A stretch of DNA of 64,000 nucleotides. Source: Myxosarcina sp. GI1. Its GTDB lineage: Bacteria; Cyanobacteriota; Cyanobacteriia; Cyanobacteriales; Xenococcaceae. Each line of letters opens with the position of its first letter. Within the stretch, counting starts at the first letter, position 1. The translations under genes were made by a program, and so were the position numbers. Of the stretch, positions 1-64,000 are shown one piece after another. Under the pieces are notes generated by a model. It was not told the DNA's origin, did not search any database, and worked only from the letters and a program-made list of their open reading frames with translations. The stretch covers positions 1 through 64,000 of the forward strand of contig NZ_JRFE01000017.1 in the NCBI RefSeq assembly GCF_000756305.1, written 5' to 3'.

Positions 1-93
1 GCAGTAGATTTACATGGTGGAGCGATCGCTATGGAAACTCAATTAGGACAAGGAACTACTTTTACCGTTGTTCTGCCTCATTTGACAAATTAA
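1..93 (+). CDS. C-terminal end of a sensor histidine kinase (partial)
   Basis: The window opens inside a reading frame that ends at the TAA at 91-93. The 30 visible residues include HGG and GQGTTFTVVLP, the G2 box and last strand of a GHKL (HATPase_c) ATP-binding domain as found at the end of sensor histidine kinases. The protein stops right after this domain, so no receiver follows. Input signal, partner and remaining domains lie outside the window. A relative such as a receiver-HATPase hybrid cannot be excluded. Confidence 0.75.
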   Translation, partial: AVDLHGGAIAMETQLGQGTTFTVVLPHLTN

Positions 94-240
94 TATCTGA
101 CCTTAAGCAGTACGTACCGAAAATTGGGGTTGTTGGTTGTTTGTTATTATATTAGTTGAATACCTACTAACCAATAACTATTAACCACTACCCGCTAATT
201 ACAAATTGATGAGCGCGTAACATCAGTTAACAAGTACTTG

Positions 241-1452
241 CTAACTACTAACAGCTACTTGCGACTTTAGTTTGAATATTTTTTCAATTGCCTCCTCTAC
301 TACTCTATCTGGTGTTGAAGCCCCAGAAGTAATTCCCACAGTAATTTTGCCTTCAGGCAACCAGTCGCGTGCTACTTCAATTTCTTTTCCTAAAGGCTTA
401 TGTTCGAGATGGATGCGGTCGAGTATTCGATCTACACTGTCGATATGATAAGAAGTAATACCGTGTTCGATCGCAATTTCTTGGAGATGGGTGGTGTTAG
501 AAGAATTAAAACCGCCAATGACTAACATTAAAGTTAAGTCTTCTTTGACTAAATTAAGAATCGCATCCTGTCTTTCTTGAGTAGCATCGCAGATAGTATT
601 AAAACTCATAAAATGCTCGTTTAACTCGGTAGGACCATATTTCTTCAGCATGGTCTGCTCGAATAACTTTCCAATTTGCTCGGTTTCGCTTTTAAGCATA
701 GTAGTTTGATTGGCAATTCCTACCTGTTGCAAATCTCGGTCGGGATCGAAGCCTGAAGAGTGTGCATTAGCAAATTTAGCTAAAAATTCGGCTTTATCTC
801 CCCCATGCAGAATATAGTTAGCGACATACTCTGCCTGCTCTAAATTTAAAACTACTAAATAGCAGTCGGCAAAAGAAGTAGTGGCAATAGTTTCTTCATG
901 AGCGTATTTACCGTGAACGATCGAAGTGTAGTTGCGTTTTTTATGTTTTTCTACTGAAGTCCAAACTTTAGATACCCAAGGACAGGTAGTATCGACGATC
1001 TTACAACCCTTGCGATCGAGCAACTGCATTTCCTGTACGCTCGCCCCAAAAGCGGGTAAAATGACCACATCACCCGAACCTACTACTGAAAAATCTTTTT
1101 CTCCGTTTACCACTTCAATAAAGCCAACGTTCATATCCCGCAAACGTTGATTGACTGAGGGGTTATGAATAATTTCGTTAGTAATCCAAATCTTTTCGTT
1201 GGGAAAATGCTGGCGCGTTTCATAAGCCATAGCTACAGCGCGTTCTACACCCCAGCAAAAACCAAAAGCTTCAGCCAGCCTGATAGTTACGTCTCCTCGC
1301 TCTAGTCTATAGTAAGAATCGCGAATGGTCTGAATTAAACTACTTTGATACTCGCTATTCATTACCCCCGCAATTTCTGCTTCTTTGCCAAACCCGCGAC
1401 GGTGATAGTTTTCAGATTTTTGTAGAGAACGTTTAAAAGCTTTGGTATCCAT
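241..1452 (-). CDS. ispH: 4-hydroxy-3-methylbut-2-enyl diphosphate reductase (IspH/LytB)
   Basis: Last enzyme of the MEP isoprenoid pathway: a cytosolic [4Fe-4S] enzyme that reduces HMBPP to isopentenyl and dimethylallyl diphosphate, which feed carotenoids, the chlorophyll side chain and quinones. The three cluster cysteines are visible: [12 protein letters not shown] (Cys66), VDTTCPWV near residue 155 and [10 protein letters not shown] near 290. [14 protein letters not shown] near the C-terminus is the family substrate-binding end. At 403 residues it is the long cyanobacterial/plant form with a roughly 50-residue N-terminal extension rather than the shorter E. coli form. It stands alone between a kinase tail and a membrane protein gene on the same strand. 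The start at 1452 gives the length normal for cyanobacterial IspH. Confidence 0.96.
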
Positions 1453-1524
1453 TTATTAAAGGCAATAAGATTTTCATTACTAGGATAATTTTAAGCCAAG
1501 TTCAGTTAATAAACAGAATTGACG

Positions 1525-3024
1525 CTAATTTTGCACGATCTTACGAATACTTCTAGTTTGTTCCAAGATATCTTCCACATCCTCGGCTGAGAGACGTTCG
1601 ACGTAATTAATTTTAATTTCTTCGAGTAGATCTATTAGTAAAAACTCAATTTTATCCAAACTTGCTTGAGCTTGAAGTTCGGAAGTAAAAGTTTTATTGA
1701 TGTTGACAAGTAAGCTGTCTAACAGACGCTCGAACTGTTTGTCTTCTTGTAATACTCCCTGTAACGCACTACTAAAAGCAGAATATGTCTGGGACACCAA
1801 CTGTTGACTGAGGTTGGTTACGGCTCTCTCTCCTCCTGGAAGCCTTTTAATACCGCGATAGGCAGAACTTTGTTCTAAAGCCTTCTGTACACTGTATTGC
1901 ATTAATGTCTCTGCTTCGGGCTGAATGGCAGGTAAGACTCTTTCGGCAATTACTTTAGCTAGAATTCTAACAATTTCGGCAAGTTCGTTAGTGTTATTAA
2001 TATCTACATAGGTATTTGCAGGCGATCGCGATAAAATTTTAGCAATATCTCCCTGACGAATTGAAGTTTGTATTTGACCGATTAAACGAATAAATACAAC
2101 TTCAGTAACGTCTTCGGCAATTCCTGCCACTAAACCCTGACTGGCTTGTCTTTGAATAGCATCGAGATTAATAATTTTAGCTTGATTGAGACGAATAGTT
2201 ACGGGAATAATTCTCAACCATCGCCAAAAAGGAATTAAAAAGAATAGATCGTACCATCGCCACAGCATGGCATCAAGCCAACTAACTCCAGTGCGACGAC
2301 GACTGATAAACAAAGTACGAATTAAAAATTCTAAACCAAAAATAACCCCAAACGGAAAATCTATAAAACCGAAGTAGTCAACATAGCCGCCATTTTCGCT
2401 GAGATAACGGTAGTAGTTTCTGGCAAATAATGGCTGAATTTCTGTATCGAAAAAGCTTAGTTCTTCGGCTACTTTGCCTTCTAAATGATTAACGCTCCAA
2501 AATTGCCAAAAAGCCTGTTTGGCAGATTGACTGGTATTGGGAAGATGCTGGCGCATTCTGTTTTTAATTTGTTCGAGAATACCCGATTTACCAGCTTCAG
2601 CAAAGGGATCGCTGTCAATAATCTCAAGGCTGCGACGGCGTAAATCTCCCAGTATGTTGGTAACATTTTTAGAAGTAACCTCACTACCTTGGGCTAACTC
2701 TTGCTTTAACCGTTCTACTAGAGCTAAGTATTGTTCTGTATCGCGATTGGCAACTATGCCTTTAACCTGGTCGTATTGCGTGACCGACTGCGAAATAGAA
2801 GGAGGAAGCAAATCTACTTCAATTCCCTCTAATTCAAAATATGCAGTTTTAATATCGCCAATACTAACTCGACCCGAATACCAAAAGTCTCTTAAAGGTA
2901 TATAAGTTAAGTTAAAAATAACTAACAATAGGTTGATGACAGCAATAAAAGCCATCAAGCGTTCAAACCATAAATTTTTGCGACGGCGTTTAACTTTAGT
3001 TTTGGTATTTCTAACAATAGTCAC
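1525..3024 (-). CDS. conserved membrane protein with channel-like S1-S4 segments
   Basis: I cannot assign a function. The 499-residue protein has a basic N-terminus (KVKRRRK), a first membrane segment at about 20-45, and a soluble region at about 50-200. A second hydrophobic block at about 220-285 contains RTLFISRRRTG and FWRWLRIIPVTIRL. That block resembles the voltage-sensor-like part of ion channels (inference). The C-terminal 200 residues are soluble and helical, with probable amphipathic or coiled-coil stretches. No selectivity-filter motif was seen, so an active channel is not claimed. The downstream TetR gene lies about 34 bases upstream on the same strand, so the regulator and this protein could be cotranscribed. 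Confidence 0.7.
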   Translation of the reverse strand: MTIVRNTKTKVKRRRKNLWFERLMAFIAVINLLLVIFNLTYIPLRDFWYSGRVSIGDIKTAYFELEGIEVDLLPPSISQSVTQYDQVKGIVANRDTEQYLALVERLKQELAQGSEVTSKNVTNILGDLRRRSLEIIDSDPFAEAGKSGILEQIKNRMRQHLPNTSQSAKQAFWQFWSVNHLEGKVAEELSFFDTEIQPLFARNYYRYLSENGGYVDYFGFIDFPFGVIFGLEFLIRTLFISRRRTGVSWLDAMLWRWYDLFFLIPFWRWLRIIPVTIRLNQAKIINLDAIQRQASQGLVAGIAEDVTEVVFIRLIGQIQTSIRQGDIAKILSRSPANTYVDINNTNELAEIVRILAKVIAERVLPAIQPEAETLMQYSVQKALEQSSAYRGIKRLPGGERAVTNLSQQLVSQTYSAFSSALQGVLQEDKQFERLLDSLLVNINKTFTSELQAQASLDKIEFLLIDLLEEIKINYVERLSAEDVEDILEQTRSIRKIVQN

Positions 3025-3032
3025 GCTTTTTC

Positions 3033-3067
3033 AGTTATCAATTATCAATTATCAATTATCAGTTATC
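3033..3067. repeat. heptanucleotide tandem repeat (RATTATC-type, five units)
   Basis: Five head-to-tail 7-base units (AGTTATC, three AATTATC, AGTTATC) fill the gap between two minus-strand genes. They run over the stop codon of the TetR gene (3059-3061). This is the pattern of cyanobacterial short tandemly repeated repetitive (STRR) sequences. Other heptad families occur at several more spacers in the window. Confidence 0.85.
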
Positions 3068-3712
3068 GACTGCTTTTTCCCGCGCTAAAACTCCATTTAA
3101 AAAGATATCAGAAATGCCTTCTGCCATTTCTTGAAGTGCTTGGGGAGAAGCATCGGGTTCGATAATGGTTTGGTTGGAGAAACCCGCGATCGCAAAAATG
3201 CCTAAAAATACTTGAGCCACTACTTTAGGGTTCATTTGGCGATAAATTCCTTTATTCATCGCCGTTTCAAAAAAGGCTTCGGCTACATCGGTCATTTTGG
3301 CGATCGTTTCTGTTTGAATGCGTTCTCTTAAATCGGGATGGTATTGAGCTTCGATAAAGCAAACCCTTAATAAGTTACTATTTTTACGCATATTAAACAT
3401 TCTACGACGCATGACTTGCGATATCGCTTTATAGCTACCCATTTCGCTTAATTCGGTGAGCAAGTCCGTTAAAATTTCTACCCATCCAGAAGTGGCAACT
3501 TCAATTAAAATTGCTTTTTTGTTGGGAAAGTGACGAAATAAAGTGCCTTCAGCTACTCCTGCGCGCTGTGCCAAGTCTTTGGTAGTCGTGCCTTCATAGC
3601 CTTTGTGGGCAAATAATACTAACGCAGCTTTTAAAATGCGAGTACGAGTGTCTGCTTCAGTATTTGCAGGTTTTCGTGCCTCTTTCCAGGTACGCTGAGA
3701 AAAAACTTGCAT
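3059..3712 (-). CDS. TetR/AcrR family transcriptional regulator
   Basis: A 217-residue DNA-binding repressor of TetR type. The N-terminal helix-turn-helix is clear at residues 20-70: TRTRILKAALVLFAHKGYEG, then TTTKDLAQRAGVAEGTLFRH with the family FPNKKAIL end. The remaining 150 residues are the helical ligand-binding and dimerisation domain, which varies between members, so the ligand cannot be predicted. The gene is divergent from the M16 peptidase gene (about 207 bases apart) and upstream of the channel-like membrane protein gene on its own strand. Either neighbour could be its target. Its stop codon lies inside a heptad repeat array, so the last residues may vary between strains. Confidence 0.9.
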   Translation of the reverse strand: MQVFSQRTWKEARKPANTEADTRTRILKAALVLFAHKGYEGTTTKDLAQRAGVAEGTLFRHFPNKKAILIEVATSGWVEILTDLLTELSEMGSYKAISQVMRRRMFNMRKNSNLLRVCFIEAQYHPDLRERIQTETIAKMTDVAEAFFETAMNKGIYRQMNPKVVAQVFLGIFAIAGFSNQTIIEPDASPQALQEMAEGISDIFLNGVLAREKAVDN

Positions 3713-3919
3713 AATAGTAAGGTAACGAGCAACTGAGTATGATAACGAGCGTAAATCGCGCTCTGACGGATTATGTCGAGCGTAGATTTATTCTCTTACA
3801 AGTAAACCCCGATCTCGGTGCTTCTTTACACATTGTCATCAAATCTTAATGACAACCATTTTAGTTAGGCTATGGTTTATTGGATCTATCGATAATTTTT
3901 ATTGACAACATAATTAATT

Positions 3920-5458
3920 ATGGTTTTTTGGCAGAAAAAGCAGATTTGTATATTTATTGCGGCGATCGCTTTATTTTGGAGTTTCTCTAGTAATGCTTAT
4001 GCTAGAGAAACCAAACCTCCACAAAATAGTTCGATTCAGCCCTATTTAGAAAGAGTAATCGATCGCATTAGTGAATTTACTCTCGATAACGGTATGAAGT
4101 TTATCGTTTTAGAAAATCACGACGCGCCAGTAGTTTCTTTTGTTACCTATGCCGATGTTGGTGGTGTGGACGAACCAAATGGCAAAACGGGAGTGGCTCA
4201 CTTTTTGGAACATTTGGCGTTTAAAGGCACTGAAGAAATTGGTACTACTAATTATCAAGCAGAAAAGAAATTACTTAAAAAGTTAGATCGTTTATTTGCT
4301 CGCATTGAGGTAGCAGAAGCTAAGGAAGACGCAGCCAAGATCGAGCAACTAACGCAACAGTTTATCGAAACACAGGCAGCCGCCAGCGAGTATGTCAAGC
4401 AAAATGAATATGGCAAAATTGTCGATACGGCAGGTGGTGTCGGTTTAAATGCAGCAACTTCTGCTGACTATACTAGTTATTTTTATAGCTTTCCTGCCAA
4501 CAAGTTGGAGCTTTGGATGTCTCTAGAGTCGGAAAGATTTCTCGAACCCGTATTTCGTGAATTTTATAAAGAAAAGCAGGTGATTTTAGAAGAAAGACGG
4601 ATGCGTACCGATAATTCGCCAATTGGTAAAATGATTGAAGCTTTTTTAGATGCGGCTTATACAACTCACCCTTACAAACGTCCTGTAATTGGCTATCGAG
4701 AAGACTTATTAAATTTAACCAGAAAAGATGTCGATCGCTTTTTCGATACCTATTACGCACCTAATAATTTAACTGTTGCGATCGCAGGTGATGTCGATCC
4801 CGAGCGAGTTAAAGAGTTAGCCGAAGTCTATTTTGGACGCTTTAAAACTAGCTCTGCACCGAATCCCGTAACGGCAGTGGAACCGACTCAGGAAGAAACT
4901 AGAGAAGTAACTGTCAAATTTCCTTCCCAACCTTGGTATCTAGAAGGCTACCACATACCCGCCCTAACTCATCCCGACTATCCCGTATACGAAGTTATTG
5001 GCGAACTACTCAGCAGTGGCAGAACTTCCAGACTCTATCAATCTTTGGTAGAACAAAAACAAGTAGCTCTTTCGGCTGAAGGGTTTGCTGGTTTTCCAGG
5101 CAATAAATACCCCAATCTACTCTTAGTATACGCTTTAGTTGCACCTAATAAAAGCGTTGAAGATGTGGCAATAGCACTCAACGAGGAAATCGAACGGCTA
5201 AAAAATGAACCCGTAACGACAGTTGAATTAGAACGAGTAAAAACGCAGCTAAAAGCTAGCTTGCTACGCAGTCTTGATTCTAATTTAGGAATGGCAAACA
5301 TTTTAGCCGAATACGAAGCCAAAACGGGAAGTTGGCGCAATGTTTTTGATGAGTTGAAAAAGCTTGAAAAAATTACTCCCAAAGATATTCAGCGTGTAGC
5401 GCAGGCTACATTCGTTCCTGAAAATCGTACTATCGGGCGGTTGTTGCCTTCTGGTTAA
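3920..5458 (+). CDS. secreted M16 family zinc peptidase (pitrilysin type)
   Basis: A 512-residue inverzincin peptidase. An N-terminal signal peptide (residues 1-29, ending SSNAYA) predicts export. The inverted zinc motif HxxEH is intact in HFLEHLAFKG near residue 96, and the third ligand Glu is probably in SLESERF further on. Between them sits an extra charged helical insertion at about 120-165. Residues about 300-480 form the M16_C domain. The start ATG at 3920 gives a typical basic-hydrophobic signal. M16 genes often come as catalytic/non-catalytic pairs, but no partner gene follows. A 49-base palindromic repeat and the convergent ilvC gene come next. Confidence 0.92.
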   Translation: MVFWQKKQICIFIAAIALFWSFSSNAYARETKPPQNSSIQPYLERVIDRISEFTLDNGMKFIVLENHDAPVVSFVTYADVGGVDEPNGKTGVAHFLEHLAFKGTEEIGTTNYQAEKKLLKKLDRLFARIEVAEAKEDAAKIEQLTQQFIETQAAASEYVKQNEYGKIVDTAGGVGLNAATSADYTSYFYSFPANKLELWMSLESERFLEPVFREFYKEKQVILEERRMRTDNSPIGKMIEAFLDAAYTTHPYKRPVIGYREDLLNLTRKDVDRFFDTYYAPNNLTVAIAGDVDPERVKELAEVYFGRFKTSSAPNPVTAVEPTQEETREVTVKFPSQPWYLEGYHIPALTHPDYPVYEVIGELLSSGRTSRLYQSLVEQKQVALSAEGFAGFPGNKYPNLLLVYALVAPNKSVEDVAIALNEEIERLKNEPVTTVELERVKTQLKASLLRSLDSNLGMANILAEYEAKTGSWRNVFDELKKLEKITPKDIQRVAQATFVPENRTIGRLLPSG

Positions 5459-5466
5459 AAACAAAG

Positions 5467-5515
5467 GGGGCGATTCGCGTTGGCGTAAGCCTTCTCGCGA
5501 GAGTATCGCCCCTAC
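5467..5515. repeat. 49-bp palindromic interspersed repeat, copy 1
   Basis: The element begins GGGGCGATTCGCG and ends ATCGCCCCTAC, so its ends are inverted repeats. It contains an inner TCTCGCGAGA palindrome. A second copy at 8392-8440 is the same length and differs at two bases in that palindrome. This copy lies between the stop codons of the convergent M16 and ilvC genes, where the hairpin could act as a two-way terminator (inference). Confidence 0.85.
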
Positions 5516-5520
5516 AGGTA

Positions 5521-6516
5521 TTATTTTTGTTTCAACCAACTAAAGTGAGCGCGTACGTCTTTACCTACTTCTTCAATAGGATGAGCGGCTTCTTGACGGC
5601 GCATAGCGGTAAATCCTGGTTTGCCAGCCTGATTTTCTAAGACAAATTCGCGGGCAAATTGACCAGACTGAATTTCTTTAAGAATTTGGCGCATTTCGGC
5701 GCGCGTTTGTTCGTTAACGACACGATTGCCGCGAGTATAATCGCCATATTCGGCAGTGTTAGAAATACTATCGCGCATTTTTTCCAAGCCACCTTCAACG
5801 ATTAAATCGACGATTAACTTTACTTCGTGCAGACATTCAAAATAAGCTAGTTCTGGCTGATAACCTGCCTCGATCAAAGTTTCAAAACCAGTTTTAATTA
5901 AGGCACTCAAACCACCGCAGAGAACTGCCTGTTCGCCAAACAAATCGGTTTCGGTTTCTTCTCTAAAAGAAGTTTCTAAAATCCCAGCGCGAGTACCACC
6001 AATACCTCTAGCATAAGCCATAGCGCGATCGCGTGCCTGTCCCGAAGCATCTTGATAGATAGCAAATAAACAGGGTACACCTTGTCCTTGTTCGTAGGTG
6101 CGTCTGACTAAATGTCCAGGTCCTTTAGGGGCAACCATAAATACATCTACGGTTTCGGGGGGAACAATTTGTCCAAAGTGTATATTAAAGCCGTGAGCAA
6201 ATGCTAAAGCCTTACCTTGAGTTAAGTGTGGTGCAATTTCGTTAGTGTAAACCTGCTTCTGTACCTCATCGGGCAACAGAATCATAATTACATCTGCTGT
6301 TCGTGCGGCATCGTCTACGTTTTTAACTGTCAATCCTGCTGCTTCAGCTTTAGGTTTGGACTTGCTACCAGCATATAAGCCAACGATTACATTTACGCCA
6401 CTATCTTTGAGGTTGAGAGCGTGGGCATGTCCTTGGGAACCATAACCAATAATCGCCACGGTTTTATCTTTAAATAAATCTAAATTAGCATCTTCGTCAT
6501 AATACATCCGCGCCAT
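5521..6516 (-). CDS. ilvC: ketol-acid reductoisomerase (NADP+)
   Basis: Second common step of valine, leucine and isoleucine synthesis. It isomerises and reduces acetolactate or acetohydroxybutyrate with NADPH and Mg2+. The Rossmann motif [18 protein letters not shown] is at about residues 23-40. [13 protein letters not shown] and the Mg-binding Glu/Asp-rich segment [15 protein letters not shown] follow at about 195. The C-terminal knotted domain ends with [11 protein letters not shown]. At 331 residues it is the class I (short) enzyme normal for cyanobacteria. The ATG at 6516 is preceded by a GGAGAAAT-type ribosome site on the minus strand. The gene is monocistronic and convergent with the M16 gene. 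Confidence 0.97.
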
Positions 6517-6835
6517 AACTATTTCTCCTAAAACACTCTATATCTCGTAGGGTCATTATAATTTTTCTGAAGCGATCGCGATAGACAATAGCTTTGAAGG
6601 TAGCTATAGTTTTTTTCTATAGCTAAAGTAGGGCGATCGCTTTGTCTTCTCAGGGAAACTCTACAATACAACACTTACTATATATCTTCACAAGTTCTTC
6701 AATTTAATCCTATATAAAAAAAACATTAGCTCAGACAAGTATCTGTAATTGGTTAGCAAAACATCGTTATTTGTGTATATGTTTTTATAAACGAAATTGA
6801 GCTACCAAGCGAGAGCATAACCAGAGGTATTGGAA
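6517..6835. other. intergenic region between divergent ilvC and usp
   Basis: A 319-base AT-rich spacer carrying promoters for both divergent neighbours. It contains two HIP1-type GCGATCGC sites and a small hairpin with arms TATAG/CTATA around 6603-6623. No open frame, RNA gene or recognised operator was found. Confidence 0.6.
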
Positions 6836-7363
6836 ATGACCAAAAAAATTTTAGTAGCCGTAGATATTTCTGAAAGAGATCGATCTGTCCTTAATACAGC
6901 AGTCTCTTTAGCCAAAAGTATGGAAGCTTCACTAATGCTGTTGCATATTTTGACTGAAGACGAAGCAGGCTACCCTATATTACCAACTTATGCTTATTAT
7001 CCTCTGATAAACGACCGCAATTATGAGCTTTATCAACAAAAACTAGAAGAATACAAACAGTGGGGAATCGATTTTTTACAAAATTTGACAGAAGAGGCAA
7101 TAGCGGCAGGAGTTAAAACAGAATACACCCAACTTACTGGCAATCCAGGACGAACTATCTGTGAAATAGCTGATAACTGGTCGGCAGATTTGATTTTAGT
7201 CGGTAGCCGAGGCTTAAAAGGACTTAAAGAAATATTTCTTGGCAGCGTTAGTAATTACGTTACCCACTATGCACCTTGTTCGGTATTAATCGTCCGTAGA
7301 ACTAAAGAAGAGCGAGACAATTTAGATGCTGCTGGCGCAACAGAACGACAAAATGTCTATTAA
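6836..7363 (+). CDS. universal stress protein (UspA family)
   Basis: A single-domain Usp of 175 residues, a soluble alpha/beta nucleotide-binding protein. It begins MTKKILVAVD, the usual first strand with the Asp that contacts adenine. It ends with the ATP-binding signature G-2x-G-9x-G-S in GSRGLKGLKEIFLGS, followed by APCSVLIVRR. The signature suggests an ATP-binding Usp rather than the UspA non-binding class. I chose ATG 6836, with AGAGG eight bases upstream, over the in-frame TTG at 6830. An insert at about residues 45-70 (YPILPTYAYYP) is longer than in minimal Usps. The physiological trigger is unknown. Confidence 0.92.
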   Translation: MTKKILVAVDISERDRSVLNTAVSLAKSMEASLMLLHILTEDEAGYPILPTYAYYPLINDRNYELYQQKLEEYKQWGIDFLQNLTEEAIAAGVKTEYTQLTGNPGRTICEIADNWSADLILVGSRGLKGLKEIFLGSVSNYVTHYAPCSVLIVRRTKEERDNLDAAGATERQNVY

Positions 7364-7588
7364 TTTAATTTGTAAAGATAATCATCGTTCCCGTTCTTCA
7401 CACAAACCTCAAGTTTTATTTGTAGAATATCCGAGCATAAAGTAATCGATTTTAACTTTGTATTTCGGACAAAACTAAAAAATAATTTTGTGGTTTTATT
7501 TTGCTGTAAATAGCTTACTAAAAAGTGAATTATTCTACTTTTGTCTGACAAAAGCAAGCGAGATATTAGTAGTATAAACAGAGGGATT

Positions 7589-8122
7589 ATGAAAACTTCA
7601 CAACTACTTCGTCAATACAGATACGGAATATTAGATTTTAAAGGTGCAAATCTACACTCTGCTAATCTTAAAGCTGTCAATCTTACGCGAATTAATTTAA
7701 CACAAGCAGATTTAAGTGAAGCAGACTTGAGTAATACAGATTTGAGCGGTGCTTGTTTGCAACAGGCTAACTTAACCAATGCCGATCTGAATAATGCTAG
7801 TTTGGTAGGTGTAAATTTATCGGAAGCCAACTTAATTGGTGCCGACTTAGAAAATACCAATCTTAGAGGTGCCGATTTAAGCGGCGTAGATTTACGTTGT
7901 GCTAATCTACAACAAGCAGACTTACGCAGTGCCAATCTAACAGATGCCGATCTGAGTGGTGCAGACTTAACTAATGCCGATCTGACCGATGCTAAACTTG
8001 CTGGCACCGATCTTTCCGTAGCAAAAACTCAAGGTACTAATTTAAATCGCTTAAGTTGGGATGAAGGTGAAAGAAAACAAGAACATACTTCTCACCATTG
8101 GGTGACTTGGTCGGGAAAATAA
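7589..8122 (+). CDS. pentapeptide-repeat protein
   Basis: A 177-residue protein made almost entirely of A(D/N)LxX repeats between about residues 20 and 155, predicted to fold as a right-handed quadrilateral beta helix. There is no signal peptide or membrane segment, so it is probably cytosolic. The ATG at 7589 is preceded by AGAGGG and gives the conserved-looking start MKTSQLLRQYRYG. The earlier TTG at 7541 has no good ribosome site. The C-terminal 30 residues are non-repetitive and include WDEGERKQEH. The function of such proteins is usually unknown; some mimic DNA or bind gyrase, but nothing here indicates that role. A second pentapeptide protein, exported, lies at 13136. Confidence 0.9.
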   Translation: MKTSQLLRQYRYGILDFKGANLHSANLKAVNLTRINLTQADLSEADLSNTDLSGACLQQANLTNADLNNASLVGVNLSEANLIGADLENTNLRGADLSGVDLRCANLQQADLRSANLTDADLSGADLTNADLTDAKLAGTDLSVAKTQGTNLNRLSWDEGERKQEHTSHHWVTWSGK

Positions 8123-8558
8123 ACAAATGTTTCTAATAAGCAATCGAATATATTTTAAATTGAGCGATCGCATGTACGTATTTAAGTGCGATCGTTCTTT
8201 TATTTAATCGAACTCGATGATGTTACCGCGTATCCTAATGTAGATTATCTATTTATAGCGATCTCAGAGTATAAAATGGACAATATTCGTAAAGAGCGAT
8301 CGCCAAACAACATTCGCCTATATATTATCAATAATCCCCTATCTTGGCATCAAGACCAATTGCATTTCGATAATCCATCCAAATGGTAGTAGGGGCGATT
8401 CGCGTTGGCGTAAGCCTTCTCGTAAGAGTATCGCCCCTACCGATAATACTGTTTTTTTTGCACGATAATCAAAATTATAGATCATGGCGCGATCGTGCTT
8501 TCATTAATGCTGTAAACATTTATATTTTCTTATTCTACCAAAATATCAATTTTTATAT
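8123..8558. other. intergenic region with palindromic repeat; no supported gene
   Basis: A 436-base spacer between the pentapeptide gene and the broken TraB/GumN gene. It holds copy 2 of the 49-bp palindromic repeat and several GCGATCG sites. Short open frames at 8186-8389 and 8383-8589 have no ribosome site, and the second runs through the repeat, so I do not call them genes. Confidence 0.6.
8389..8440. repeat. 49-bp palindromic interspersed repeat, copy 2
   Basis: This copy has perfect 11-base terminal inverted repeats, GTAGGGGCGAT and ATCGCCCCTAC (8389-8399 and 8430-8440). The core differs from copy 1 only where CGCGAG becomes CGTAAG. It has the same orientation as copy 1 and has no coding capacity. 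It looks like a non-autonomous palindromic element of the kind widespread in cyanobacterial spacers. Confidence 0.85.
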
Positions 8559-9563
8559 TTATTCTTCCGTCAAGCGAAAATCATTATGAAATCTTCTTAT
8601 TTTGTATCCTTTTTGTTTTAATAATTGAATAATACTTTGTTCTCCTACCAAATGTCCTGCGCCAACTACCACTAAACTGTCTTGTTCTTATTTTAAAAAT
8701 TGTTCTATTTTTGGTATCCAATTACGATTTCTAGCAAATAATAAAGATTCGCAGGTGTTAGCATCTTTTTTACACCAATCATTAATAGAAGCCTCTATAT
8801 GCTCTGTATTTCCTGCATCTATATTACTAATCAGTAAGTCTAATTCTGAAGTATCTAGTAATCCTTCATAAGCAGGTTTTGACTGAATTATTGAGTTTAC
8901 AGCAGCTAGAGTTGTTTCTAAATCCATAGAAATAAATAAATCTATAATTTTTTCTATTTGATAGTTTATAGTCTCTAAACCTGTAATTGTTTTGTTTGTA
9001 GACTGAGATTTTTTGGCAATCATCGGATCTAAACCACATTCAGAGCTATATCCCGTTTGTGTTTGAGTTGTCTGTGACATTTGAGTTGACCAATACATCC
9101 ACATGAAAACCCATGGTTTTAAATAGGAAATTTTTTCGATAGGCAATTCAAAAGCTTCTGTTTTCTGCTTCAGAAGCTCATAAGTTTTAGGATCTAAAAT
9201 TTCTTTCAAACTTTCACTAGTATCGTTAGGAATACCTCGATCGTAAATTAATTTTTTTAAAGTCTCTTGTATTTTCGGTTGTAAATCGGGATCTTGTATT
9301 GAATCTAGTTCAAAAACTACTGTTTCAGCATCACTAAAAGCGTGTTCAAAAGCTGGCGATTGCAACTGACAATTTTTGCCTATATGATAAGTTCCCAAAA
9401 TATAAGTACTATAAAGACTTCCAGGTTTTGGATCGACTCTCCAGAGTAAAAGCTTTTGTTCTTCTATTGGTGTTTCATTTGCCAAACAAGGAGCTATTAA
9501 AAAGTTAGTAATAATAAAAGGAAAAATACTTACAAAACCAAATATTTTTTTGAAACTTATCAT
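8559..9563 (-). pseudogene. TraB/GumN family protein, interrupted by one in-frame stop
   Basis: The open frame runs 9563-8688 (291 residues) and then meets TAA at 8688-8690. Translation in the same frame beyond it continues EQDSLVVVGAGHLVGEQSII and ends at TAA 8559-8561. VVVGAGHLVGE is the signature end of TraB/GumN proteins, so the C-terminal 42 residues have been cut off by a nonsense codon (CAA to TAA is the simplest change). The N-terminus has a signal peptide (to about residue 28, ending CLANE). SLYSTYILGTYHIG is the family's N-terminal motif with a conserved His. TraB/GumN proteins resemble Tiki metalloproteases, in which both GxxH motifs matter, so the short product is probably inactive. 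A base-call error would restore 334 residues. Confidence 0.85.
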
Positions 9564-9588
9564 TTTTATAAATAAATAATCAAATATA

Positions 9589-9801
9589 TTATATTGAAGA
9601 TGGATATCTTACTACATAGTATTCTTGCCAAAATAATAGCCGCAATAAGATAGAGTTAACTTTTATCAAAGCTTTTAAAAATAGTCTTTCGGCTTTATAT
9701 TTTCTTAAATCATCATTTTTTTTAGAAAAATTTAAAATATTTTGATTGGCGTTTGTCATTGCGCCAGACCCATACATCACCAAAAATGCAAGAATAAACA
9801 T
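9589..9801 (-). CDS. small hypothetical protein
   Basis: A 70-residue frame that ends 25 bases upstream of the TraB/GumN start, on the same strand. It has a hydrophobic first 15 residues, then a basic, Leu-rich body with [15 protein letters not shown]. It matches no family I recognise. No clear ribosome site precedes the ATG at 9801. It may be a real short gene, a 5' fragment of the degraded TraB locus, or chance. Confidence 0.25.
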
Positions 9802-9830
9802 ATAAACCGAATTGCATTAAACAAACTACT

Positions 9831-12473
9831 ATGGCTGACTCTCTTACATATCTAAGCGGTAGCCAGATCCGCGATAAGTTCCTCAAGTTTTATGAGGAGA
9901 GACAACACAAAATCTTACCCAGTGCTTCGCTAGTACCAGAAGATCCAACGGTACTACTAACCATTGCGGGGATGCTACCATTTAAACCAATATTTTTAGG
10001 ACAGCAAAAAGCACCTCAACCACGCGCTACTACTTCTCAAAAATGTATCCGCACCAACGATATAGAAAATGTTGGACGTACCGCCAGACATCATACCTTT
10101 TTTGAAATGTTGGGTAATTTTAGCTTTGGCGATTATTTTAAAGAACAGGCTATAGAATGGGCGTGGGAACTGTCTACCCAAGTTTATAAGCTGCCTCCAG
10201 AACGTATTATTCCCAGCGTATTTAAAGATGACGATGAAGCTTTTGCTATTTGGCGTGACAAAATAGGTATTCCCGAACATCGCATTCAGCGTATGGGAGA
10301 AGAAGATAATTACTGGAAATCTGGTGTCACTGGACCTTGTGGACCCTGTTCGGAATTGTACTATGATTTTCATCTAGAATTGGGAGATGAGAATATAGAC
10401 TTAGAAGACGACAGCAGGTTTATCGAATTCTATAACTTAGTGTTCATGCAGTTTAATCAAGATGCAGCAGGAAATCGTACGCCGCTAGAAAACCAAAACA
10501 TCGATACGGGTTTGGGTTTGGAAAGGATGGCGCAAATCCTGCAACAAGTACCTAATAATTATGAAACCGATTTAATTTTTCCAATTATCAAAACTGCGGT
10601 TGAGATTGCAGGTATAGATTATGCTACAGCCGATGATAAAACTAAAATCTCGTTCAAAGTAATTGGCGACCATGTTCGGGCTGTAGCACATCTAATTGCT
10701 GATGGTGTGACTGCTTCTAATGTAGGTCGAGGATATATCTTGCGCCGCTTGATCCGTCGCGTAGTGCGTCATGGCAGATTAGTTGGTATTGAAGGTAATT
10801 TTATCAATAAAGTTGCTGAAACTGCGATCGCGTTATCGGAATCGGCTTATCCTAATGTTAGAGAACGAGAAGAGTTTATAAAAAACCAGCTACAGACAGA
10901 AGAATCACAGTTCTTAAAGACATTAGAAAGAGGTGAAAAGCTGCTGGCTGAAATTATTGCCAAGGCTGCCAATCTTTCGGAAAGCAAAATTTCTGGTAAA
11001 GATGCTTTCGATCTTTACGACACCTATGGTTTCCCTTTAGAACTTACCGAAGAAATCGCCGAAGAACAGGGTTTAACTGTCGATGTTGAAGGCTTTGAAC
11101 GAGAAATGGAGTCACAAAAACTTCGTTCTAAAGATGCCCATGAAACTATAGATCTTACGGCTAAAAATGCTTTGGGTGAATTGGCAAAAGACAGTACCAC
11201 CGAGTTTTTAGGCTATAGCAAACTAACTGCCAAATCTGTAGCTACGGGAATTATTGTCAATGGCGAACAGGCAGAATTTGCTAAAGCAGGAGATGAAATT
11301 CAGATCGTTCTCAATGAAACTCCTTTCTATGCCGAGTCTGGGGGACAAATTGGCGATAAAGGCTATCTTTCTGGCGATGATGTCTTAATTCGCGTTGAAG
11401 ATGTGCAAAAAGAAGCAAATATCTTCGTTCACTTTGGTAAGGTCGATCGCGGTACTATCTCTTTAGGTGATACGGTTAGCGCAACTATCGATCGCGCCTG
11501 TCGTCGTCGCGCCCAAGCCAATCATACTGCAACTCACTTATTACAAGCGGCTTTAAAGAAAATAGTTGATGATTCTATTTCTCAAGCAGGTTCTTTAGTA
11601 GACTTCGATCGCCTTAGATTTGATTTTAACTGTCCCCGTGCCTTAACAGCAGAAGAAATTCGGCAGGTAGAAGACTTAGTTAATACTTGGATCTCCGAGG
11701 CACACGAAGCCGACGTTAATATTATGCCTTTAGAAGAAGCCAAAGCTAAAGGGGCGATCGCTATGTTTGGGGAGAAATATGCCGACAATGTGAGAGTGAT
11801 CGATTTCCCTGGGGTGTCGATGGAACTTTGCGGCGGTACTCACGTGCATAATACTGCCGAAATTGGCGTATTTAAAATTATCTCGGAAACGGGTATTTCT
11901 TCTGGTGTCAGAAGGATTGAAGCTGTTGCAGGTGCGGCTATTTTAGACTATTTAAATGTACGAGACAAAGTAGTCAAAGAATTGAGCGATCGCTTTAAAA
12001 TTAAACCCGAAGAAATTAGCAATCGTGTTAACAGTTTGCAAGCCGAACTAAAAGCTACTCAAAAAGAATTAGAAGCGGCAAAACAAGAACTGGCGATCGC
12101 TAAGTCTGATAGTTTATTATCTCAAGCCGAAACTGTCGGCGAGTATAAAGTTTTAGTGGCAAATATGGGCGAACTAGACGCTAAATCCTTACAGTCAGCT
12201 GCAGAAAGATTGCAGCAAAAATTGGGCGAAGCAACCGTAGTTTTAGGTTCAATTCCTGCTGAGAGTAAAGTAAGTTTGGTTGCTGCTTTTAGTCAGCAAG
12301 TTATCAAAGAGAAAAAACTACAGGCAGGTAAATTCATCGGTGGCATTGCCAAAATCTGCGGTGGTGGCGGCGGTGGCAGACCGAATTTGGCACAGGCTGG
12401 CGGAAGGGATGCAAGTAAATTAGATGAGGCTTTGGATGCGGCGAAGCAGCAACTGATTGAAGGGTTGAGTTAG
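9831..12473 (+). CDS. alaS: alanyl-tRNA synthetase
   Basis: Charges tRNA-Ala in the cytoplasm. The 880 residues follow the full bacterial architecture. The class II catalytic core (about 1-270) has [13 protein letters not shown] and [16 protein letters not shown] tRNA-recognition helical region follows, then the editing domain with zinc ligands HTATHLL (about 570) and CGGTHV (about 670). The C-terminal C-Ala/DHHA1 domain (about 740-880) contains the glycine-rich [15 protein letters not shown]. All key motifs are intact and the length is normal. The ATG at 9831 starts directly at [18 protein letters not shown], as in homologues. A perfect 8-bp hairpin follows the stop codon. Confidence 0.98.
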
Positions 12474-12480
12474 GTTTTAA

Positions 12481-12502
12481 AAGGTGGGAATCAACCCACC
12501 TT
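12481..12502. terminator. hairpin at the end of alaS
   Basis: AAGGTGGG, six-base loop, CCCACCTT: a perfect 8-bp stem seven bases after the alaS stop codon. On the minus strand the stem is followed by TTAAAACC. It also touches the stop of the minus-strand small membrane gene, so it can serve both convergent units. Confidence 0.65.
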
Positions 12503-12840
12503 AATCTAAGCGCTCTATTCCACTTTTTACTGCACCAACAACTATACCGACAATTAAACATACTAAAAAACCTATAAAAACATACAACATGGCGTAAATA
12601 TCATAAGAAATAAAATCTGGTTTTCCAGAAGTAATAATATAAATAATGCATGCAACAAGCGGGCCAGCTACCGCTCCAAGCAGATCTCCCAAAAGTCCTC
12701 CAAAAAAAATAAAGAAATAGAAATATATTAATACTTTGTCGTATATTTTTTCTTTAAAATAAAGCTATAGTTGCGAATAAAACTCCAGTTATTACCGACA
12801 AAACAACTGTTGCTAAAATTAATATTTTTAATAAATTCAT
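12501..12840 (-). pseudogene. small membrane protein gene, probably frameshifted
   Basis: Two frames sit end to end. From ATG 12840, 28 residues (MNLLKILILATVVL...ALF) form one membrane helix and stop at 12754-12756. In another frame, open back to 12764, the chain continues with IYFYFFIFFGGLLGDLLGAV and ends GIVVGAVKSGIERLD at 12501. That adds two to three further hydrophobic segments. The second frame has no ATG or GTG; its only ordinary start is TTG 12692, three bases from GGAGGA. One indel in the A/T-rich stretch near 12755-12765 would join both into a protein of about 110 residues with several membrane segments. Alternatively the 28-mer and the 63-mer are separate coupled genes. No family was recognised. 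Confidence 0.4.
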
Positions 12841-13135
12841 AACTGAATAACAAAAATGACGCGATCGCAACATTTATTTTCACAAATGCTACTATATTAA
12901 AACTTTAATAGAAAATAAATGGCTGTGTTGTCTGGTTAAAGCTTATAAAATGATGCCTTCATTTTAACTGCATATTTTACGGATCGGATTAAAAAAAGAC
13001 TGATTATAAAATAGTATTAAAGATTTTGTATCAAAAAGATTATATTTTTATAAAATCCTACAAAAGTTGCATATAAAACTACTAACACTAGTAACAATGA
13101 TAATAACAGATCGATAAAAATCTTTTTTTATTTTC

Positions 13136-13576
13136 ATGAATTTTAAATTATTAAGTGCAGCGACATGTTTATTTGTTTTTGGAGCAACAATTCCTGTACT
13201 TAGTGCTGACGAACGAGAACTATCAAATTTTAAACTGACTCATGAATGTGTTGAGTGCAACCTTAATGAAACTAGTATTAAAAGTGGCAATCTAAGAGAT
13301 GCAGATTTACAAAGGGCTAATTTACTTAATGCTAATTTTAGTGACTCAGATTTGAGTAATGCTAATTTTCAAAATGCTAATTTGAGAAGTGCGAACTTTA
13401 AAAATTCAGATTTGAGTAATGCTAACTTTAGCAATGCTAATGTAACTGGAGCATATTTTTGTGGCGCAAATTTAAACGGAGTTATCTGGGAAGGAGTCAT
13501 TCATAGTAGATCTACACAATGCCTTCCAGATGAGGCTATTAATTACATTTCACAAGATAATCTCGTTCATCAATGA
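13136..13576 (+). CDS. exported pentapeptide-repeat protein
   Basis: A 146-residue protein with an N-terminal signal peptide (about 1-23, ending PVLSADE). Residues about 50-115 contain roughly a dozen A(D/N)LxX or A(D/N)FxX pentapeptides. Two cysteines before the repeats (CVECNLNETSIKSGNL) and two after (YFCGANLNG and STQCLPDE) could form disulfides or caps in the periplasm. This head plus short beta-helix layout is common in cyanobacterial secreted pentapeptide proteins; the function is unknown. The preceding 295 bases (12841-13135) are very AT-rich and hold no other frame. It is convergent with pyk. Confidence 0.85.
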   Translation: MNFKLLSAATCLFVFGATIPVLSADERELSNFKLTHECVECNLNETSIKSGNLRDADLQRANLLNANFSDSDLSNANFQNANLRSANFKNSDLSNANFSNANVTGAYFCGANLNGVIWEGVIHSRSTQCLPDEAINYISQDNLVHQ

Positions 13577-13609
13577 ACAGTGAACAATAAGAGTTTAGCT
13601 GCCAGAATG

Positions 13610-15049
13610 TTAATTGCTCATTGGTGAATCGCCGATTGTATGAATTTTAAGAAAATTTGTACCTTTAGGTTTTCTGGTGGGAATGCCACCCATAATTAAA
13701 ACGAGATCGCCTGTTGTAGCCAAATTGCGCTCGCGCAACTGGGTTTCAGTTAATTGGACTAGCTGTTCAAAAGTTTCTGTCTGATGTTCGACATGAATTG
13801 GTTCGATACCCCAAATTAAGTTAAGGCGATGATAGACCTTGATATTTGGTGTAAAAGCAACGACAGGAACTCTAGGTCGCTCTCCAGAAGCGATTAAAGC
13901 TGTATAGCCCGTAGTAGTAAAAGTTGCGATACAGCGTAACTTGAGGGTTTTATCGATCGCGTTGAGTGCTTCGCTGAGGGCATGAGTTTCGTCAGATTGG
14001 GCAGGTGGATTGTTGACATAATCAAATTTTGGTTCGATACTGGCGGCAATTTTTGCTAGCATCCGTACGGCTTTAACGGGATATTTACCAACGGCTGATT
14101 CTCCAGAAAGCATTACTGCATCCGTACCATCAACAATTGCATTAGCAACATCACTAGCTTCAGCGCGAGTAGGACGAGGATTGTCAATCATGCTGTCTAG
14201 CATTTGAGTAGCAGTAATCACGGGGATGTTTCTAAGATTACAGTTACGAATTATATCTTTTTGTAGAGCAGGCACTTTTTCGGGACTCATTTCTACGCCC
14301 AAGTCGCCTCGCGCCACCATCAAACCATCGCATTCAGTCAAAATTTCTGCTAAATTAGCGATCGCCTGGGGCTTTTCAATTTTTGCCATCACGGGTATAT
14401 CGCTTCTGCCTTTAGTAGCTAAAAATTGCTTGAGGATGCGAATATCTTCTCCCCGACGCACAAAGCTCAATGATATCCAGTCTATATCTTGAGATAAACC
14501 AAATTCCAAATCTCGTTTATCTTTCTCGGTCATTGAGGGCAGACTCAGATTTAATCCAGGAAGATTGACTCCTTTACGGCTTTTGAGAATACCTCCTTCA
14601 ACTACCTGACAGACTACTTTGTTATCTTCTACTGACTCTACTACCAACTCTAGTAACCCATCATCTAGCAGAATCTGAGCTTCAGGTTCTGCTTCCTTTG
14701 CTAAAAAGGGATAATCGATCGCGATGGTATCTGGTTGTTCGTCGTATTCCTCTAGAGAAACTAAAGTTACTTTCGTTCCCTCCTGTAAAAACATAGAACC
14801 ATGTGGTAACTGAGCGACACGAATTTTTGGACCTTGTAAGTCTTGGAGAATAGTAATTGAAGTTTTTAATTCTACCGATACCGATCGCAATAAAGATACC
14901 ATTTTGGCATGCTCTTCGTAGCTACCGTGAGAAAAATTAAGTCTGGCAACATTCATTCCCGCTAACACCATCGATCTAATTATTTCAGGCGAACTACTAG
15001 CAGGTCCAATTGTTGCCACGATTTTGGTACGGCGGTCTAGTTTCATCAT
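13610..15049 (-). CDS. pyk: pyruvate kinase
   Basis: Final glycolytic step: phosphoenolpyruvate plus ADP to pyruvate plus ATP, needing Mg2+ and K+. The sequence starts [20 protein letters not shown]. The substrate and metal motifs are [10 protein letters not shown] with the catalytic Lys (about 223), [10 protein letters not shown] (about 246-255) and [12 protein letters not shown] (about 275). At 479 residues it has the three standard domains but lacks the extra PEP-utiliser C-terminal domain that lengthens many cyanobacterial pyruvate kinases to about 590. A genome may carry both forms. The start could be either of two adjacent ATGs (15049 or 15046). Monocistronic. Confidence 0.96.
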
Positions 15050-15217
15050 TCTTGTTTAACTAGCTTGGCAAAAAAAAAGTTCTAAGTTTGGCTCGTCTGA
15101 ATATTACACTTAGCGATCGCGAAGGTTATTCATAACTCTTAAATATAGCTTTAGTCGTTACTGTTTCCTTATTTTTAACGATAAACTAAAAATGTATCTT
15201 GACTTTATAAAAACACT

Positions 15218-15694
15218 ATGGCAAATCCCGAAACTGATGCAAAAGGTCGCTTTTTTGCGGCACTTGTGTATATACTTCCTTTAATCTATGCTTTACCTTT
15301 TGGATTATTGTTATTAAAACAATTTCCTTTCTTAGGAATTATTTACACTCCTATTGCTCCTTTACTTACCATTTACTATACTTTGCCATTTGCAGGATTG
15401 ATAATTTTCTTTGCTTTATGGTTTGCAGTAGTTAGAAATTCCAATATTGACTATTTCATTCGCTTTAATACCATGCAGGTAATCATGCTGGATATTATCT
15501 TGATTGTCTGTAGCTTGATTATGAATATTTTGAGTTCTGGTTTTGGCGGACAAAGTTTGATAACCGAAACTCTTAACAACACCATTTTTATTGGTACTGT
15601 AGTTATCAGTTTCTATGGCATTATTCAATCAGCACGGGGTTCTTATGCTGAAATTCCCGCTCTTTCGGAGGCAGTTTCCTCGCAGATTCGCTAA
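15218..15694 (+). CDS. Tic20-like (Ycf60 family) membrane protein
   Basis: A 158-residue integral membrane protein with four predicted helices (about 10-30, 48-72, 83-105, 120-142). It matches the Tic20/Ycf60 family by the start KGRFFAALVYILPLIYALPF and the conserved NSNIDYFIRFNTMQVIMLDI. In plastids Tic20 forms part of the inner-envelope protein import channel. The role of the cyanobacterial relatives in the plasma membrane is not established. The protein ends near the convergent ackA gene, with only nine bases between stop codons. Confidence 0.9.
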   Translation: MANPETDAKGRFFAALVYILPLIYALPFGLLLLKQFPFLGIIYTPIAPLLTIYYTLPFAGLIIFFALWFAVVRNSNIDYFIRFNTMQVIMLDIILIVCSLIMNILSSGFGGQSLITETLNNTIFIGTVVISFYGIIQSARGSYAEIPALSEAVSSQIR

Positions 15695-15703
15695 GAGATA
15701 ATT

Positions 15704-16924
15704 CTAAGATCGCTTCTGTTGGAAAAGCTGCCAACATTCAGAAGCGATCGCCCAATCTTCGTTAGTCGGTATAGTTAAGATCCGTACTTTTGAATCACAG
15801 GCAGCCATATCTTCCTCCATAATTTCCTCTTTATTTTTAGCTTTATTCAGCTTCAAACCCATATATTCAAAACCATGACAGGCTTTCTCTCTTATTAATA
15901 CCTGATGTTCTCCGACTCCTGCCGTAAACACCAATACATCCAAACCTTGCAGAGAGGCAGCCATTGCCGCAATCCCCTTACGTAGGTAGTGAATATAGAC
16001 ATCGACGGCTAATTCAGCTCGCTCGTTATTTTCGTCAATTGCCTTGAAAATTTGGCGCAAATCGTTAGAAATTCCCGATACCCCTTTTAAACCCGATTCT
16101 TTATTTAACAAGGTATTGAGGCGATCGCGATCGTAATCTTCTTTCTGCATCAAATAAATCAAAATTGCAGGATCGATCGAGCCGCTACGAGTACCCATCA
16201 TCAAGCCTTCTAGGGGAGTAAAACCCATTGTGGTATCGATACTGACTCCGTTGGCAATTGCGGCTAGAGAACAACCATTACCCAAATGACAGGTAATAAT
16301 TTTTAGTTCTTCCAAAGGCTTATTAAGTATTTGTGCTGCCCGATGACCGCAGTAGCGATGGCTGGTGCCGTGAAAGCCATAGCGGCGAATGCCTCGTTCG
16401 TAAAATTTATAGGGCAGGGGATAAACTTTGGCTTTTAAGGGCATCTGAGAGTGAAATGCCGTGTCGAATACTGCTACTTGAGGAATATCACCTAGTTTGG
16501 CTTCTATCGCTTCAATTCCTTTTAAATGTGCGGGGTTGTGTTCTGGTGCGAGGGGAATTAGCTGCGCGATCGCTTCTTTAACTTCGGGAGTAATTCTGGT
16601 AGCTTGGGAATAGTCTGCACCACCATGAACTACTCGATGTCCGACTACATCTATTTCTGTCAGAGTGTTAATAACTTTGGTATCTCCCTGAGTTAGAGTA
16701 TCCAACATTTGGGCGATCGCTTCAAGCTCGTCTCTCGACTCTAGCTCGATCTCTTTGTTAGTCCTATCGGTTTCAATTTCTAACTTCCCTCCCGAATCAT
16801 CACCAGACCAATCGATTTTTCCTTCCCACATTGGTTTGGGCGGTGTTGTTGGTAGCTCATCTTGTAGCTGATAGAGACAGCTTTTTTGAGTGCTAGAACC
16901 AGGATTTAATACTAAAATTTTCAC
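15704..16924 (-). CDS. ackA: acetate kinase
   Basis: Interconverts acetate plus ATP and acetyl phosphate plus ADP. It is used with phosphotransacetylase in fermentation or acetate assimilation. Family motifs are present in order: LVLNPGSSTQKSCLY at the N-terminus, VGHRVVHGG near 90, the catalytic Asp in VFDTAFHSQMP near 155, FHGTSHRY, CHLGNGCSLAAI, and GVGEH near 335. The 406 residues are full length. No pta gene is adjacent. Residues about 20-60 (ELPTTPPKPMWEGKIDW) form an insertion common in cyanobacterial AckA. ATG 16924 is the only sensible start. Confidence 0.96.
   Translation of the reverse strand: MKILVLNPGSSTQKSCLYQLQDELPTTPPKPMWEGKIDWSGDDSGGKLEIETDRTNKEIELESRDELEAIAQMLDTLTQGDTKVINTLTEIDVVGHRVVHGGADYSQATRITPEVKEAIAQLIPLAPEHNPAHLKGIEAIEAKLGDIPQVAVFDTAFHSQMPLKAKVYPLPYKFYERGIRRYGFHGTSHRYCGHRAAQILNKPLEELKIITCHLGNGCSLAAIANGVSIDTTMGFTPLEGLMMGTRSGSIDPAILIYLMQKEDYDRDRLNTLLNKESGLKGVSGISNDLRQIFKAIDENNERAELAVDVYIHYLRKGIAAMAASLQGLDVLVFTAGVGEHQVLIREKACHGFEYMGLKLNKAKNKEEIMEEDMAACDSKVRILTIPTNEDWAIASECWQLFQQKRS
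15708..15749. other. long imperfect hairpin at the tic20/ackA convergence
   Basis: GATCGCTTCTGTTGG (15708-15722) pairs with CCAAC (15731-15735) and, after a short bulge, CAGAAGCGATC (15739-15749). Most of it lies inside the 3' end of ackA. There is no clear T-tract, so it is only a candidate terminator or RNA stabiliser for the convergent pair. Confidence 0.4.
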
Positions 16925-17156
16925 GGTAGAACTTAAATTACTATCAGCAGTCTAGTTAAATGTTAGTTCTAAAAATTATTCTAGTAGTAGAGGAAGCTTT
17001 TAGAGTAGCGAGTAGCACGTCAAAATAATATATTTATTACTTATTACTCTCTACTTCCCTTTTGCCTGTTGCCTCTTCTATACTTTCTACTTCCTGCTTC
17101 CTACTTTCTAATTCTATAGCCTGATAATATCAATTAAACCCTTGTTCTACGTTTTT

Positions 17157-18257
17157 ATGAATCTGACAACGATTTTATTATTAGTATGTGGATTTGTACT
17201 GTTAGTATTCGGTGCGGAATTTTTAGTTAAAGGAGCATCGAGACTGGCAATAATCTTGCGAATCCCTCCCCTAATAATTGGACTAACTATCGTTGCTTAT
17301 GGTACGAGTGCGCCAGAAATGGCAGTAAGTATTATTGCTAGTTTTGCAGGGCAATCAGATATTGCGATCGGTAATGCTCTAGGCAGTAATATTTGTAACA
17401 TTTTATTGATTCTCGGCTTGTCTGCTTTAGTAGCACCTCTCATAGTTAACCGACAGGTAATTCGTTCTGATGTACCGATTATGATCGGGGTGACAGTTTT
17501 ATTACTTCTGTTTGGGCTTGATGGTGAGCTTGGCAGAATGGACGGTATTATTTTGTTTATTGGTGCTTTACTCTACACTTTTTCGTTAATTTACCAGAGT
17601 CGCAAACAAAAAGATTTAGAAGCAGACGAATTTACCCGCGAATATGGTTTGCCTAGCGATAATTCTATTTTTACCTGGTTGAAAAATTTAGCTTATATTA
17701 TTGGTGGCTCGGCGTTATTGGTATTTGGGTCTCGTTTGTTAGTAGACTCGGCTACTAGCATCGCTAGAGATTTTGGAGTTAGCGAATTAGTAATTGGCTT
17801 GACAATTATCTCTTTTGGCACGTCTCTACCAGAACTAGCTACCTCAGTGATGGCTAGTTTTCGTGGCGAACGAGATATTGCTGTAGGTAATGTTTTAGGC
17901 AGCAATATTTTTAATATTCTGGCAGTTTTAGGAGTAGCAGGCATAGTTGCACCCAATGGCATTGAAGTTGCAGAAACGGTAATTGAAGTCAATGCTCCTG
18001 TGGCGATCGCGGTATCCTTTGCTTGTTTGCCCATCTTCTATTCTGGCTATCGGCTCGATCGCTGGGAGGGTTTATTATTTATCCTTTATTACCTTGCATA
18101 CATTGGTTATTTAGTTATGGATGCCACCAATTATGAAGGCTTGCCAGTGTACAGAATTGTCATGCTGGCTTTTGTAATTCCCATAACCGTAATTACCCTG
18201 GTTACAATCGCCATTAGACAAAAGCAGTCTAGCCGCAGGCGTAAAAGAACTCGTTAA
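17157..18257 (+). CDS. calcium/sodium antiporter, CaCA family (YrbG type)
   Basis: A membrane exchanger of about 366 residues with two inverted halves. Each half carries the family alpha repeat: YGTSAPEMAVSIIASFAG then IAIGNALGSNICNILL in the first, FGTSLPELATSVMASFRG then IAVGNVLGSNIFNIL in the second. These repeats form the ion site; the acidic GTSxPE residues bind Ca2+ or Na+. Ten helices are likely. The C-terminal tail is basic (RQKQSSRRRKRTR). I start at ATG 17157 rather than the in-frame TTG at 17142, because it gives the usual MNLTTILLLVCGFVLLVFGA. Actual substrate ions (Ca2+, K+, H+) are not fixed by sequence. Confidence 0.93.
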   Translation: MNLTTILLLVCGFVLLVFGAEFLVKGASRLAIILRIPPLIIGLTIVAYGTSAPEMAVSIIASFAGQSDIAIGNALGSNICNILLILGLSALVAPLIVNRQVIRSDVPIMIGVTVLLLLFGLDGELGRMDGIILFIGALLYTFSLIYQSRKQKDLEADEFTREYGLPSDNSIFTWLKNLAYIIGGSALLVFGSRLLVDSATSIARDFGVSELVIGLTIISFGTSLPELATSVMASFRGERDIAVGNVLGSNIFNILAVLGVAGIVAPNGIEVAETVIEVNAPVAIAVSFACLPIFYSGYRLDRWEGLLFILYYLAYIGYLVMDATNYEGLPVYRIVMLAFVIPITVITLVTIAIRQKQSSRRRKRTR

Positions 18258-18643
18258 CTTAATATATAGCGTTCCTATTTTATTTTTGAACTAAACAATA
18301 AAGAAAGGCAAAAGGCAAAAGGCAGCAGAAATTTTTTCATGAATCATTTAGGATTGCTATAAGTCTTTTTACTGATATTCAGTACTTATACTGTTAAACA
18401 TTAGACAAAAATATTTAGATCGAATAAATAATTTACTAAAAAATTGAAGTTTATTTTTAGTTTGGTGAAAGCAATTAGATAGAATAATAAAGTTTAATAA
18501 ATTTTCCGCGATCGTACCCATGACTATTACTCTAAGAGGCAAGTTACGATATTTAGTTATCTGATGGCGATAGATAAATTATTTAGCTAAAAGCTCTTAA
18601 TTAAATTTCCGTCGAAAAAATTTAAATATTAGAAAAACTAGTT
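18258..18643. other. intergenic region with heptad repeat
   Basis: A 386-base AT-rich spacer upstream of the metalloprotease gene. It contains three AAAGGCA heptads at 18304-18324 and one GCGATCG site. No further gene or RNA was recognised. Confidence 0.6.
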
Positions 18644-19711
18644 ATGATGCGAAAATATTATTCTCTTAGAAAACTTGCTAGTTATGGTTTGGCAGCTTCT
18701 TTAACTAGTATTATTGTTGGTCAAGCACAGCGAGTTCAGGCAATAAATTTAAAGTTCGATTATACGTATGATACAAATGACTTTTTCAACGATACGCGCA
18801 AAGCTACCTTAGAAGAAGCTGCTACTTATTTTGAACCTCTAACGGACAATTTAGACGCAATAACCGACGAAGATAGCAATCTAACGGATATAGGAGCTAC
18901 GGGAGCTTATTATGATACAGGGGAAGTGGATGGGGAAGGAAATCCAATTTACGAAGAAATTATTAACACTTGGACAGCAAATTTCGATCATCCTAGTGTA
19001 AATGATTTTACTCAAACTATAGACAATTTAACCGTTGCTGAAGATACATTAAAAATTTATGTTGGCGCAAAGAACCTTAGTAGCTTAGGACAAGGAGGGC
19101 CTGGTGGATTTGGTGCTAGTGGATTGGGCGACTTTGTTAATACAGTAAAAGCAAGAGGTCAAACTGGTGCTCTTGAAACAACACCTACTGATTTTGGTAC
19201 TTGGGGAGGCTCGATTAGTTTTGATAATAATTTAACTAGTGGTTGGTCTTGGAACGACAACTTTGAAGATCCTCTTGAAGAATATGAATACGATTTTTTA
19301 TCGGTAGCAATTCACGAAATTGGTCATCTTATGGGGGTTGGTACCACTTCTTCTTGGACTACTAATGTTTCTGGAACTGAATTTATTGGACCTAAATCCG
19401 TGCAAACTTATGGTAGTAATGTTCCTCTTACTTCAGATGGTGGACATTGGGCAGAGGGAACGCAAAGTTACGTCAATGGTGCGTCTCAAGAAGCAGCAAT
19501 GGATCCGACTATTAATAGTGTAAATAATCTCGGTCAGCGCAAAGTATTTACCGATCTTGATTATGCAGGGTTAGCCGATGTAGGTTGGCAGACAGAAGCA
19601 GTTAGTGCTCAGGTTCCCTTTGAATTTTCTCCTGGTATGGGTATCGTTTTAGTATCGGGAATTTTTGGTGCTAAAAAAGGTTTACAAGAATTGAAAAAAC
19701 GCAAAAATTAG
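18644..19711 (+). CDS. exported zinc metalloprotease with C-terminal sorting-like tail
   Basis: A 355-residue protein with a signal peptide (about 1-32, ending QRVQA). The zinc motif HEIGHLMGVG near residue 224 is of the HExxHxxGxxH/G metzincin type. It resembles the NF038122-type cyanobacterial metalloproteases. The C-terminus is tripartite: the short motif VPFEFSPG, a hydrophobic helix (GIVLVSGIFGAKKG) and a basic end (KKRKN). That layout matches PEP-CTERM-like signals in which PFEFSP replaces PEP, suggesting processing by an exosortase-type enzyme (inference). Calcium-rich acidic stretches (DTNDFFNDT, ITDEDSNLTD) surround the catalytic domain. The start could be either of two adjacent ATGs. 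A strong intrinsic terminator follows. Confidence 0.85.
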   Translation: MMRKYYSLRKLASYGLAASLTSIIVGQAQRVQAINLKFDYTYDTNDFFNDTRKATLEEAATYFEPLTDNLDAITDEDSNLTDIGATGAYYDTGEVDGEGNPIYEEIINTWTANFDHPSVNDFTQTIDNLTVAEDTLKIYVGAKNLSSLGQGGPGGFGASGLGDFVNTVKARGQTGALETTPTDFGTWGGSISFDNNLTSGWSWNDNFEDPLEEYEYDFLSVAIHEIGHLMGVGTTSSWTTNVSGTEFIGPKSVQTYGSNVPLTSDGGHWAEGTQSYVNGASQEAAMDPTINSVNNLGQRKVFTDLDYAGLADVGWQTEAVSAQVPFEFSPGMGIVLVSGIFGAKKGLQELKKRKN

Positions 19712-19737
19712 ACGAAGGAAGAAGTAGGAAAGAAGGA

Positions 19738-19769
19738 GGAAGAAGTTTTTTATTCTTCTTCCTTTTTTT
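19738..19769 (+). terminator. intrinsic terminator after the metalloprotease gene
   Basis: GGAAGAAG, a T-rich nine-base loop, CTTCTTCC, then seven T. The perfect 8-bp stem plus T-tract lies 27 bases after the stop codon and just before the convergent baeRF3-type gene. Confidence 0.85.
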
Positions 19770-19783
19770 AATCGCGTAGCGAG

Positions 19784-20968
19784 TTAAACTTCCGCTACTT
19801 TACTAGTTTGAGCATCGTAAACGGGATAGCGGAAAGTTGCTACTATGGGACTCTTTTCTGGCATCTCCTCTAGTTCTAAAATATAGACATCGCCACCCTG
19901 TAAAAAAGTACGCATCGCTGCATAGTCTAGTAAATCGATCGCGCCATCTCCAGGTTCTTCTACAAATTCAATTTTATTTGCCTGGGGATCGAATTTCCCC
20001 CACTTTTGAGCATTAGCAGCGATAAAGATAGTGTCTACCTGTCCGTTATAGGCAGCAGGCAAGATTTTTTCTATCTCTGTACCTGCTCGATCGGCAGCAA
20101 GTGATTCGTTAAATTGCGCGATCGCATCGTCGCGTTCTTGTTGTAAATGTGGTTCGATAATTGACCACGCCTGCTGATGCAAGTCTTCTGGTGAAGTATT
20201 TTCTGGGTTGCCTTCTATTCCTGCTTCTAACAAATTATTATAGGAATTCGTTTCATGATAGATAGGCAAGAGAAAATTAGCACCAGCTAGAACTAAAGGA
20301 ACTTTGGCATCGTTGAGTAAATTTTGCATTCCTCGTTCGACTGCGATCAGAAAACGTCGAATTCCTTCTTTATCTTCAGTCGTGCCTACACCCTGACCAT
20401 GATACGTAGGACTATTGCCACTACCGCCACCGCTATGATACTGTATCTGTTTTTCAGGATCGTCGTATTTTAAAGCTTCTTCTATACTGTCGGGTACGCC
20501 TGCGGGTAAGTCTATTTCTTTAATGCTGTAGTGATTGCCCTGAAAGAGCTTAACTTGATTTTGAGCTAATGCCAACAGGTAAAATCTACTGTTTCTGGTA
20601 ATTACGGGTAGTAGCGGTTTGAGGTGTGGGCGATCGCTTACTACTACAAGTTCTTCAAAATTATAAGGTAAACGATAGTAGCGTAAATTGTTGGGTGCGA
20701 TAAACACCGCCAAACCTTCATCTTGATGTTGCCAAAAATCGTAGTTATTTATTGTCTCTTTAGCTTCTTGCAAGATGTTGTTAGCATCATCCGATCGCAT
20801 TTCCAAATCGTCTAATTGCTGTTCTGCCTCACTTATCAAATTTTTGAAGCGAATAGGATTTTGGCGAGTTTCGGCACCAGCTTTTTCGGCTGGCATATAG
20901 ATACTGATGCAAGGTTCACTAGTTTCTGACAACAAATTTTCTAGTTCGGTTTTTGACAATAAGGTCAT
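19784..20968 (-). CDS. baeRF family 3-type protein (release-factor-like)
   Basis: A 394-residue soluble protein that I place in the bacterial archaeo-eukaryotic release factor (baeRF) group, family 3 type. Evidence is the N-terminal CISIYMPAEKAGAETRQNPI, the central QVKLFQGNHYSIKEIDLP and the C-terminal VDTIFIAANAQKWGKFD followed by LLDYAAMRTFLQGGDVYIL. The fold is related to eRF1 and Pelota domains, and the group has been proposed to act at ribosomes, possibly on stalled or inactive ones. No biochemical role is certain. Positions about 195-210 are Gly/Ser rich (GGGSGNSPTYHGQG), corresponding to the region where release factors carry a catalytic loop. Monocistronic; divergent from pstC. Confidence 0.75.
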   Translation of the reverse strand: MTLLSKTELENLLSETSEPCISIYMPAEKAGAETRQNPIRFKNLISEAEQQLDDLEMRSDDANNILQEAKETINNYDFWQHQDEGLAVFIAPNNLRYYRLPYNFEELVVVSDRPHLKPLLPVITRNSRFYLLALAQNQVKLFQGNHYSIKEIDLPAGVPDSIEEALKYDDPEKQIQYHSGGGSGNSPTYHGQGVGTTEDKEGIRRFLIAVERGMQNLLNDAKVPLVLAGANFLLPIYHETNSYNNLLEAGIEGNPENTSPEDLHQQAWSIIEPHLQQERDDAIAQFNESLAADRAGTEIEKILPAAYNGQVDTIFIAANAQKWGKFDPQANKIEFVEEPGDGAIDLLDYAAMRTFLQGGDVYILELEEMPEKSPIVATFRYPVYDAQTSKVAEV

Positions 20969-21151
20969 AAATATGCTGTTTCCTGATTTTTATGTTTTTT
21001 AAGGTTTTATGTGTATATTGCAAAACAATTTTTCTATGCTGACATCCTTCTTAAGTAAGGAAATTGATAAGAAACAGGCTCGTTATTAAAGTTACAGTTA
21101 AGTAAGATTTAGTTTTTTTAAGGCGATCGAGTTTTATGTAAGCTCGCTGTC

Positions 21152-21170
21152 GTTAACCTATACTTAATCT
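21152..21170 (+). promoter_or_regulatory. Pho box upstream of pstC
   Basis: Two 8-base direct repeats separated by three bases, GTTAACCT-ATA-CTTAATCT, lie 76 bases before the pstC start. Cyanobacterial PhoB/SphR sites are built from YTTAACCW repeats with 3-base spacing. The first unit matches at seven of eight positions and the second less well. A third unit is not convincing. Confidence 0.55.
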
Positions 21171-21245
21171 GAGTAGTGTAAATACTTACTCATAGCTAAA
21201 AAAATTAAAGTTAAAATAATAAATTTTTGAATATTACACAATTCT

Positions 21246-22136
21246 ATGAATAATAATAGAAAAATTGGACGCACTCCTATGATGGAGAGGTCTTTAGACA
21301 GTACTTTTTATCGAGCGGCACAAATATTTGCTCTGGCAGTGGCAGGAATTTTAATCTGGATTACCATTCAGGTTTTTTTACAAGCTATGCCTGCAATAAG
21401 TGAATTTGGCTGGAGATTTTTGTTTAGCAGCAGTTGGAATCCAGTTAATCAACAGTATGGAGTTTGGCCTGCAATATACGGTACGATTGTCAGTTCGGCG
21501 ATCGCGCTATTGATTTCCGTTCCCATCGGCTTGGGAGTGGCAATTTTCCTGAGCGAAGACTATTTATCCCCCAAATTTCAACGGGTAATCGTGTTTTTAG
21601 TCGAGTTGTTAGCAGCCGTCCCTAGCGTGGTTTATGGTTTATGGGGTATTTTTGTCTTGATTCCTTTCCTAAAAAATATTAGTCCCTTAAGAGGTCCAGG
21701 GATGTTACCTGCGGCACTGATTTTATCAGTAATGATTTTACCAACCATAACTGCGATCGCTCGCGATGCAATTATTAACGTCGATATTGGTTTGCGTCAG
21801 GCAGCAGTTGGCTTGGGTGCAACTCGTTGGGAAGCAATCCTCAAAATTATTATTCCTGCGGCATCTTCTGGCATTATTGGCGGCATTATGCTGGCACTCG
21901 GACGCGCCTTGGGAGAAACCATGGCGGTAACGATGCTAATTGGTAACTCTAACAGAGTCAGCGTATCGGTTTTCGAGCCTTCTAATACCGTTTCTTCTCT
22001 ACTCGCCAATCAGTTTGCCGAAGCCAGCGGCTTACAGGTATCGGCATTGATGTATGCAGCCTTGATTCTGTTTGTAATTACTTTAGTAGTTAACGTTTTG
22101 GCGCAGTTGATAGTCACTAGACTACAAAGAATTTAA
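21246..22136 (+). CDS. pstC: phosphate ABC transporter permease PstC
   Basis: One of the two membrane subunits of the high-affinity phosphate importer. The 296 residues have six predicted helices and the ABC-permease EAA loop at DVGLRQAAVGLGATRWEAIL (about 180-200, first residue omitted), with the PstC-typical LGRALGETMAVTMLIGNS after it. The N-terminus begins with a polar stretch (NNNRKIGRTPMMERSLD), then the first helix. pstA follows 27 bases later, so the two are cotranscribed. Neither pstS nor pstB is adjacent, so the ATPase and binding protein must be encoded elsewhere. Phosphate-starvation control is suggested by the upstream Pho box. Confidence 0.95.
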   Translation: MNNNRKIGRTPMMERSLDSTFYRAAQIFALAVAGILIWITIQVFLQAMPAISEFGWRFLFSSSWNPVNQQYGVWPAIYGTIVSSAIALLISVPIGLGVAIFLSEDYLSPKFQRVIVFLVELLAAVPSVVYGLWGIFVLIPFLKNISPLRGPGMLPAALILSVMILPTITAIARDAIINVDIGLRQAAVGLGATRWEAILKIIIPAASSGIIGGIMLALGRALGETMAVTMLIGNSNRVSVSVFEPSNTVSSLLANQFAEASGLQVSALMYAALILFVITLVVNVLAQLIVTRLQRI

Positions 22137-22163
22137 ATAAAGAATGATTATTTTTAGAAAATT

Positions 22164-23063
22164 ATGACAACCGAATTTATCGATTCAAAATCCAGTTTCA
22201 ATCCTGCTAGTCTCAAGCGCAATCCAAAATCTCCTCGCACTCTGTTTGGCTTGATTATGAGTTTTATTGCCGGGCTATTTACAGTGCTAGCATTAATACC
22301 TCTATTTATTATTTTGGCTTACCTGTTAACTAAGGGAGTTGCGTCACTACGTCCCTCAGTATTTACCGAACTACCACCACCACCACTAGTAGACGGCGGC
22401 GGTTTTGGTAATGCTGTGGTTGGTACCATAATTATGGTGGGAATTGGCGGCTTAATCAGCGTTCCTATTGGCATCATGGCAGCAATTTATCTATCTGAAT
22501 TTAGCAGCGGTAAACTTGCAGAATGGATTCGTTTTGCTACCAATGTTTTGAGCGGCGTTCCTTCAATTATTATTGGGGTGTTTGCCTATGGTGTAATTGT
22601 TTTAACTACCAAAGCTTATTCGGCTTGGGCTGGAGGATTTGCCCTGGCAATTTTAATGCTGCCAATTATCGTTCGTACCACTGACGAATCTTTAAAACTC
22701 GTACCGCAAGATGTTCGTCAGGCAGCAGTGGGTGTGGGCGCAAACAAATATCAAACCATTCTTAAAGTAGTGTTGCCCGCAGCCATACCTGCAATTATTA
22801 CAGGAATAACTCTAGCGGTAGCGAGAGCGGCAGGAGAAACAGCACCTTTACTATTTACGGCTTTATTTACTCAATTTTGGCCTAATTGGGATAATCTTTT
22901 GGTAGAACCTACCGCATCTTTGTCGGTATTGGTTTATAATTTTGCGATCGTTCCTTTTCAAAATCAACAGGAGTTAGCCTGGGCAGCGGCGTTTATTTTG
23001 GTGTTGTTGGTATTGGTTACTAGTGTTGTTTCGCGTATTGCGACTGCTCAGCGAACTTATTAG
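22164..23063 (+). CDS. pstA: phosphate ABC transporter permease PstA
   Basis: Partner permease of PstC in the plasma membrane. It has 299 residues with six helices. The EAA loop is at about 190-210 (VPQDVRQAAVGVGANKYQTI) and the family segment ARAAGETAPLLFTALF follows it. A periplasmic proline-rich loop (ELPPPPLVDGGG) near residue 73 is typical of PstA. The gene follows pstC directly. No pstB follows; downstream there are about 200 bases and then an unrelated DUF4385 gene. Confidence 0.95.
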   Translation: MTTEFIDSKSSFNPASLKRNPKSPRTLFGLIMSFIAGLFTVLALIPLFIILAYLLTKGVASLRPSVFTELPPPPLVDGGGFGNAVVGTIIMVGIGGLISVPIGIMAAIYLSEFSSGKLAEWIRFATNVLSGVPSIIIGVFAYGVIVLTTKAYSAWAGGFALAILMLPIIVRTTDESLKLVPQDVRQAAVGVGANKYQTILKVVLPAAIPAIITGITLAVARAAGETAPLLFTALFTQFWPNWDNLLVEPTASLSVLVYNFAIVPFQNQQELAWAAAFILVLLVLVTSVVSRIATAQRTY

Positions 23064-23201
23064 TTGCATGAATTAGGAGTGCGTAGTTTGTAGTTTGTAG
23101 TTTTAAAGCAGAGAATAATTATACTTCGTCGTTAGATTGGCGTTGGTTTCCATCGAATAACAACTAGGGCTATATTACTCATAGCTGTTGCCAAATTTAC
23201 T

Positions 23202-23246
23202 TCGTTAGACTACAAACAGAGAATTTTTCGCGATCGCCCCGAATAG
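23202..23246 (+). repeat. degenerate duplicate of the DUF4385 gene start
   Basis: This spacer segment encodes SLDYKQRIFRDRPE and then a stop. The intact gene 76 bases downstream encodes SLDYKNIDFRDRPD at its start. About 40 bases are shared, including the full CGCGATCGCCCCGA. It looks like a partial tandem duplication of the gene's 5' end, with the upstream copy decayed. Confidence 0.6.
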
Positions 23247-23265
23247 TTAAATTATTTTATCGAGC

Positions 23266-23769
23266 GTGTTTGATTACTCATTAGACTATAAAAATATAGA
23301 TTTTCGCGATCGCCCCGATTTATATAGCATTGGAAAAGGGGAACAGGGAGTATTATTAGTAGAGCCCTATAAGTCAGAAATATTACCGCACTGGCGGTTT
23401 AAAAATCCTGAAATTGCTACCGAGTCAAGCGAAAAAATCTATCAGCTATTTTTAGAATATTTAGAAAAAGAAGATTTTGTCGGCGCGGATATGGCAAGAA
23501 AATTTTTGCAAATGGGCTACACGCGATCGCGCCGTTATGCCAATCACAAAAGCGGCAAAAAGTACCGCAGCAATCCTCAAAAAGCCGAATCAAAACAGGC
23601 AGAAAAAGCCGCCAGAAAAGAAATCTTACCCAACGATCCCGATCCAATTAAAGCTAAATCGGCAGAAATATTCAAAGCCAAATGGCAAGAGGCTAAAAAC
23701 AATCCTGTATATCAGCAGCTTGCCGAACAGCACAGGCAAGAATACGAAGCCAAGACTGAAAAAGAATAA
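23266..23769 (+). CDS. DUF4385 domain protein
   Basis: A 167-residue soluble protein beginning at GTG 23266 with FDYSLDYKNIDFRDRPDLY. It continues with the conserved KGEQGVLLVEPYKSEILPHW and then FVGADMARKFLQMGYTRSRRYANHKSGKKY. This matches the family known as DUF4385. The C-terminal half is highly charged and Lys/Glu/Ala rich, probably a long helix, which fits a nucleic-acid or protein scaffold role, but no function is known. There is no signal peptide. A decayed duplicate of its start lies upstream. Confidence 0.8.
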   Translation: MFDYSLDYKNIDFRDRPDLYSIGKGEQGVLLVEPYKSEILPHWRFKNPEIATESSEKIYQLFLEYLEKEDFVGADMARKFLQMGYTRSRRYANHKSGKKYRSNPQKAESKQAEKAARKEILPNDPDPIKAKSAEIFKAKWQEAKNNPVYQQLAEQHRQEYEAKTEKE

Positions 23770-23909
23770 TAGTTCTTTGTGGAAATAACTATAAAACATC
23801 AATAATTAATACATTTGTTTTATATACCCATAGCCACATAGAAAATTCAATTATGTATATGTACGATATTTACATAAACAACAGTATCCTGTCGATTTAA
23901 GAAAAATTT

Positions 23910-24329
23910 GTGTATTTTATTATTGTTGGCGGAGCCGCAGTTGCCCGCTATTTTGTTTCTATAGCAGTAGAAGAAGGACACCGAGTTACAGTAATTGAAA
24001 AAAATAAATCTCGCGCTCGGACTATTTTGCAACAGTACGATGTAAAAGTATTAAATGCCGATATCTCTCAAGGAGATATTTTAGATGAAGCAGAGGCAAA
24101 GCGTGCCGATGCTATTATTGCCACTACAGAAGACGACTCGGTTAATCTAATGGCAATGCTGTTGGGAAAAGAACGGGATGTCAAACATCTAGTTGCTATG
24201 GTGCAAAATCGCGAACACAAACAGATGTTTGAAAAACTTGGCGTTCGGGTTTTGACCGATCCAGAAATGATAATTGCCAAAAAGCTTTACAGTTTTGTTG
24301 GTGGCGATCGCCAAGATGATGCAAAATGA
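23910..24329 (+). CDS. TrkA-N domain potassium uptake regulator
   Basis: A 139-residue cytosolic NAD-binding subunit for a Trk/Ktr K+ channel. It carries only the RCK N-domain: a Rossmann fold beginning MYFIIVGGAAVARYFVSIAV, an acidic residue after the second strand (VTVIEKN) and ADAIIATTEDDSVNLMAMLL. The nucleotide motif is VGGAAV rather than the usual GxGxxG, so binding affinity may differ. The C-terminal TrkA-C domain is missing, which is common in cyanobacteria. The start is GTG 23910. The stop overlaps the TrkH start by four bases (ATGA), implying translational coupling and a shared complex. Confidence 0.88.
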   Translation: MYFIIVGGAAVARYFVSIAVEEGHRVTVIEKNKSRARTILQQYDVKVLNADISQGDILDEAEAKRADAIIATTEDDSVNLMAMLLGKERDVKHLVAMVQNREHKQMFEKLGVRVLTDPEMIIAKKLYSFVGGDRQDDAK

Positions 24330-25828
24330 ATCCAGCTGTTAAAACAATTCTGCGCGATCTCGGTTTATTTTTGCACATCCCAGGAGTAATGGCATTAATT
24401 TCGCTGCCTGTTTGTCTGGCGTGGGGCGAAACCTATGCCGTACGTCCTTTTGTTATCTGTGCGATCGCTTCTTTAGCAACTGGACAAATACTCTACCGTT
24501 GCTGTTGCTCTGCAAATGCTAGTCGTACACCCTACGCCATGATCACGGCGGCTCTCGGCTGGCTGATTTTACCCTTATTTGCTGCTATACCTCTAGTAGC
24601 GATCGCCAACGAACTGTCGATCGCACCAGGAACTTCGGCTACCATACTGCGGTTTAGCAACCCTTGGAACGCTATTTTTGAAGGAATGGCAGGATTTACC
24701 AGTGCTGGTTTGTCAATGGCACTACACTACGATGAACTACCACGTAGTATCCAGTGGTGGCGATCGCTAATGCAGTGGGTAGGCGGCGTGGGCGTAATTG
24801 TTTTGGTTATTTCCGTACTAGAACCAAGCACCAATCCCTATCAGCTTTACAATGCCGAAGCCAGACAAAAGAGAATTGGTCTAACTGTTGGGACTACAGT
24901 TAGGTATATTTGGTGGATTTACCTGCTTTATACTGTTTTTGCCATATTTTTATTGCGAATTGCGGGCATGTCCTGGTGGTCGGCACTCAATCATTCTTTT
25001 ACTGCTATTTCTACAGGTGGCTTTAGCATTCGCGACGACAGTATTGGTGCTTATGGTGCTGCTGTCAAAATTGCCACGATGGTAGTAATGATTTTGGGGG
25101 CAATTAGTTTTCCTATACACTACAAACTAATATACAAACGTCGCTGGAAAGCCTTGGTAGAGGATAACCAACATCAAGCTTTATGGATTTTACTGGTGTT
25201 GGGAATAGTAGGTTTGTGGTTTTTAAATTATTTAGCTAATGCTCCAACCAGTCTGTTAGACACGATCTTTCAATGGGTTTCTGCTTTGACCACCACTGGT
25301 TTTAATACGGTACAAATCAAACCCTGGAACGAAGGAGCAAAGTTATTAATGGCGATCGCGATGATTATCGGTGGTGCGGCAGGTTCGACGACTGGAGGAA
25401 TTAAGCTAAACCGCTTTGTGTTTTTGTTTAAAGCTGTTATTTGGCGTTTTCGCCTGATTGCTTTGTTACCTCACGAAATGATGCGCTATCGACTTGACGG
25501 GGAAATTGTCAAAGAAGCAGAAGCAAATCGTCGTATAGAAGCTGCGGCTGTTATTGCCTTTTTATGGATGGTTTTTTTGGCGATCGGCGTGTTGATTTTA
25601 TCGCAGTTGCAGCTACCGCAATATACTCTTAGCGATACTATTTTTGAAACTGCTTCGGCTTTAGGTAGCGTTGGCTTATCTACAGGTATTACCCATCCCG
25701 ATCTACCCTGGTTGGGTAAGTTGGTTCTCATCGTTCTAATGTGGATGGGACGCTTGGAAATTATTCCCGTATTGCTGCTTCTTTCTTTGCCAATTAAAAC
25801 TATCTCTCAACGGGTTAAAAGTAATTAA
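24326..25828 (+). CDS. TrkH/KtrB family potassium transporter membrane subunit
   Basis: A 500-residue membrane pore protein for K+ (or Na+-coupled K+) uptake. The four selectivity-filter loops of the fourfold MPM repeat are visible: GFTSAGLSM near 128, AISTGGFSI near 230, LTTTGFNT near 330 and ALGSVGLST near 450. Each keeps the key glycine. About ten membrane helices are expected. A further conserved element is GGAAGSTTGGIKLNRF near 352. The gene overlaps the TrkA-N gene by four bases, and the encoded pair should assemble together. Confidence 0.93.
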   Translation: MNPAVKTILRDLGLFLHIPGVMALISLPVCLAWGETYAVRPFVICAIASLATGQILYRCCCSANASRTPYAMITAALGWLILPLFAAIPLVAIANELSIAPGTSATILRFSNPWNAIFEGMAGFTSAGLSMALHYDELPRSIQWWRSLMQWVGGVGVIVLVISVLEPSTNPYQLYNAEARQKRIGLTVGTTVRYIWWIYLLYTVFAIFLLRIAGMSWWSALNHSFTAISTGGFSIRDDSIGAYGAAVKIATMVVMILGAISFPIHYKLIYKRRWKALVEDNQHQALWILLVLGIVGLWFLNYLANAPTSLLDTIFQWVSALTTTGFNTVQIKPWNEGAKLLMAIAMIIGGAAGSTTGGIKLNRFVFLFKAVIWRFRLIALLPHEMMRYRLDGEIVKEAEANRRIEAAAVIAFLWMVFLAIGVLILSQLQLPQYTLSDTIFETASALGSVGLSTGITHPDLPWLGKLVLIVLMWMGRLEIIPVLLLLSLPIKTISQRVKSN

Positions 25829-26450
25829 ATCTTTTTCTCGTAATTGTTTGTCTAGTTGTTTTAAGTTTTGTACCTTGTAAGCAAGAAATCGTGTAAACGA
25901 CCGCTATTAATAAAATTAAATTAATTATTTGTGGAGAATTATAGTCATTCCAATTAATTTCCGTATGGTCAACTAGCTTGTTGTTAGTGGTTAGTAGTTA
26001 GAGGAGCCGCCGCATATGGCGACGTTGTTAGTAAGGTTAAAGCTAATTCAATCTCAGTGACTCATACCTCTGGTTTCTTTTAGGAATGACTACAGCATAA
26101 GAGTCTTCAAGATTATAACCACCGCTCCGCTCGTACAATCGCAAAACTTTAATTTTTTGTTGATAAATAACCTCTTAAAGAACAAGGAAAGTTTTGTAGT
26201 CTATAACTACCTTTAATACTTCTCTTTTCTCTGTTAACCATTGCTGAAGTTGGTAATAAAGATTGGCGTAAGAAGTATATTTTAGTTCTTCGATCTCAGT
26301 CACTGTCAGTTGAGTCAAATAATTAATATAATTAATAGCTTATCATCTCAAAAATTAGAATGCCGATAAATAGCTCGCAAACAATAGTTAGTAATAATAC
26401 GGAAAAAACTATTTGACCTAAATTAATCAACATATTTAAATACAAATATA
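25829..26450. other. intergenic region, 622 bases
   Basis: This spacer between trkH and the GGDEF-EAL gene holds degenerate heptads (GTTAGTGGTTAGTAGTTAG near 25984) and a small hairpin (GCCGCATATGGCG near 26007). It also contains one short minus-strand frame at 26175-26318, listed separately. The remainder is AT-rich and without recognised elements. Confidence 0.6.
26175..26318 (-). CDS. possible 47-residue protein or gene remnant
   Basis: From TTG 26318 the frame reads MTQLTVTEIEELKYTSYANL and ends KVVIDYKTFLVL before TAA at 26175. It is amphipathic and charged, with codon use like a real helical protein. There is no ATG and no convincing ribosome site, so it may be the tail of a lost gene. 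No family was recognised. Confidence 0.25.
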   Translation of the reverse strand: MTQLTVTEIEELKYTSYANLYYQLQQWLTEKREVLKVVIDYKTFLVL

Positions 26451-28379
26451 ATGAATAAATCTACGTCCCCTACCCGAGAAAAGTACATTTTAGTCATCGA
26501 CGACGTAATAGATAACTTAAGACTATTATCAGACATGCTTCGTCAACAAGGGTATGAAGTTCGCTGTGCTAAAAGTGGCAAAGCAGCTTTAAAATCAATA
26601 TCAGACAAGATTCCCGATCTGGTTTTACTAGATATTCAAATGCCCGAGATGGATGGCTATGAAATATGTCAAAAACTCAAGCTAAAACCAGAAACGTGCA
26701 ATATACCTGTAATTTTTCTTAGTGCAGAAAACAGTATTGAGAGCAAAATTAAGGGCTTTAAACTAGGGGCAATAGATTATATAATCAAACCATTTCAAAT
26801 GGAAGAGGTGCTAATTCGAGTACAAAATCAACTTGCCCTTCAATCTGCCAGTGTAGAAATACGTGAATTAAATCGGCAACTACAGGAGCAAGTTTTTAAG
26901 GAACAACACCGAACCTATGAACTACAAGAGGTTAACTATAAATTACAACAAGAAATTACGGCTAGGCGCGAAGCAGAACGAAAATTAGCACACGAAGCAC
27001 TACATGATAGTCTAACTGGTTTGCCTAACCGTAGCTTTTTAATGGAAAGAATAAATCATGCCATCGAGCGTATGAAGCGAAACCCAGACTATGGTTTTGC
27101 AGTACTATTTTTAGATTTGAATCGTTTCAAAAATGTTAACGACACTCTGGGGCATAATATTGGGGATAGATTATTAATTGCGTTTGCCAGTTTATTACAA
27201 GAAAATGTTCGCAATTTAGATACTGTTGCTCGTCTTGGTGGTGATGAGTTTGTTATTTTATTAGAACAAATTAACTCTCTGAAATATACAATAGTAATCG
27301 TCGAACGTATTTTAAAAAATTTACAAAGACCTTTTAACCTCGAAGGAAATTCTTTGGCTGTAAGCACTAGCATTGGTATTACTCTGAGTTCGCCTCAATA
27401 CGAAAATAGCTCTCAAATTTTGCGAGATGCAGATATTGCGATGTATCAAGCAAAATCTAAGAATAAAAGTCAATATGAAGTTTTCGATCGCTCTATGTAT
27501 CTGGAAACTTTAACAGTCATGGAGTTGGAAAACGATCTGCGTCAAGCATTACAAAGACAAGAATTTTACCTACACTATCAGCCAATAGTTTCTTTACAAG
27601 ACAACAAATTAGAGGGATTTGAAGCTTTAATTCGCTGGCAGCATCCTACCAAAGGATTTATTTCTCCTAATAAATTTATTCCGATCGCCGAAGATACGGG
27701 TTTAGTTGTACCTATAGGCAACTGGGTATTAAAAGAAGCCTGCCAACAATTAGCCATCTGGCAACAACAGTCAGGTAAAAAGGCAGAGATAAATAAGCTA
27801 AAAATTAGTATTAATGTTGCCAGCCAACAATTACAAGAAATAGATTTTGTTCCCAGGTTAGACGAGATTTTGTCTGATACTGGTTTAGATCCTAGCTGTA
27901 TCAAGCTAGAGATTACCGAGCGAGTTTTAATCGATTCAGCAGAAGTTATTCAAAACAATTTTGCAGAAATCCGCAAAAGAAAAATAAAGTTGAGTATTGA
28001 TGACTTTGGTACTGGCTATTCTTGTTTGAGTTATTTACATCGCTTGCCAATTGATAATCTAAAAATCGATCGTTCTTTTATCGATGGAATTAACACCGAT
28101 CGAGAAAACTTAGAAATTGTCAAAACAATTATTACCTTAGCTCATACCCTTGGTATGGATGCGATCGCCGAAGGAATTGAAACTGCGGAACAAGCAGAAA
28201 AATTAAAGACTTTAGGTTGTGAAATGGCTCAAGGATATTTCTTTGCCAAACCATTATCTACTCAAGAAATAGAGCTAAAGCTTAATGATTTTATCCGAGG
28301 TGACTTTAAAGGCACAACCAAAAATTTTAATAAACCCAAGCTGTTACCTCATTCCAATTTTGTAACAGCAAAGTTCTAA
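26451..28379 (+). CDS. response regulator with GGDEF and EAL domains
   Basis: A 642-residue cytosolic c-di-GMP enzyme under two-component control. Domains: receiver (about 12-130, phosphorylation site Asp61 in [11 protein letters not shown]), a coiled linker (about 140-185), GGDEF cyclase (about 190-350) and EAL phosphodiesterase (about 370-620). The active GGDEF motif is intact ([10 protein letters not shown], 263-267), and the inhibitory RxxD site is present as RNLD just upstream. The EAL motif is intact (EALIRWQHP near 391), with the catalytic [14 protein letters not shown] and KIDRSFID segments. It is therefore potentially bifunctional, with direction set by phosphorylation. The giant hybrid kinase gene begins 308 bases downstream on the same strand and is a plausible partner (inference). 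Confidence 0.95.
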
Positions 28380-28687
28380 AAAATAAGGGGATTCGAGCGG
28401 AAACTACGCTCAAAAGCAACTCCTGACTTGATAATCGAGAAGTAACAACTTAAAAATGGTAATAGTTGCAGGTTTCGAAATGCAGGAGTTAGTAGCTTAC
28501 TTTTACTTAGAATAACAAAGTAATCTATCAAGTCTTGGCAAGCATTTGCATATTTGCCACTGAGGGGTAAGAAAATTTATCCTAGAAAATTAACCTGTTA
28601 AAGATTGGTAGATTAATTGTTAGAAGATAGCTGAATAATTAGTTTAGTGAATGGGAACTATAGGAAAATAGAGATTCACTAATAAAA
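28380..28687. other. spacer with a foldable element upstream of the giant kinase
   Basis: A 308-base gap. AACTCCTG (28418-28425) and CAGGAGTT (28483-28490) are a perfect 8-base inverted repeat. They enclose a second pair, CAACT (28446-28450) with AGTTG (28463-28467). The nested pairing could form a structured 5' leader or the end of the previous transcript. No known riboswitch class was recognised. Confidence 0.45.
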
Positions 28688-31600
28688 ATGATTGTAGCAG
28701 GCTATCGTCAATTAAAATTAATCGCAGAAACAGCTAACTTTAAGATCTATAGAGGCTTTAGAGAACGAGATGGTATCTCCGTAACTCTCAAAATCAACAG
28801 AGCGCAACATTCTGCTTTAGAAACGCTTCACCGCTATCGCCAGGAATACGAAATTATTAGTTCTCTAAACGCTCCAGGAATAATTAAAGCTTATGAATTA
28901 ATATCTCATAGTAATGGAGTGGCGATCGCTTTAGAATACTTTGCCGCAGAATCTCTCAAAAGCCTGTTACAAAAGAGAAAATTCACTGTCAAAGAAGTTT
29001 TAAACATAGGTATTCAGATAGCTGCCGCTCTGGCAGAGGTTCATCAGGCTAACATAATTCACAAAGACATTAACCCCAGTAATATTCTCTTTAATAGGCA
29101 AACGGAGATTTTAAAGCTAGTAGATTTTGGTATTGCCACACAATTATCTAAAGAACAAAAATCGATTCAGAATTACAACATTTTAGAAGGTACCCTGGCT
29201 TATATTTCTCCCGAACAAACAGGTAGGATGAATCGCTGTCTGGACTATCGCAGCGATTACTATTCTTTGGGTGTGACTTTATACGAACTGTTGACTCAAA
29301 AATTACCTTTTGCCAGTAAAGAACCACTGGAGTTGATTCACTATCACTTGGCAAAACCACCAGTTCCTCCCGTTCAGATCGATCCCAAGATACCGCAAGT
29401 AGTTTCTAAAATAGTAATGAAACTAATGGCAAAAAACGCTGAAGATCGCTATCAAAGTTCGGTAGGTATAAAGCACGATCTAGAAGTTTGTTTGGAGCGA
29501 CTTAACGATAATGGGGAAGTTCTACAATTTGAATTAGGACAAAAAGATATTTGCGATCGCTTTATTATTCCCGAAAAGCTCTACGGAAGGGAAGCAGAAG
29601 TAAAAGTATTACTCGATAGCTTTGAGAGAGTCGCCCAGGGTAATTCGGAATTAATGCTGGTAGCGGGTTTCTCTGGTATTGGTAAGACAGCCCTAATTAA
29701 TGAAGTCTACAAGCCCATAACCAGACACAAAGGATATTTTATTAAGGGTAAATTCGACCAATTTAATCGCAATATTCCTTTAAGTGCTTTTGTTAAAGCT
29801 TTTAGTAGTTTAGTCAAACAATTATTAAGTGAATCAGTCGAAGGATTAAGCCAATGGAAACAAGAAATCTTGGCAGCATTGGGCAACAATGCCAGAGTAA
29901 TTATTGAGGTTATTCCCGATTTAGAGCTTATTTTGGGCGCACAACCACCCGTTCCACAATTATCTGGCACTGCCGCTCAAAATCGCTTTAATTTGGTTTT
30001 CAATAAATTTATCCGAGTTTTTACGAAGAAAGAACATCCTTTAGTAATTTTTCTCGACGATTTGCAGTGGGCAGATTTAGCTTCTCTTAACTTGCTAAAA
30101 CTATTAATGAGCGAAACAAAAAATAGCTCTTTACTAGTGATTGGTGCTTATCGCGATAACGAAGTATTTGCTGCCCATCCTTTAAACTTGAGTTTAGAAG
30201 AAATTACCCGAAAAGCAGTCAAAATCGACACGATCGCTTTGAAACATCTAGTAAAAACAGATATAAACTGTTTAGTTGCAGACGCTCTACTTTGTTCTCA
30301 AGCTATTGCTGCTCCTTTGTCAGAGCTAATTTATCAAAAAACTCAGGGTAATCCTTTCTTTACCACTCAGTTTTTAAAAGGACTATATGAAGATGGTCAT
30401 ATTGTTTTCAATCGCAATAAAAATTGTTGGCAGTGCGATCTTTTTCAAATAAGACAACTAGCTCTGACTGAAGATGTAATGGAATTTATGGTAAGTCGCC
30501 TACAAAAGCTACCAAAACCAACCCAAGATATCTTGAAGCTAGCTGCCTGTATTGGCGATCGCTTCGATTTAAAGACTTTAGCGATTATTTGTCAACGGTC
30601 AGAAGTAGAAGTTACTAACGATTTCTGGTCGGCTTTGCAGGCTAGTTTAATTATTCCCGAAACAGAAATTTATCGTTTATTCGACACAGAAAATGCTTCC
30701 CATAAATTTGCAGATTTGACAATTGCCTACCGTTTTTTACACGATCGCGTTCAGCAAGCCGCTTATTGTCTTATACCTGAAGCGCGAAGGCAGGACATTC
30801 ATTACCAAGTAGGACGATTACTGCTCGCTAATTCTACCAATGAAGAACGGGAAGAACGGCTGTTTGAAATTGTCAATCATTTAAATATAGGTATCGCTCT
30901 AATTACCCAACCCCAGGAAAGAGACGATTTAGCAAATTCAAATCTGGCAGCAGGACGAAAAGCTAAGTCATCTACTGCTTATGGTACTGCAATTACTTAT
31001 TTCTCTACTGGAATTGACTTATTGCCCGAAAATGCCTGGGACACCCACTATTCTCTAATGCTATCCCTGCATGAAGAAATTGTTGAAGCAAGCTATCTCA
31101 ATACCGATTTCGAGCGGTTGGAACAGTTCGCAAATTTAGTATTGAACCATGCTAAAATCTCGCTCGATACTATCAAAGTCCAGCAAATCAAAATTATCGG
31201 TACTAAAACCCAGGGACAGCTTTTGGAGTCGATCGCCATTGGGTTGCAGGTATTAAAAATTTTGGGAATTGAATTTCCGCAACACTCCACTCAAGAAGAT
31301 ATTAGGCAGGCATTTGAGACAACTAAAGCCTTATGGATAGATAAATCTCCCCAGAGCTTACTAGATTTACCCGTGATGGAAGATCCTTTGTTGTTAGCTG
31401 CAATGGAGATACTGACAGTTTTAGTATCTCCTGCTTATATAGCAGCACCCAACTTGATGCCCTTGTTCATTTTTAAGCAAGTAGAACTCTCCATTCAATC
31501 GGGTAATTCTCATGTATCTGTTATGTCTTACAGTGATTATGGTTTGATTCTATGTGGGATTATTGGAGATTACGAGAATGGTTATGAATTCGGACAATTA

Positions 31601-34600
31601 GCCTTGAGTTTACTGGAAAAACTCCAGACAAAAACCTTTAAGTGTCGCTGTTGGTTTGTCGTTTATACATATATCGAACACTGGAAAACCCGCCTGTCGG
31701 AAATACTTTCTTCTTTACTGGAAACCTATCATAGTGGGTTGGAAATTGGCGACATTGAAAACCTTAGTTTAAGCGCGTTTAGTTTTGGTCAATATGCTTA
31801 TTATTCAGGGCAAGACTTAGGAGAACTTGTTCTGACAATGGAGGATTATCGGCAAGTCATCGTTCGCTACAAGCAAGCATTCTGCCTACCCTTTCAAGAA
31901 ATATATCAACAAACCGTTCTTAATTTACTGGGGCAGAGTGAAACACCTCACCTATTGACTGGAGAAATTTTCGACCGAGAAAACTCTCTTGCTAAACTAC
32001 AGGCAAGCAATCATCGAGCAGCATTATTTCACTGGCATGCAAACCAAGCTATTCTGGCATATATGTTCGATCGCACTGCTGAGGCGGTTATATTTTCTGC
32101 CGAGACAGCCCAATATTTCGATGGTGGTGTAGGGTCGTTTCAGACTGTACTTTATTCTTGGTACGATGCCTTAATTCAACTTGCTCGATTCGCAGACATC
32201 ATAGAACCAGAAGAACGCCAGTCGCTCCTGCTTAAAGTGCAACAGCAGCAAGAAAAACTTCACCACTGGGCAGCTTTGGCTCCCATGAATCATCAACATC
32301 GCTGGGAACTAGTAGAGGCAGAACGGTGTCGGGTTCTCGGCAAGCAATATGAAGCTGGAGATTTTTACGATCGCGCCATTGCCAGTGCCAAAGCAAATGG
32401 TTTCATTCAAGACGAAGCTCTGGCAAACGAACTGGCAGCTAAGTTTTATCTCAACTGGAGCAAAGAAAAAGTAGCAGCAGGCTATATGCAGGAAGCTTAT
32501 TATTGTTATGTCCTATGGGGGGCAAAAGCAAAAATCGACTATTTAAAACAGCATTATTCCGAATTACTACGTCCAATCCTACAACTAAAAGCCCAGGCAT
32601 TTAATTCCTTACAAGCCCTGTCATTACTATCTACTGCTAGTAACTCCAATTATTTATCTGATTCCGAACAGACTAATTATAGTTTTAATGAGGCTTTCGA
32701 TTTAACTAATATTCTTAAATCGGCACAAGTTCTAACAGAAACCCTCGAACTCGATGAGTTATTAAATAAACTAAGTCAAATTATACTTCAAAATTCAGGT
32801 AGCGATCGCCTGATTTTGGCTTTAGAAAATAATCCTGGGGACTGGCAAATTAACCTCATTGCCGATACAGAAAATATAGAATTTGTGGTTCAATCCTTAG
32901 AGTCAAGTTCTAACAATCCAGTACGATTAATCAATTATGTTAAAAACACTCAAAAAATAGTCTTAGTTAATAATCTAGAAACCGATCTGCCTATTATTGA
33001 TAATTATTTACTAGAGCAAAAACCCCAAAGTATTTTGGCTTTACCTCTCAGACACCAAAAGAAATTAATTGGAGTTTTGTATTTACACGCTTCTAGCATT
33101 AAAGGTTTGTTCGATCTCGAAAAAACGATTGTTTTAGAATTTCTCTGTTCTCAAGCAGCGGTCGCCATTCACAATGCTCGTCTGTTTGCCGATGCCAAGC
33201 TCAAATCTAAAGCGATTGAATCTTCAGTAGATGGCATAGCCATGTTGCAAGATGGTAAGTTTGAATATTTGAACCAAAGTCATATTTCACTGTTTGGTTA
33301 TGAAAAAAATGAACTCGTCGGGCAATCCTGGGAAATTCTTTATTCTCCAGAAGAAGTAAAGCGTTTTCAGCAAGAAGTTTTTCCAATCTTAGCTAATTCT
33401 AAAACCTGGAGTGGAGAAGCAACTGCACTACGTAAGGATGGTAGTAGCTTTATCCAGGAAGTAAGTTTATTTTCTCTCGATGAAAATAAATTAATTTGTA
33501 TCTGTCGGGATATTAGCGATCGCAAAAGAACTGAAAAATCGCTAAGTTTAACCCAATTTGCAGTAGATAATTCAGCAACTAATATTTTCTGGATCGACTA
33601 TGAGGGTCGTTTGATTAACTTTAATAAATCGGCTTGTTCGACTCATGGCTACAGTCGTGATGAATTACAAGAACTTTATGTTTGGGATATCAATCCCGAT
33701 TTACAACCTCATGAATGGTCTGATTATTGGCAAGAAATAAAGCAAAAAACTTTTATCAGAATTGAAGTTTATCACCAACATAAAAATGGCACAGTTTTTC
33801 CCGTTGAAATTATTAGTAATTATCTAGAGTATGAAGGAGAAGGGTTTGCCTATGCTCAAGTACAAGATATTAGCGATCGCAAACAACTCCAACAACAGCA
33901 ACAACAACTTATAGATATTTTAGAAGCCACAACGGACTTTATTGGTACCAGTACTCCTGATGGAAAAATAACTTGGCTCAATCAGCCTCTACAAGCTCTT
34001 AATCCCGATTTAGACTATAAAAACAACGATGTATATTTTCCAGTTTTTCATCCCGACTGGATAAGCCAAAAAATATTTAATGAAGGCGTACCGATTGCAG
34101 TCGAACGGGGAACTTGGTCGGGAGAAGCCGCACTGATCGATTGCGATGGCAGGGAAATTTCCGTATCACAAGTCATAATCGCTCATAAAAAACCTGACGG
34201 TACTTTAGTAAATTTATCGACGATTATGCGAGATATAAGCGATCGCAAAGCTGCCGAGCAATTACTTCAAGAGAATGAAAATAAGTTCCGCACCTTAGTG
34301 TCTAATATTGATGGTGCAGTTTATCGTTGCAAATACGATTGGGATTTAACTGCGGATTATATTAGTCCTTTCGTTGAGGAGTTAACTGGTTATCCAGCAG
34401 ATGACTTTATTAATAATCGTATTAGAACTTATACAAGCATTATTCATCCTGAAGATCGAGAACATCTTTTGCAGGAAATGGGAAAAGCCATAAAGAACCG
34501 TCAATCATTCGATGTTCAATATCGTATAATACACCGCAATGGCAATATTTGCTGGCATTCTGAGAAAGGAAAAGGTATTTACGACCGAGATGGTCAATTG

Positions 34601-37600
34601 CAATTCTTAGAAGGGGTTATTTTTGATATCAGCGATCGCAAAAAAGCCGAACAAGAACTAAAATTTGCCAAATTTACTTTGGATAATTTTGCCGATCATA
34701 TTCTCGTTCTCAAGTTAAATGCTCAAATCATCGATGCCAACCCAGCTTGTTGTAACAGCTTGGGATATTCTCACTCAGAATTGTGTTCTCTACGTTTGTA
34801 CGATATTTGTCCCGAAGCCGAAAATGATTGGAACGAAGTTAGTCAAGTGATTAAGCATAATCGTAACTTGTATTTGGAATCTTACCACCAAAAAAAATCG
34901 GGGGAAACATTTCCAATAGAAATTTCGGCTAACTATCTCGAATACTTAGGTGAAGAATACATAGTTGGCATTATTAGAGATATCAGCGATCGTAAAAAAT
35001 TAGAACAAGAACAAGAACAACTTACTACTATTTTAGAAACCACTTCAGATTATATTGGGATTGCCAATCTCGAAGGCAAAATTATCTGGATGAATAAACA
35101 ATTCAGGGAACTACGCAAAGATTTAATCGAGCGAGAAACAAGCATCAAAATAACTTCATGTCATCCTGAGTGGGCTAATCAGATGTATCGAGAAGAAGCT
35201 TTTCCTACTGCAATGCAAGAAGGTACGTGGTCGGGAGAAGCTGCTATCCTCACTGAAGAAGGCAAGGAAATTCCCGTATCGCAAGTCATCATCGCTCGTA
35301 AAAAACCTGACGGCACAGTCGAAAGTTTATCGACGATTATGCGAAATATTTCGGCACAAAAACGGACTGAAACAATTCTAAAACTCAAACAAAATCATTT
35401 AACAGCACTACTGAATAACATTCCTCATATTACTTGGCTTAAAGATGAAGAAAGCCGATTTATTAATGTCAATCAAGCTTTTGCTGATGCTTGTGGCTTA
35501 AACATCGAAGAGATAGTAGGTAGAACAGATTTTGATATTTGGACTGGAAAACTAGCGCAGCAATATATTAACGACGACCGAATGGTACTTCAATCTGGTC
35601 AACGAAAGGTCGTAGAAGAGAAACTCATACAGCAAGATAAAATAGAAAGATGGCTCGAAACTTCTAAAACCCCTTTTCGAGATGCAGAAGGAAATGTGGC
35701 TGGAACTGTGGGCATTGCGGTAGATGTTACTGATTACAAACTTACGCAAGAGAAGCTATTTCGATCGCAACAACTATTACAAACTGTTTTAAACACAATT
35801 ACCAAGTCAGTTTTTTGGAAAGACCGTAATTTAACATATATTGGCTGCAATAAAGGCTTTGCCAAACTTGTGGAACTTAGTTCTCCCGACGAAATTATTG
35901 GTAAAACTGACTACGATTTACCTTGGACAGAGAAGCAGTTAGTCTCTTATGTAGAAAGAGATCGCAACATTATTTCTAGTGGACAAGCCGAACTGAGCGT
36001 AGTGGAGACGCACATTACTGCCGAAGGAATAGAAATTGTACTCGAAGCTAACAAATCTCCTTTGCTTGATGAAAACGGCAACGTAATCGGTATTCTGGGA
36101 ACTTTGAGAGATATTACCCAACAAAAACAAGCAGAGAAAACCCTAAAAAATATTAATGAAGAATTAGAAGCTAGAGTTGCCAGGCGCACCTTTGACCTCG
36201 AACAAACCAATCAGGCTTTAGCTCAAGCCAAGCAAAAAGTTGAAAAGGTTAATGAATACGAACGAGCTTTGAATGAAATTATCAAAAATATTCGTCAAAG
36301 TTTGGATATTGAAGAAATTTTTCAAGTCACTACCTCACAAGTAAGAACAATTCTTCAATGCGAACGAATAATTATCTATCGATTCAACATAGATCGGAGC
36401 GGTAAATTCATTCACGAATCTAGAAAAGACGGCTGGTTTCCATTAATTACTAACGCTCGTCAAGCAGAATGGAATGATTCTTTTTTAATGAACCAAGAAG
36501 AAAATAACTACAATTTTTTTGCTGATGTTTATAAGGTTGACGATATTTGCAAGACAGAGCCTTCTCTATGTAATATAGAAGACCTAGAAAAATTTCACAT
36601 TAGAGCTTATTTAAAAGTACCAATTTTTGTAGGTGAAAGAATCTGGGGTTTACTAGCTGCTTATCAACATTCTCAACCCAGGGAATGGCAGCCAGAGGAA
36701 GTTAAACTTCTGCAACAAGTAAGTAGTCATTTGGGTGTGGCAATTAAACAGTCAGAGCTTTTTCAAGAAATGATAAAAGCCAAAGAAAAAGCAGAAGTAG
36801 CCAATCAAGCTAAAAGTACCTTTCTTGCTAATATGAGCCACGAACTGCGTACACCACTAAATGCAATTCTCGGTTTTACTCAAATTCTGCAAAAAGATCG
36901 ATCTGCTACTGATTATCAACAACAAAAATTAGCAACTATTTATCGCAGTGGAGAACATCTACTCAATCTAATAAACGATGTTCTCGATATGTCCAAAATT
37001 GAAGCAGGAAGAATGATTTTGAACTCAACTAGCTTCAATTTTCTCCAAATGCTCGACAATATCCGAGAAATGTTACAAATTAAAGCTCGACAGAAAAACT
37101 TGCTCTTTTTATTTGAACTTCACCCAGATACTCCTCAATATATTTGTATTGACGAACAAAAACTACGTCAGGTAATTATCAATCTTTTGAGCAATGCTAT
37201 TAAGTTTACTGAGGAAGGAAAGATAGTTTTGAGGGTAAAACCAGATTCTGGCGATCGCCAAATACTATTATTTGAAGTTGAGGATACTGGCAAAGGTATA
37301 GCCGAAGAAGATATAGAACTTCTGTTTAACGCCTTCATACAAACTAGAACGGGTAGACAATTCCAAGAGGGAACGGGACTTGGTTTAGCCATTAGTCGTC
37401 AATTCGTTCGATTAATGGGAGGAGATATCAGCGTTAGCAGCCAGGTAGGAAAAGGTTCGATATTTAAATTCAATATAGTTACAGAACCAGTTAGAGAAAC
37501 AGAAATAACAGTTAATCCTACCAGTCAACAAGTCATTGGTCTAGCACCCGACCGCTCTACATACCGTATTTTAATAGTCGATGATGTTGCAGAAAATAGA

Positions 37601-38197
37601 GAAATATTACAGCAGATTTTAGGGGATTTAGGTTTTGAACTGCAAGAAGCAGTTAACGGAGCAGAAGCCTTAGATATAGCCCAAGCCTGGCAACCAGATT
37701 TAATTTGCATGGATATGCGGATGCCTGTCATGAATGGTTACGAAGCTACTCAAAGGCTTAAAGCGAATCCAACTACTAAAAATATTAAAATAATTGCTCT
37801 CACAGCATCTAGTTTTGAAGAAGAGCAAACAATAATTATAGCCTCTGGTTGCGATGATTTTATCGCCAAACCATTTAGAGAGGCAGCTTTGCTAGAGAAG
37901 ATAGCCAAACATTTGGGAGTAAGTTATGTATATGAAACTGAAGCCAGCTCTGAGATGGCGACAAATAATGCCTCATCTCTAGAGGAGTTTATCTTAGAAC
38001 CAGATACACTAAAAGTTATGCCTGAAGAATGGCTAACACAGCTAGAGCAAGCTGCCAATGCTTTAGACGAAAAGAAACTAAATAATCTGTTAGATGTAAT
38101 CAGGCAAGAACACCCTCTTTTAGCCGAAGCAATTAAAAATGAGATCGATAAATTTGAATTTGACAACATCGCCGAACTAGCAAAAAAAGTTCGTTAG
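28688..38197 (+). CDS. giant multi-sensor Ser/Thr and histidine hybrid kinase (3,169 aa)
   Basis: Cytosolic signalling protein; no membrane segment was seen. Order, by rough residue: Ser/Thr kinase 6-270 ([12 protein letters not shown] near 124, VDFGIA near 145); AAA ATPase 295-600 (Walker [10 protein letters not shown] near 328, Walker [12 protein letters not shown] near 456); a long helical repeat region 620-1300; GAF 1347-1500; eight PAS or PAS/PAC units between 1508 and 2480, several ending DISDRK; GAF 2527-2695; HisKA 2702-2780 ([16 protein letters not shown], His about 2719); HATPase 2800-2935; receiver 2957-3080 (Asp about 3009 in [10 protein letters not shown]); and an 80-residue tail. 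The HRD motif of the Ser/Thr kinase reads HKD. This PknB-AAA-GAF-HK architecture is known in filamentous and large-genome cyanobacteria, usually with fewer PAS units. Ligands are unknown. Confidence 0.95.
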
Positions 38198-38269
38198 TTA
38201 TATAGTCGCGTCCTCATACTAAACCTAGCTTGAAAATAGACAATTAAGCAAAGTTCAAGAACTCAGTTC

Positions 38270-38368
38270 ATGAGAGTCAGTTATATTCCATCGCTGGTAC
38301 ATACAACCGTTGAAGTAAATAAATGTCACGGCGAACCCTGTGGAGATTATTTTATACTAATTTTCTAG
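38270..38368 (+). CDS. 32-residue frame, possible gene remnant
   Basis: ATG 38270 opens a frame reading MRVSYIPSLVHTTVEVN and ending CHGEPCGDYFILIF before TAG. The CGDYF segment recalls the first metal-binding strand of SpoIIE/PP2C-type phosphatases, whose genes sit near kinases. It stops immediately and no downstream domain is found in any frame. It is either a decayed fragment or chance. Confidence 0.2.
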   Translation: MRVSYIPSLVHTTVEVNKCHGEPCGDYFILIF

Positions 38369-38646
38369 TATAAAACACTACAAAAACTTAAAACAATAGC
38401 ATTAATTTCATACAAAACAATCTAAAAAAAATCCTATTTTTGCCAAAACTTGTTTGATGAAAATAGCAAAATCAATTGGTAATATGTACGCAAGTCAAAC
38501 ATTATTAGTGCGTAAATGCCTGTCAAATAAAAGGTTGCACGTAGTAAGATCTAGCGATCGACTAAAAAACGACGCAAGAGATCTAACAGAAAACCCTATT
38601 GATAAAGCCTATTAAATACATTTAGTAAATCTTTAATTAGCATTAC

Positions 38647-38689
38647 GTATCATCGGCTACTAAAGTTTTGTAGACAAAAATTTTAAGTT
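38647..38689 (+). promoter_or_regulatory. NtcA-activated promoter of the cyanate operon
   Basis: GTATCATCGGCTAC (38647-38660) is a perfect GTA-N8-TAC NtcA box. After 23 bases comes TAAGTT (38684-38689), which fits the TAN3T -10 element. This is the classical nitrogen-control promoter layout (box centred near -41.5). Transcription would start near 38696, about 20 bases before the cynA ATG. It predicts activation under nitrogen limitation and repression by ammonium. Confidence 0.8.
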
Positions 38690-38716
38690 AATTAAGTCAG
38701 AGTATTTATTATAGTT

Positions 38717-40369
38717 ATGGTCATTTCCTCAACAACAAACGCAACAAATAAATGGGGTAATCTCGACTCCCAAAGGGGAAATCTCAGTGAATTAGATTTG
38801 TGGTGTATGGTCTGCGGTGGTTTTCACATGACTGCCGAGCACTGGAAGTTTATGGCGGAAGATATGCCTCAAGATCCAGTGGAGATGATCGACGACCTGA
38901 TTAAAATGGGGGTTTATAAGCCAGATGTCTTTAAGGCAGCAGATGCGGTTAATGCTGCCGATTTGCGTAAAAACCTGTTGCTTAAAGTGGCGGGTAAAGG
39001 CGATCCCAAACGAGAAAGACTGGTATTAGAATTAGCCAGACAGGCAGGAGGTATTGAAAATGCTTTTGCCGCTGCGTTTGGTCCCAAGGCAGGAGAATTC
39101 TTTGGCGATGTAGTGCATTACGGTCAGTTCAGTCGCCGTCGCTTTTTGAAGAATTTAGCGGTTGGTGCAGCTTTAGTAACTTTGGCAAATTGCGCTCCTA
39201 ATAACAATGGAGGAGAACAAGCTGCAACGGAAGATTCTCCACCGCCCGAAGGAACAGAAAATCTCGAAAAGAAAGACTTAAGGATTGGCTTTATTCCTAT
39301 TACCTGCGCTACGCCAATTATTATGTCCGAACCGTTAGGCTTTTATTCTAAGTATGGTTTTAATGCTGAAGTAGTAAAAATGCCCAGTTGGGGAGCGGTT
39401 CGCGATTCGGCGATCGCAGGGGAACTAGATGCCTATCACATGCTGGCACCAATGCCCATTGCTATGACTTTAGGTTTGGGTTCGGCATCTTTTGGCGTGA
39501 AGTTAGCCAGCATTGAAAATATTAACGGTCAGGCAATTACCGTTGCTAACAGACATAAGGGAAAAGTAAACGGTCCTGCCGACTTTAAAGGCTTTGTTAT
39601 GGGCGTGCCGTTCCCCTATTCGATGCACAATCTTCTGTTAAGGTACTATTTGGCGACAGGGGGCATAGACCCAGATAAAGATGTCAAAATTCGCCCCGTA
39701 CCGCCACCAGACAGTATCGCTCAGTTAGTGGCGGGAGATATCGACGCTTATCTGATGCCCGATCCGTTCAATCAGCGGGCGGTGTATGAGGAAGTGGGAT
39801 ACATTCACAAACTCACCAAAGAATTATGGCCTGGTCATCCCTGCTGTGCCTTTGCCGCCAGCGATGCCTGGATCGAACAAAATCCCAATACTTTTAGGGC
39901 ATTAAATAAATCGATTATTGAAGCGGCTGGCTACGCTCAAGATCCTGCCAACCGTCCTGAAATTGCTAAGGCGATTTCCGAACGAGCCTTTCTCAATCAG
40001 CCTGTAGAAGTGGTAGAAGCGGTTCTTACAGGCAATTTTGATGACGGTCAGGGCAATAGTCGAGAAATACCCGATCGCATTGCTTTCGATCCCTATCCCT
40101 GGCAGAGCTTTGCCAACTGGATTTCTTCTCAGTTAGTAAGGTGGGATTTACAGGGAAGTGGAGAAGTTAAAGAGGTCTTAGGTGAAGGTAAGTATGACGA
40201 AGTAGGTCAAGAGATTTTCTTAACTGACGTAGCTAGAGAATTAGCCCAAGAACTAGGGCAGACACCTCCAGAGGATATCTATCGTACTGAAAAACTAGAG
40301 TTCGACACCTTCGATCCCGAAAATCCCCAGCAATACGTCCAACAGCAAATTGATAAATACGGCGTTTAA
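38717..40369 (+). CDS. cynA: cyanate ABC transporter substrate-binding protein (CynA-like)
   Basis: A 550-residue solute-binding protein of the NrtA/CmpA/CynA class. The binding domain starts near 185 (KKDLRIGFIPITCATPIIMS). The export signal is internal: SRRRFLK at 139-145 followed by a hydrophobic stretch and a lipobox ending at Cys159, so it is a Tat-type lipoprotein signal. The 138 residues before it are unusual, with WCMVCGGFH at 29-37 and a helical body. The assignment to cyanate rather than nitrate or bicarbonate rests on the permease, ATPase and cyanase genes that follow. The ATG at 38717 lies just downstream of the predicted NtcA promoter start, supporting the long form. A GTG inside (near residue 133) would give a conventional signal. 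Confidence 0.85.
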   Translation: MVISSTTNATNKWGNLDSQRGNLSELDLWCMVCGGFHMTAEHWKFMAEDMPQDPVEMIDDLIKMGVYKPDVFKAADAVNAADLRKNLLLKVAGKGDPKRERLVLELARQAGGIENAFAAAFGPKAGEFFGDVVHYGQFSRRRFLKNLAVGAALVTLANCAPNNNGGEQAATEDSPPPEGTENLEKKDLRIGFIPITCATPIIMSEPLGFYSKYGFNAEVVKMPSWGAVRDSAIAGELDAYHMLAPMPIAMTLGLGSASFGVKLASIENINGQAITVANRHKGKVNGPADFKGFVMGVPFPYSMHNLLLRYYLATGGIDPDKDVKIRPVPPPDSIAQLVAGDIDAYLMPDPFNQRAVYEEVGYIHKLTKELWPGHPCCAFAASDAWIEQNPNTFRALNKSIIEAAGYAQDPANRPEIAKAISERAFLNQPVEVVEAVLTGNFDDGQGNSREIPDRIAFDPYPWQSFANWISSQLVRWDLQGSGEVKEVLGEGKYDEVGQEIFLTDVARELAQELGQTPPEDIYRTEKLEFDTFDPENPQQYVQQQIDKYGV

Positions 40370-40421
40370 TCATTGAGCATTGAACATTAAACAGTGATAA
40401 ATGAAAAATATTAAATGCTAA

Positions 40422-41264
40422 ATGGTAAATGAAATGACCGCAGTACAAAAAGGAACAATACAAAGCGATCGCGAGAGTAACTTCCTCGAAAATGAGAATG
40501 TTAGAGCTTTACTGCTGTTTTTACTCTCATTAGTCCTATTTCTAGGGCTTTGGGAAATTGGGGCGAGAATGAAAATTTTGTCCAAAGGGTTTCCTACTGC
40601 CACTCTAACTATCCAGGAATTATGGTATTGGGTTACACATCCTTTTTATAACAATGGTCCCAACGACTTGGGAATTGGCTGGAACCTATTAATAAGCTTG
40701 AGAAGAGTTGCGATTGGTTATACCATAGCTTCAGTTATCGCCGTACCATTAGGTATTTTGGTAGGCATTTCTCAAGTAGCTTTCAAAGCCTTCAACCCTT
40801 ATTTCCAACTGCTAAAACCCGTATCGCCTCTAGCGTGGCTACCTATAGGTCTATATTTATTCCGCGACTCGGAAATGACGGGGGTGTTTATTATTGCGAT
40901 CGCCAGCATTTGGCCTACCCTTAATAACACCGCCTTTGGAGTTGCTAACGTCAGTTCCGACTATCTCGATGTTGCTAAAACTTTGGGTGCATCTAAGTGG
41001 CGGACAATTTTCAAAGTTATTATTCCTGCGGCATTACCCAATATTATTTCTGGGTTACGTATCAGCATGGGTATTGCCTGGCTGGTAATTGTAGCGGCAG
41101 AAATGTTGTTGGGTACTGGTTTGGGCTACTTTATCTGGAATGAGTGGAACAATCTTTATATCCCGAATATTTTTGTAACTATCTTCATTATTGGCATTGT
41201 GGGCGTTATCCTCGACCAAATCTTTGCTTATTTAGAAAAATTAGTATCTTTTGGTAAAAAATAA
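40422..41264 (+). CDS. cynB: cyanate ABC transporter permease (CynB-like)
   Basis: A 280-residue inner-membrane permease of the NrtB/CmpB/SsuC/TauC class, with about six helices. The ABC contact (EAA) loop is at YLDVAKTLGASKWRTIFKVI, followed by PAALPNIISGLRISMGIAW. There is an N-terminal cytosolic tail of about 25 residues before the first helix. The start may be ATG 40422 or the in-frame ATG 40434, as neither has a strong ribosome site. The stop codon touches the ATG of the ATPase gene at 41264 (TAATG), so the two are coupled. Confidence 0.9.
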   Translation: MVNEMTAVQKGTIQSDRESNFLENENVRALLLFLLSLVLFLGLWEIGARMKILSKGFPTATLTIQELWYWVTHPFYNNGPNDLGIGWNLLISLRRVAIGYTIASVIAVPLGILVGISQVAFKAFNPYFQLLKPVSPLAWLPIGLYLFRDSEMTGVFIIAIASIWPTLNNTAFGVANVSSDYLDVAKTLGASKWRTIFKVIIPAALPNIISGLRISMGIAWLVIVAAEMLLGTGLGYFIWNEWNNLYIPNIFVTIFIIGIVGVILDQIFAYLEKLVSFGKK

Positions 41265-42157
41265 TGACCACTAACACTTCTCTCAACTCAAACCACGCCG
41301 ATACTGTGACTGCAGACAGTGACACTACCTATCAAATTTCCCTACGGGATGTTTCTAAAACCTTTTCTGGTAAAAATGGCTGGTTAGATAAGCTGACAGG
41401 CAAAAGTAAATCGGATTTTACGGCTATTGAGAATATCAATCTTAATATCGAACATAATACCTTTGTTACGATTATCGGTCCTTCTGGCTGTGGTAAATCG
41501 ACCATGCTCGATATTATTGCAGGATTGAGTCAGGCAACCACTGGCACTGTGGCTATAAACGGCAATGTAGTAAATAAACCAGGTCCCGATCGCGGTATGG
41601 TATTTCAAAATTATGCCCTAATGCCCTGGATGACGGTACAGGATAACATCGGTTTTGCCGTTAGAACGGTTTATCCTAAGATGTCGGTCAAACAGCAGCA
41701 GCGAGTTATCAAAGAAAACATTCAGCTTGTCGGCTTAACTGGTGCCGAAACCAAACATCCCCACGAACTATCGGGAGGAATGCGGCAAAGAGTAGGGATT
41801 GCTAGAGCTTTGGCGATAAATCCTCAGATCTTACTTATGGATGAGCCATTTGGCGCGTTGGATGCCCTAACTCGCGGCTTTCTACAAGATGAAATCGAGC
41901 GGATTTGGGAACAGCAGCGCAAAACCGCGATTATGATTACCCACAGCATCGACGAAGCTTTATTGCTATCCGATCGCATCGCCATGATGACCAAAGGACC
42001 AGCAGCCAAAATTGCCACAGTTCTAGAAGTGCCTTTTCCCCGTCCCCGCGACCGCGCAGAAGTAGAAAATCATCCCGACTATCTAAAGTTGAAACAAGAA
42101 ATGGAAGACCATTTGTATCGCGAAACCAAAGCAGTAGAAGAGGCGAGGATTAGGTAA
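41264..42157 (+). CDS. cynD: cyanate ABC transporter ATP-binding protein (CynD-like)
   Basis: A 297-residue ABC ATPase that powers the CynAB importer. Visible motifs are Walker A GPSGCGKST near 77, the Q-loop in MVFQNYALMPWMTV, the signature LSGGMRQRVGIARAL near 160, Walker B ILLMDEPFGALD near 185 and the switch His in MITHSIDEALLL. It is the short form without the extra NrtA-like domain of NrtC. The N-terminal 30 residues are polar and variable. It overlaps the cynB stop by one base. A heptad repeat array follows in the spacer before cynS. Confidence 0.92.
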   Translation: MTTNTSLNSNHADTVTADSDTTYQISLRDVSKTFSGKNGWLDKLTGKSKSDFTAIENINLNIEHNTFVTIIGPSGCGKSTMLDIIAGLSQATTGTVAINGNVVNKPGPDRGMVFQNYALMPWMTVQDNIGFAVRTVYPKMSVKQQQRVIKENIQLVGLTGAETKHPHELSGGMRQRVGIARALAINPQILLMDEPFGALDALTRGFLQDEIERIWEQQRKTAIMITHSIDEALLLSDRIAMMTKGPAAKIATVLEVPFPRPRDRAEVENHPDYLKLKQEMEDHLYRETKAVEEARIR

Positions 42158-42170
42158 GAGACAGCTTTTG

Positions 42171-42198
42171 AGTTCAGAATTCGGAATTCGGAATTCGG
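42171..42198. repeat. AATTCGG heptad repeats
   Basis: One AGTTCAG unit followed by three perfect AATTCGG units between cynD and cynS. Short tandem heptads of this kind are STRR sequences. Confidence 0.8.
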
Positions 42199-42260
42199 AA
42201 TATAGCGACTGCCATGTTTTCTCAGAAAACACATCATTTGTTCGGAATTCAAAGTTTTTT

Positions 42261-42295
42261 AACTACGAACTACGAACTGCTAACTACTAACTATT
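42261..42295. repeat. AACTACK heptad repeats before cynS
   Basis: Five 7-base units (two AACTACG, AACTGCT, AACTACT, AACTATT) end 16 bases before the cynS ATG. They are related in sequence to the CTAACYA arrays upstream of 45731 and 50364. Confidence 0.75.
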
Positions 42296-42310
42296 AATAG
42301 GAATTAAATT

Positions 42311-42757
42311 ATGAAAGAATTTCCCGAAATCACCCAAAAACTACTAGCAGCAAAAAAAGACAAAGGTATGACCTTTAAAGATCTTGAAAAAGCTGTAGGC
42401 ATGGACGAAACCTGGATTGCTTCAGTGATCTATCGTCAAGCCAGTGCCAGCATGGACGAAGCCACCAAAATTGTTACGGCTTTAGGTTTACCCGAATCTT
42501 TGGCAGAACCTCTAACCATTCCACCTTTAAAAGGTTCTCTCGATCCTTTAATTCCCACCGACCCATTGATCTATCGTTTTTACGAAATCATGCAAGTCTA
42601 CGGAATGCCAGTTAAAGCTGTGGTTCACGAAAAGTTTGGCGACGGCATTATGAGTGCCATTGACTTTTCTATTGAAGTCGAAAAAGTGGAAGATCCTAAA
42701 GGCGATCGCGTACAAATAGTTATGTGCGGTAAGTTCTTACCTTACAAGAAGTGGTAA
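42311..42757 (+). CDS. cynS: cyanase (cyanate lyase)
   Basis: Converts cyanate plus bicarbonate to ammonia and carbon dioxide, in the cytosol as a decamer. At 148 residues it is a standard cyanase. An N-terminal helix-turn-helix-like domain ([20 protein letters not shown]) precedes the catalytic domain. The active-site Arg and Glu lie in [12 protein letters not shown] (about 95-106) and the Ser in [11 protein letters not shown] (about 115-125). It ends [10 protein letters not shown]. The gene closes the cynABDS operon and is followed by an intrinsic terminator. Expression should follow the NtcA promoter at 38647. Confidence 0.97.
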
Positions 42758-42792
42758 ATTAACACTACTAACTACTAAAAAATAGTACGTTG

Positions 42793-42829
42793 CAAGTTAG
42801 GGCAATTAGTTGTTCTAACTTGTTTTATT
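42793..42829 (+). terminator. terminator of the cyanate operon
   Basis: CAAGTTAG, a 14-base loop, CTAACTTG and then TTTTATT: an 8-bp perfect stem with a T-rich tail, 36 bases after the cynS stop codon. It separates the cyanate and nitrile hydratase transcription units. Confidence 0.7.
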
Positions 42830-43219
42830 ATAAAAATTGAAAAGAAATATAATAAATATCTATTTTAATAACAATAAGGTTGCAGTTTGGTAAATACTTT
42901 AAAGGCAAAACAAAAATTCAAATAATCTATTAAATTTAAAAGTTAACAGTTTTTTACACAAATCTATTCTTTTTAGTATCTTCAGCTACATTTCGCTGTA
43001 CTTTTTTATTATTAACTAAATAAAAACAACAACGAATAAGTTTTTATTTTATTCAATTAAATTATATATTTTATGTTTGACAAAAGTACGCCAAAAAGCA
43101 TTTAATTTTAGCTTTTTTGTTTTAAATATAGTTTAAATTAGTTGGCAATTAAAAACAAGAAAATCAAGCAAGCGTCATCTTATAAGTTTTAAAAAACCGA
43201 TTTTTAACATTAGAGAATC
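42830..43219. other. AT-rich leader region of the nitrile hydratase cluster
   Basis: About 390 bases of strongly AT-rich DNA between the cyn terminator and the FGE-like gene. The only recognised element is the NtcA-type promoter at 42976-43018. It predicts a 5' leader of about 195 bases, for which I see no obvious riboswitch. Confidence 0.6.
42976..43018 (+). promoter_or_regulatory. NtcA-type promoter of the nitrile hydratase cluster
   Basis: GTATCTTCAGCTAC (42976-42989) is a perfect GTA-N8-TAC box. It is identical to the cyn box except at two of the eight inner positions. TAACTA lies 23 bases downstream (43013-43018), close to the TAN3T -10 form except for the last base. TATTAT at 43007 is a better -10 but sits only 17 bases away. 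This predicts nitrogen control of the genes from 43220 onward. Confidence 0.65.
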
Positions 43220-44170
43220 ATGCTTAAAATGAAAAGACGTAACTTTTTTAAACTAACGAGTTATGGTGGAGCAGGTTTGACAACGGCGGTTTGTGGAAGT
43301 CGTGCTTTAGCTACTGCCCCTAGTTCAAATTTGAATTTGCCCTCCTTCGATTTTGCAACCATTAAAATCGATCGCCAGGGACAGATCGAGCAACAGACCT
43401 ATCATCAAGCTAATCTTTATACCGAAAGCTTGGGAAACTATCAAACTCTGGCTATGGTGGCGATTCCAGAGGGCAAATTTCTCATGGGTTCATCTACCAA
43501 AGAAAAATTCAGCAGCGATCGCGAACGTCCTCAACATCAGGTTCGAGTACCAAAATTTTTGTTAGGTAAGTATTCCGTAACACAGGCACAATGGCGCACT
43601 GTAGCTAATTTGCCCCAGGTAAAACGGCAACTAAACCCCAATCCCTCACATTTCCAAGGCGATCGCCTGCCTGTAGAATGTGTTTCCTGGTTAGACGCAG
43701 TAGAGTTTTGCGATCGCCTAACTCAATATACTGGCAAACCATACCGCTTACCGAGCGAAGCAGAGTGGGAATATGCTTGTAGAGCAAATACTCAAACTCC
43801 TTTTAGTTATGGCGATACCGTCACTGGAAACTTAGCCGACTATGCCAGCACCTTTGCTTATGCCTCAGAAACAGGGATTCCCTATCGCCATCAAACCACT
43901 GAAGTAGGTAGCTTTATGCCCAATGCTTTTGGTTTATATGACCTACACGGCAATGTCAGAGAGTGGTGTGCCGATGTTTGGCACGAAAACTATCGCGGCG
44001 CACCAAGTAACGGTAAAGCTTGGGCAACAGGCGGTAAATCGGAATGTCGTATTCTACGGGGTGGTTCTTGGGCAAACAAACCATCTCACTGTCGTTCGGC
44101 GCATCGTTCGGGTTATCCAGCAGATTCTTTAAATCGAGCGATCGGGTTTCGTGTTGCAATGAATATTTAA
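43220..44170 (+). CDS. exported SUMF1/FGE-like domain protein
   Basis: A 316-residue protein with a Tat-like signal, KRRNFFK near 5-11, a hydrophobic stretch and SRALATA, so it is probably exported. The rest (about 65-315) is a formylglycine-generating-enzyme (SUMF1) domain: FLMGSSTKEKF, RLPSEAEWEYACRA, LHGNVREWCADVW, RILRGGSW and a final AIGFRVAMNI. True FGE has two active Cys in a GGSWLCxxxxC pattern. Here the first is Asn286 and only the second, Cys291, remains (GGSWANKPSHC), so formylglycine chemistry of the classical kind is unlikely. It is the first gene after the NtcA box and 51 bases before the nitrile hydratase beta gene, hence probably part of that operon. Its role there is unknown. 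Confidence 0.82.
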   Translation: MLKMKRRNFFKLTSYGGAGLTTAVCGSRALATAPSSNLNLPSFDFATIKIDRQGQIEQQTYHQANLYTESLGNYQTLAMVAIPEGKFLMGSSTKEKFSSDRERPQHQVRVPKFLLGKYSVTQAQWRTVANLPQVKRQLNPNPSHFQGDRLPVECVSWLDAVEFCDRLTQYTGKPYRLPSEAEWEYACRANTQTPFSYGDTVTGNLADYASTFAYASETGIPYRHQTTEVGSFMPNAFGLYDLHGNVREWCADVWHENYRGAPSNGKAWATGGKSECRILRGGSWANKPSHCRSAHRSGYPADSLNRAIGFRVAMNI

Positions 44171-44221
44171 ACAGCGATAGCTACTAACTACTACTCCACT
44201 TACCACTAACAATTGTACGAA

Positions 44222-44968
44222 ATGAAACTACAGCACAATCTAGCAGGACTAGAAGGTCTAGGAGAAATCGATTTTCAAAAGCGAGTGTTTGTCGTTCCCT
44301 GGGAAGAACGAATTTTTGGCATTCACGTCGCGATGATGGGTTTGAGTAACCATCTAGAAGCAGTCGCCATACCAGATTACTCTATGAGTAATGTACCTAC
44401 TGCTTTTGACAGTACCTGGACTTGGGGTCATCTACGCATGGGTGCTGAGGCAATGAACCCCTTTGACTATTTTAAATATCGCTATTACGAGAAATGGTTG
44501 GGGGGTATATCTGGCTTTTTTATTGATGAAGGCTATATTACCGAAGAAGAACTGGATGCCAAAACTGCACTATATCTGGAAGATGGAAATTTAGGCAATG
44601 CACCCTTACCGCAAAAACAAGCCGTAGCGATTGACGAACAGGTGATTAAATATCTGCGTGAAGGAGATTCTCCCCAGAGAAATGTAGAAGTTACGCCAAA
44701 ATTTGCGGTAGGAGACAAAATTCGCGTAAAAGATACTCCACCTACAGATCACACTCGCTTACCAGGAAACTTACGGGGCAAAATCGGCACCATCGATGTC
44801 GTTTACGACGCACCCTATACTTATTTTTTCTCTACTACCGATGGTTTGGGCGAACCAATGCCAGTCTATAACGTCAAGTTTGAAGCCACCGCGTTGTGGG
44901 GAGAAATGGCAGAACCAAATAACGTTTACTACAACGATTTATTTGAAACCTATTTGGAAGCAGCATAA
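44222..44968 (+). CDS. nthB: nitrile hydratase beta subunit
   Basis: Structural subunit of nitrile hydratase, which hydrates nitriles to amides in the cytosol. I start at ATG 44222 (MKLQHNLAGLEGLGEID, the usual beta-subunit beginning) rather than the TTG at 44213, giving 248 residues. Conserved parts are the FxxxWEERxFGxHVAMMG block near 25-42, the WxxLRMGAEAMNP helix, and a C-terminal SH3-like domain with FAVGDKIRVKDTPPTDHTRL near 160. Gene order beta before alpha is typical of cobalt-type enzymes. Degenerate ACTAAC repeats fill the short gap upstream. Confidence 0.95.
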   Translation: MKLQHNLAGLEGLGEIDFQKRVFVVPWEERIFGIHVAMMGLSNHLEAVAIPDYSMSNVPTAFDSTWTWGHLRMGAEAMNPFDYFKYRYYEKWLGGISGFFIDEGYITEEELDAKTALYLEDGNLGNAPLPQKQAVAIDEQVIKYLREGDSPQRNVEVTPKFAVGDKIRVKDTPPTDHTRLPGNLRGKIGTIDVVYDAPYTYFFSTTDGLGEPMPVYNVKFEATALWGEMAEPNNVYYNDLFETYLEAA

Positions 44969-45042
44969 AGAATAATTTTCATTTTTTGTTCCCTGTTGCC
45001 TATACCCTAAATCCCTCTAAATGAATGAAGGAGCAATGATAT

Positions 45043-45672
45043 ATGACCGAGTACAACGGCTTTAGTTACGATAGCGATCGCGAAATTTATAGTGCCGCTC
45101 GCGTTCGCGCTTTAGAATCTCTGTTAATTGAAAAAGGCATTATCTCTGGTGAAACCGTCGATAAAGTTCTCAACTACTTTGAGACGGAAATGGGACCCTT
45201 CAACGGAGCAAAAATTGTGGCAAAAGCCTGGACTAACCCCGAATTTAAAGCCAGTCTCTTAGAGAACTGTAACGCAGCGGTTTCTAACATCGGTTTGCCG
45301 CCTGGAATGTCTGGTGCCGAAGGGGAACACATGAAAATAGTCGAAAACACTCCCGAAGTCCATAACCTGATTATCTGTACTCTTTGTTCCTGCTATCCAT
45401 GGCCCACCTTGGGTTTACCCCCGTATTGGTATAAAGATCCTACCTTTCGCGCTAGAGCCGCTAGAGAGCCAAGAGCCGTACTCAAAGAATTTGGCGTGGA
45501 TTTAGGCGACGATGTAACAATTCACGTCTGGGATAGTAGCGCGCAGATTCGCTGGTTTGTCTTGCCCCAAAGACCTACTGGTACGGAAGGCATGAGCGAA
45601 GCAGAATTAGCCGCTTTAGTTACCCCAGAAGCGATGATGGGTGTAGCTTTAGTTGAATCGCCCTCAGCATAG
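45043..45672 (+). CDS. nthA: nitrile hydratase alpha subunit, cobalt type
   Basis: Catalytic metal-binding subunit (209 residues). The metal site is CTLCSC with Cys112, Cys115 and Cys117. In this family two of these cysteines are oxidised to sulfinic and sulfenic acid. The Thr in CTLCSC marks the cobalt form; iron enzymes have Ser. The following YPWPTLGLPPYWYKDPTFRA and RAAREPRAVLKEFG are strongly conserved. A clear AAGGAG ribosome site lies nine bases before ATG 45043. It forms a heterotetramer with the beta subunit and needs an activator, supplied by the next two genes. Few cyanobacteria are known for this enzyme. Confidence 0.96.
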   Translation: MTEYNGFSYDSDREIYSAARVRALESLLIEKGIISGETVDKVLNYFETEMGPFNGAKIVAKAWTNPEFKASLLENCNAAVSNIGLPPGMSGAEGEHMKIVENTPEVHNLIICTLCSCYPWPTLGLPPYWYKDPTFRARAAREPRAVLKEFGVDLGDDVTIHVWDSSAQIRWFVLPQRPTGTEGMSEAELAALVTPEAMMGVALVESPSA

Positions 45673-45690
45673 ACAGAATATAGATTACAA

Positions 45691-45725
45691 CTAACCACTA
45701 ACCACTAACTACTAACTACTAACTA
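45691..45725. repeat. CTAACYA heptad repeats
   Basis: Five perfect 7-base units (two CTAACCA, three CTAACTA) fill the spacer up to six bases before the accessory gene's ATG at 45731. They occupy the place where a ribosome site would normally be. Confidence 0.85.
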
Positions 45726-45730
45726 CCAAG

Positions 45731-46087
45731 ATGCAACTAAAATTCGAGCATTTTGCCGCAACTACTCTAATGGGTAGCGAAGAATCACCACCCAGAAACA
45801 ATGGCGAACTCAAGTTCGATCGCGACTGGGAAGGTTTGGCTTTCGGTATGGCACTGGCTTTAGCCAAACAAGGTCACTATGAATGGGAAGACTTTCGCCA
45901 AGAATTAATTGCTTCGATCGCCGAATGGGAGTCAAAACACGATCGCAACGATCCGAGTTGGGATTACTATCAGCGTTGGTTAGAGGCTTTAGAACAAATG
46001 GCAATTGAGGCAGAACTAATTGACCCTGCCGAATTAGAACGACGCACCAATGAGATAATTCATTGTCAGCATCATGAGACGAAGTAA
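45731..46087 (+). CDS. nitrile hydratase accessory protein
   Basis: A 118-residue protein of the nitrile hydratase accessory (activator) family, related to the N-terminal half of the beta subunit. It contains [20 protein letters not shown] and [18 protein letters not shown], then [17 protein letters not shown]. In characterised systems such small proteins escort the alpha subunit and help swap in cobalt and oxidise its cysteines. The C-terminus is metal-friendly (IHCQHHETK). It overlaps the CobW gene by 14 bases, indicating tight coupling with the GTPase. Confidence 0.9.
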
Positions 46088-47090
46088 TCGACTTACGGAG
46101 CGCACAAGCTCCGCCTTAAAAAGACGGAGACGGCTCCTTAACAAAATACCCGTAACCGTCCTGACGGGATATTTAGGAGCGGGTAAAACCACTTTGCTAA
46201 ATTACATCCTGACACAAAAGCACGGTCAGAAAATAGCGGTCATCGTTAATGAGTTTGGCGAAATTGGGATCGACAATCAGTTAGTTATCGATGCCGACGA
46301 AGAAATCTTGGAAATGAACAACGGCTGCATCTGCTGTACCGTAAGGGGCGATTTGATTCGTTTGATAGGTAAATTGTTAGAACATCGCGACCGTTTCGAC
46401 TGTATAGTAATTGAAACCACTGGGCTTGCCGACCCCGCACCAGTAATTCAATCTTTTTTTGTCGATGAAATTTTATATAAACAAACCCAATTAGATGCTA
46501 TTGTTACCGTGGTCGATGCCAAACATATACAAGTCCATTGGGATAGCGATGAAGCACAGGAACAAATTGCTTTTGCCGATGTAATTTTACTCAATAAAAC
46601 AGACTTAGTTACAGTCGAAGTAGTAAGAGAATTAACTAATAAGATTCGCAGTATGAATGCGATCGCGCAATTTCACCCTACCCAAAACTGCAACATCGAC
46701 ATTAATTCAATTTTGAACAGACAAGCATTCGATCTCAAAAACGCTCTGGCGATCGATCCCCAATTTCTAGAAGAAGACGCACACCAACACGATGAATCGG
46801 TTGGTTCTATTGCCATCAGCCATACAGGTGTAGTCAATAGCGAACGGTTAAATCGCTGGCTTTACCAATTAGTACAGGCGATCGGACAGGATATTTTTCG
46901 CATGAAAGGTATCCTCAACGTTGATGATGAAGACCGACGCTTTGTCTTTCAGGGTGTACACATGACATTGGATGGTAGACCAGGAAAACCCTGGAAACCA
47001 GATGAAATCAAAACCAACGAACTAGTATTTATCGGACGCAACCTCAACGAGTCCCAACTGAGAGAAGGCTTTCTAACTTGTTTAGTTTAA
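46074..47090 (+). CDS. CobW/P47K GTPase, nitrile hydratase metallochaperone (copy 1)
   Basis: A COG0523 G3E GTPase of 338 residues. Motifs: Walker [10 protein letters not shown] near 38, the metal site GCICC (CxCC) near 90, Walker B/switch [10 protein letters not shown], and NKTD for guanine. The C-terminal CobW_C domain is at about 260-335. A His/Asp/Glu run ([10 protein letters not shown]) may bind metal. P47K-type relatives activate nitrile hydratases, so delivery of cobalt to the alpha subunit is likely (inference). The N-terminus is abnormal: 24 basic residues ([20 protein letters not shown]) precede the normal start and come from a palindromic stretch. Its close paralogue is at 49309. 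Confidence 0.93.
46096..46113. repeat. small palindrome inside the cobW copy 1 start
   Basis: CGGAGC, six-base loop, GCTCCG. It is followed by another GGAG/CTCC pairing near 46125-46136. These bases encode the extra basic N-terminus of the GTPase, so a palindromic element seems to have been built into the gene start. Confidence 0.5.
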
Positions 47091-47102
47091 AGAAATACAA
47101 AC

Positions 47103-47777
47103 ATGAAAACAGCAAAACATAACTCACTATTACGCAATCTAGTAATCGCTACCGCGATCGTCGGTGTCGAATTTGCGATCGCCGCACCCGCTTTTGCCCA
47201 TCATCCCCTCGGTGGCAGAATGCCCGCCAATTTTTTTGAAGGCATCATATCTGGCTTGGGACACCCGATGATTGGCTTAGACCATTTAGCTTTTATCATT
47301 GCTAGCGGTTTGATGGCGGTGGCAATAGCTGGTGGAATTATAGTTCCAGTGGCTTTTGTAGTTGCTACGGGACTCGGTGCGGGAATTCATTTAAGCGCGA
47401 TCGATTTACCCATTCCCGAAATAGTTATTGCTGCTTCTGTAGTGCTGTTTGGAGTGTTACTCGTTATGCAAAACGCTCGCAGACCAACTGATAACCACAC
47501 CATAACTATAGCTGGACTAGCGGCACTAGCTGGTATATTTCACGGTTACGCCTACGGAGAAGGCATTTTGGGCGCGGAACCCACTCCTTTAGTAGCGTAT
47601 CTCATTGGTTTTAGCGTAATTCAATTGGCAATTTCTCTGGGAATATATTTGGTTGTTAGTAAAGCAGTCGGTCGCGTATCTCTCAAACATCTTACTCGTT
47701 TTGCTGGTGGCGCGATCGCTGCGGTCGGTATCGTGTTTCTTTCTACGGCAATTTTAAATTATCTATCGTATGTATAG
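47103..47777 (+). CDS. HupE/UreJ family metal permease
   Basis: A 224-residue membrane protein with a cleavable signal (to about 33, PAFA before HHPLGG). The HupE/UreJ hallmark follows: SGLGHPMIGLDHLAFIIASG near 50-70, with His and Asp thought to bind Ni2+ or Co2+. A second conserved element is AGIFHGYAYGEG near 145. About six further helices follow. The family imports nickel or cobalt for metalloenzymes. Its place 12 bases after the CobW gene, within a cobalt-type nitrile hydratase cluster, argues for cobalt uptake here. Secreted His residues at the mature N-terminus would suit metal capture. Confidence 0.9.
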   Translation: MKTAKHNSLLRNLVIATAIVGVEFAIAAPAFAHHPLGGRMPANFFEGIISGLGHPMIGLDHLAFIIASGLMAVAIAGGIIVPVAFVVATGLGAGIHLSAIDLPIPEIVIAASVVLFGVLLVMQNARRPTDNHTITIAGLAALAGIFHGYAYGEGILGAEPTPLVAYLIGFSVIQLAISLGIYLVVSKAVGRVSLKHLTRFAGGAIAAVGIVFLSTAILNYLSYV

Positions 47778-47807
47778 ATAAGATTAAATATAAATGAGGT
47801 AAGAAAA

Positions 47808-48860
47808 ATCGTAAAAACTACTGCCAAAATACAGTTCAAACTAAAAGATAAACAACAGTTATCCGAATATATTAGAGATTTAACTTGGTCGCCTGATGGT
47901 AATTGTTTGGCGATCGCATCTGCTGGCGGAGAATTGGCTTTATGGCAAGAAGACACTATAGATTTACTTGCTTCAGATACTAATTATTCTTTGGACTGTG
48001 TAGGTTTTTCTGCCGATGGACAATGGTTGACAACGGCAGGACAAGCAGGAGAAGTAAAAATTTGGCATTTAGCAACTTCTGCTAAATTTGAATTAACTAC
48101 TACTCTCGATGGCGGTACCGCCTGGATCGACTCCCTTGCTTGGCATCCCCAAAAGAATCTTTTAGCTTTTGCTGTTAATCGCCAAATAAAAATTTGGGAT
48201 GCTGAAACTAAAGAAATAATTGCCAGTCTCAATTTTGATGTTTCTTCAGTCTTTAGTTTGGCTTGGCATCCTCAAGGAAACTTACTCGCCGCTAGCGGAC
48301 ACGGTGGGGTAAAAGTTTGGCAGAGTAGTGACTGGCAAGAAAAACCATATCTGCTAGAAGTTCCTGGTGCTAGCCTCGACTGTGCCTGGTCTTTTGACGG
48401 CAAGTATTTAGCTTCAGGCAATCTCGATCGCACGATTTCTATACTCCGTTGGGATAATCCTCCTCCCTGGTTGATGCAGGGGTTTCCTGGTAAAGTCAGT
48501 CAGGTAGCCTGGTCACAAGATCGACTTCAACCATTATTAGCAGCATCTTGTCAGGAGGGAATTGTTGTCTGGCAGTTTAACCAAACAGCAAAAAATTGGC
48601 AGAGTCATATCTTACCACATCAAAAAACGGTACGGGCGATCGCTTTTTCACCTGATTCTTCACTGCTGGCTTCTACTGGCGATGATGGCTGTATTAATCT
48701 GTGGCAACAGGGCAAAAAACTTGTCCAAACACTAAAAGGAGTTGCTCAAGGTTTTTCCAGTTTAACCTGGCATCCTACAGGCACACATTTGGCAGCAGGA
48801 GGACAGAATGGAGAAGTAATAATTTATCAACAATCTTTTGCTAGTAAAGGATTTGGTTGA
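47808..48860 (+). CDS. WD40 repeat protein (ATC-like start)
   Basis: A cytosolic beta-propeller protein of about 350 residues. It has seven or so WD repeats, with recurring W(S/H)PxGxxLA and (V/I)xxW(Q/H) pairs, for example LTWSPDGNCLAIA at the first blade. The frame is open back to 47778, but the first ordinary start is TTG 47907, which would remove half of blade 1. The best-placed start is ATC 47808 (IVKTTAKIQFKL...), preceded by GAGGT at a normal distance. It follows hupE closely on the same strand. WD40 proteins of this type do occur near CobW genes; a scaffold role in metal delivery is a guess. Confidence 0.85.
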   Translation: MVKTTAKIQFKLKDKQQLSEYIRDLTWSPDGNCLAIASAGGELALWQEDTIDLLASDTNYSLDCVGFSADGQWLTTAGQAGEVKIWHLATSAKFELTTTLDGGTAWIDSLAWHPQKNLLAFAVNRQIKIWDAETKEIIASLNFDVSSVFSLAWHPQGNLLAASGHGGVKVWQSSDWQEKPYLLEVPGASLDCAWSFDGKYLASGNLDRTISILRWDNPPPWLMQGFPGKVSQVAWSQDRLQPLLAASCQEGIVVWQFNQTAKNWQSHILPHQKTVRAIAFSPDSSLLASTGDDGCINLWQQGKKLVQTLKGVAQGFSSLTWHPTGTHLAAGGQNGEVIIYQQSFASKGFG

Positions 48861-49000
48861 AAAAATTTATCTTAAGACTATTTTAGAAAGCTTTGGTGTA
48901 ACAAATTAAACTTCTTAGATTTTTTTAAAGCGATAGCATATTCTTACCTACAAGTTAAGAATTTATCTGTCAACAATCTTTTGATTTTCTACCTAAGATT

Positions 49001-49255
49001 ATGGATTTGTTTGCTAAATCTAATTACAAAACTAATACAGAAAAAATCGCCCAAATTAAAGCTTGGATTTATCAAAAATCGGAGATAGATACGAAAATAC
49101 CTATTTCCATCAATCAACTTCAGTGTCACGAACCTAATTGCCCTCCTATAGAAACCGTTATTGCAATAATGACTACTCCCCCAAAGCAATACAAAATTCA
49201 CAGATCGATATCTTTAATTACTGAAGCAGATATAAAGCAAATTTTAGAAAGTTAA
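49001..49255 (+). CDS. small Cys-containing conserved-looking protein
   Basis: An 84-residue soluble protein. Its centre reads LQCHEPNCPPIETVIAIM, with Cys, His and Cys spaced as a possible metal or redox site (CHEPxCPP). The rest is charged, with a C-terminal helix EADIKQILES. I do not recognise a named family. It sits 140 bases after the WD40 gene and 53 bases before the second CobW, so it is probably part of the metal-handling unit. Candidate roles are a small metallochaperone or a target of CobW (inference). Confidence 0.7.
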   Translation: MDLFAKSNYKTNTEKIAQIKAWIYQKSEIDTKIPISINQLQCHEPNCPPIETVIAIMTTPPKQYKIHRSISLITEADIKQILES

Positions 49256-49308
49256 TACTAAAAGCTTTTGAGGCAAGCTAAAAACTGTTATAAATATTTA
49301 ACTTAATT

Positions 49309-50280
49309 ATGATTGCAACTATAGAAAAAAAATCCGTACCAGTTACCGTTTTGACTGGTTATCTTGGTGCGGGTAAAACTACATTATTAAATCGCATTTT
49401 AACTTACGAACACGGCAAAAAGGTGGCAGTAATCGTCAATGAATTTGGCGAGGTTGGCATCGACAATCAGCTAGTTATTGATGCCGATGAAGAAATCTTT
49501 GAAATGAATAATGGCTGTATCTGCTGTACGGTGAGAGGCGATTTAATTCGGATTATTGGTAACTTGATGCGACGGCGCGATAAGTTCGACCACTTAGTTA
49601 TCGAAACCACAGGACTTGCCGACCCCGCACCAGTAATTCAAACCTTTTTTGTCGATGAAGAAATTCAAACTCAATTAAATTTAGATGCGGTAGTTACCGT
49701 CGTCGATGCCAAACACATCCAAGATCATTGGGACAGCGACGAAGCACAGGAACAAATTGCTTTTGCCAACGTAATTTTGCTCAATAAAATCGACTTAGTT
49801 ACTCCAAAAGAATTAGAACAATTAGAGCAAAAAATTCGTTCGATGAACGGGATGGTAAAAATCTATCGTACCCAAAATTCGGCGATCGCAATGGATTCCG
49901 TACTTGGAGTTAAAGCCTTCGATTTAGAACAAGCCTTAGAAATCGAACCAGAACTACTAGTAGAAGACGCACACGAACACGATGAATCTGTTGGATCTTT
50001 TGCGATTGTCGAACCTGGAGAAGTAGATCTCGAAAAATTAAATAAGTGGCTAACCGAGTTACTGCAAACTCAAGGACCAAATATCTTCCGCATGAAAGGC
50101 ATTCTCAATGTTGCAGGAGAAAACAACCGCTTTGTCTTTCAAGGAGTCCACATGATTTTTGACGGCAGACCAGATCGACCTTGGCAACCAGAAGAATCTT
50201 GTAAAAACGAACTAGTATTTATCGGTCGCAATCTCAATGCCGAACGGCTGCGCCAAAATTTCAAATCTTGTCTAGTTTAA
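49309..50280 (+). CDS. CobW/P47K GTPase (copy 2)
   Basis: A second COG0523 GTPase, 323 residues, closely similar to the one at 46074 along the whole length. Shared segments include [45 protein letters not shown] and the ending [10 protein letters not shown]. This copy has a normal N-terminus (MIATIEKKS) and a similar His/Asp/Glu run (VEDAHEHDES). It looks like a tandem duplication with the hupE, WD40 and small Cys genes now between the copies. The two may serve different steps (cobalt insertion versus sulfur oxidation) or different metals; the sequence does not decide. Confidence 0.93.
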   Translation: MIATIEKKSVPVTVLTGYLGAGKTTLLNRILTYEHGKKVAVIVNEFGEVGIDNQLVIDADEEIFEMNNGCICCTVRGDLIRIIGNLMRRRDKFDHLVIETTGLADPAPVIQTFFVDEEIQTQLNLDAVVTVVDAKHIQDHWDSDEAQEQIAFANVILLNKIDLVTPKELEQLEQKIRSMNGMVKIYRTQNSAIAMDSVLGVKAFDLEQALEIEPELLVEDAHEHDESVGSFAIVEPGEVDLEKLNKWLTELLQTQGPNIFRMKGILNVAGENNRFVFQGVHMIFDGRPDRPWQPEESCKNELVFIGRNLNAERLRQNFKSCLV

Positions 50281-50326
50281 AGCTTAGAAAAAATAACGAT
50301 TATTAACTCACTTCAAACTTTTACTA

Positions 50327-50354
50327 CTAGCCACTAACCACTAACTACTAACTA
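50327..50354. repeat. CTAACYA heptad repeats, second array
   Basis: Four 7-base units (CTAGCCA, CTAACCA, two CTAACTA) end nine bases before the DUF1348 gene start. The same unit forms the array at 45691. Confidence 0.8.
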
Positions 50355-50363
50355 TTCCTCAAA

Positions 50364-50792
50364 ATGGAAACCAAACCGCCACTACCACCATTTACCTTAG
50401 AAACCGCTAAAGCCAAAGTCCAAGGTGCGGAAGATGCCTGGAATACTCGCAACCCCGAAAAAGTGGCATTAGCATATACTGTTGATTCTCAATGGCGCAA
50501 TCGTGCCGAGTTTATCAACGGCAGAGAAGAAATTATTGCTTTTTTAAAGCGTAAGTGGGCAAAAGAATTAGATTATCGCCTTGAGAAAAGACTTTGGAGT
50601 TTTATGGACAATCGTATTTCTGTTTGTTTTGAATACGAATGGCATGACGACGGGGGTTTTTGGTATCGCGCTTATGGTAACGAAAATTGGGAATTTGCCG
50701 AAAACGGCTTGATGAAAAGAAGAGAAGCCAGCATTAACGATGTTCCTATAAAAGAATCAGAAAGAAAATTTCTCTGGGAAAGAAAGCCATAA
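50364..50792 (+). CDS. DUF1348 / NTF2-like protein
   Basis: A 142-residue single-domain protein of the SnoaL/NTF2 superfamily, DUF1348 family. Evidence is the start [20 protein letters not shown], then [20 protein letters not shown] and [20 protein letters not shown]. Members form a cone-shaped alpha+beta fold with a hydrophobic pocket. Enzymatic function is generally unknown. It lies 83 bases after the second CobW gene, at the probable end of the nitrile hydratase unit. It could bind a small organic substrate such as a nitrile or amide, but that is speculation. Confidence 0.85.
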
Positions 50793-51129
50793 GTTTAAAT
50801 GGTTTTTAGCGATCGCCGATTCAATAATGGTCAGACGCTAGAGCAATTTTGGGGTGCGCTACAAGAGCATCAAGAGATTCCCCTGCGTTTGTCCCAACGG
50901 AACAAAATCTCAAAGTCCGATGAATTTGGTAATGTAAAAGTAATCTAAGTCAGTCGCGATCGCCTATCAGCGATAGTTACAAATCAGATCGAACAAGATT
51001 TAAAGCAAAAGCGATCGCGCTTAAGAAAGATTGGCACTTCAAATATCTTTAATTAAAATCTTACTTGCCTGGTCATTTCCAGAGAAAATATCATCATGGA
51101 TTCAATTTAACTAAGCTGACCGAGATTAG
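50793..51129. other. intergenic region with a 49-residue frame
   Basis: A 337-base spacer holding four GCGATCG sites. ATG 50799 opens a frame to TAA 50948 (begins MVFSDRRFNNGQTLEQFWGA) with no ribosome site and no recognised family. It is probably not a gene, perhaps a decayed one. Confidence 0.5.
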
Positions 51130-52314
51130 ATGTCTGAGGCAAAACTAAGATTTAATTCAAATTCTCGCATGGAGGCGGTACAGTCGCCTTTAATTCCCGT
51201 AATTGGCGAACTAATCCGTCAAAATCCAGGTACGATTTCTTTAGGACAAGGAGTAGTATCTTATCCTCCTCCCCCAGAAGCGATCGCCTATATTCAAAAA
51301 TTTCTCTGCGATCCTCTCAACCACAAATATCAAGCCGTAGAGGGAATTTTACCTTTAGTGACGGCGATCGCCACAAAACTAAAAACAGAAAATCAAATTG
51401 AAATCGGTCAAAATAACTGCGTTGTTGTGACGGCAGGGAGCAATATGGGGTTTATGAATGCTGTCCTCGCTATCACTGCGGCAGGAGATGAAATTATTCT
51501 CAATACTCCCTATTACTTCAATCACGAAATGGCAATTACGATGGCGAATTGTCAGCCTGTTTTAGTAGCTACCGACGCTAATTATCAATTGCAACCAAAA
51601 GCGATCGCTGAGGCAATTACCGACAAAACTAAAGCTGTAGTGACTATTTCGCCTAATAATCCTACAGGAGTGGTATATTCGTCATCGGCATTAGCAGAAG
51701 TAAATCGACTCTGTCGGGAACGAGGAATTTATCATCTTAGCGATGAAGCATACGAATATTTTACTTATGATGGCGTAAAGCATTTTTCTCCTGCTTCTCT
51801 AGCTAATAGCGATCGCCATACTATTTCTCTATTTAGTTTATCTAAAGCTTATGGCTTTGCTAGTTGGCGTATTGGCTATATGGTAATTCCCCAACATTTA
51901 TTAATGGCAGTTAAAAAGGTGCAGGATACCAATCTGATTTGTCCACCTGTGGTTTCTCAATATGCTGCTTTAGGTGCGATCGAGGCTGGAGTTAGCTATT
52001 GTCGAAATTATTTAACAGATATAGCTTTGGTGCGCGAACAGTTACTGCAAAAATTAAGCACCATTAGCGATATCTGTACGGTAGCACCCACAGCAGGAGC
52101 GTTTTATTTCTTTCTCAAAGTAAAAACCAAAATTCCCGATCTGGAGTTAGTCAAACAGTTAATTAAAAACTATAAAGTTGCGGTTATTCCTGGTAGTACT
52201 TTTGGTATGCAAGATGGTTGCTATTTACGAGTTGCCTACGGTGCTTTAGAGTCATCTACGGCGGTTGAAGCGATCGCACGATTGGTCATGGGTTTACGGC
52301 AAATTTGCCAATAA
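51130..52314 (+). CDS. PLP-dependent class I aminotransferase
   Basis: A 394-residue fold-type I aminotransferase of the aspartate aminotransferase superfamily. Visible motifs: LGQGVVSYPPPPEA near 37-50, SPNNPTGVVY near 175, DEAYEYF near 200, the PLP lysine in SLSKAYGFASWRIGYM near 235-250, and the substrate Arg in YLRVAYGA near 370. Substrate preference (Asp, aromatic, Ala or other) cannot be read from sequence. It follows the nitrile hydratase cluster after 337 bases and may be independent of it. It could channel nitrogen into amino acids, but this is inference. Confidence 0.92.
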   Translation: MSEAKLRFNSNSRMEAVQSPLIPVIGELIRQNPGTISLGQGVVSYPPPPEAIAYIQKFLCDPLNHKYQAVEGILPLVTAIATKLKTENQIEIGQNNCVVVTAGSNMGFMNAVLAITAAGDEIILNTPYYFNHEMAITMANCQPVLVATDANYQLQPKAIAEAITDKTKAVVTISPNNPTGVVYSSSALAEVNRLCRERGIYHLSDEAYEYFTYDGVKHFSPASLANSDRHTISLFSLSKAYGFASWRIGYMVIPQHLLMAVKKVQDTNLICPPVVSQYAALGAIEAGVSYCRNYLTDIALVREQLLQKLSTISDICTVAPTAGAFYFFLKVKTKIPDLELVKQLIKNYKVAVIPGSTFGMQDGCYLRVAYGALESSTAVEAIARLVMGLRQICQ

Positions 52315-52383
52315 ATTTCTGACTAAAGTAAGTAGCTGGGTGAAATTAACAGCAGGATTTGGATTTCAAGTATATAGTTAACA

Positions 52384-53208
52384 ATGTCTAGTCATTATTA
52401 CAATCATGTCGGATGCATAAATTGTAAAGATCTCTCGTCAATTGAAATTTCTCTGACAGAAATTTTGGGGAAAGAAAACTTTAAAAGAGTTGACAAGATT
52501 ACAGAAGATTTATTTACGAGAGAGGTTGCATATTCTTACGATTTGCTTAGTAAATTAATTCGTAACTTTCTGATAATAGGGTTATTTCCTGGTAATTATG
52601 GTTGGACATTTATCAAAACGCTGCCAAGAGAGTTTTTTTGTCGCCGAGGCGATTGCAGTACTCAACCTAGATTAGCCACCCTTGCTAATAAAATTAATTA
52701 CCAAGCTTTTCATTGGAGTGTTTACAGAAACTATTTCGGAATATTGTTAGAAGTCAGCAAGCAAAGTGAAATTTACGTTTCTGGTAATTATCCTACAGAA
52801 TATAAATTAGAGGATGAACTATTCTATCAGGAACAAATTAATGATAATTCAACTTGGAAATTTCATTTAATTAAAGTATCAGAAGAACTTAAAGAGGCAA
52901 TCAGACCAGAAACGAAGGAAGAATGGCAAGCAATAGAAGCTAAATTAGCCGAACTCGAAAAGTTGTCCAAGCAAGGTATAATCACTCAATTTGCCGAAGA
53001 AGATCTTCTTATAGGACATGGAGCAATGTCCGAACGTGCTTTGTGGCGGTACTTTGGGAATTCTTCCCAATACTGGGGAGGACACTTTTATTTAGCCTAT
53101 TCTGAGCAAGAAGAAATTGAAGCTAACGGAGGTAAAATACTGTATTTTAAAACGCCAGAATATTATCAACATATAAGAACAATTGCTTATGTAGAGGGAA
53201 AATATTAG
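52384..53208 (+). CDS. hypothetical protein with CINC motif
   Basis: A 274-residue soluble protein I cannot assign. The N-terminus contains HVGCINCKDLSSIE, and FFCRRGDCST lies near 95; these could be structural or zinc-binding Cys. A charged helical stretch (KEEWQAIEAKLAELEKLSKQ) is at about 178-197, and a Gly/Trp/Tyr-rich region (WRYFGNSSQYWGGHFYLAYS) is at about 220-240. There is no signal peptide or membrane helix. The gene starts 69 bases after the aminotransferase on the same strand and is convergent with menC. Domestic and transferred origins are both possible. Confidence 0.65.
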   Translation: MSSHYYNHVGCINCKDLSSIEISLTEILGKENFKRVDKITEDLFTREVAYSYDLLSKLIRNFLIIGLFPGNYGWTFIKTLPREFFCRRGDCSTQPRLATLANKINYQAFHWSVYRNYFGILLEVSKQSEIYVSGNYPTEYKLEDELFYQEQINDNSTWKFHLIKVSEELKEAIRPETKEEWQAIEAKLAELEKLSKQGIITQFAEEDLLIGHGAMSERALWRYFGNSSQYWGGHFYLAYSEQEEIEANGGKILYFKTPEYYQHIRTIAYVEGKY

Positions 53209-53247
53209 TAAAAACATGTAGTTTTATACAGACTTTTAAACAACTAC

Positions 53248-54153
53248 TTAAAACCAATGATTGACTCCAAATCCAACGGCGCGGCGGTTTGGTAGTTTTG
53301 CAGCTAAATTTAATACTGCTTGACGACCAATTTCGGTTTCAAACACCGAGGAAAAAACGACATCGATCGCCTTGTCCTGACAAAAATCTAGTAGGCGACT
53401 TGGATAACCCATAATTGCGGCTTTGATAACGTAAACCCCCTGCCAACCTCGTTTATAGGCTGTTTCAAGCTGGTTGAAACTAGCTACAGATTCATCTAAG
53501 GCGATCGCTGTAGAATACTCTTTACTTAAAGACAGCATTTCAGCAAAGTCATTGGGAGATAGAGGTTGTTCGATAAACTCTACCTTGTTGCTTGCTTCTG
53601 CTACTTGTAACCATTGCCGCGTTTGCTGACTGTCTAATCCTGCATTAGCGTCCAGTCTTAGTTTGCTCTTTGGGGGTAAGGCTGCTACTAATTTTTGAAA
53701 AATAGCAATTTCTTCGGCAATAGATAACACGTCAATTTTCCACTTAAACGTACTAGGGTAAGGTCGCTCTAATTCTTGCCAGGCGGTTAGAGCTTTTGTT
53801 CCTGCGGGTAATAAATAGCAGTAATCTAGATCGATGCCGCTATCGCTATTTTCTTTTTCTCTTAAATTTAGTAATGCCGACTCAAAAGCAAACTGACAGG
53901 CAGGCAGGCAATCGCCAATTTGATAAATTTTAGCAGTAGTAATAGTCGAATCAAATCGTTGACAAAATTCTAATCCCTGCGCCAGAGTTTCCGAACCAAA
54001 GTCAGGGAGAGGAGCAATTTCACCCCGACCACTTTTACCACTTTCGTCTGTCAGGCTAACAATAATTCCTTCGCGCACTCGCCAAGTACCTTTACTAGTT
54101 TGCAACGGTTGGCGAAAGCGGCGTTGATAAGTATCGAATTGAAACTTATAGAT
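53248..54153 (-). CDS. menC: o-succinylbenzoate synthase MenC (ATC-like start)
   Basis: Enolase-superfamily enzyme that dehydrates SHCHC to o-succinylbenzoate in phylloquinone/menaquinone synthesis. Motifs: catalytic Lys in FKWKIDV near 145, LRLDANAGLD near 175, IEQPLSP near 205, ALDESVAS near 230 and VIKAAIMGYP near 255. The first ordinary start is TTG 54105 (285 residues), but it removes the capping-domain strand. The frame is open to 54182 and translates as YKFQFDTYQRRFRQPLQTSKG, the conserved MenC beginning. The position of the expected Met is ATC at 54153-54151. So the true product is about 301 residues, started at a non-standard codon or altered by a base change. Confidence 0.9.
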   Translation of the reverse strand: MYKFQFDTYQRRFRQPLQTSKGTWRVREGIIVSLTDESGKSGRGEIAPLPDFGSETLAQGLEFCQRFDSTITTAKIYQIGDCLPACQFAFESALLNLREKENSDSGIDLDYCYLLPAGTKALTAWQELERPYPSTFKWKIDVLSIAEEIAIFQKLVAALPPKSKLRLDANAGLDSQQTRQWLQVAEASNKVEFIEQPLSPNDFAEMLSLSKEYSTAIALDESVASFNQLETAYKRGWQGVYVIKAAIMGYPSRLLDFCQDKAIDVVFSSVFETEIGRQAVLNLAAKLPNRRAVGFGVNHWF

Positions 54154-54288
54154 TTTATTTGCGGCTTTCAGTCTCCTTATCCCCTATTTTTGCAGTAATT
54201 TTGTACATCTCGATCGAGCGTTAACTACTAACCATTAATAAAAACCGTCATAATTATCCTTCAGACATAGTCAAATTTAGCAATTGAC

Positions 54289-55254
54289 TCAATCGTCATT
54301 TTTCTGTTGATGACGATGAAAACGTATGCCTAGAAAGATATCGTACAGAAATCCTAAGAAATTTTTACCATCTAACAATCCTAAAGACTGTTCGCACCCT
54401 TTGGCATCTAAAAGAGATTTAGTTGCATAATAAGCTGGCTGATATTTGTACCAGGGAATGGAAGGCCAAAGATGATGTACCAAATGGTAATTTTGTCCCA
54501 AAATTAATAAATTTAGTATGGGACTGGGATAAACTCTGGCATTTTTCCAGCGATCGCGCTGTTGAAAGGGACGATGGGGCAAATAATCAAAAAATAATCC
54601 TAATGTAATACCTACTACCAGTGCTGGTACAAACCAAAAATTCATCACGTAACCAATAAAACCATAGTGAATACCCAAAGCGACAACTGTTATTAAAAAC
54701 AACCTACTGAGAAACCACTCTAATAGCTCGTATTTACGCCATAAACGCCGTTTAAAAAAGAAAATTTCGTGATAGAAAAACCGCGCTGCAATTAACCATA
54801 AAGGTCCACCTGTAGAAACATAATGATCGGGGTCATTTTGAGGGTCGTTAACGTGAGCGTGATGCTGTAGGTGTACCCTGGTAAATACAGGAAATGCAAA
54901 TCCTAGCATTAGTGCGCTGCTGTGTCCCAAAATAGCATTAACAATACGGTTACTGTGCGCGCTATTATGAGAAGCATCATGAATAACCGTTCCCGACAGG
55001 TGTAGTGCCAGAACGTTAGCTGAAAAACAGCACCAGTCGGGAAAATTCCACAACCAGTAACCACAGGTCGATAAGCTCAATAGCGCGATCGCCGTAATGG
55101 TCATTAAAACGTTGGGATTGAATCCTCCTGGAGGTTTGAGATACTCCTTTGGCACTGTTCGCAGCGTCAAAACCGACTGCATTTTAGTTTTTTGCTCCTC
55201 TAAGTCTTCAACTAAATATAACTTTGCTGAAAGGTAGTTTACACTACTATTCAA
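54289..55254 (-). CDS. crtR: beta-carotene hydroxylase CrtR
   Basis: A di-iron membrane hydroxylase that adds 3-hydroxyl groups to beta-carotene (zeaxanthin) or to precursors of other xanthophylls. All His boxes are present: HDASHNSAH near 100, HLQHHAHVNDPQND near 137 and HLVHHLWPSIPWYKYQP near 255. Four or so membrane helices lie between them. The 321-residue frame starts at 55254, but Met25 (55182, MQSVLTLRTVPKEYLKPPGG) matches homologues better and has GAGGAG upstream, so the first 24 residues may not be translated. It stands alone between menC and purE. Confidence 0.93.
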   Translation of the reverse strand: MNSSVNYLSAKLYLVEDLEEQKTKMQSVLTLRTVPKEYLKPPGGFNPNVLMTITAIALLSLSTCGYWLWNFPDWCCFSANVLALHLSGTVIHDASHNSAHSNRIVNAILGHSSALMLGFAFPVFTRVHLQHHAHVNDPQNDPDHYVSTGGPLWLIAARFFYHEIFFFKRRLWRKYELLEWFLSRLFLITVVALGIHYGFIGYVMNFWFVPALVVGITLGLFFDYLPHRPFQQRDRWKNARVYPSPILNLLILGQNYHLVHHLWPSIPWYKYQPAYYATKSLLDAKGCEQSLGLLDGKNFLGFLYDIFLGIRFHRHQQKNDD

Positions 55255-55311
55255 TCGGGGTAAAGATTTGTAACAAAATCTAATCTTTTTGGTATTACTT
55301 TATAAGAAAAA

Positions 55312-55854
55312 CTACATTTGTGCTAGGTAATCTCGATAACCGAGTTCATTTAATCGCTCCTGCTTATCTCGTACTGACTGAGATAAGTTTTGGCGATATT
55401 GTTCTACACTCTGCTGTAGTTCTACATTATGAGTAGCCAAAATTTGTACCGCTAATAATCCAGCATTTTGAGCATTGCCAATTGCCACTGTAGCTACGGG
55501 AATTCCCCTCGGCATTTGAACTATTGAATAAAGAGAATCTAAACCCTGCAAATGTCTGGTAGCAACTGGAACGCCAATTACGGGTAAAGGAGTGAGAGCG
55601 GCTACCATTCCTGGCAAATGTGCCGCACCACCCGCTCCAGCAATAATTACTTTAATACCCCTATGATGTGCTTGTTTGGCATAAGTCACCATATATTCGG
55701 GAGTGCGGTGCGCCGAAACGATTTCTATTTCACATTCAACTTCAAATTCTTCGCAGATAGCGATCGCCTTCTCCATTGTCGGTAGATCCGAATCGCTACC
55801 CATAATTATGCTGATTTTTGCTGTACTTTCACTCACGTTTAATTTGACTGACAA
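55312..55854 (-). CDS. purE: N5-carboxyaminoimidazole ribonucleotide mutase PurE
   Basis: De novo purine step: rearranges N5-CAIR to CAIR. The 180-residue class I enzyme shows GSDSDLPTM near 20, SAHRTPEYM near 45 with the catalytic His, [20 protein letters not shown] near 72, and the C-terminal [10 protein letters not shown]. It works with PurK, which is not adjacent. The N-terminus [22 protein letters not shown] is about 15 residues longer than the E. coli core. Upstream DNA contains an AAAGTCA heptad array and degenerate repeats. Confidence 0.96.
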
Positions 55855-55962
55855 ATTACCAACTATTAATTATCGAATAGCCAGGTCAAAAGATGTTAGA
55901 TCGTATGAGTTCTTAATTTTAACTTTAGAATTTGTTAGCAGTAAGGTTAGTAACGCTACGCT

Positions 55963-55983
55963 AAAGTCAAAAGTCAAAAGTCA
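55963..55983. repeat. AAAGTCA heptad repeats
   Basis: Three perfect 7-base units between divergent purE and the GNAT gene, immediately followed by A-rich DNA. Another STRR family, different in sequence from the CTAACYA arrays. Confidence 0.8.
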
Positions 55984-56115
55984 AAAAAGAAAAAGCAAAA
56001 GTTTTAAGCTACGAGGCTTTCAAGTTTTTTGAATAGTTACTTTACTTACACCATAGTCTACTAGAGCGATCGCAATTTTATCAATTTTCATTTTGTAGAA
56101 ACTTATCGTTAACAA

Positions 56116-56574
56116 ATGCAAAACTTTAATATCCGTATTGCTATCAAAAACGATCTACCGACTCTCAATCGTCTCTATGCAGATATGGATGATAAACCAT
56201 TAATGAGCGAAGAACAAATAACAAACATTTGGCAGAAAATACAGCAAGTTCCCGAATATTATATTTATCTAGCTTATTTAGAAGAACTGGCGATCGGTAC
56301 TTTTAGTTTGTTGTTTGTACCGACAATGATGCACCGAGGTTTTCATAAATCGGCTTTTCTAGACGCTGTTACTATTGCTAGTGACTATCGAGGGCAAGGT
56401 TACGGCAAACAAATGATGCGTGAAGCATTAAGAATTAGTGCTGAAGCTGGTTGTTATAAAGTTACTCTTTCTAGTAATCTGAAGCGCGATCGCACTCATA
56501 ATTTTTATCAATCATTGGGCTTTAAACAACACGGCTGGAGTTTTAGTTATCTACTTCAGCGAGTGAAAGTGTAA
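56116..56574 (+). CDS. GNAT family N-acetyltransferase
   Basis: A 152-residue acetyl-CoA-dependent acetyltransferase. The acetyl-CoA loop is DYRGQGYGKQMMREALRIS near 96-114, preceded by the strand SAFLDAVTIAS. The tail FYQSLGFKQHGWSF is typical. The substrate is unknown. Its last 32 bases overlap the 3' end of the opposite-strand acetyltransferase gene at 56543, so the two genes are convergent and share sequence in opposite frames. Confidence 0.9.
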   Translation: MQNFNIRIAIKNDLPTLNRLYADMDDKPLMSEEQITNIWQKIQQVPEYYIYLAYLEELAIGTFSLLFVPTMMHRGFHKSAFLDAVTIASDYRGQGYGKQMMREALRISAEAGCYKVTLSSNLKRDRTHNFYQSLGFKQHGWSFSYLLQRVKV

Positions 56575-57019
56575 AAATGGGTAAATAGCGATTTGAAAAA
56601 GTATCAGATTTTCTTTTACCTACAAATTTTGCACCAACTTTAAGATAAAAATCTTTTGTATTAGGATTTCCAAAAATTACCATGTTTTGTTTTTTTAGTT
56701 TGCGAGATATAAACTTTGCATGTTCGATTAACTTACGACCATAAGCTTGCTTAATACAAGATGGTTCTATAAACAAAGCATCTAATTCAATATCTGCTGT
56801 ATTTATAAATAATTTTAATGAATAAAAACCTAAAATATTATTTTCGTCTTCCGCTACAAAAACGTAGTTATTTTGAATATATTCTTTGGAATAAGTAATT
56901 TCTTGCCAACAAGTATCAATGAACTTCTGCGAATATCCCCAGTAAGCTTTCAATCGCAGTGCTAAATTACTAAGAAGTTTTGATTCAGAAGCTTTTGCTT
57001 TTCGTATTTTAAAAGTCAT
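56543..57019 (-). CDS. GNAT-like N-acetyltransferase
   Basis: A 158-residue acetyltransferase-fold protein: IRKAKASESKLLSNLALRLK at the start, FVAEDENNILGFYSLK near 55, DIELDALFIEPSCIKQAYGR near 77-96 and FYLKVGAKFVG near 130. The acetyl-CoA loop (KQAYGRKLIEHAK) keeps the QxxGxK/R pattern in reduced form. Little relation to the adjacent convergent GNAT beyond the fold is evident. The small membrane protein gene on the same strand lies 26 bases upstream, so the two may be cotranscribed. Confidence 0.85.
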   Translation of the reverse strand: MTFKIRKAKASESKLLSNLALRLKAYWGYSQKFIDTCWQEITYSKEYIQNNYVFVAEDENNILGFYSLKLFINTADIELDALFIEPSCIKQAYGRKLIEHAKFISRKLKKQNMVIFGNPNTKDFYLKVGAKFVGKRKSDTFSNRYLPIFTLSLAEVDN

Positions 57020-57045
57020 TTCGATCTAGACATTTTAAAAGCAAT

Positions 57046-57348
57046 TTATTTTTCGGGTTTTGATGCTGTTGTTTGTAGTTCCAACAAGCCAACGAAGCCG
57101 ACAAAGAAAGTATAAATGCCATAGATTATAAAATTCTTATGACGAGAACTTGCTTTTCTGGCAGCGATCGCACCTTCAATTAAATGACCTATTAAAGCAA
57201 TACTTGCCAACCACACAACAGGAATAAGTTCATCAGGCAAAGAAGCATCAGTAAACTGTAAATATATCTGCCATATTTCTAAACCCAAAGCGCAGGTAAT
57301 CAGAATAGTAGATGCTATCTTGATAAAAGAGAATAATTTTTGCTTCAT
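57046..57348 (-). CDS. small membrane protein
   Basis: A 100-residue protein with three predicted membrane helices: about 7-30 (FIKIASTILITCALGLEIWQ), 42-62 and 72-92 (FIIYGIYTFFVGFVGLLELQ). It has a short basic loop (RKASSRHKN) and a polar C-terminus. I do not recognise the family with confidence; comparable small proteins are frequent in cyanobacteria. It is divergent from the methyltransferase gene with only 16 bases between starts, so the promoters must overlap the coding ends. Confidence 0.7.
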   Translation of the reverse strand: MKQKLFSFIKIASTILITCALGLEIWQIYLQFTDASLPDELIPVVWLASIALIGHLIEGAIAARKASSRHKNFIIYGIYTFFVGFVGLLELQTTASKPEK

Positions 57349-57364
57349 TGCTTAATAGATCGTT

Positions 57365-58171
57365 GTGACAATTAACGACAATCCGACTTTACTATCTTGT
57401 TTGAGGTTGCTTGTAGGCTTATTTATCGGCAAAGAAAACCTCAAACTATATGATACTCTCGATTGGCAAGGAGCGAGCGATCGCTTTTCAGCTATAGATT
57501 TCGACTATCCTCAATACTACACGAGTAAAGATTTTCATGGCATTCAAGGCGGATATTTGAATCCTATTGCACCTGTAACTTATAATGCCGTAACTCGCTT
57601 TGCCGCACCACCTAATGAAATTAAGCTGCGTCAACAGGCGATCGCTAAAATTAAAAACCAACCGCAAAAAATTCTCGATCTTGGTTGTGGTACGGGGAGT
57701 TCGACTTTAATCTTAAAACAAGCATTTCCCGAAGCGGAGCTAACTGACTTAGATATTTCACCCTATATGTTATTAGTAGCCGAACATAAAGCCAAACGAG
57801 AAAATTTGACTATTCACTGGCAACAAGGATTAGCAGAAGCTACAAGTTTTTCAGACGCTGAATTCAATTTGATTTCAGTTGCTTTTCTCTTTCATGAAAC
57901 TCCCGTACATATTTCTCAGGCAATATTACAAGAATGTCAAAGATTACTAAAGCCTGGAGGGCAGATTATTATTCTAGATGGTAATCAACAAAGATTGCGC
58001 CATGTTAACTGGCTGATTAAATTATTTCGCGAACCTTACTCTAAAGTCTATGCAAACGAAAGTGTTGATGACTGGCTACTAAATTCAGGTTTTCAACAAG
58101 CGCAAACTAGCTATGCAGGTTGGATTTCTCAAATAACTACTGGGTTTAAATTTGTTAATTATTCCCTATAG
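57365..58171 (+). CDS. class I SAM-dependent methyltransferase
   Basis: A 268-residue methyltransferase. Motif I is ILDLGCGTGSSTLILKQAF near 98-116. The acidic residue that holds the SAM ribose is in LTDLDISPYML, and motif post-II/III contains FNLISVAFLFHETP. The N-terminal 90 residues (YYTSKDFHGIQGGYLNPIAP) are an extra region found in a group of cyanobacterial methyltransferases related to UbiE-like enzymes. The start is GTG 57365, because no ATG is upstream. The substrate is unknown. Confidence 0.9.
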   Translation: MTINDNPTLLSCLRLLVGLFIGKENLKLYDTLDWQGASDRFSAIDFDYPQYYTSKDFHGIQGGYLNPIAPVTYNAVTRFAAPPNEIKLRQQAIAKIKNQPQKILDLGCGTGSSTLILKQAFPEAELTDLDISPYMLLVAEHKAKRENLTIHWQQGLAEATSFSDAEFNLISVAFLFHETPVHISQAILQECQRLLKPGGQIIILDGNQQRLRHVNWLIKLFREPYSKVYANESVDDWLLNSGFQQAQTSYAGWISQITTGFKFVNYSL

Positions 58172-58231
58172 CTGAATTGGGATAATTTGCTCAAATATGT
58201 AAAAAGCGAAACCGAATGTTCTATAAATCTA

Positions 58232-59092
58232 TTAAAAAGGCTCAATTGAAATAGGTTCATCTATCTGCTTGGCATCAACTGGAGGAACAAAGATAAATGT
58301 TTTGCTATTCACTGACGGTAATCTTTTTATTTGAATAGCATTTTCTTTTATAGCAAGATTTATTCCATTTTCTTGACCATAAAGATGTACAGATTCTATA
58401 GCGGCTGTGTCAGGTTTAACGTAGGCAGTTACTTTAAAATTTTGCTTCCGCGCAAAATATTCATAAGTTTCGTATTGAGTTTGAGCTATAGTTTTGAATT
58501 CACTTTTTACTTCTTTGTAATTAGCTTGCAGTTCTGATTCTATAGCTTGAGTTAATTCAGCTTTTGAAAGATTCTGCCAATTACGATCGCGTTTCGCATT
58601 ATTTCTTAGTTCCAAGGATAAATTAGTTAACAAGCCAATAAAAAAATCATCTTTATAGCCAGTAAAATCTTCATGACTCATGACAGAATATATCTGTCGC
58701 TTGCGGTCATAAATCCATACTTTGCTGCCATTTGAAACAATAATATATTGTGTACCTATCGAACCGTCAGAGCGATGAAACGTTATCTGAGAGCGAATTT
58801 TATTTGGTGCTTCCATAATTGTTTTTTCAGCGCGAACACTTATGCTACCGCCATCAAAATCACCAGTTATTGTTAGTTCTGACTGCATTAAATAGCGATC
58901 GCTTGCCAAAAAGTTACCTAAAGCTCTAGATAATAAATTTATACTTTTTCTTTTTAGCTCCCAAGTACATAGTTCCCGATCGAAGTCCTGAGAGTCGCAA
59001 AATTGCTCGATAGAATTTGAATCTAGTGCCTTAACTCCTGAAATATTTAGCAGTAAGATTGGCACTAAAATAAATATATATTTGTATTTCAT
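58232..59092 (-). CDS. exported DUF2092/LolA-like protein
   Basis: I start at Met (59092), the beginning of a clean signal peptide (MKYKYIFILVPILLLNISGV, then KA). The upstream frame to 59185 is less likely. The mature part of about 260 residues resembles outer-membrane lipoprotein carrier-like or DUF2092 proteins: a beta-rich fold with IRSQITFHRSDGSIGTQYII, VSNGSKVWIYDRKRQIYSVM and a C-terminal FIFVPPVDAKQIDEP. Two cysteines (FCDSQDFDRELC) lie just after the signal. Function is not established; it is probably periplasmic and binds a hydrophobic ligand (inference). Confidence 0.75.
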   Translation of the reverse strand: MKYKYIFILVPILLLNISGVKALDSNSIEQFCDSQDFDRELCTWELKRKSINLLSRALGNFLASDRYLMQSELTITGDFDGGSISVRAEKTIMEAPNKIRSQITFHRSDGSIGTQYIIVSNGSKVWIYDRKRQIYSVMSHEDFTGYKDDFFIGLLTNLSLELRNNAKRDRNWQNLSKAELTQAIESELQANYKEVKSEFKTIAQTQYETYEYFARKQNFKVTAYVKPDTAAIESVHLYGQENGINLAIKENAIQIKRLPSVNSKTFIFVPPVDAKQIDEPISIEPF

Positions 59093-59413
59093 TAAACCAA
59101 GATTTAGTAATTTTTCTCCACCATCTTGGCGTGTTAGATTAGAGTGAATGGCGATCGCGATCGCAACAATTAAAGCTAATACCAATTCTCAAAAGTAACT
59201 GGAGAGTTTGTACGAGCAAATAATTTTGGAGACAGGAGACAAAAGACAGAATACGCAGGGTATACAAAACTTATTTTTAGTAGAAAAAATTTTTCTATCT
59301 ATTTAGCTGCTAATGAAAATTAATATAAATAACCTAACAATTTCAGTCGCCATCCTAAAAACAGAGGTGTAGTGTTGGCGTAAAAATAGTAGAAAACAAA
59401 GCAGCAATCGAAC

Positions 59414-60403
59414 TTAAATCTTAACTGGCACTTTTGCCAAAGCCGCACTAATCGTTACAGAATTCGATCCAGCTAAATGAACTCGTTCGCTAAGATAGCG
59501 TTTCCAGGCTTTAGTTCCTGGCTGTCCTGCAAATAGCTGTAGCATGTGACGGGTAATTGAATTTAGTCTGACTCCTTGGCTTAAGCAGCGATCGATATAG
59601 GGAAGCATAGCTTCGACAACCTGATGGCGAGTAGGTATTTTAGTATTTTCGCCATATATGTCTCTGTCTGCGGTAACAAAAAGATAGGGGTTGTCATAAG
59701 CAGCACGTCCGACCATTACCCCGTCTACAGACTGCAAATGCTCTTTAATTTGTGCCATTGTCGTAATTCCCCCGTTGATTTCGATAAATAGCTGGGGAAA
59801 TTCCTGTTTAAGTCGGTAAACATCTTCGTAGCGCAAGGGGGGGACATCGCGGTTTTCTTTGGGACTCAAACCTTGTAGCCACGCTTTACGAGCATGAACG
59901 CTAAAATGCTGGCAGCCTGCTTCGGAGACAATTCTGACGAATTCTTTCATATCTTCGTAGCGATCGCGCTCGTCAATACCGATACGATGTTTTACAGTTA
60001 CGGGTATGTTTGTCGCTTTTTGCATCGCTGCTACTCCAGCAGCGACTAATTCTGGTTTCGCCATCAAACAAGCACCAAAGTTGCCGTTTTGGACTCTAGA
60101 ACTAGGACAGCCAACATTAAGATTAATCGCATCATAACCCCAATCTGCTCCAATCTTGGCGCACTCGGCTAACTCTTGTGGGTTATCTCCCCCAAGCTGT
60201 AAAACTAAAGGTTTTTCTTCGGTGGAAAAATCCAATAGCTTGTGGCGATCGCCATGAGTAATTGCCGCCGTCGTAATCATTTCGGTGTAAAGTACGGTAC
60301 GACGGGTAATTAAGCGTATTAAATAGCGAAAATGACGGTCGGTGCGATCCATCATCGGCGCAATACTAAGAGGACACTTAATTCGATCCAATTGACTCAT
60401 CAT
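59414..60403 (-). CDS. dusA: tRNA-dihydrouridine synthase A
   Basis: FMN enzyme that reduces uridines in the tRNA D-loop. The 329 residues contain [20 protein letters not shown] at the N-terminus, LQLGGDNP, the catalytic Cys region [19 protein letters not shown] near 97-115, [10 protein letters not shown] near 140, [10 protein letters not shown] and [14 protein letters not shown]. The DRTDRHFR segment identifies the DusA group. Its first ATG overlaps the nusB stop (ATGA at 60400-60403), so it is translated from a nusB transcript. A second ATG follows directly. Confidence 0.95.
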
Positions 60404-61047
60404 TCATTTGCGGTTAACTGCTCCTGTTTGTGGCGATCGCTTACTCTCCTCAATACTCCATTAATAAAGCGAAAGCCATCTTCGTCTGAGTAGCGTTTGG
60501 CTAGTTCCACTGCCTCGTCGATGGCTACTTTGACGGGGACTTCAAGATACAACATTTCGGCAACGGAAATAACTAACAAGTCGCGGTCTATTTTTGCCAG
60601 ACGATTTAGTTGCCATGCTACCAGGGCGGCTTCAATTTGTTTTTCAATTTCTTGTCGATTGCGTCTGACAGTAGCAATAATTTCTAAAGCATATTCTCTG
60701 ACCTGTTCCTGGTTGGTCAGTTCGATAAATTCGGGTAGTTCTGCCGCTACACCCAAACGATTGATTGCCGACTGAGAAAGCTTTAATGCTTCACTCAACA
60801 TGGCTCTAGCGCGTTCGAGATCGCTGGCGCGAGTTTGGCTGTTTAAGAGACGCTCATCGCCGCGTTTGACTTCTGCCGTTGCGGTTTCCAGTGTCTCTCG
60901 CACTTCTGTCGTCAGAGTACGAATAGCTGCCAAAACCAAATTATTTAAATCTTCGGTTTCGAGTTTATTGGTATTAGTTTTAATTTGACTGATGCTTAGT
61001 AGTGCCAATTCACGGGCAACACTTCGGGGTTGTTTGCGGAGGGGCAT
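60400..61047 (-). CDS. nusB: transcription antitermination factor NusB
   Basis: RNA-binding helical protein for rRNA antitermination with NusE/S10. The 215 residues are the long cyanobacterial form. The normal start [14 protein letters not shown] is followed by an inserted helical region (about 25-110). The conserved C-terminal half then has [37 protein letters not shown] and [11 protein letters not shown]. It precedes dusA with a four-base overlap and follows the DUF502 gene on the same strand, a pairing common in cyanobacteria. The usual third neighbour, ftsY, is not here. Confidence 0.95.
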
Positions 61048-61126
61048 AAAATATAGCGATCGGGCTGTGGCGATCGCGCTGTTTCAACTCGGATAATTAG
61101 CCTGTATATTATACAGCTTGAGATTG

Positions 61127-61867
61127 TTAACTTTCTTCTTCCAGGGGAAAAAATGAAGATGATTTTTCTTGGGATAGGGAAGAATCTAACGGCACCTTAC
61201 GATAGGCTTTGGGTAGAGAAACGGGGACGGTAGCAGGCGGAGTTCCAGGACTGACGATGCCGCCAGAAATTAAGACTTTAAAGGCATCTTCAATAGTAAT
61301 TTCGAGATCGATAGCTTCATCTTCAGGGACAATCGCGTACCAGCCCGAGGTAGGATTGGGAGTCGTGGGAATAAAAACGCTAATCATCTTGCGGGATAAA
61401 TGAGACTGTAGCTGAGAGCTAACCTTTCCCGTAACAAATCCCAGCGTCCAAATACCCTCTTTGGGATATTCAATCATCACCACCCTTCTAAATCTGGATT
61501 TGGAATCTCCCAACAGAGTTTCTAGAATTTGCTTGAGTGTTTTATATACCGATCCTGCCAGTGGAATAGCCTGAAGAAATCTTTCGCCAAAGTCCAATAA
61601 CCACTTGCCGACAATATTTCTTGCCATCAAACCGATGAGCAAAATCATTAGCAGTGGCACTGCTAAACCAATTAAGAAATTGAGTATATTAGTTAAAAAT
61701 GGATTTAATCCATCAAAAGGATTAATTTGTTTGGGAATGCGAGTGAGAAAATCAATCGCCCAACTAGCCAGGGAAACAGATAGCCAAATCGTAGTGGCCA
61801 AAGGAATTACCACCAGCAGACCAGCAATTAAATCGTTTTTTAAATTTTGCTTTAAGCGTTGTAGCAC
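61127..61867 (-). CDS. DUF502 family membrane protein
   Basis: A 246-residue protein with two membrane helices near the N-terminus (LIAGLLVVIPLATTIWLSVS and LIGLAVPLLMILLIGLMARN). A soluble domain follows with FGERFLQAIPLAGSVYKTLK, VVMIEYPKEGIWTLGFVTG and VFIPTTPNPTSGWYAIVP, the DUF502 hallmarks. Function is unknown; plant relatives (LCV/COV) affect trafficking and vascular patterning. It lies 79 bases upstream of nusB on the same strand, so it is probably cotranscribed. Confidence 0.92.
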   Translation of the reverse strand: MLQRLKQNLKNDLIAGLLVVIPLATTIWLSVSLASWAIDFLTRIPKQINPFDGLNPFLTNILNFLIGLAVPLLMILLIGLMARNIVGKWLLDFGERFLQAIPLAGSVYKTLKQILETLLGDSKSRFRRVVMIEYPKEGIWTLGFVTGKVSSQLQSHLSRKMISVFIPTTPNPTSGWYAIVPEDEAIDLEITIEDAFKVLISGGIVSPGTPPATVPVSLPKAYRKVPLDSSLSQEKSSSFFPLEEES

Positions 61868-61980
61868 AGAATAATAATCCTAACAACTGAATTTAAACTC
61901 AGTTTTATTGATATTTATATTTTAGTTCTAAAACTTGCAAAGAATTGTTGCAACACCAAACCAACTCTTAAAATCTAGGT

Positions 61981-62054
61981 TTAAAGTGCGAAAATATTCT
62001 CCGCACTCTAGTTCTTTAGACAGTGAGCCGCTATCTTATGGCGGCTTATTTTTC
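61981..62054 (+). ncRNA. candidate small RNA or pgl leader with terminator hairpin
   Basis: In the spacer between divergent DUF502 and pgl, GTGCG/CGCAC pair across a short loop (61987-62006). A second stem follows, AGCCGC (62027-62032) with GCGGCT (62042-62047), then TATTTTT. That is an intrinsic-terminator shape on the + strand about 90 bases before pgl. Upstream are TTGCAA and TAAAAT promoter-like boxes (61948 and 61969, 15 apart). No known RNA family was recognised, so it is a candidate only. Confidence 0.35.
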
Positions 62055-62144
62055 GCTCGCTCCAAAATAGATATTGCGATCGGATTGTCTTTAAAATCGG
62101 TTCGACTATATTAGATAATATTTTAGAGATGCGACTTTAGAGTG

Positions 62145-62864
62145 ATGAAAAAATTTGTAGAAATTTTACCCGACAAAGCCAGCTTAATCGACCGTAGTTT
62201 AGAAATAGTTTTAACCAAATTAAAGTCAACAATAGCAGCAAAAGATAGATGTGCGATCGCCCTGGCTGGAGGCAGCACTCCCAAACCGCTTTACGAAGCT
62301 CTAGCCAGTCAGTCTTTACCCTGGGAAAAAATTCATATTTTTTGGGGGGACGAACGTTACGTCTCTGCTACCCATAGCGATAGCAATCAGCTTATGGCAC
62401 GTCAGGCTTGGTTGGAGAAAGTAAATTTTCCTGCTGAGAATATTCATCCTATGCCAACGGCAGCCAACAACCCCGAAGCGGATGCTAAAAAATATGAAGC
62501 CGAATTACGAGATTTTTTTCAAACCGAATCTGAAGTTCCCGTTTTCGATCTGATTTTGTTGGGGATGGGAGATGACGGACATACAGCTTCGCTATTTCCT
62601 CATACAGAAGTGCTCAATGTCAGCGATCGCTCGATCGGAGTAGGTAATAAAGACGGGCAACCACGTCTGACTTTTACTATTCCTCTCATTAATCATGCCA
62701 ATTGTGTTTTGTTTATGGTGGCAGGAGAAAATAAGCGTTCGGCACTCCAACAAGTCTTTGCCGACGAAGCCGATGCCAGGAATTATCCCAGTCGTTCGAT
62801 CCAACCTCAAGGAGAACTATGGTGGTTATTAGATAAATCCGCAGGAGCGGTATTGGAAAAATAA
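62145..62864 (+). CDS. pgl: 6-phosphogluconolactonase
   Basis: Oxidative pentose phosphate pathway enzyme that hydrolyses 6-phosphogluconolactone. It has 239 residues from ATG 62145 (a GTG at 62142 is one codon earlier). Motifs are ALAGGSTPKPLYEAL near 45, FWGDERYV near 66 and the catalytic loop LLGMGDDGHTASLFPHTEVL near 140. A final WWLLDKSAG closes the chain. The length fits the DevB/NagB-like Pgl class. No zwf or opcA gene is adjacent. Confidence 0.95.
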   Translation: MKKFVEILPDKASLIDRSLEIVLTKLKSTIAAKDRCAIALAGGSTPKPLYEALASQSLPWEKIHIFWGDERYVSATHSDSNQLMARQAWLEKVNFPAENIHPMPTAANNPEADAKKYEAELRDFFQTESEVPVFDLILLGMGDDGHTASLFPHTEVLNVSDRSIGVGNKDGQPRLTFTIPLINHANCVLFMVAGENKRSALQQVFADEADARNYPSRSIQPQGELWWLLDKSAGAVLEK

Positions 62865-62959
62865 CCCGAATGTATTAATTTATCTGACAGAGTCTTGCTC
62901 TAAAATTTTTAAAATTATTTTAAAAATATAGATAGTTAAAACCAATTTTCAAAACACTT

Positions 62960-64000
62960 ATGATCACTTGTCCTAACTGCAATCATCAAAATCCTCAAGA
63001 AGCTTTGCAATGCGAAAATTGCTATAGTTCTCTACCGGGAAGTGCTAGTTGTCCTAACTGCGGTGCAGCAGTTCAAACAGACGCTACTTTTTGCGGTCAG
63101 TGTGGTTTTAATCTCAATGCTGTAAATCTGGTTCCAGAAACAGAAGTTGCGGAGACAATAGTAACCTCCCAAACAACCCTCAAGCCTGAAGAGCCAGCAG
63201 CAGCCTCTACTTCTTCTCCTATGGTTAGCCCTTGGGATGAAGAATCGCCAGCAGCCGAATATGCGCCAGAGAGCGATTTTGTTGAAAGTAGCAATTCGAC
63301 AGAGTTTATCGATCCAATAGATACCCCTGCGGCTAACAGGGAAGCTAGCGAACCAGAACCAACAATAGTTACCTCACCAGAGGAGCGAGACTTGGAGACT
63401 AGTGAAACTGCTTTTGCTTCGTCCGAACCAAACATGAATGGCGAATCCGCAACTGAAACCTATACTAATGCTCCCGTTGAAGACTCGGACCTAGAAACGG
63501 AAACATTTGCGCCAGTGGCGATTGAGCCTGAAGCTAATGCCTCTGTTTCAGAACCTCTATCTACTGAAGAATCTGTTATTACTTTTGCCGACGAAAACGA
63601 GGAGACTTTTAGCCAAAAGAAAGAACTAAGCTCGACTACAGACGAGGCAAGTTCGGTAGAAGCGGACATGGCAATCGAAGATATAGGAACTTCTGTGGCT
63701 GCTTCAGAACTTCCCGACTTCCAAAAGGATACCTCAACTGCTGCTTCAATTTCAGACTCAGACGAGAGCTTCGATTCGGCTACTCAATTGCAATCGAGTA
63801 ATATTAGTTTGCTACACGTTCAAACCAATACCCCTTTGCTAGTTCCTCCCAATCTAGACCTGATTCATATTGGTAAGCCCAATAATAAAATTCCTCCGGA
63901 TATAGATGTTTCGGGCTTTGCCCACTCTGAAGTTGTTTCCAGGATTCATGCCGACCTACGGGTAGAAGGCGATATTTACTTTATTGAAGATGTGGGTAGT
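62960..64000 (+). CDS. zinc-ribbon and FHA domain protein (partial, runs off the end)
   Basis: From ATG 62960 the frame stays open to the window end (347 codons). The first 50 residues are a double zinc ribbon with CPNC, CENC, CPNC and CGQC pairs. Then comes a 200-residue acidic, low-complexity, Glu/Ser/Thr/Ala-rich linker. From about 295 an FHA domain begins: LDLIHIGKPNNKIPPDID then SEVVSRIHADLRVEG, with the phosphothreonine-binding Ser-Arg-Ile-His. FHA modules bind phosphothreonine made by Ser/Thr kinases such as the type at 28688. The C-terminal end is outside the window. Confidence 0.9.
   Translation, partial: MITCPNCNHQNPQEALQCENCYSSLPGSASCPNCGAAVQTDATFCGQCGFNLNAVNLVPETEVAETIVTSQTTLKPEEPAAASTSSPMVSPWDEESPAAEYAPESDFVESSNSTEFIDPIDTPAANREASEPEPTIVTSPEERDLETSETAFASSEPNMNGESATETYTNAPVEDSDLETETFAPVAIEPEANASVSEPLSTEESVITFADENEETFSQKKELSSTTDEASSVEADMAIEDIGTSVAASELPDFQKDTSTAASISDSDESFDSATQLQSSNISLLHVQTNTPLLVPPNLDLIHIGKPNNKIPPDIDVSGFAHSEVVSRIHADLRVEGDIYFIEDVGS

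Follow-up and report, generated by a model that had tools for sequence, protein, structure and literature searches.

What controls the nitrile hydratase genes of the cyanobacterium Myxosarcina sp. GI1, which follow a set of cyanate genes on the same strand, and do they have a promoter of their own? The window (the whole stretch of 64,000 nucleotides analysed here, in which the genes, the cyn and nth boxes, the hairpin and the candidate -10 element described below lie on the + strand) contains three genes for a nitrate/cyanate-type ABC transporter (38717..42157), whose names cynA, cynB and cynD we infer from their linkage to cynS, and the cyanase gene cynS itself (42311..42757; TIGR00673, 204.1 bits, over the cut-off). 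After a gap of 462 nt comes a gene for an FGE-sulfatase-domain protein (43220..44170; PF03781; second ATG at 43229), the first gene of the operon, whose best solved relative is PvdO (5hha) and whose product begins MKRRNFFKL, a start that we take to resemble a twin-arginine export signal. It is followed by nthB, the nitrile hydratase beta gene (44222..44968; TIGR03888, 233.8 bits), nthA, the alpha gene (45043..45672; TIGR01323, 298.3 bits, with a further match to TIGR03793), and an accessory protein gene (45731..46087; TIGR03889, 68.9 bits); alpha, beta and accessory genes are thus adjacent and each exceeds its curated cut-off, which identifies a nitrile hydratase operon. Beyond them lie genes for a CobW-family GTPase, a putative metallochaperone (46074..47090; PF02492, PF07683), a HupE/UreJ-family protein, a putative Ni/Co transporter (47103..47777; PF04955), a second CobW-family GTPase (49309..50280), which to judge only from strand and gaps possibly belongs to the same transcription unit as nth, and a small protein (50364..50792), a homologue of which comes after the accessory gene in loci L139, L141 and L145 and before the nth genes in L147.

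The gap between cynS and the FGE-like - nthB - nthA operon contains the sequence GTATCTTCAGCTAC (42976..42989), which has the GTAN8TAC core of an NtcA-binding site, and 23 nt after it (spacer 42990-43012) lies TAACTA (43013..43018), a candidate -10 element; both sets of coordinates, given in a preliminary description made from the letters of the window, proved correct on re-reading. From this spacing we predict an approximate transcription start at 43025, which would place the centre of the site at about -42.5. In canonical NtcA-activated promoters the box is followed at 20-24 nt by a -10 element that fits TAN3T; this strict form is absent from that interval here, TAACTA being TAN3A instead, and the putative nth -10 element is best read as slightly non-canonical. 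An intrinsic-terminator-like hairpin of 14 pairs with a T-rich tail (42792..42823) lies between cynS and the box (one found against a shuffle mean of 0.1; fold z -4.45), and if it is a terminator it would stop cyn transcripts, so that nth would need a start of its own. NtcA itself is encoded in this genome (G000, C3:134399-134977; TIGR03697, 384.9 bits, over the cut-off). An RNA element in the nth leader was also considered and ruled out, because the only Rfam match of the leader is weak (E 0.13 and 20.9 bits, where the gathering score is 50) and the fold of 43019-43168 is not unusual (z -0.32).

Within the window the GTAN8TAC core alone is not above chance, with 11 occurrences against 10.36 expected in shuffles, and about 0.08 would be expected by chance in the 462-nt gap; because a single core in such a gap is not rare, we took conservation as the deciding test. 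Among the 26 same-family relatives searched, six have nthA. The operon leaders of three of them (G012; G005, Xenococcus PCC 7305; and G006, Hyella; loci L019, L021 and L020) each hold one exact GTATC...TAC box, GTATCTTGAAATAC, GTATCATAAAGTAC and GTATCATATAATAC respectively, with shuffle expectations of 0.05, 0.10 and 0.18. A fourth relative (G002) has no exact core in the leader of cobW, its first gene, and carries GTATTCTGAGATAC in the gap that follows cobW, 87 nt upstream of a small gene that precedes nthB, TAACAT coming 23 nt after this box; in a fifth (G015) the two sets are fused, cynA-B-D-S being followed after 33 bp by FGE-nthB-nthA, and a box lies 72 nt before cynA; and the contig of the sixth (G024) begins 80 nt before nthB, too short to show a leader box. 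When the leaders of the window and of the first three relatives are anchored on their boxes, mean pairwise identity is 0.46 over the 36 nt that lead up to the box, 0.76 within it, 0.56 over the 36 nt that follow and 0.35 (p 0.12) at +37..72, against a background of 0.31 that comes from random placement in the same leaders, so that these values show local conservation and not independence. Conservation is highest at the box, covers the stretch with TAACTA in the three relatives, and is at background from about 36 nt past the box, where the start near 43025 is expected. The preliminary description had named lack of conservation in close relatives as grounds for abandoning its proposal; the box is instead kept in same-family nth loci, with leaders that can be aligned, and both where it lies and its conservation support an NtcA-type site suitably positioned for driving the nitrile hydratase operon.

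What can be read directly from the DNA is that the site exists, where it lies, that it is conserved, that a terminator-like hairpin precedes it and that the genome has an NtcA gene, and we consider it quite probable that this stretch is an NtcA-activated promoter of the nitrile hydratase operon; NtcA binding, activation rather than repression, the start site and the extent of the transcript are what we infer from this evidence. When nitrogen runs short, NtcA carrying 2-oxoglutarate would bind to GTATCTTCAGCTAC, whose centre lies some 42 nt upstream of the predicted start near 43025, and would recruit RNA polymerase at TAACTA; the predicted transcript would have a leader of about 195 nt and take in the FGE-like gene, nthB, nthA, the accessory gene, cobW and hupE, and the enzyme would be produced together with its metal-handling helpers whenever nitriles pay as a source of nitrogen. 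The operon is then likely to be a new target of the known NtcA switch, which itself would be of the familiar kind. The likely NtcA regulon would gain nitrile hydratase and the genes that help it, with exact and conserved candidate sites, and nitriles would seem to serve as nitrogen under the rule that also governs cyanate.

Induction of nth genes by nitrogen limitation is already published, in the literature consulted only as an expression change, for Arthrospira PCC 8005. In that strain nthA1 and nthB2 rise with cynS on nitrogen limitation, as transcript and as protein, and the available parts of the paper describe no NtcA site before nth (PMC4509649). The Arthrospira nthA/nthB genes have also been presented as an additional nitrogen route, and they fell under gamma radiation (PMC8400943). 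The Anabaena HetR target asl2028 lies upstream of two annotated nitrile hydratase genes (PMC4192349), nitrile hydratase is elsewhere mentioned merely as a cobalt enzyme (PMC4284471), and induction of cyn under nitrogen starvation has been reported (PMC4973221). Direct NtcA control of nitrile hydratase is stated in none of the available parts of the first four of these papers, and the word nitrile does not occur in the main text, as available, of a study of NtcA in Anabaena (PMC3898017). The preliminary description knew of no report of such control, and we likewise found none in the literature searched, which leaves subscription papers mostly outside. The nth site resembles the canonical NtcA-activated promoters of the Anabaena study in having GTAN8TAC with T4 and C5 and in that it could be centred near -41.5; it differs from them in having TAACTA in place of TAN3T, and its centre at about -42.5 is reckoned from a predicted start.

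It is unlikely that the operon is simply read through from the cyn promoter, with the second box idle. The nth genes do follow cynS on the same strand, the fused arrangement of G015 leaves only 33 bp between the two sets, and cyn-nth linkage is found also in L132, L139 and L145 and, more loosely, in L147. In the window, however, 462 nt and the 14-pair hairpin separate cynS from nth, and three relatives in which nth was not found to be directly preceded by a cyn gene keep both the box and the next 36 nt.

We think it very unlikely that NtcA acts here as a repressor, with the box blocking a sigma-70 promoter whose -10 element, TATCTT, lies inside it. A promoter scan does place a sigma-70-like TTTACA-18-TATCTT over the nth box, so that repression would be possible, and repression of rbcL and gor by NtcA has been described for boxes downstream of the -35 element (PMC3898017). 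But the same scan gives six matches in the AT-rich stretch around the box against 2.7 expected, conservation reaches downstream to the candidate -10 element and then ends, and the Arthrospira nth genes are induced, not repressed, under nitrogen limitation (PMC4509649).

Activation by NtcA thus remains the reading that we prefer, and the counts of the core given above, at the level of shuffles in the window and about 0.08 in the gap, are all that speaks for a chance GTAN8TAC without function. We regard this as highly improbable, given the conservation of the box in same-family leaders and its enrichment in nth leaders that were held out. For a class-wide comparison we assembled 66 loci (the 14 of a set of 80 loci that have cyanobacterial titles plus 60 stretches round search matches, less eight duplicates), a set that includes the same-family loci, omits second, more distant nthA copies and the fragment G419, and rests on uncurated, longest-frame gene calls. 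The core is present in 14 of 65 leaders against 2.9 expected, the leader of L028 having been dropped as shorter than 60 nt. Enrichment was tested on the 58 leaders with a length of 150 nt or more (56 once two cyn-headed ones were removed) and 211 control leaders from the same loci: the core occurs in 13 of the 56 nth leaders and 13 of the 211 controls (p 5e-4); the core with a relaxed -10 element (TAN3T or TAN3A at 20-25 nt), a pattern picked after the same-family sites had been seen, in 12 and 4 respectively (p 2e-6); and the core with the strict TAN3T at 20-24 nt in 6 and 4 (p 0.007). Shuffling gives a mean of 0.8 leaders with core and relaxed -10 element, and a maximum of 4 in 300 shuffles, against 13 of 58 observed. 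Because GTAN8TAC is its own reverse complement, a comparison of strands is meaningless for the bare core and only core and -10 element together have a direction; 13 of the 58 leaders carry the relaxed combination forward and 4 in reverse, and the strict one is found in 6 and 1. The distance from box to first gene ranges from 155 to 540 nt among box-bearing leaders headed by FGE-domain genes or nthB. An FGE-domain gene heads the operon of the window and 15 of the 58 nth leaders examined.

Twelve further loci from the order were fetched as a held-out set, of which nine were counted; two were duplicates, and L274 was dropped with a leader computed as 0 nt, though two boxes precede its cobW. The core is present in six of the nine leaders (p 1.3e-5, against 13 of 211 controls) and the core with the relaxed -10 element in five (p 3.6e-6), while L265 has the core without it. 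These loci are related to each other, family f18 making up 5 of 10 and 4 of the 9 counted; when they are collapsed by family, by hand, the core is found in three of five families (p 0.003) and the core with the -10 element in two of five (p 0.006). Five loci of f18 (L129 and L270-L273) have, besides one or two boxes upstream of cobW, a further box 91-92 nt ahead of nthB, an arrangement that suggests two possible start points per cluster. No leader core is found in families f32 (L266, L269 and L267, which is the same as L023) and f5 (L263 and L264, which is the same as L022); L266 and L267 have a core as close as 18 nt to nthB, upstream of it, and this core has no -10 element. Since the exact core is also absent from 43 of the 56 class-wide nth leaders, the trait is either frequent but not universal, or degenerate sites have been missed. 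It is about as likely as not that nitrile hydratase came under NtcA control long ago in this cyanobacterial order and has been kept there by selection while the wiring changed, through a promoter of its own, through extra boxes before cobW and nthB, or through fusion to cyn. If so, these cyanobacteria would regularly draw nitrogen from nitriles as well as from cyanate, and cobalt handling for nitrile hydratase would fall under nitrogen control.

The upstream cyn genes have a similar box, GTATCATCGGCTAC (38647..38660), 70 nt before cynA and with TAAGTT 23 nt downstream, of which the nth box had been called a near-copy. Our recount agrees that 12 of 14 bases match, including 6 of the 8 inner ones, and the resemblance is only mildly unusual: a match of 6 of 8 inner bases has a probability of 0.0042 with uniform bases and of 0.044 with the per-position base use of 21 boxes (11 cyn and 10 nth, the latter hand-picked from those then known), and 4 of 110 pairs of cyn and nth boxes across genomes reach it. 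The inner positions had been described as normally free, which does not hold for all of them, as the 40 strongest NtcA regions of Anabaena show some conservation of T at position 4, C at 5 and A at 10 and 11 (PMC3898017). The GTATC common to the two boxes is the look of a strong NtcA site, and the remaining match is therefore a mild coincidence. The longer pattern GTATCNTCNGCTAC, which the cyn and nth boxes share, has five exact matches in the 7.07-Mb genome, of which the remaining three are all inside open reading frames; when up to one mismatch is allowed there are 47 matches, and the reversed pattern gives 30.

Two explanations had been offered for this likeness, selection on the flanks and shared ancestry of the promoters. 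The first stands in part, in that T4 and C5 recur in nth boxes, but the inner bases of the cyn boxes vary widely among relatives. A cyn box lies at -46 to -87 in 13 of 14 cynA orthologues of at least 80% identity, counting the genome of the window and omitting a fifteenth orthologue (G006:C94), and by eye TAATTA is found 24 nt after the boxes of relatives, for example in L188, L192, L193, L194, L199 and L200. The nth promoter is like these same-family cynA(BDS) promoters of NtcA type in its GTAN8TAC core and a TA-rich hexamer 23-24 nt downstream, and unlike them in the genes that it precedes and in its inner bases, the cyn leader to the first codon being also much shorter. That the nth promoter is a duplicated cyn promoter (a proposal about origin, not function) is scarcely credible, since despite the 12 matching bases in boxes 4.3 kb apart the two leaders of the window show no more than background agreement once the box is left aside (0.32 over the 60 nt upstream, 0.36 at +1..36 and 0.33 at +37..100, where composition alone would give 0.32; their best local alignment scores 22, below the shuffle mean of 24.9), and the nth leader instead resembles the nth leaders of relatives (0.53-0.69 in +1..36).

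Some minor features of these loci are worth recording. A second GTAN8TAC, GTATAAAACACTAC, lies at 38368-38381 of the window, 349 nt before cynA, and a farther second box is also present in some relatives. In many cyanobacterial loci cobW and nthB are separated by a gene of some 170 aa (frames of 167-187 aa), and the single example searched (L128:3440-3952, minus strand) has no NCBIfam match. L025 (567-2246) contains a second nitrile hydratase set in which the beta subunit is split between two genes (model positions 1-99 and 115-224), and a similar gene order is seen in L027, L134, L135, L144 and L150; the alpha subunit of L025, the sole set checked, is over the nitrile hydratase cut-off and not the thiocyanate hydrolase one. 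Finally, several short frames in G012:C123 and G006:C8 match the C-terminal part of nitrile hydratase alpha only, a pattern also seen in NHLP-type peptide precursors.
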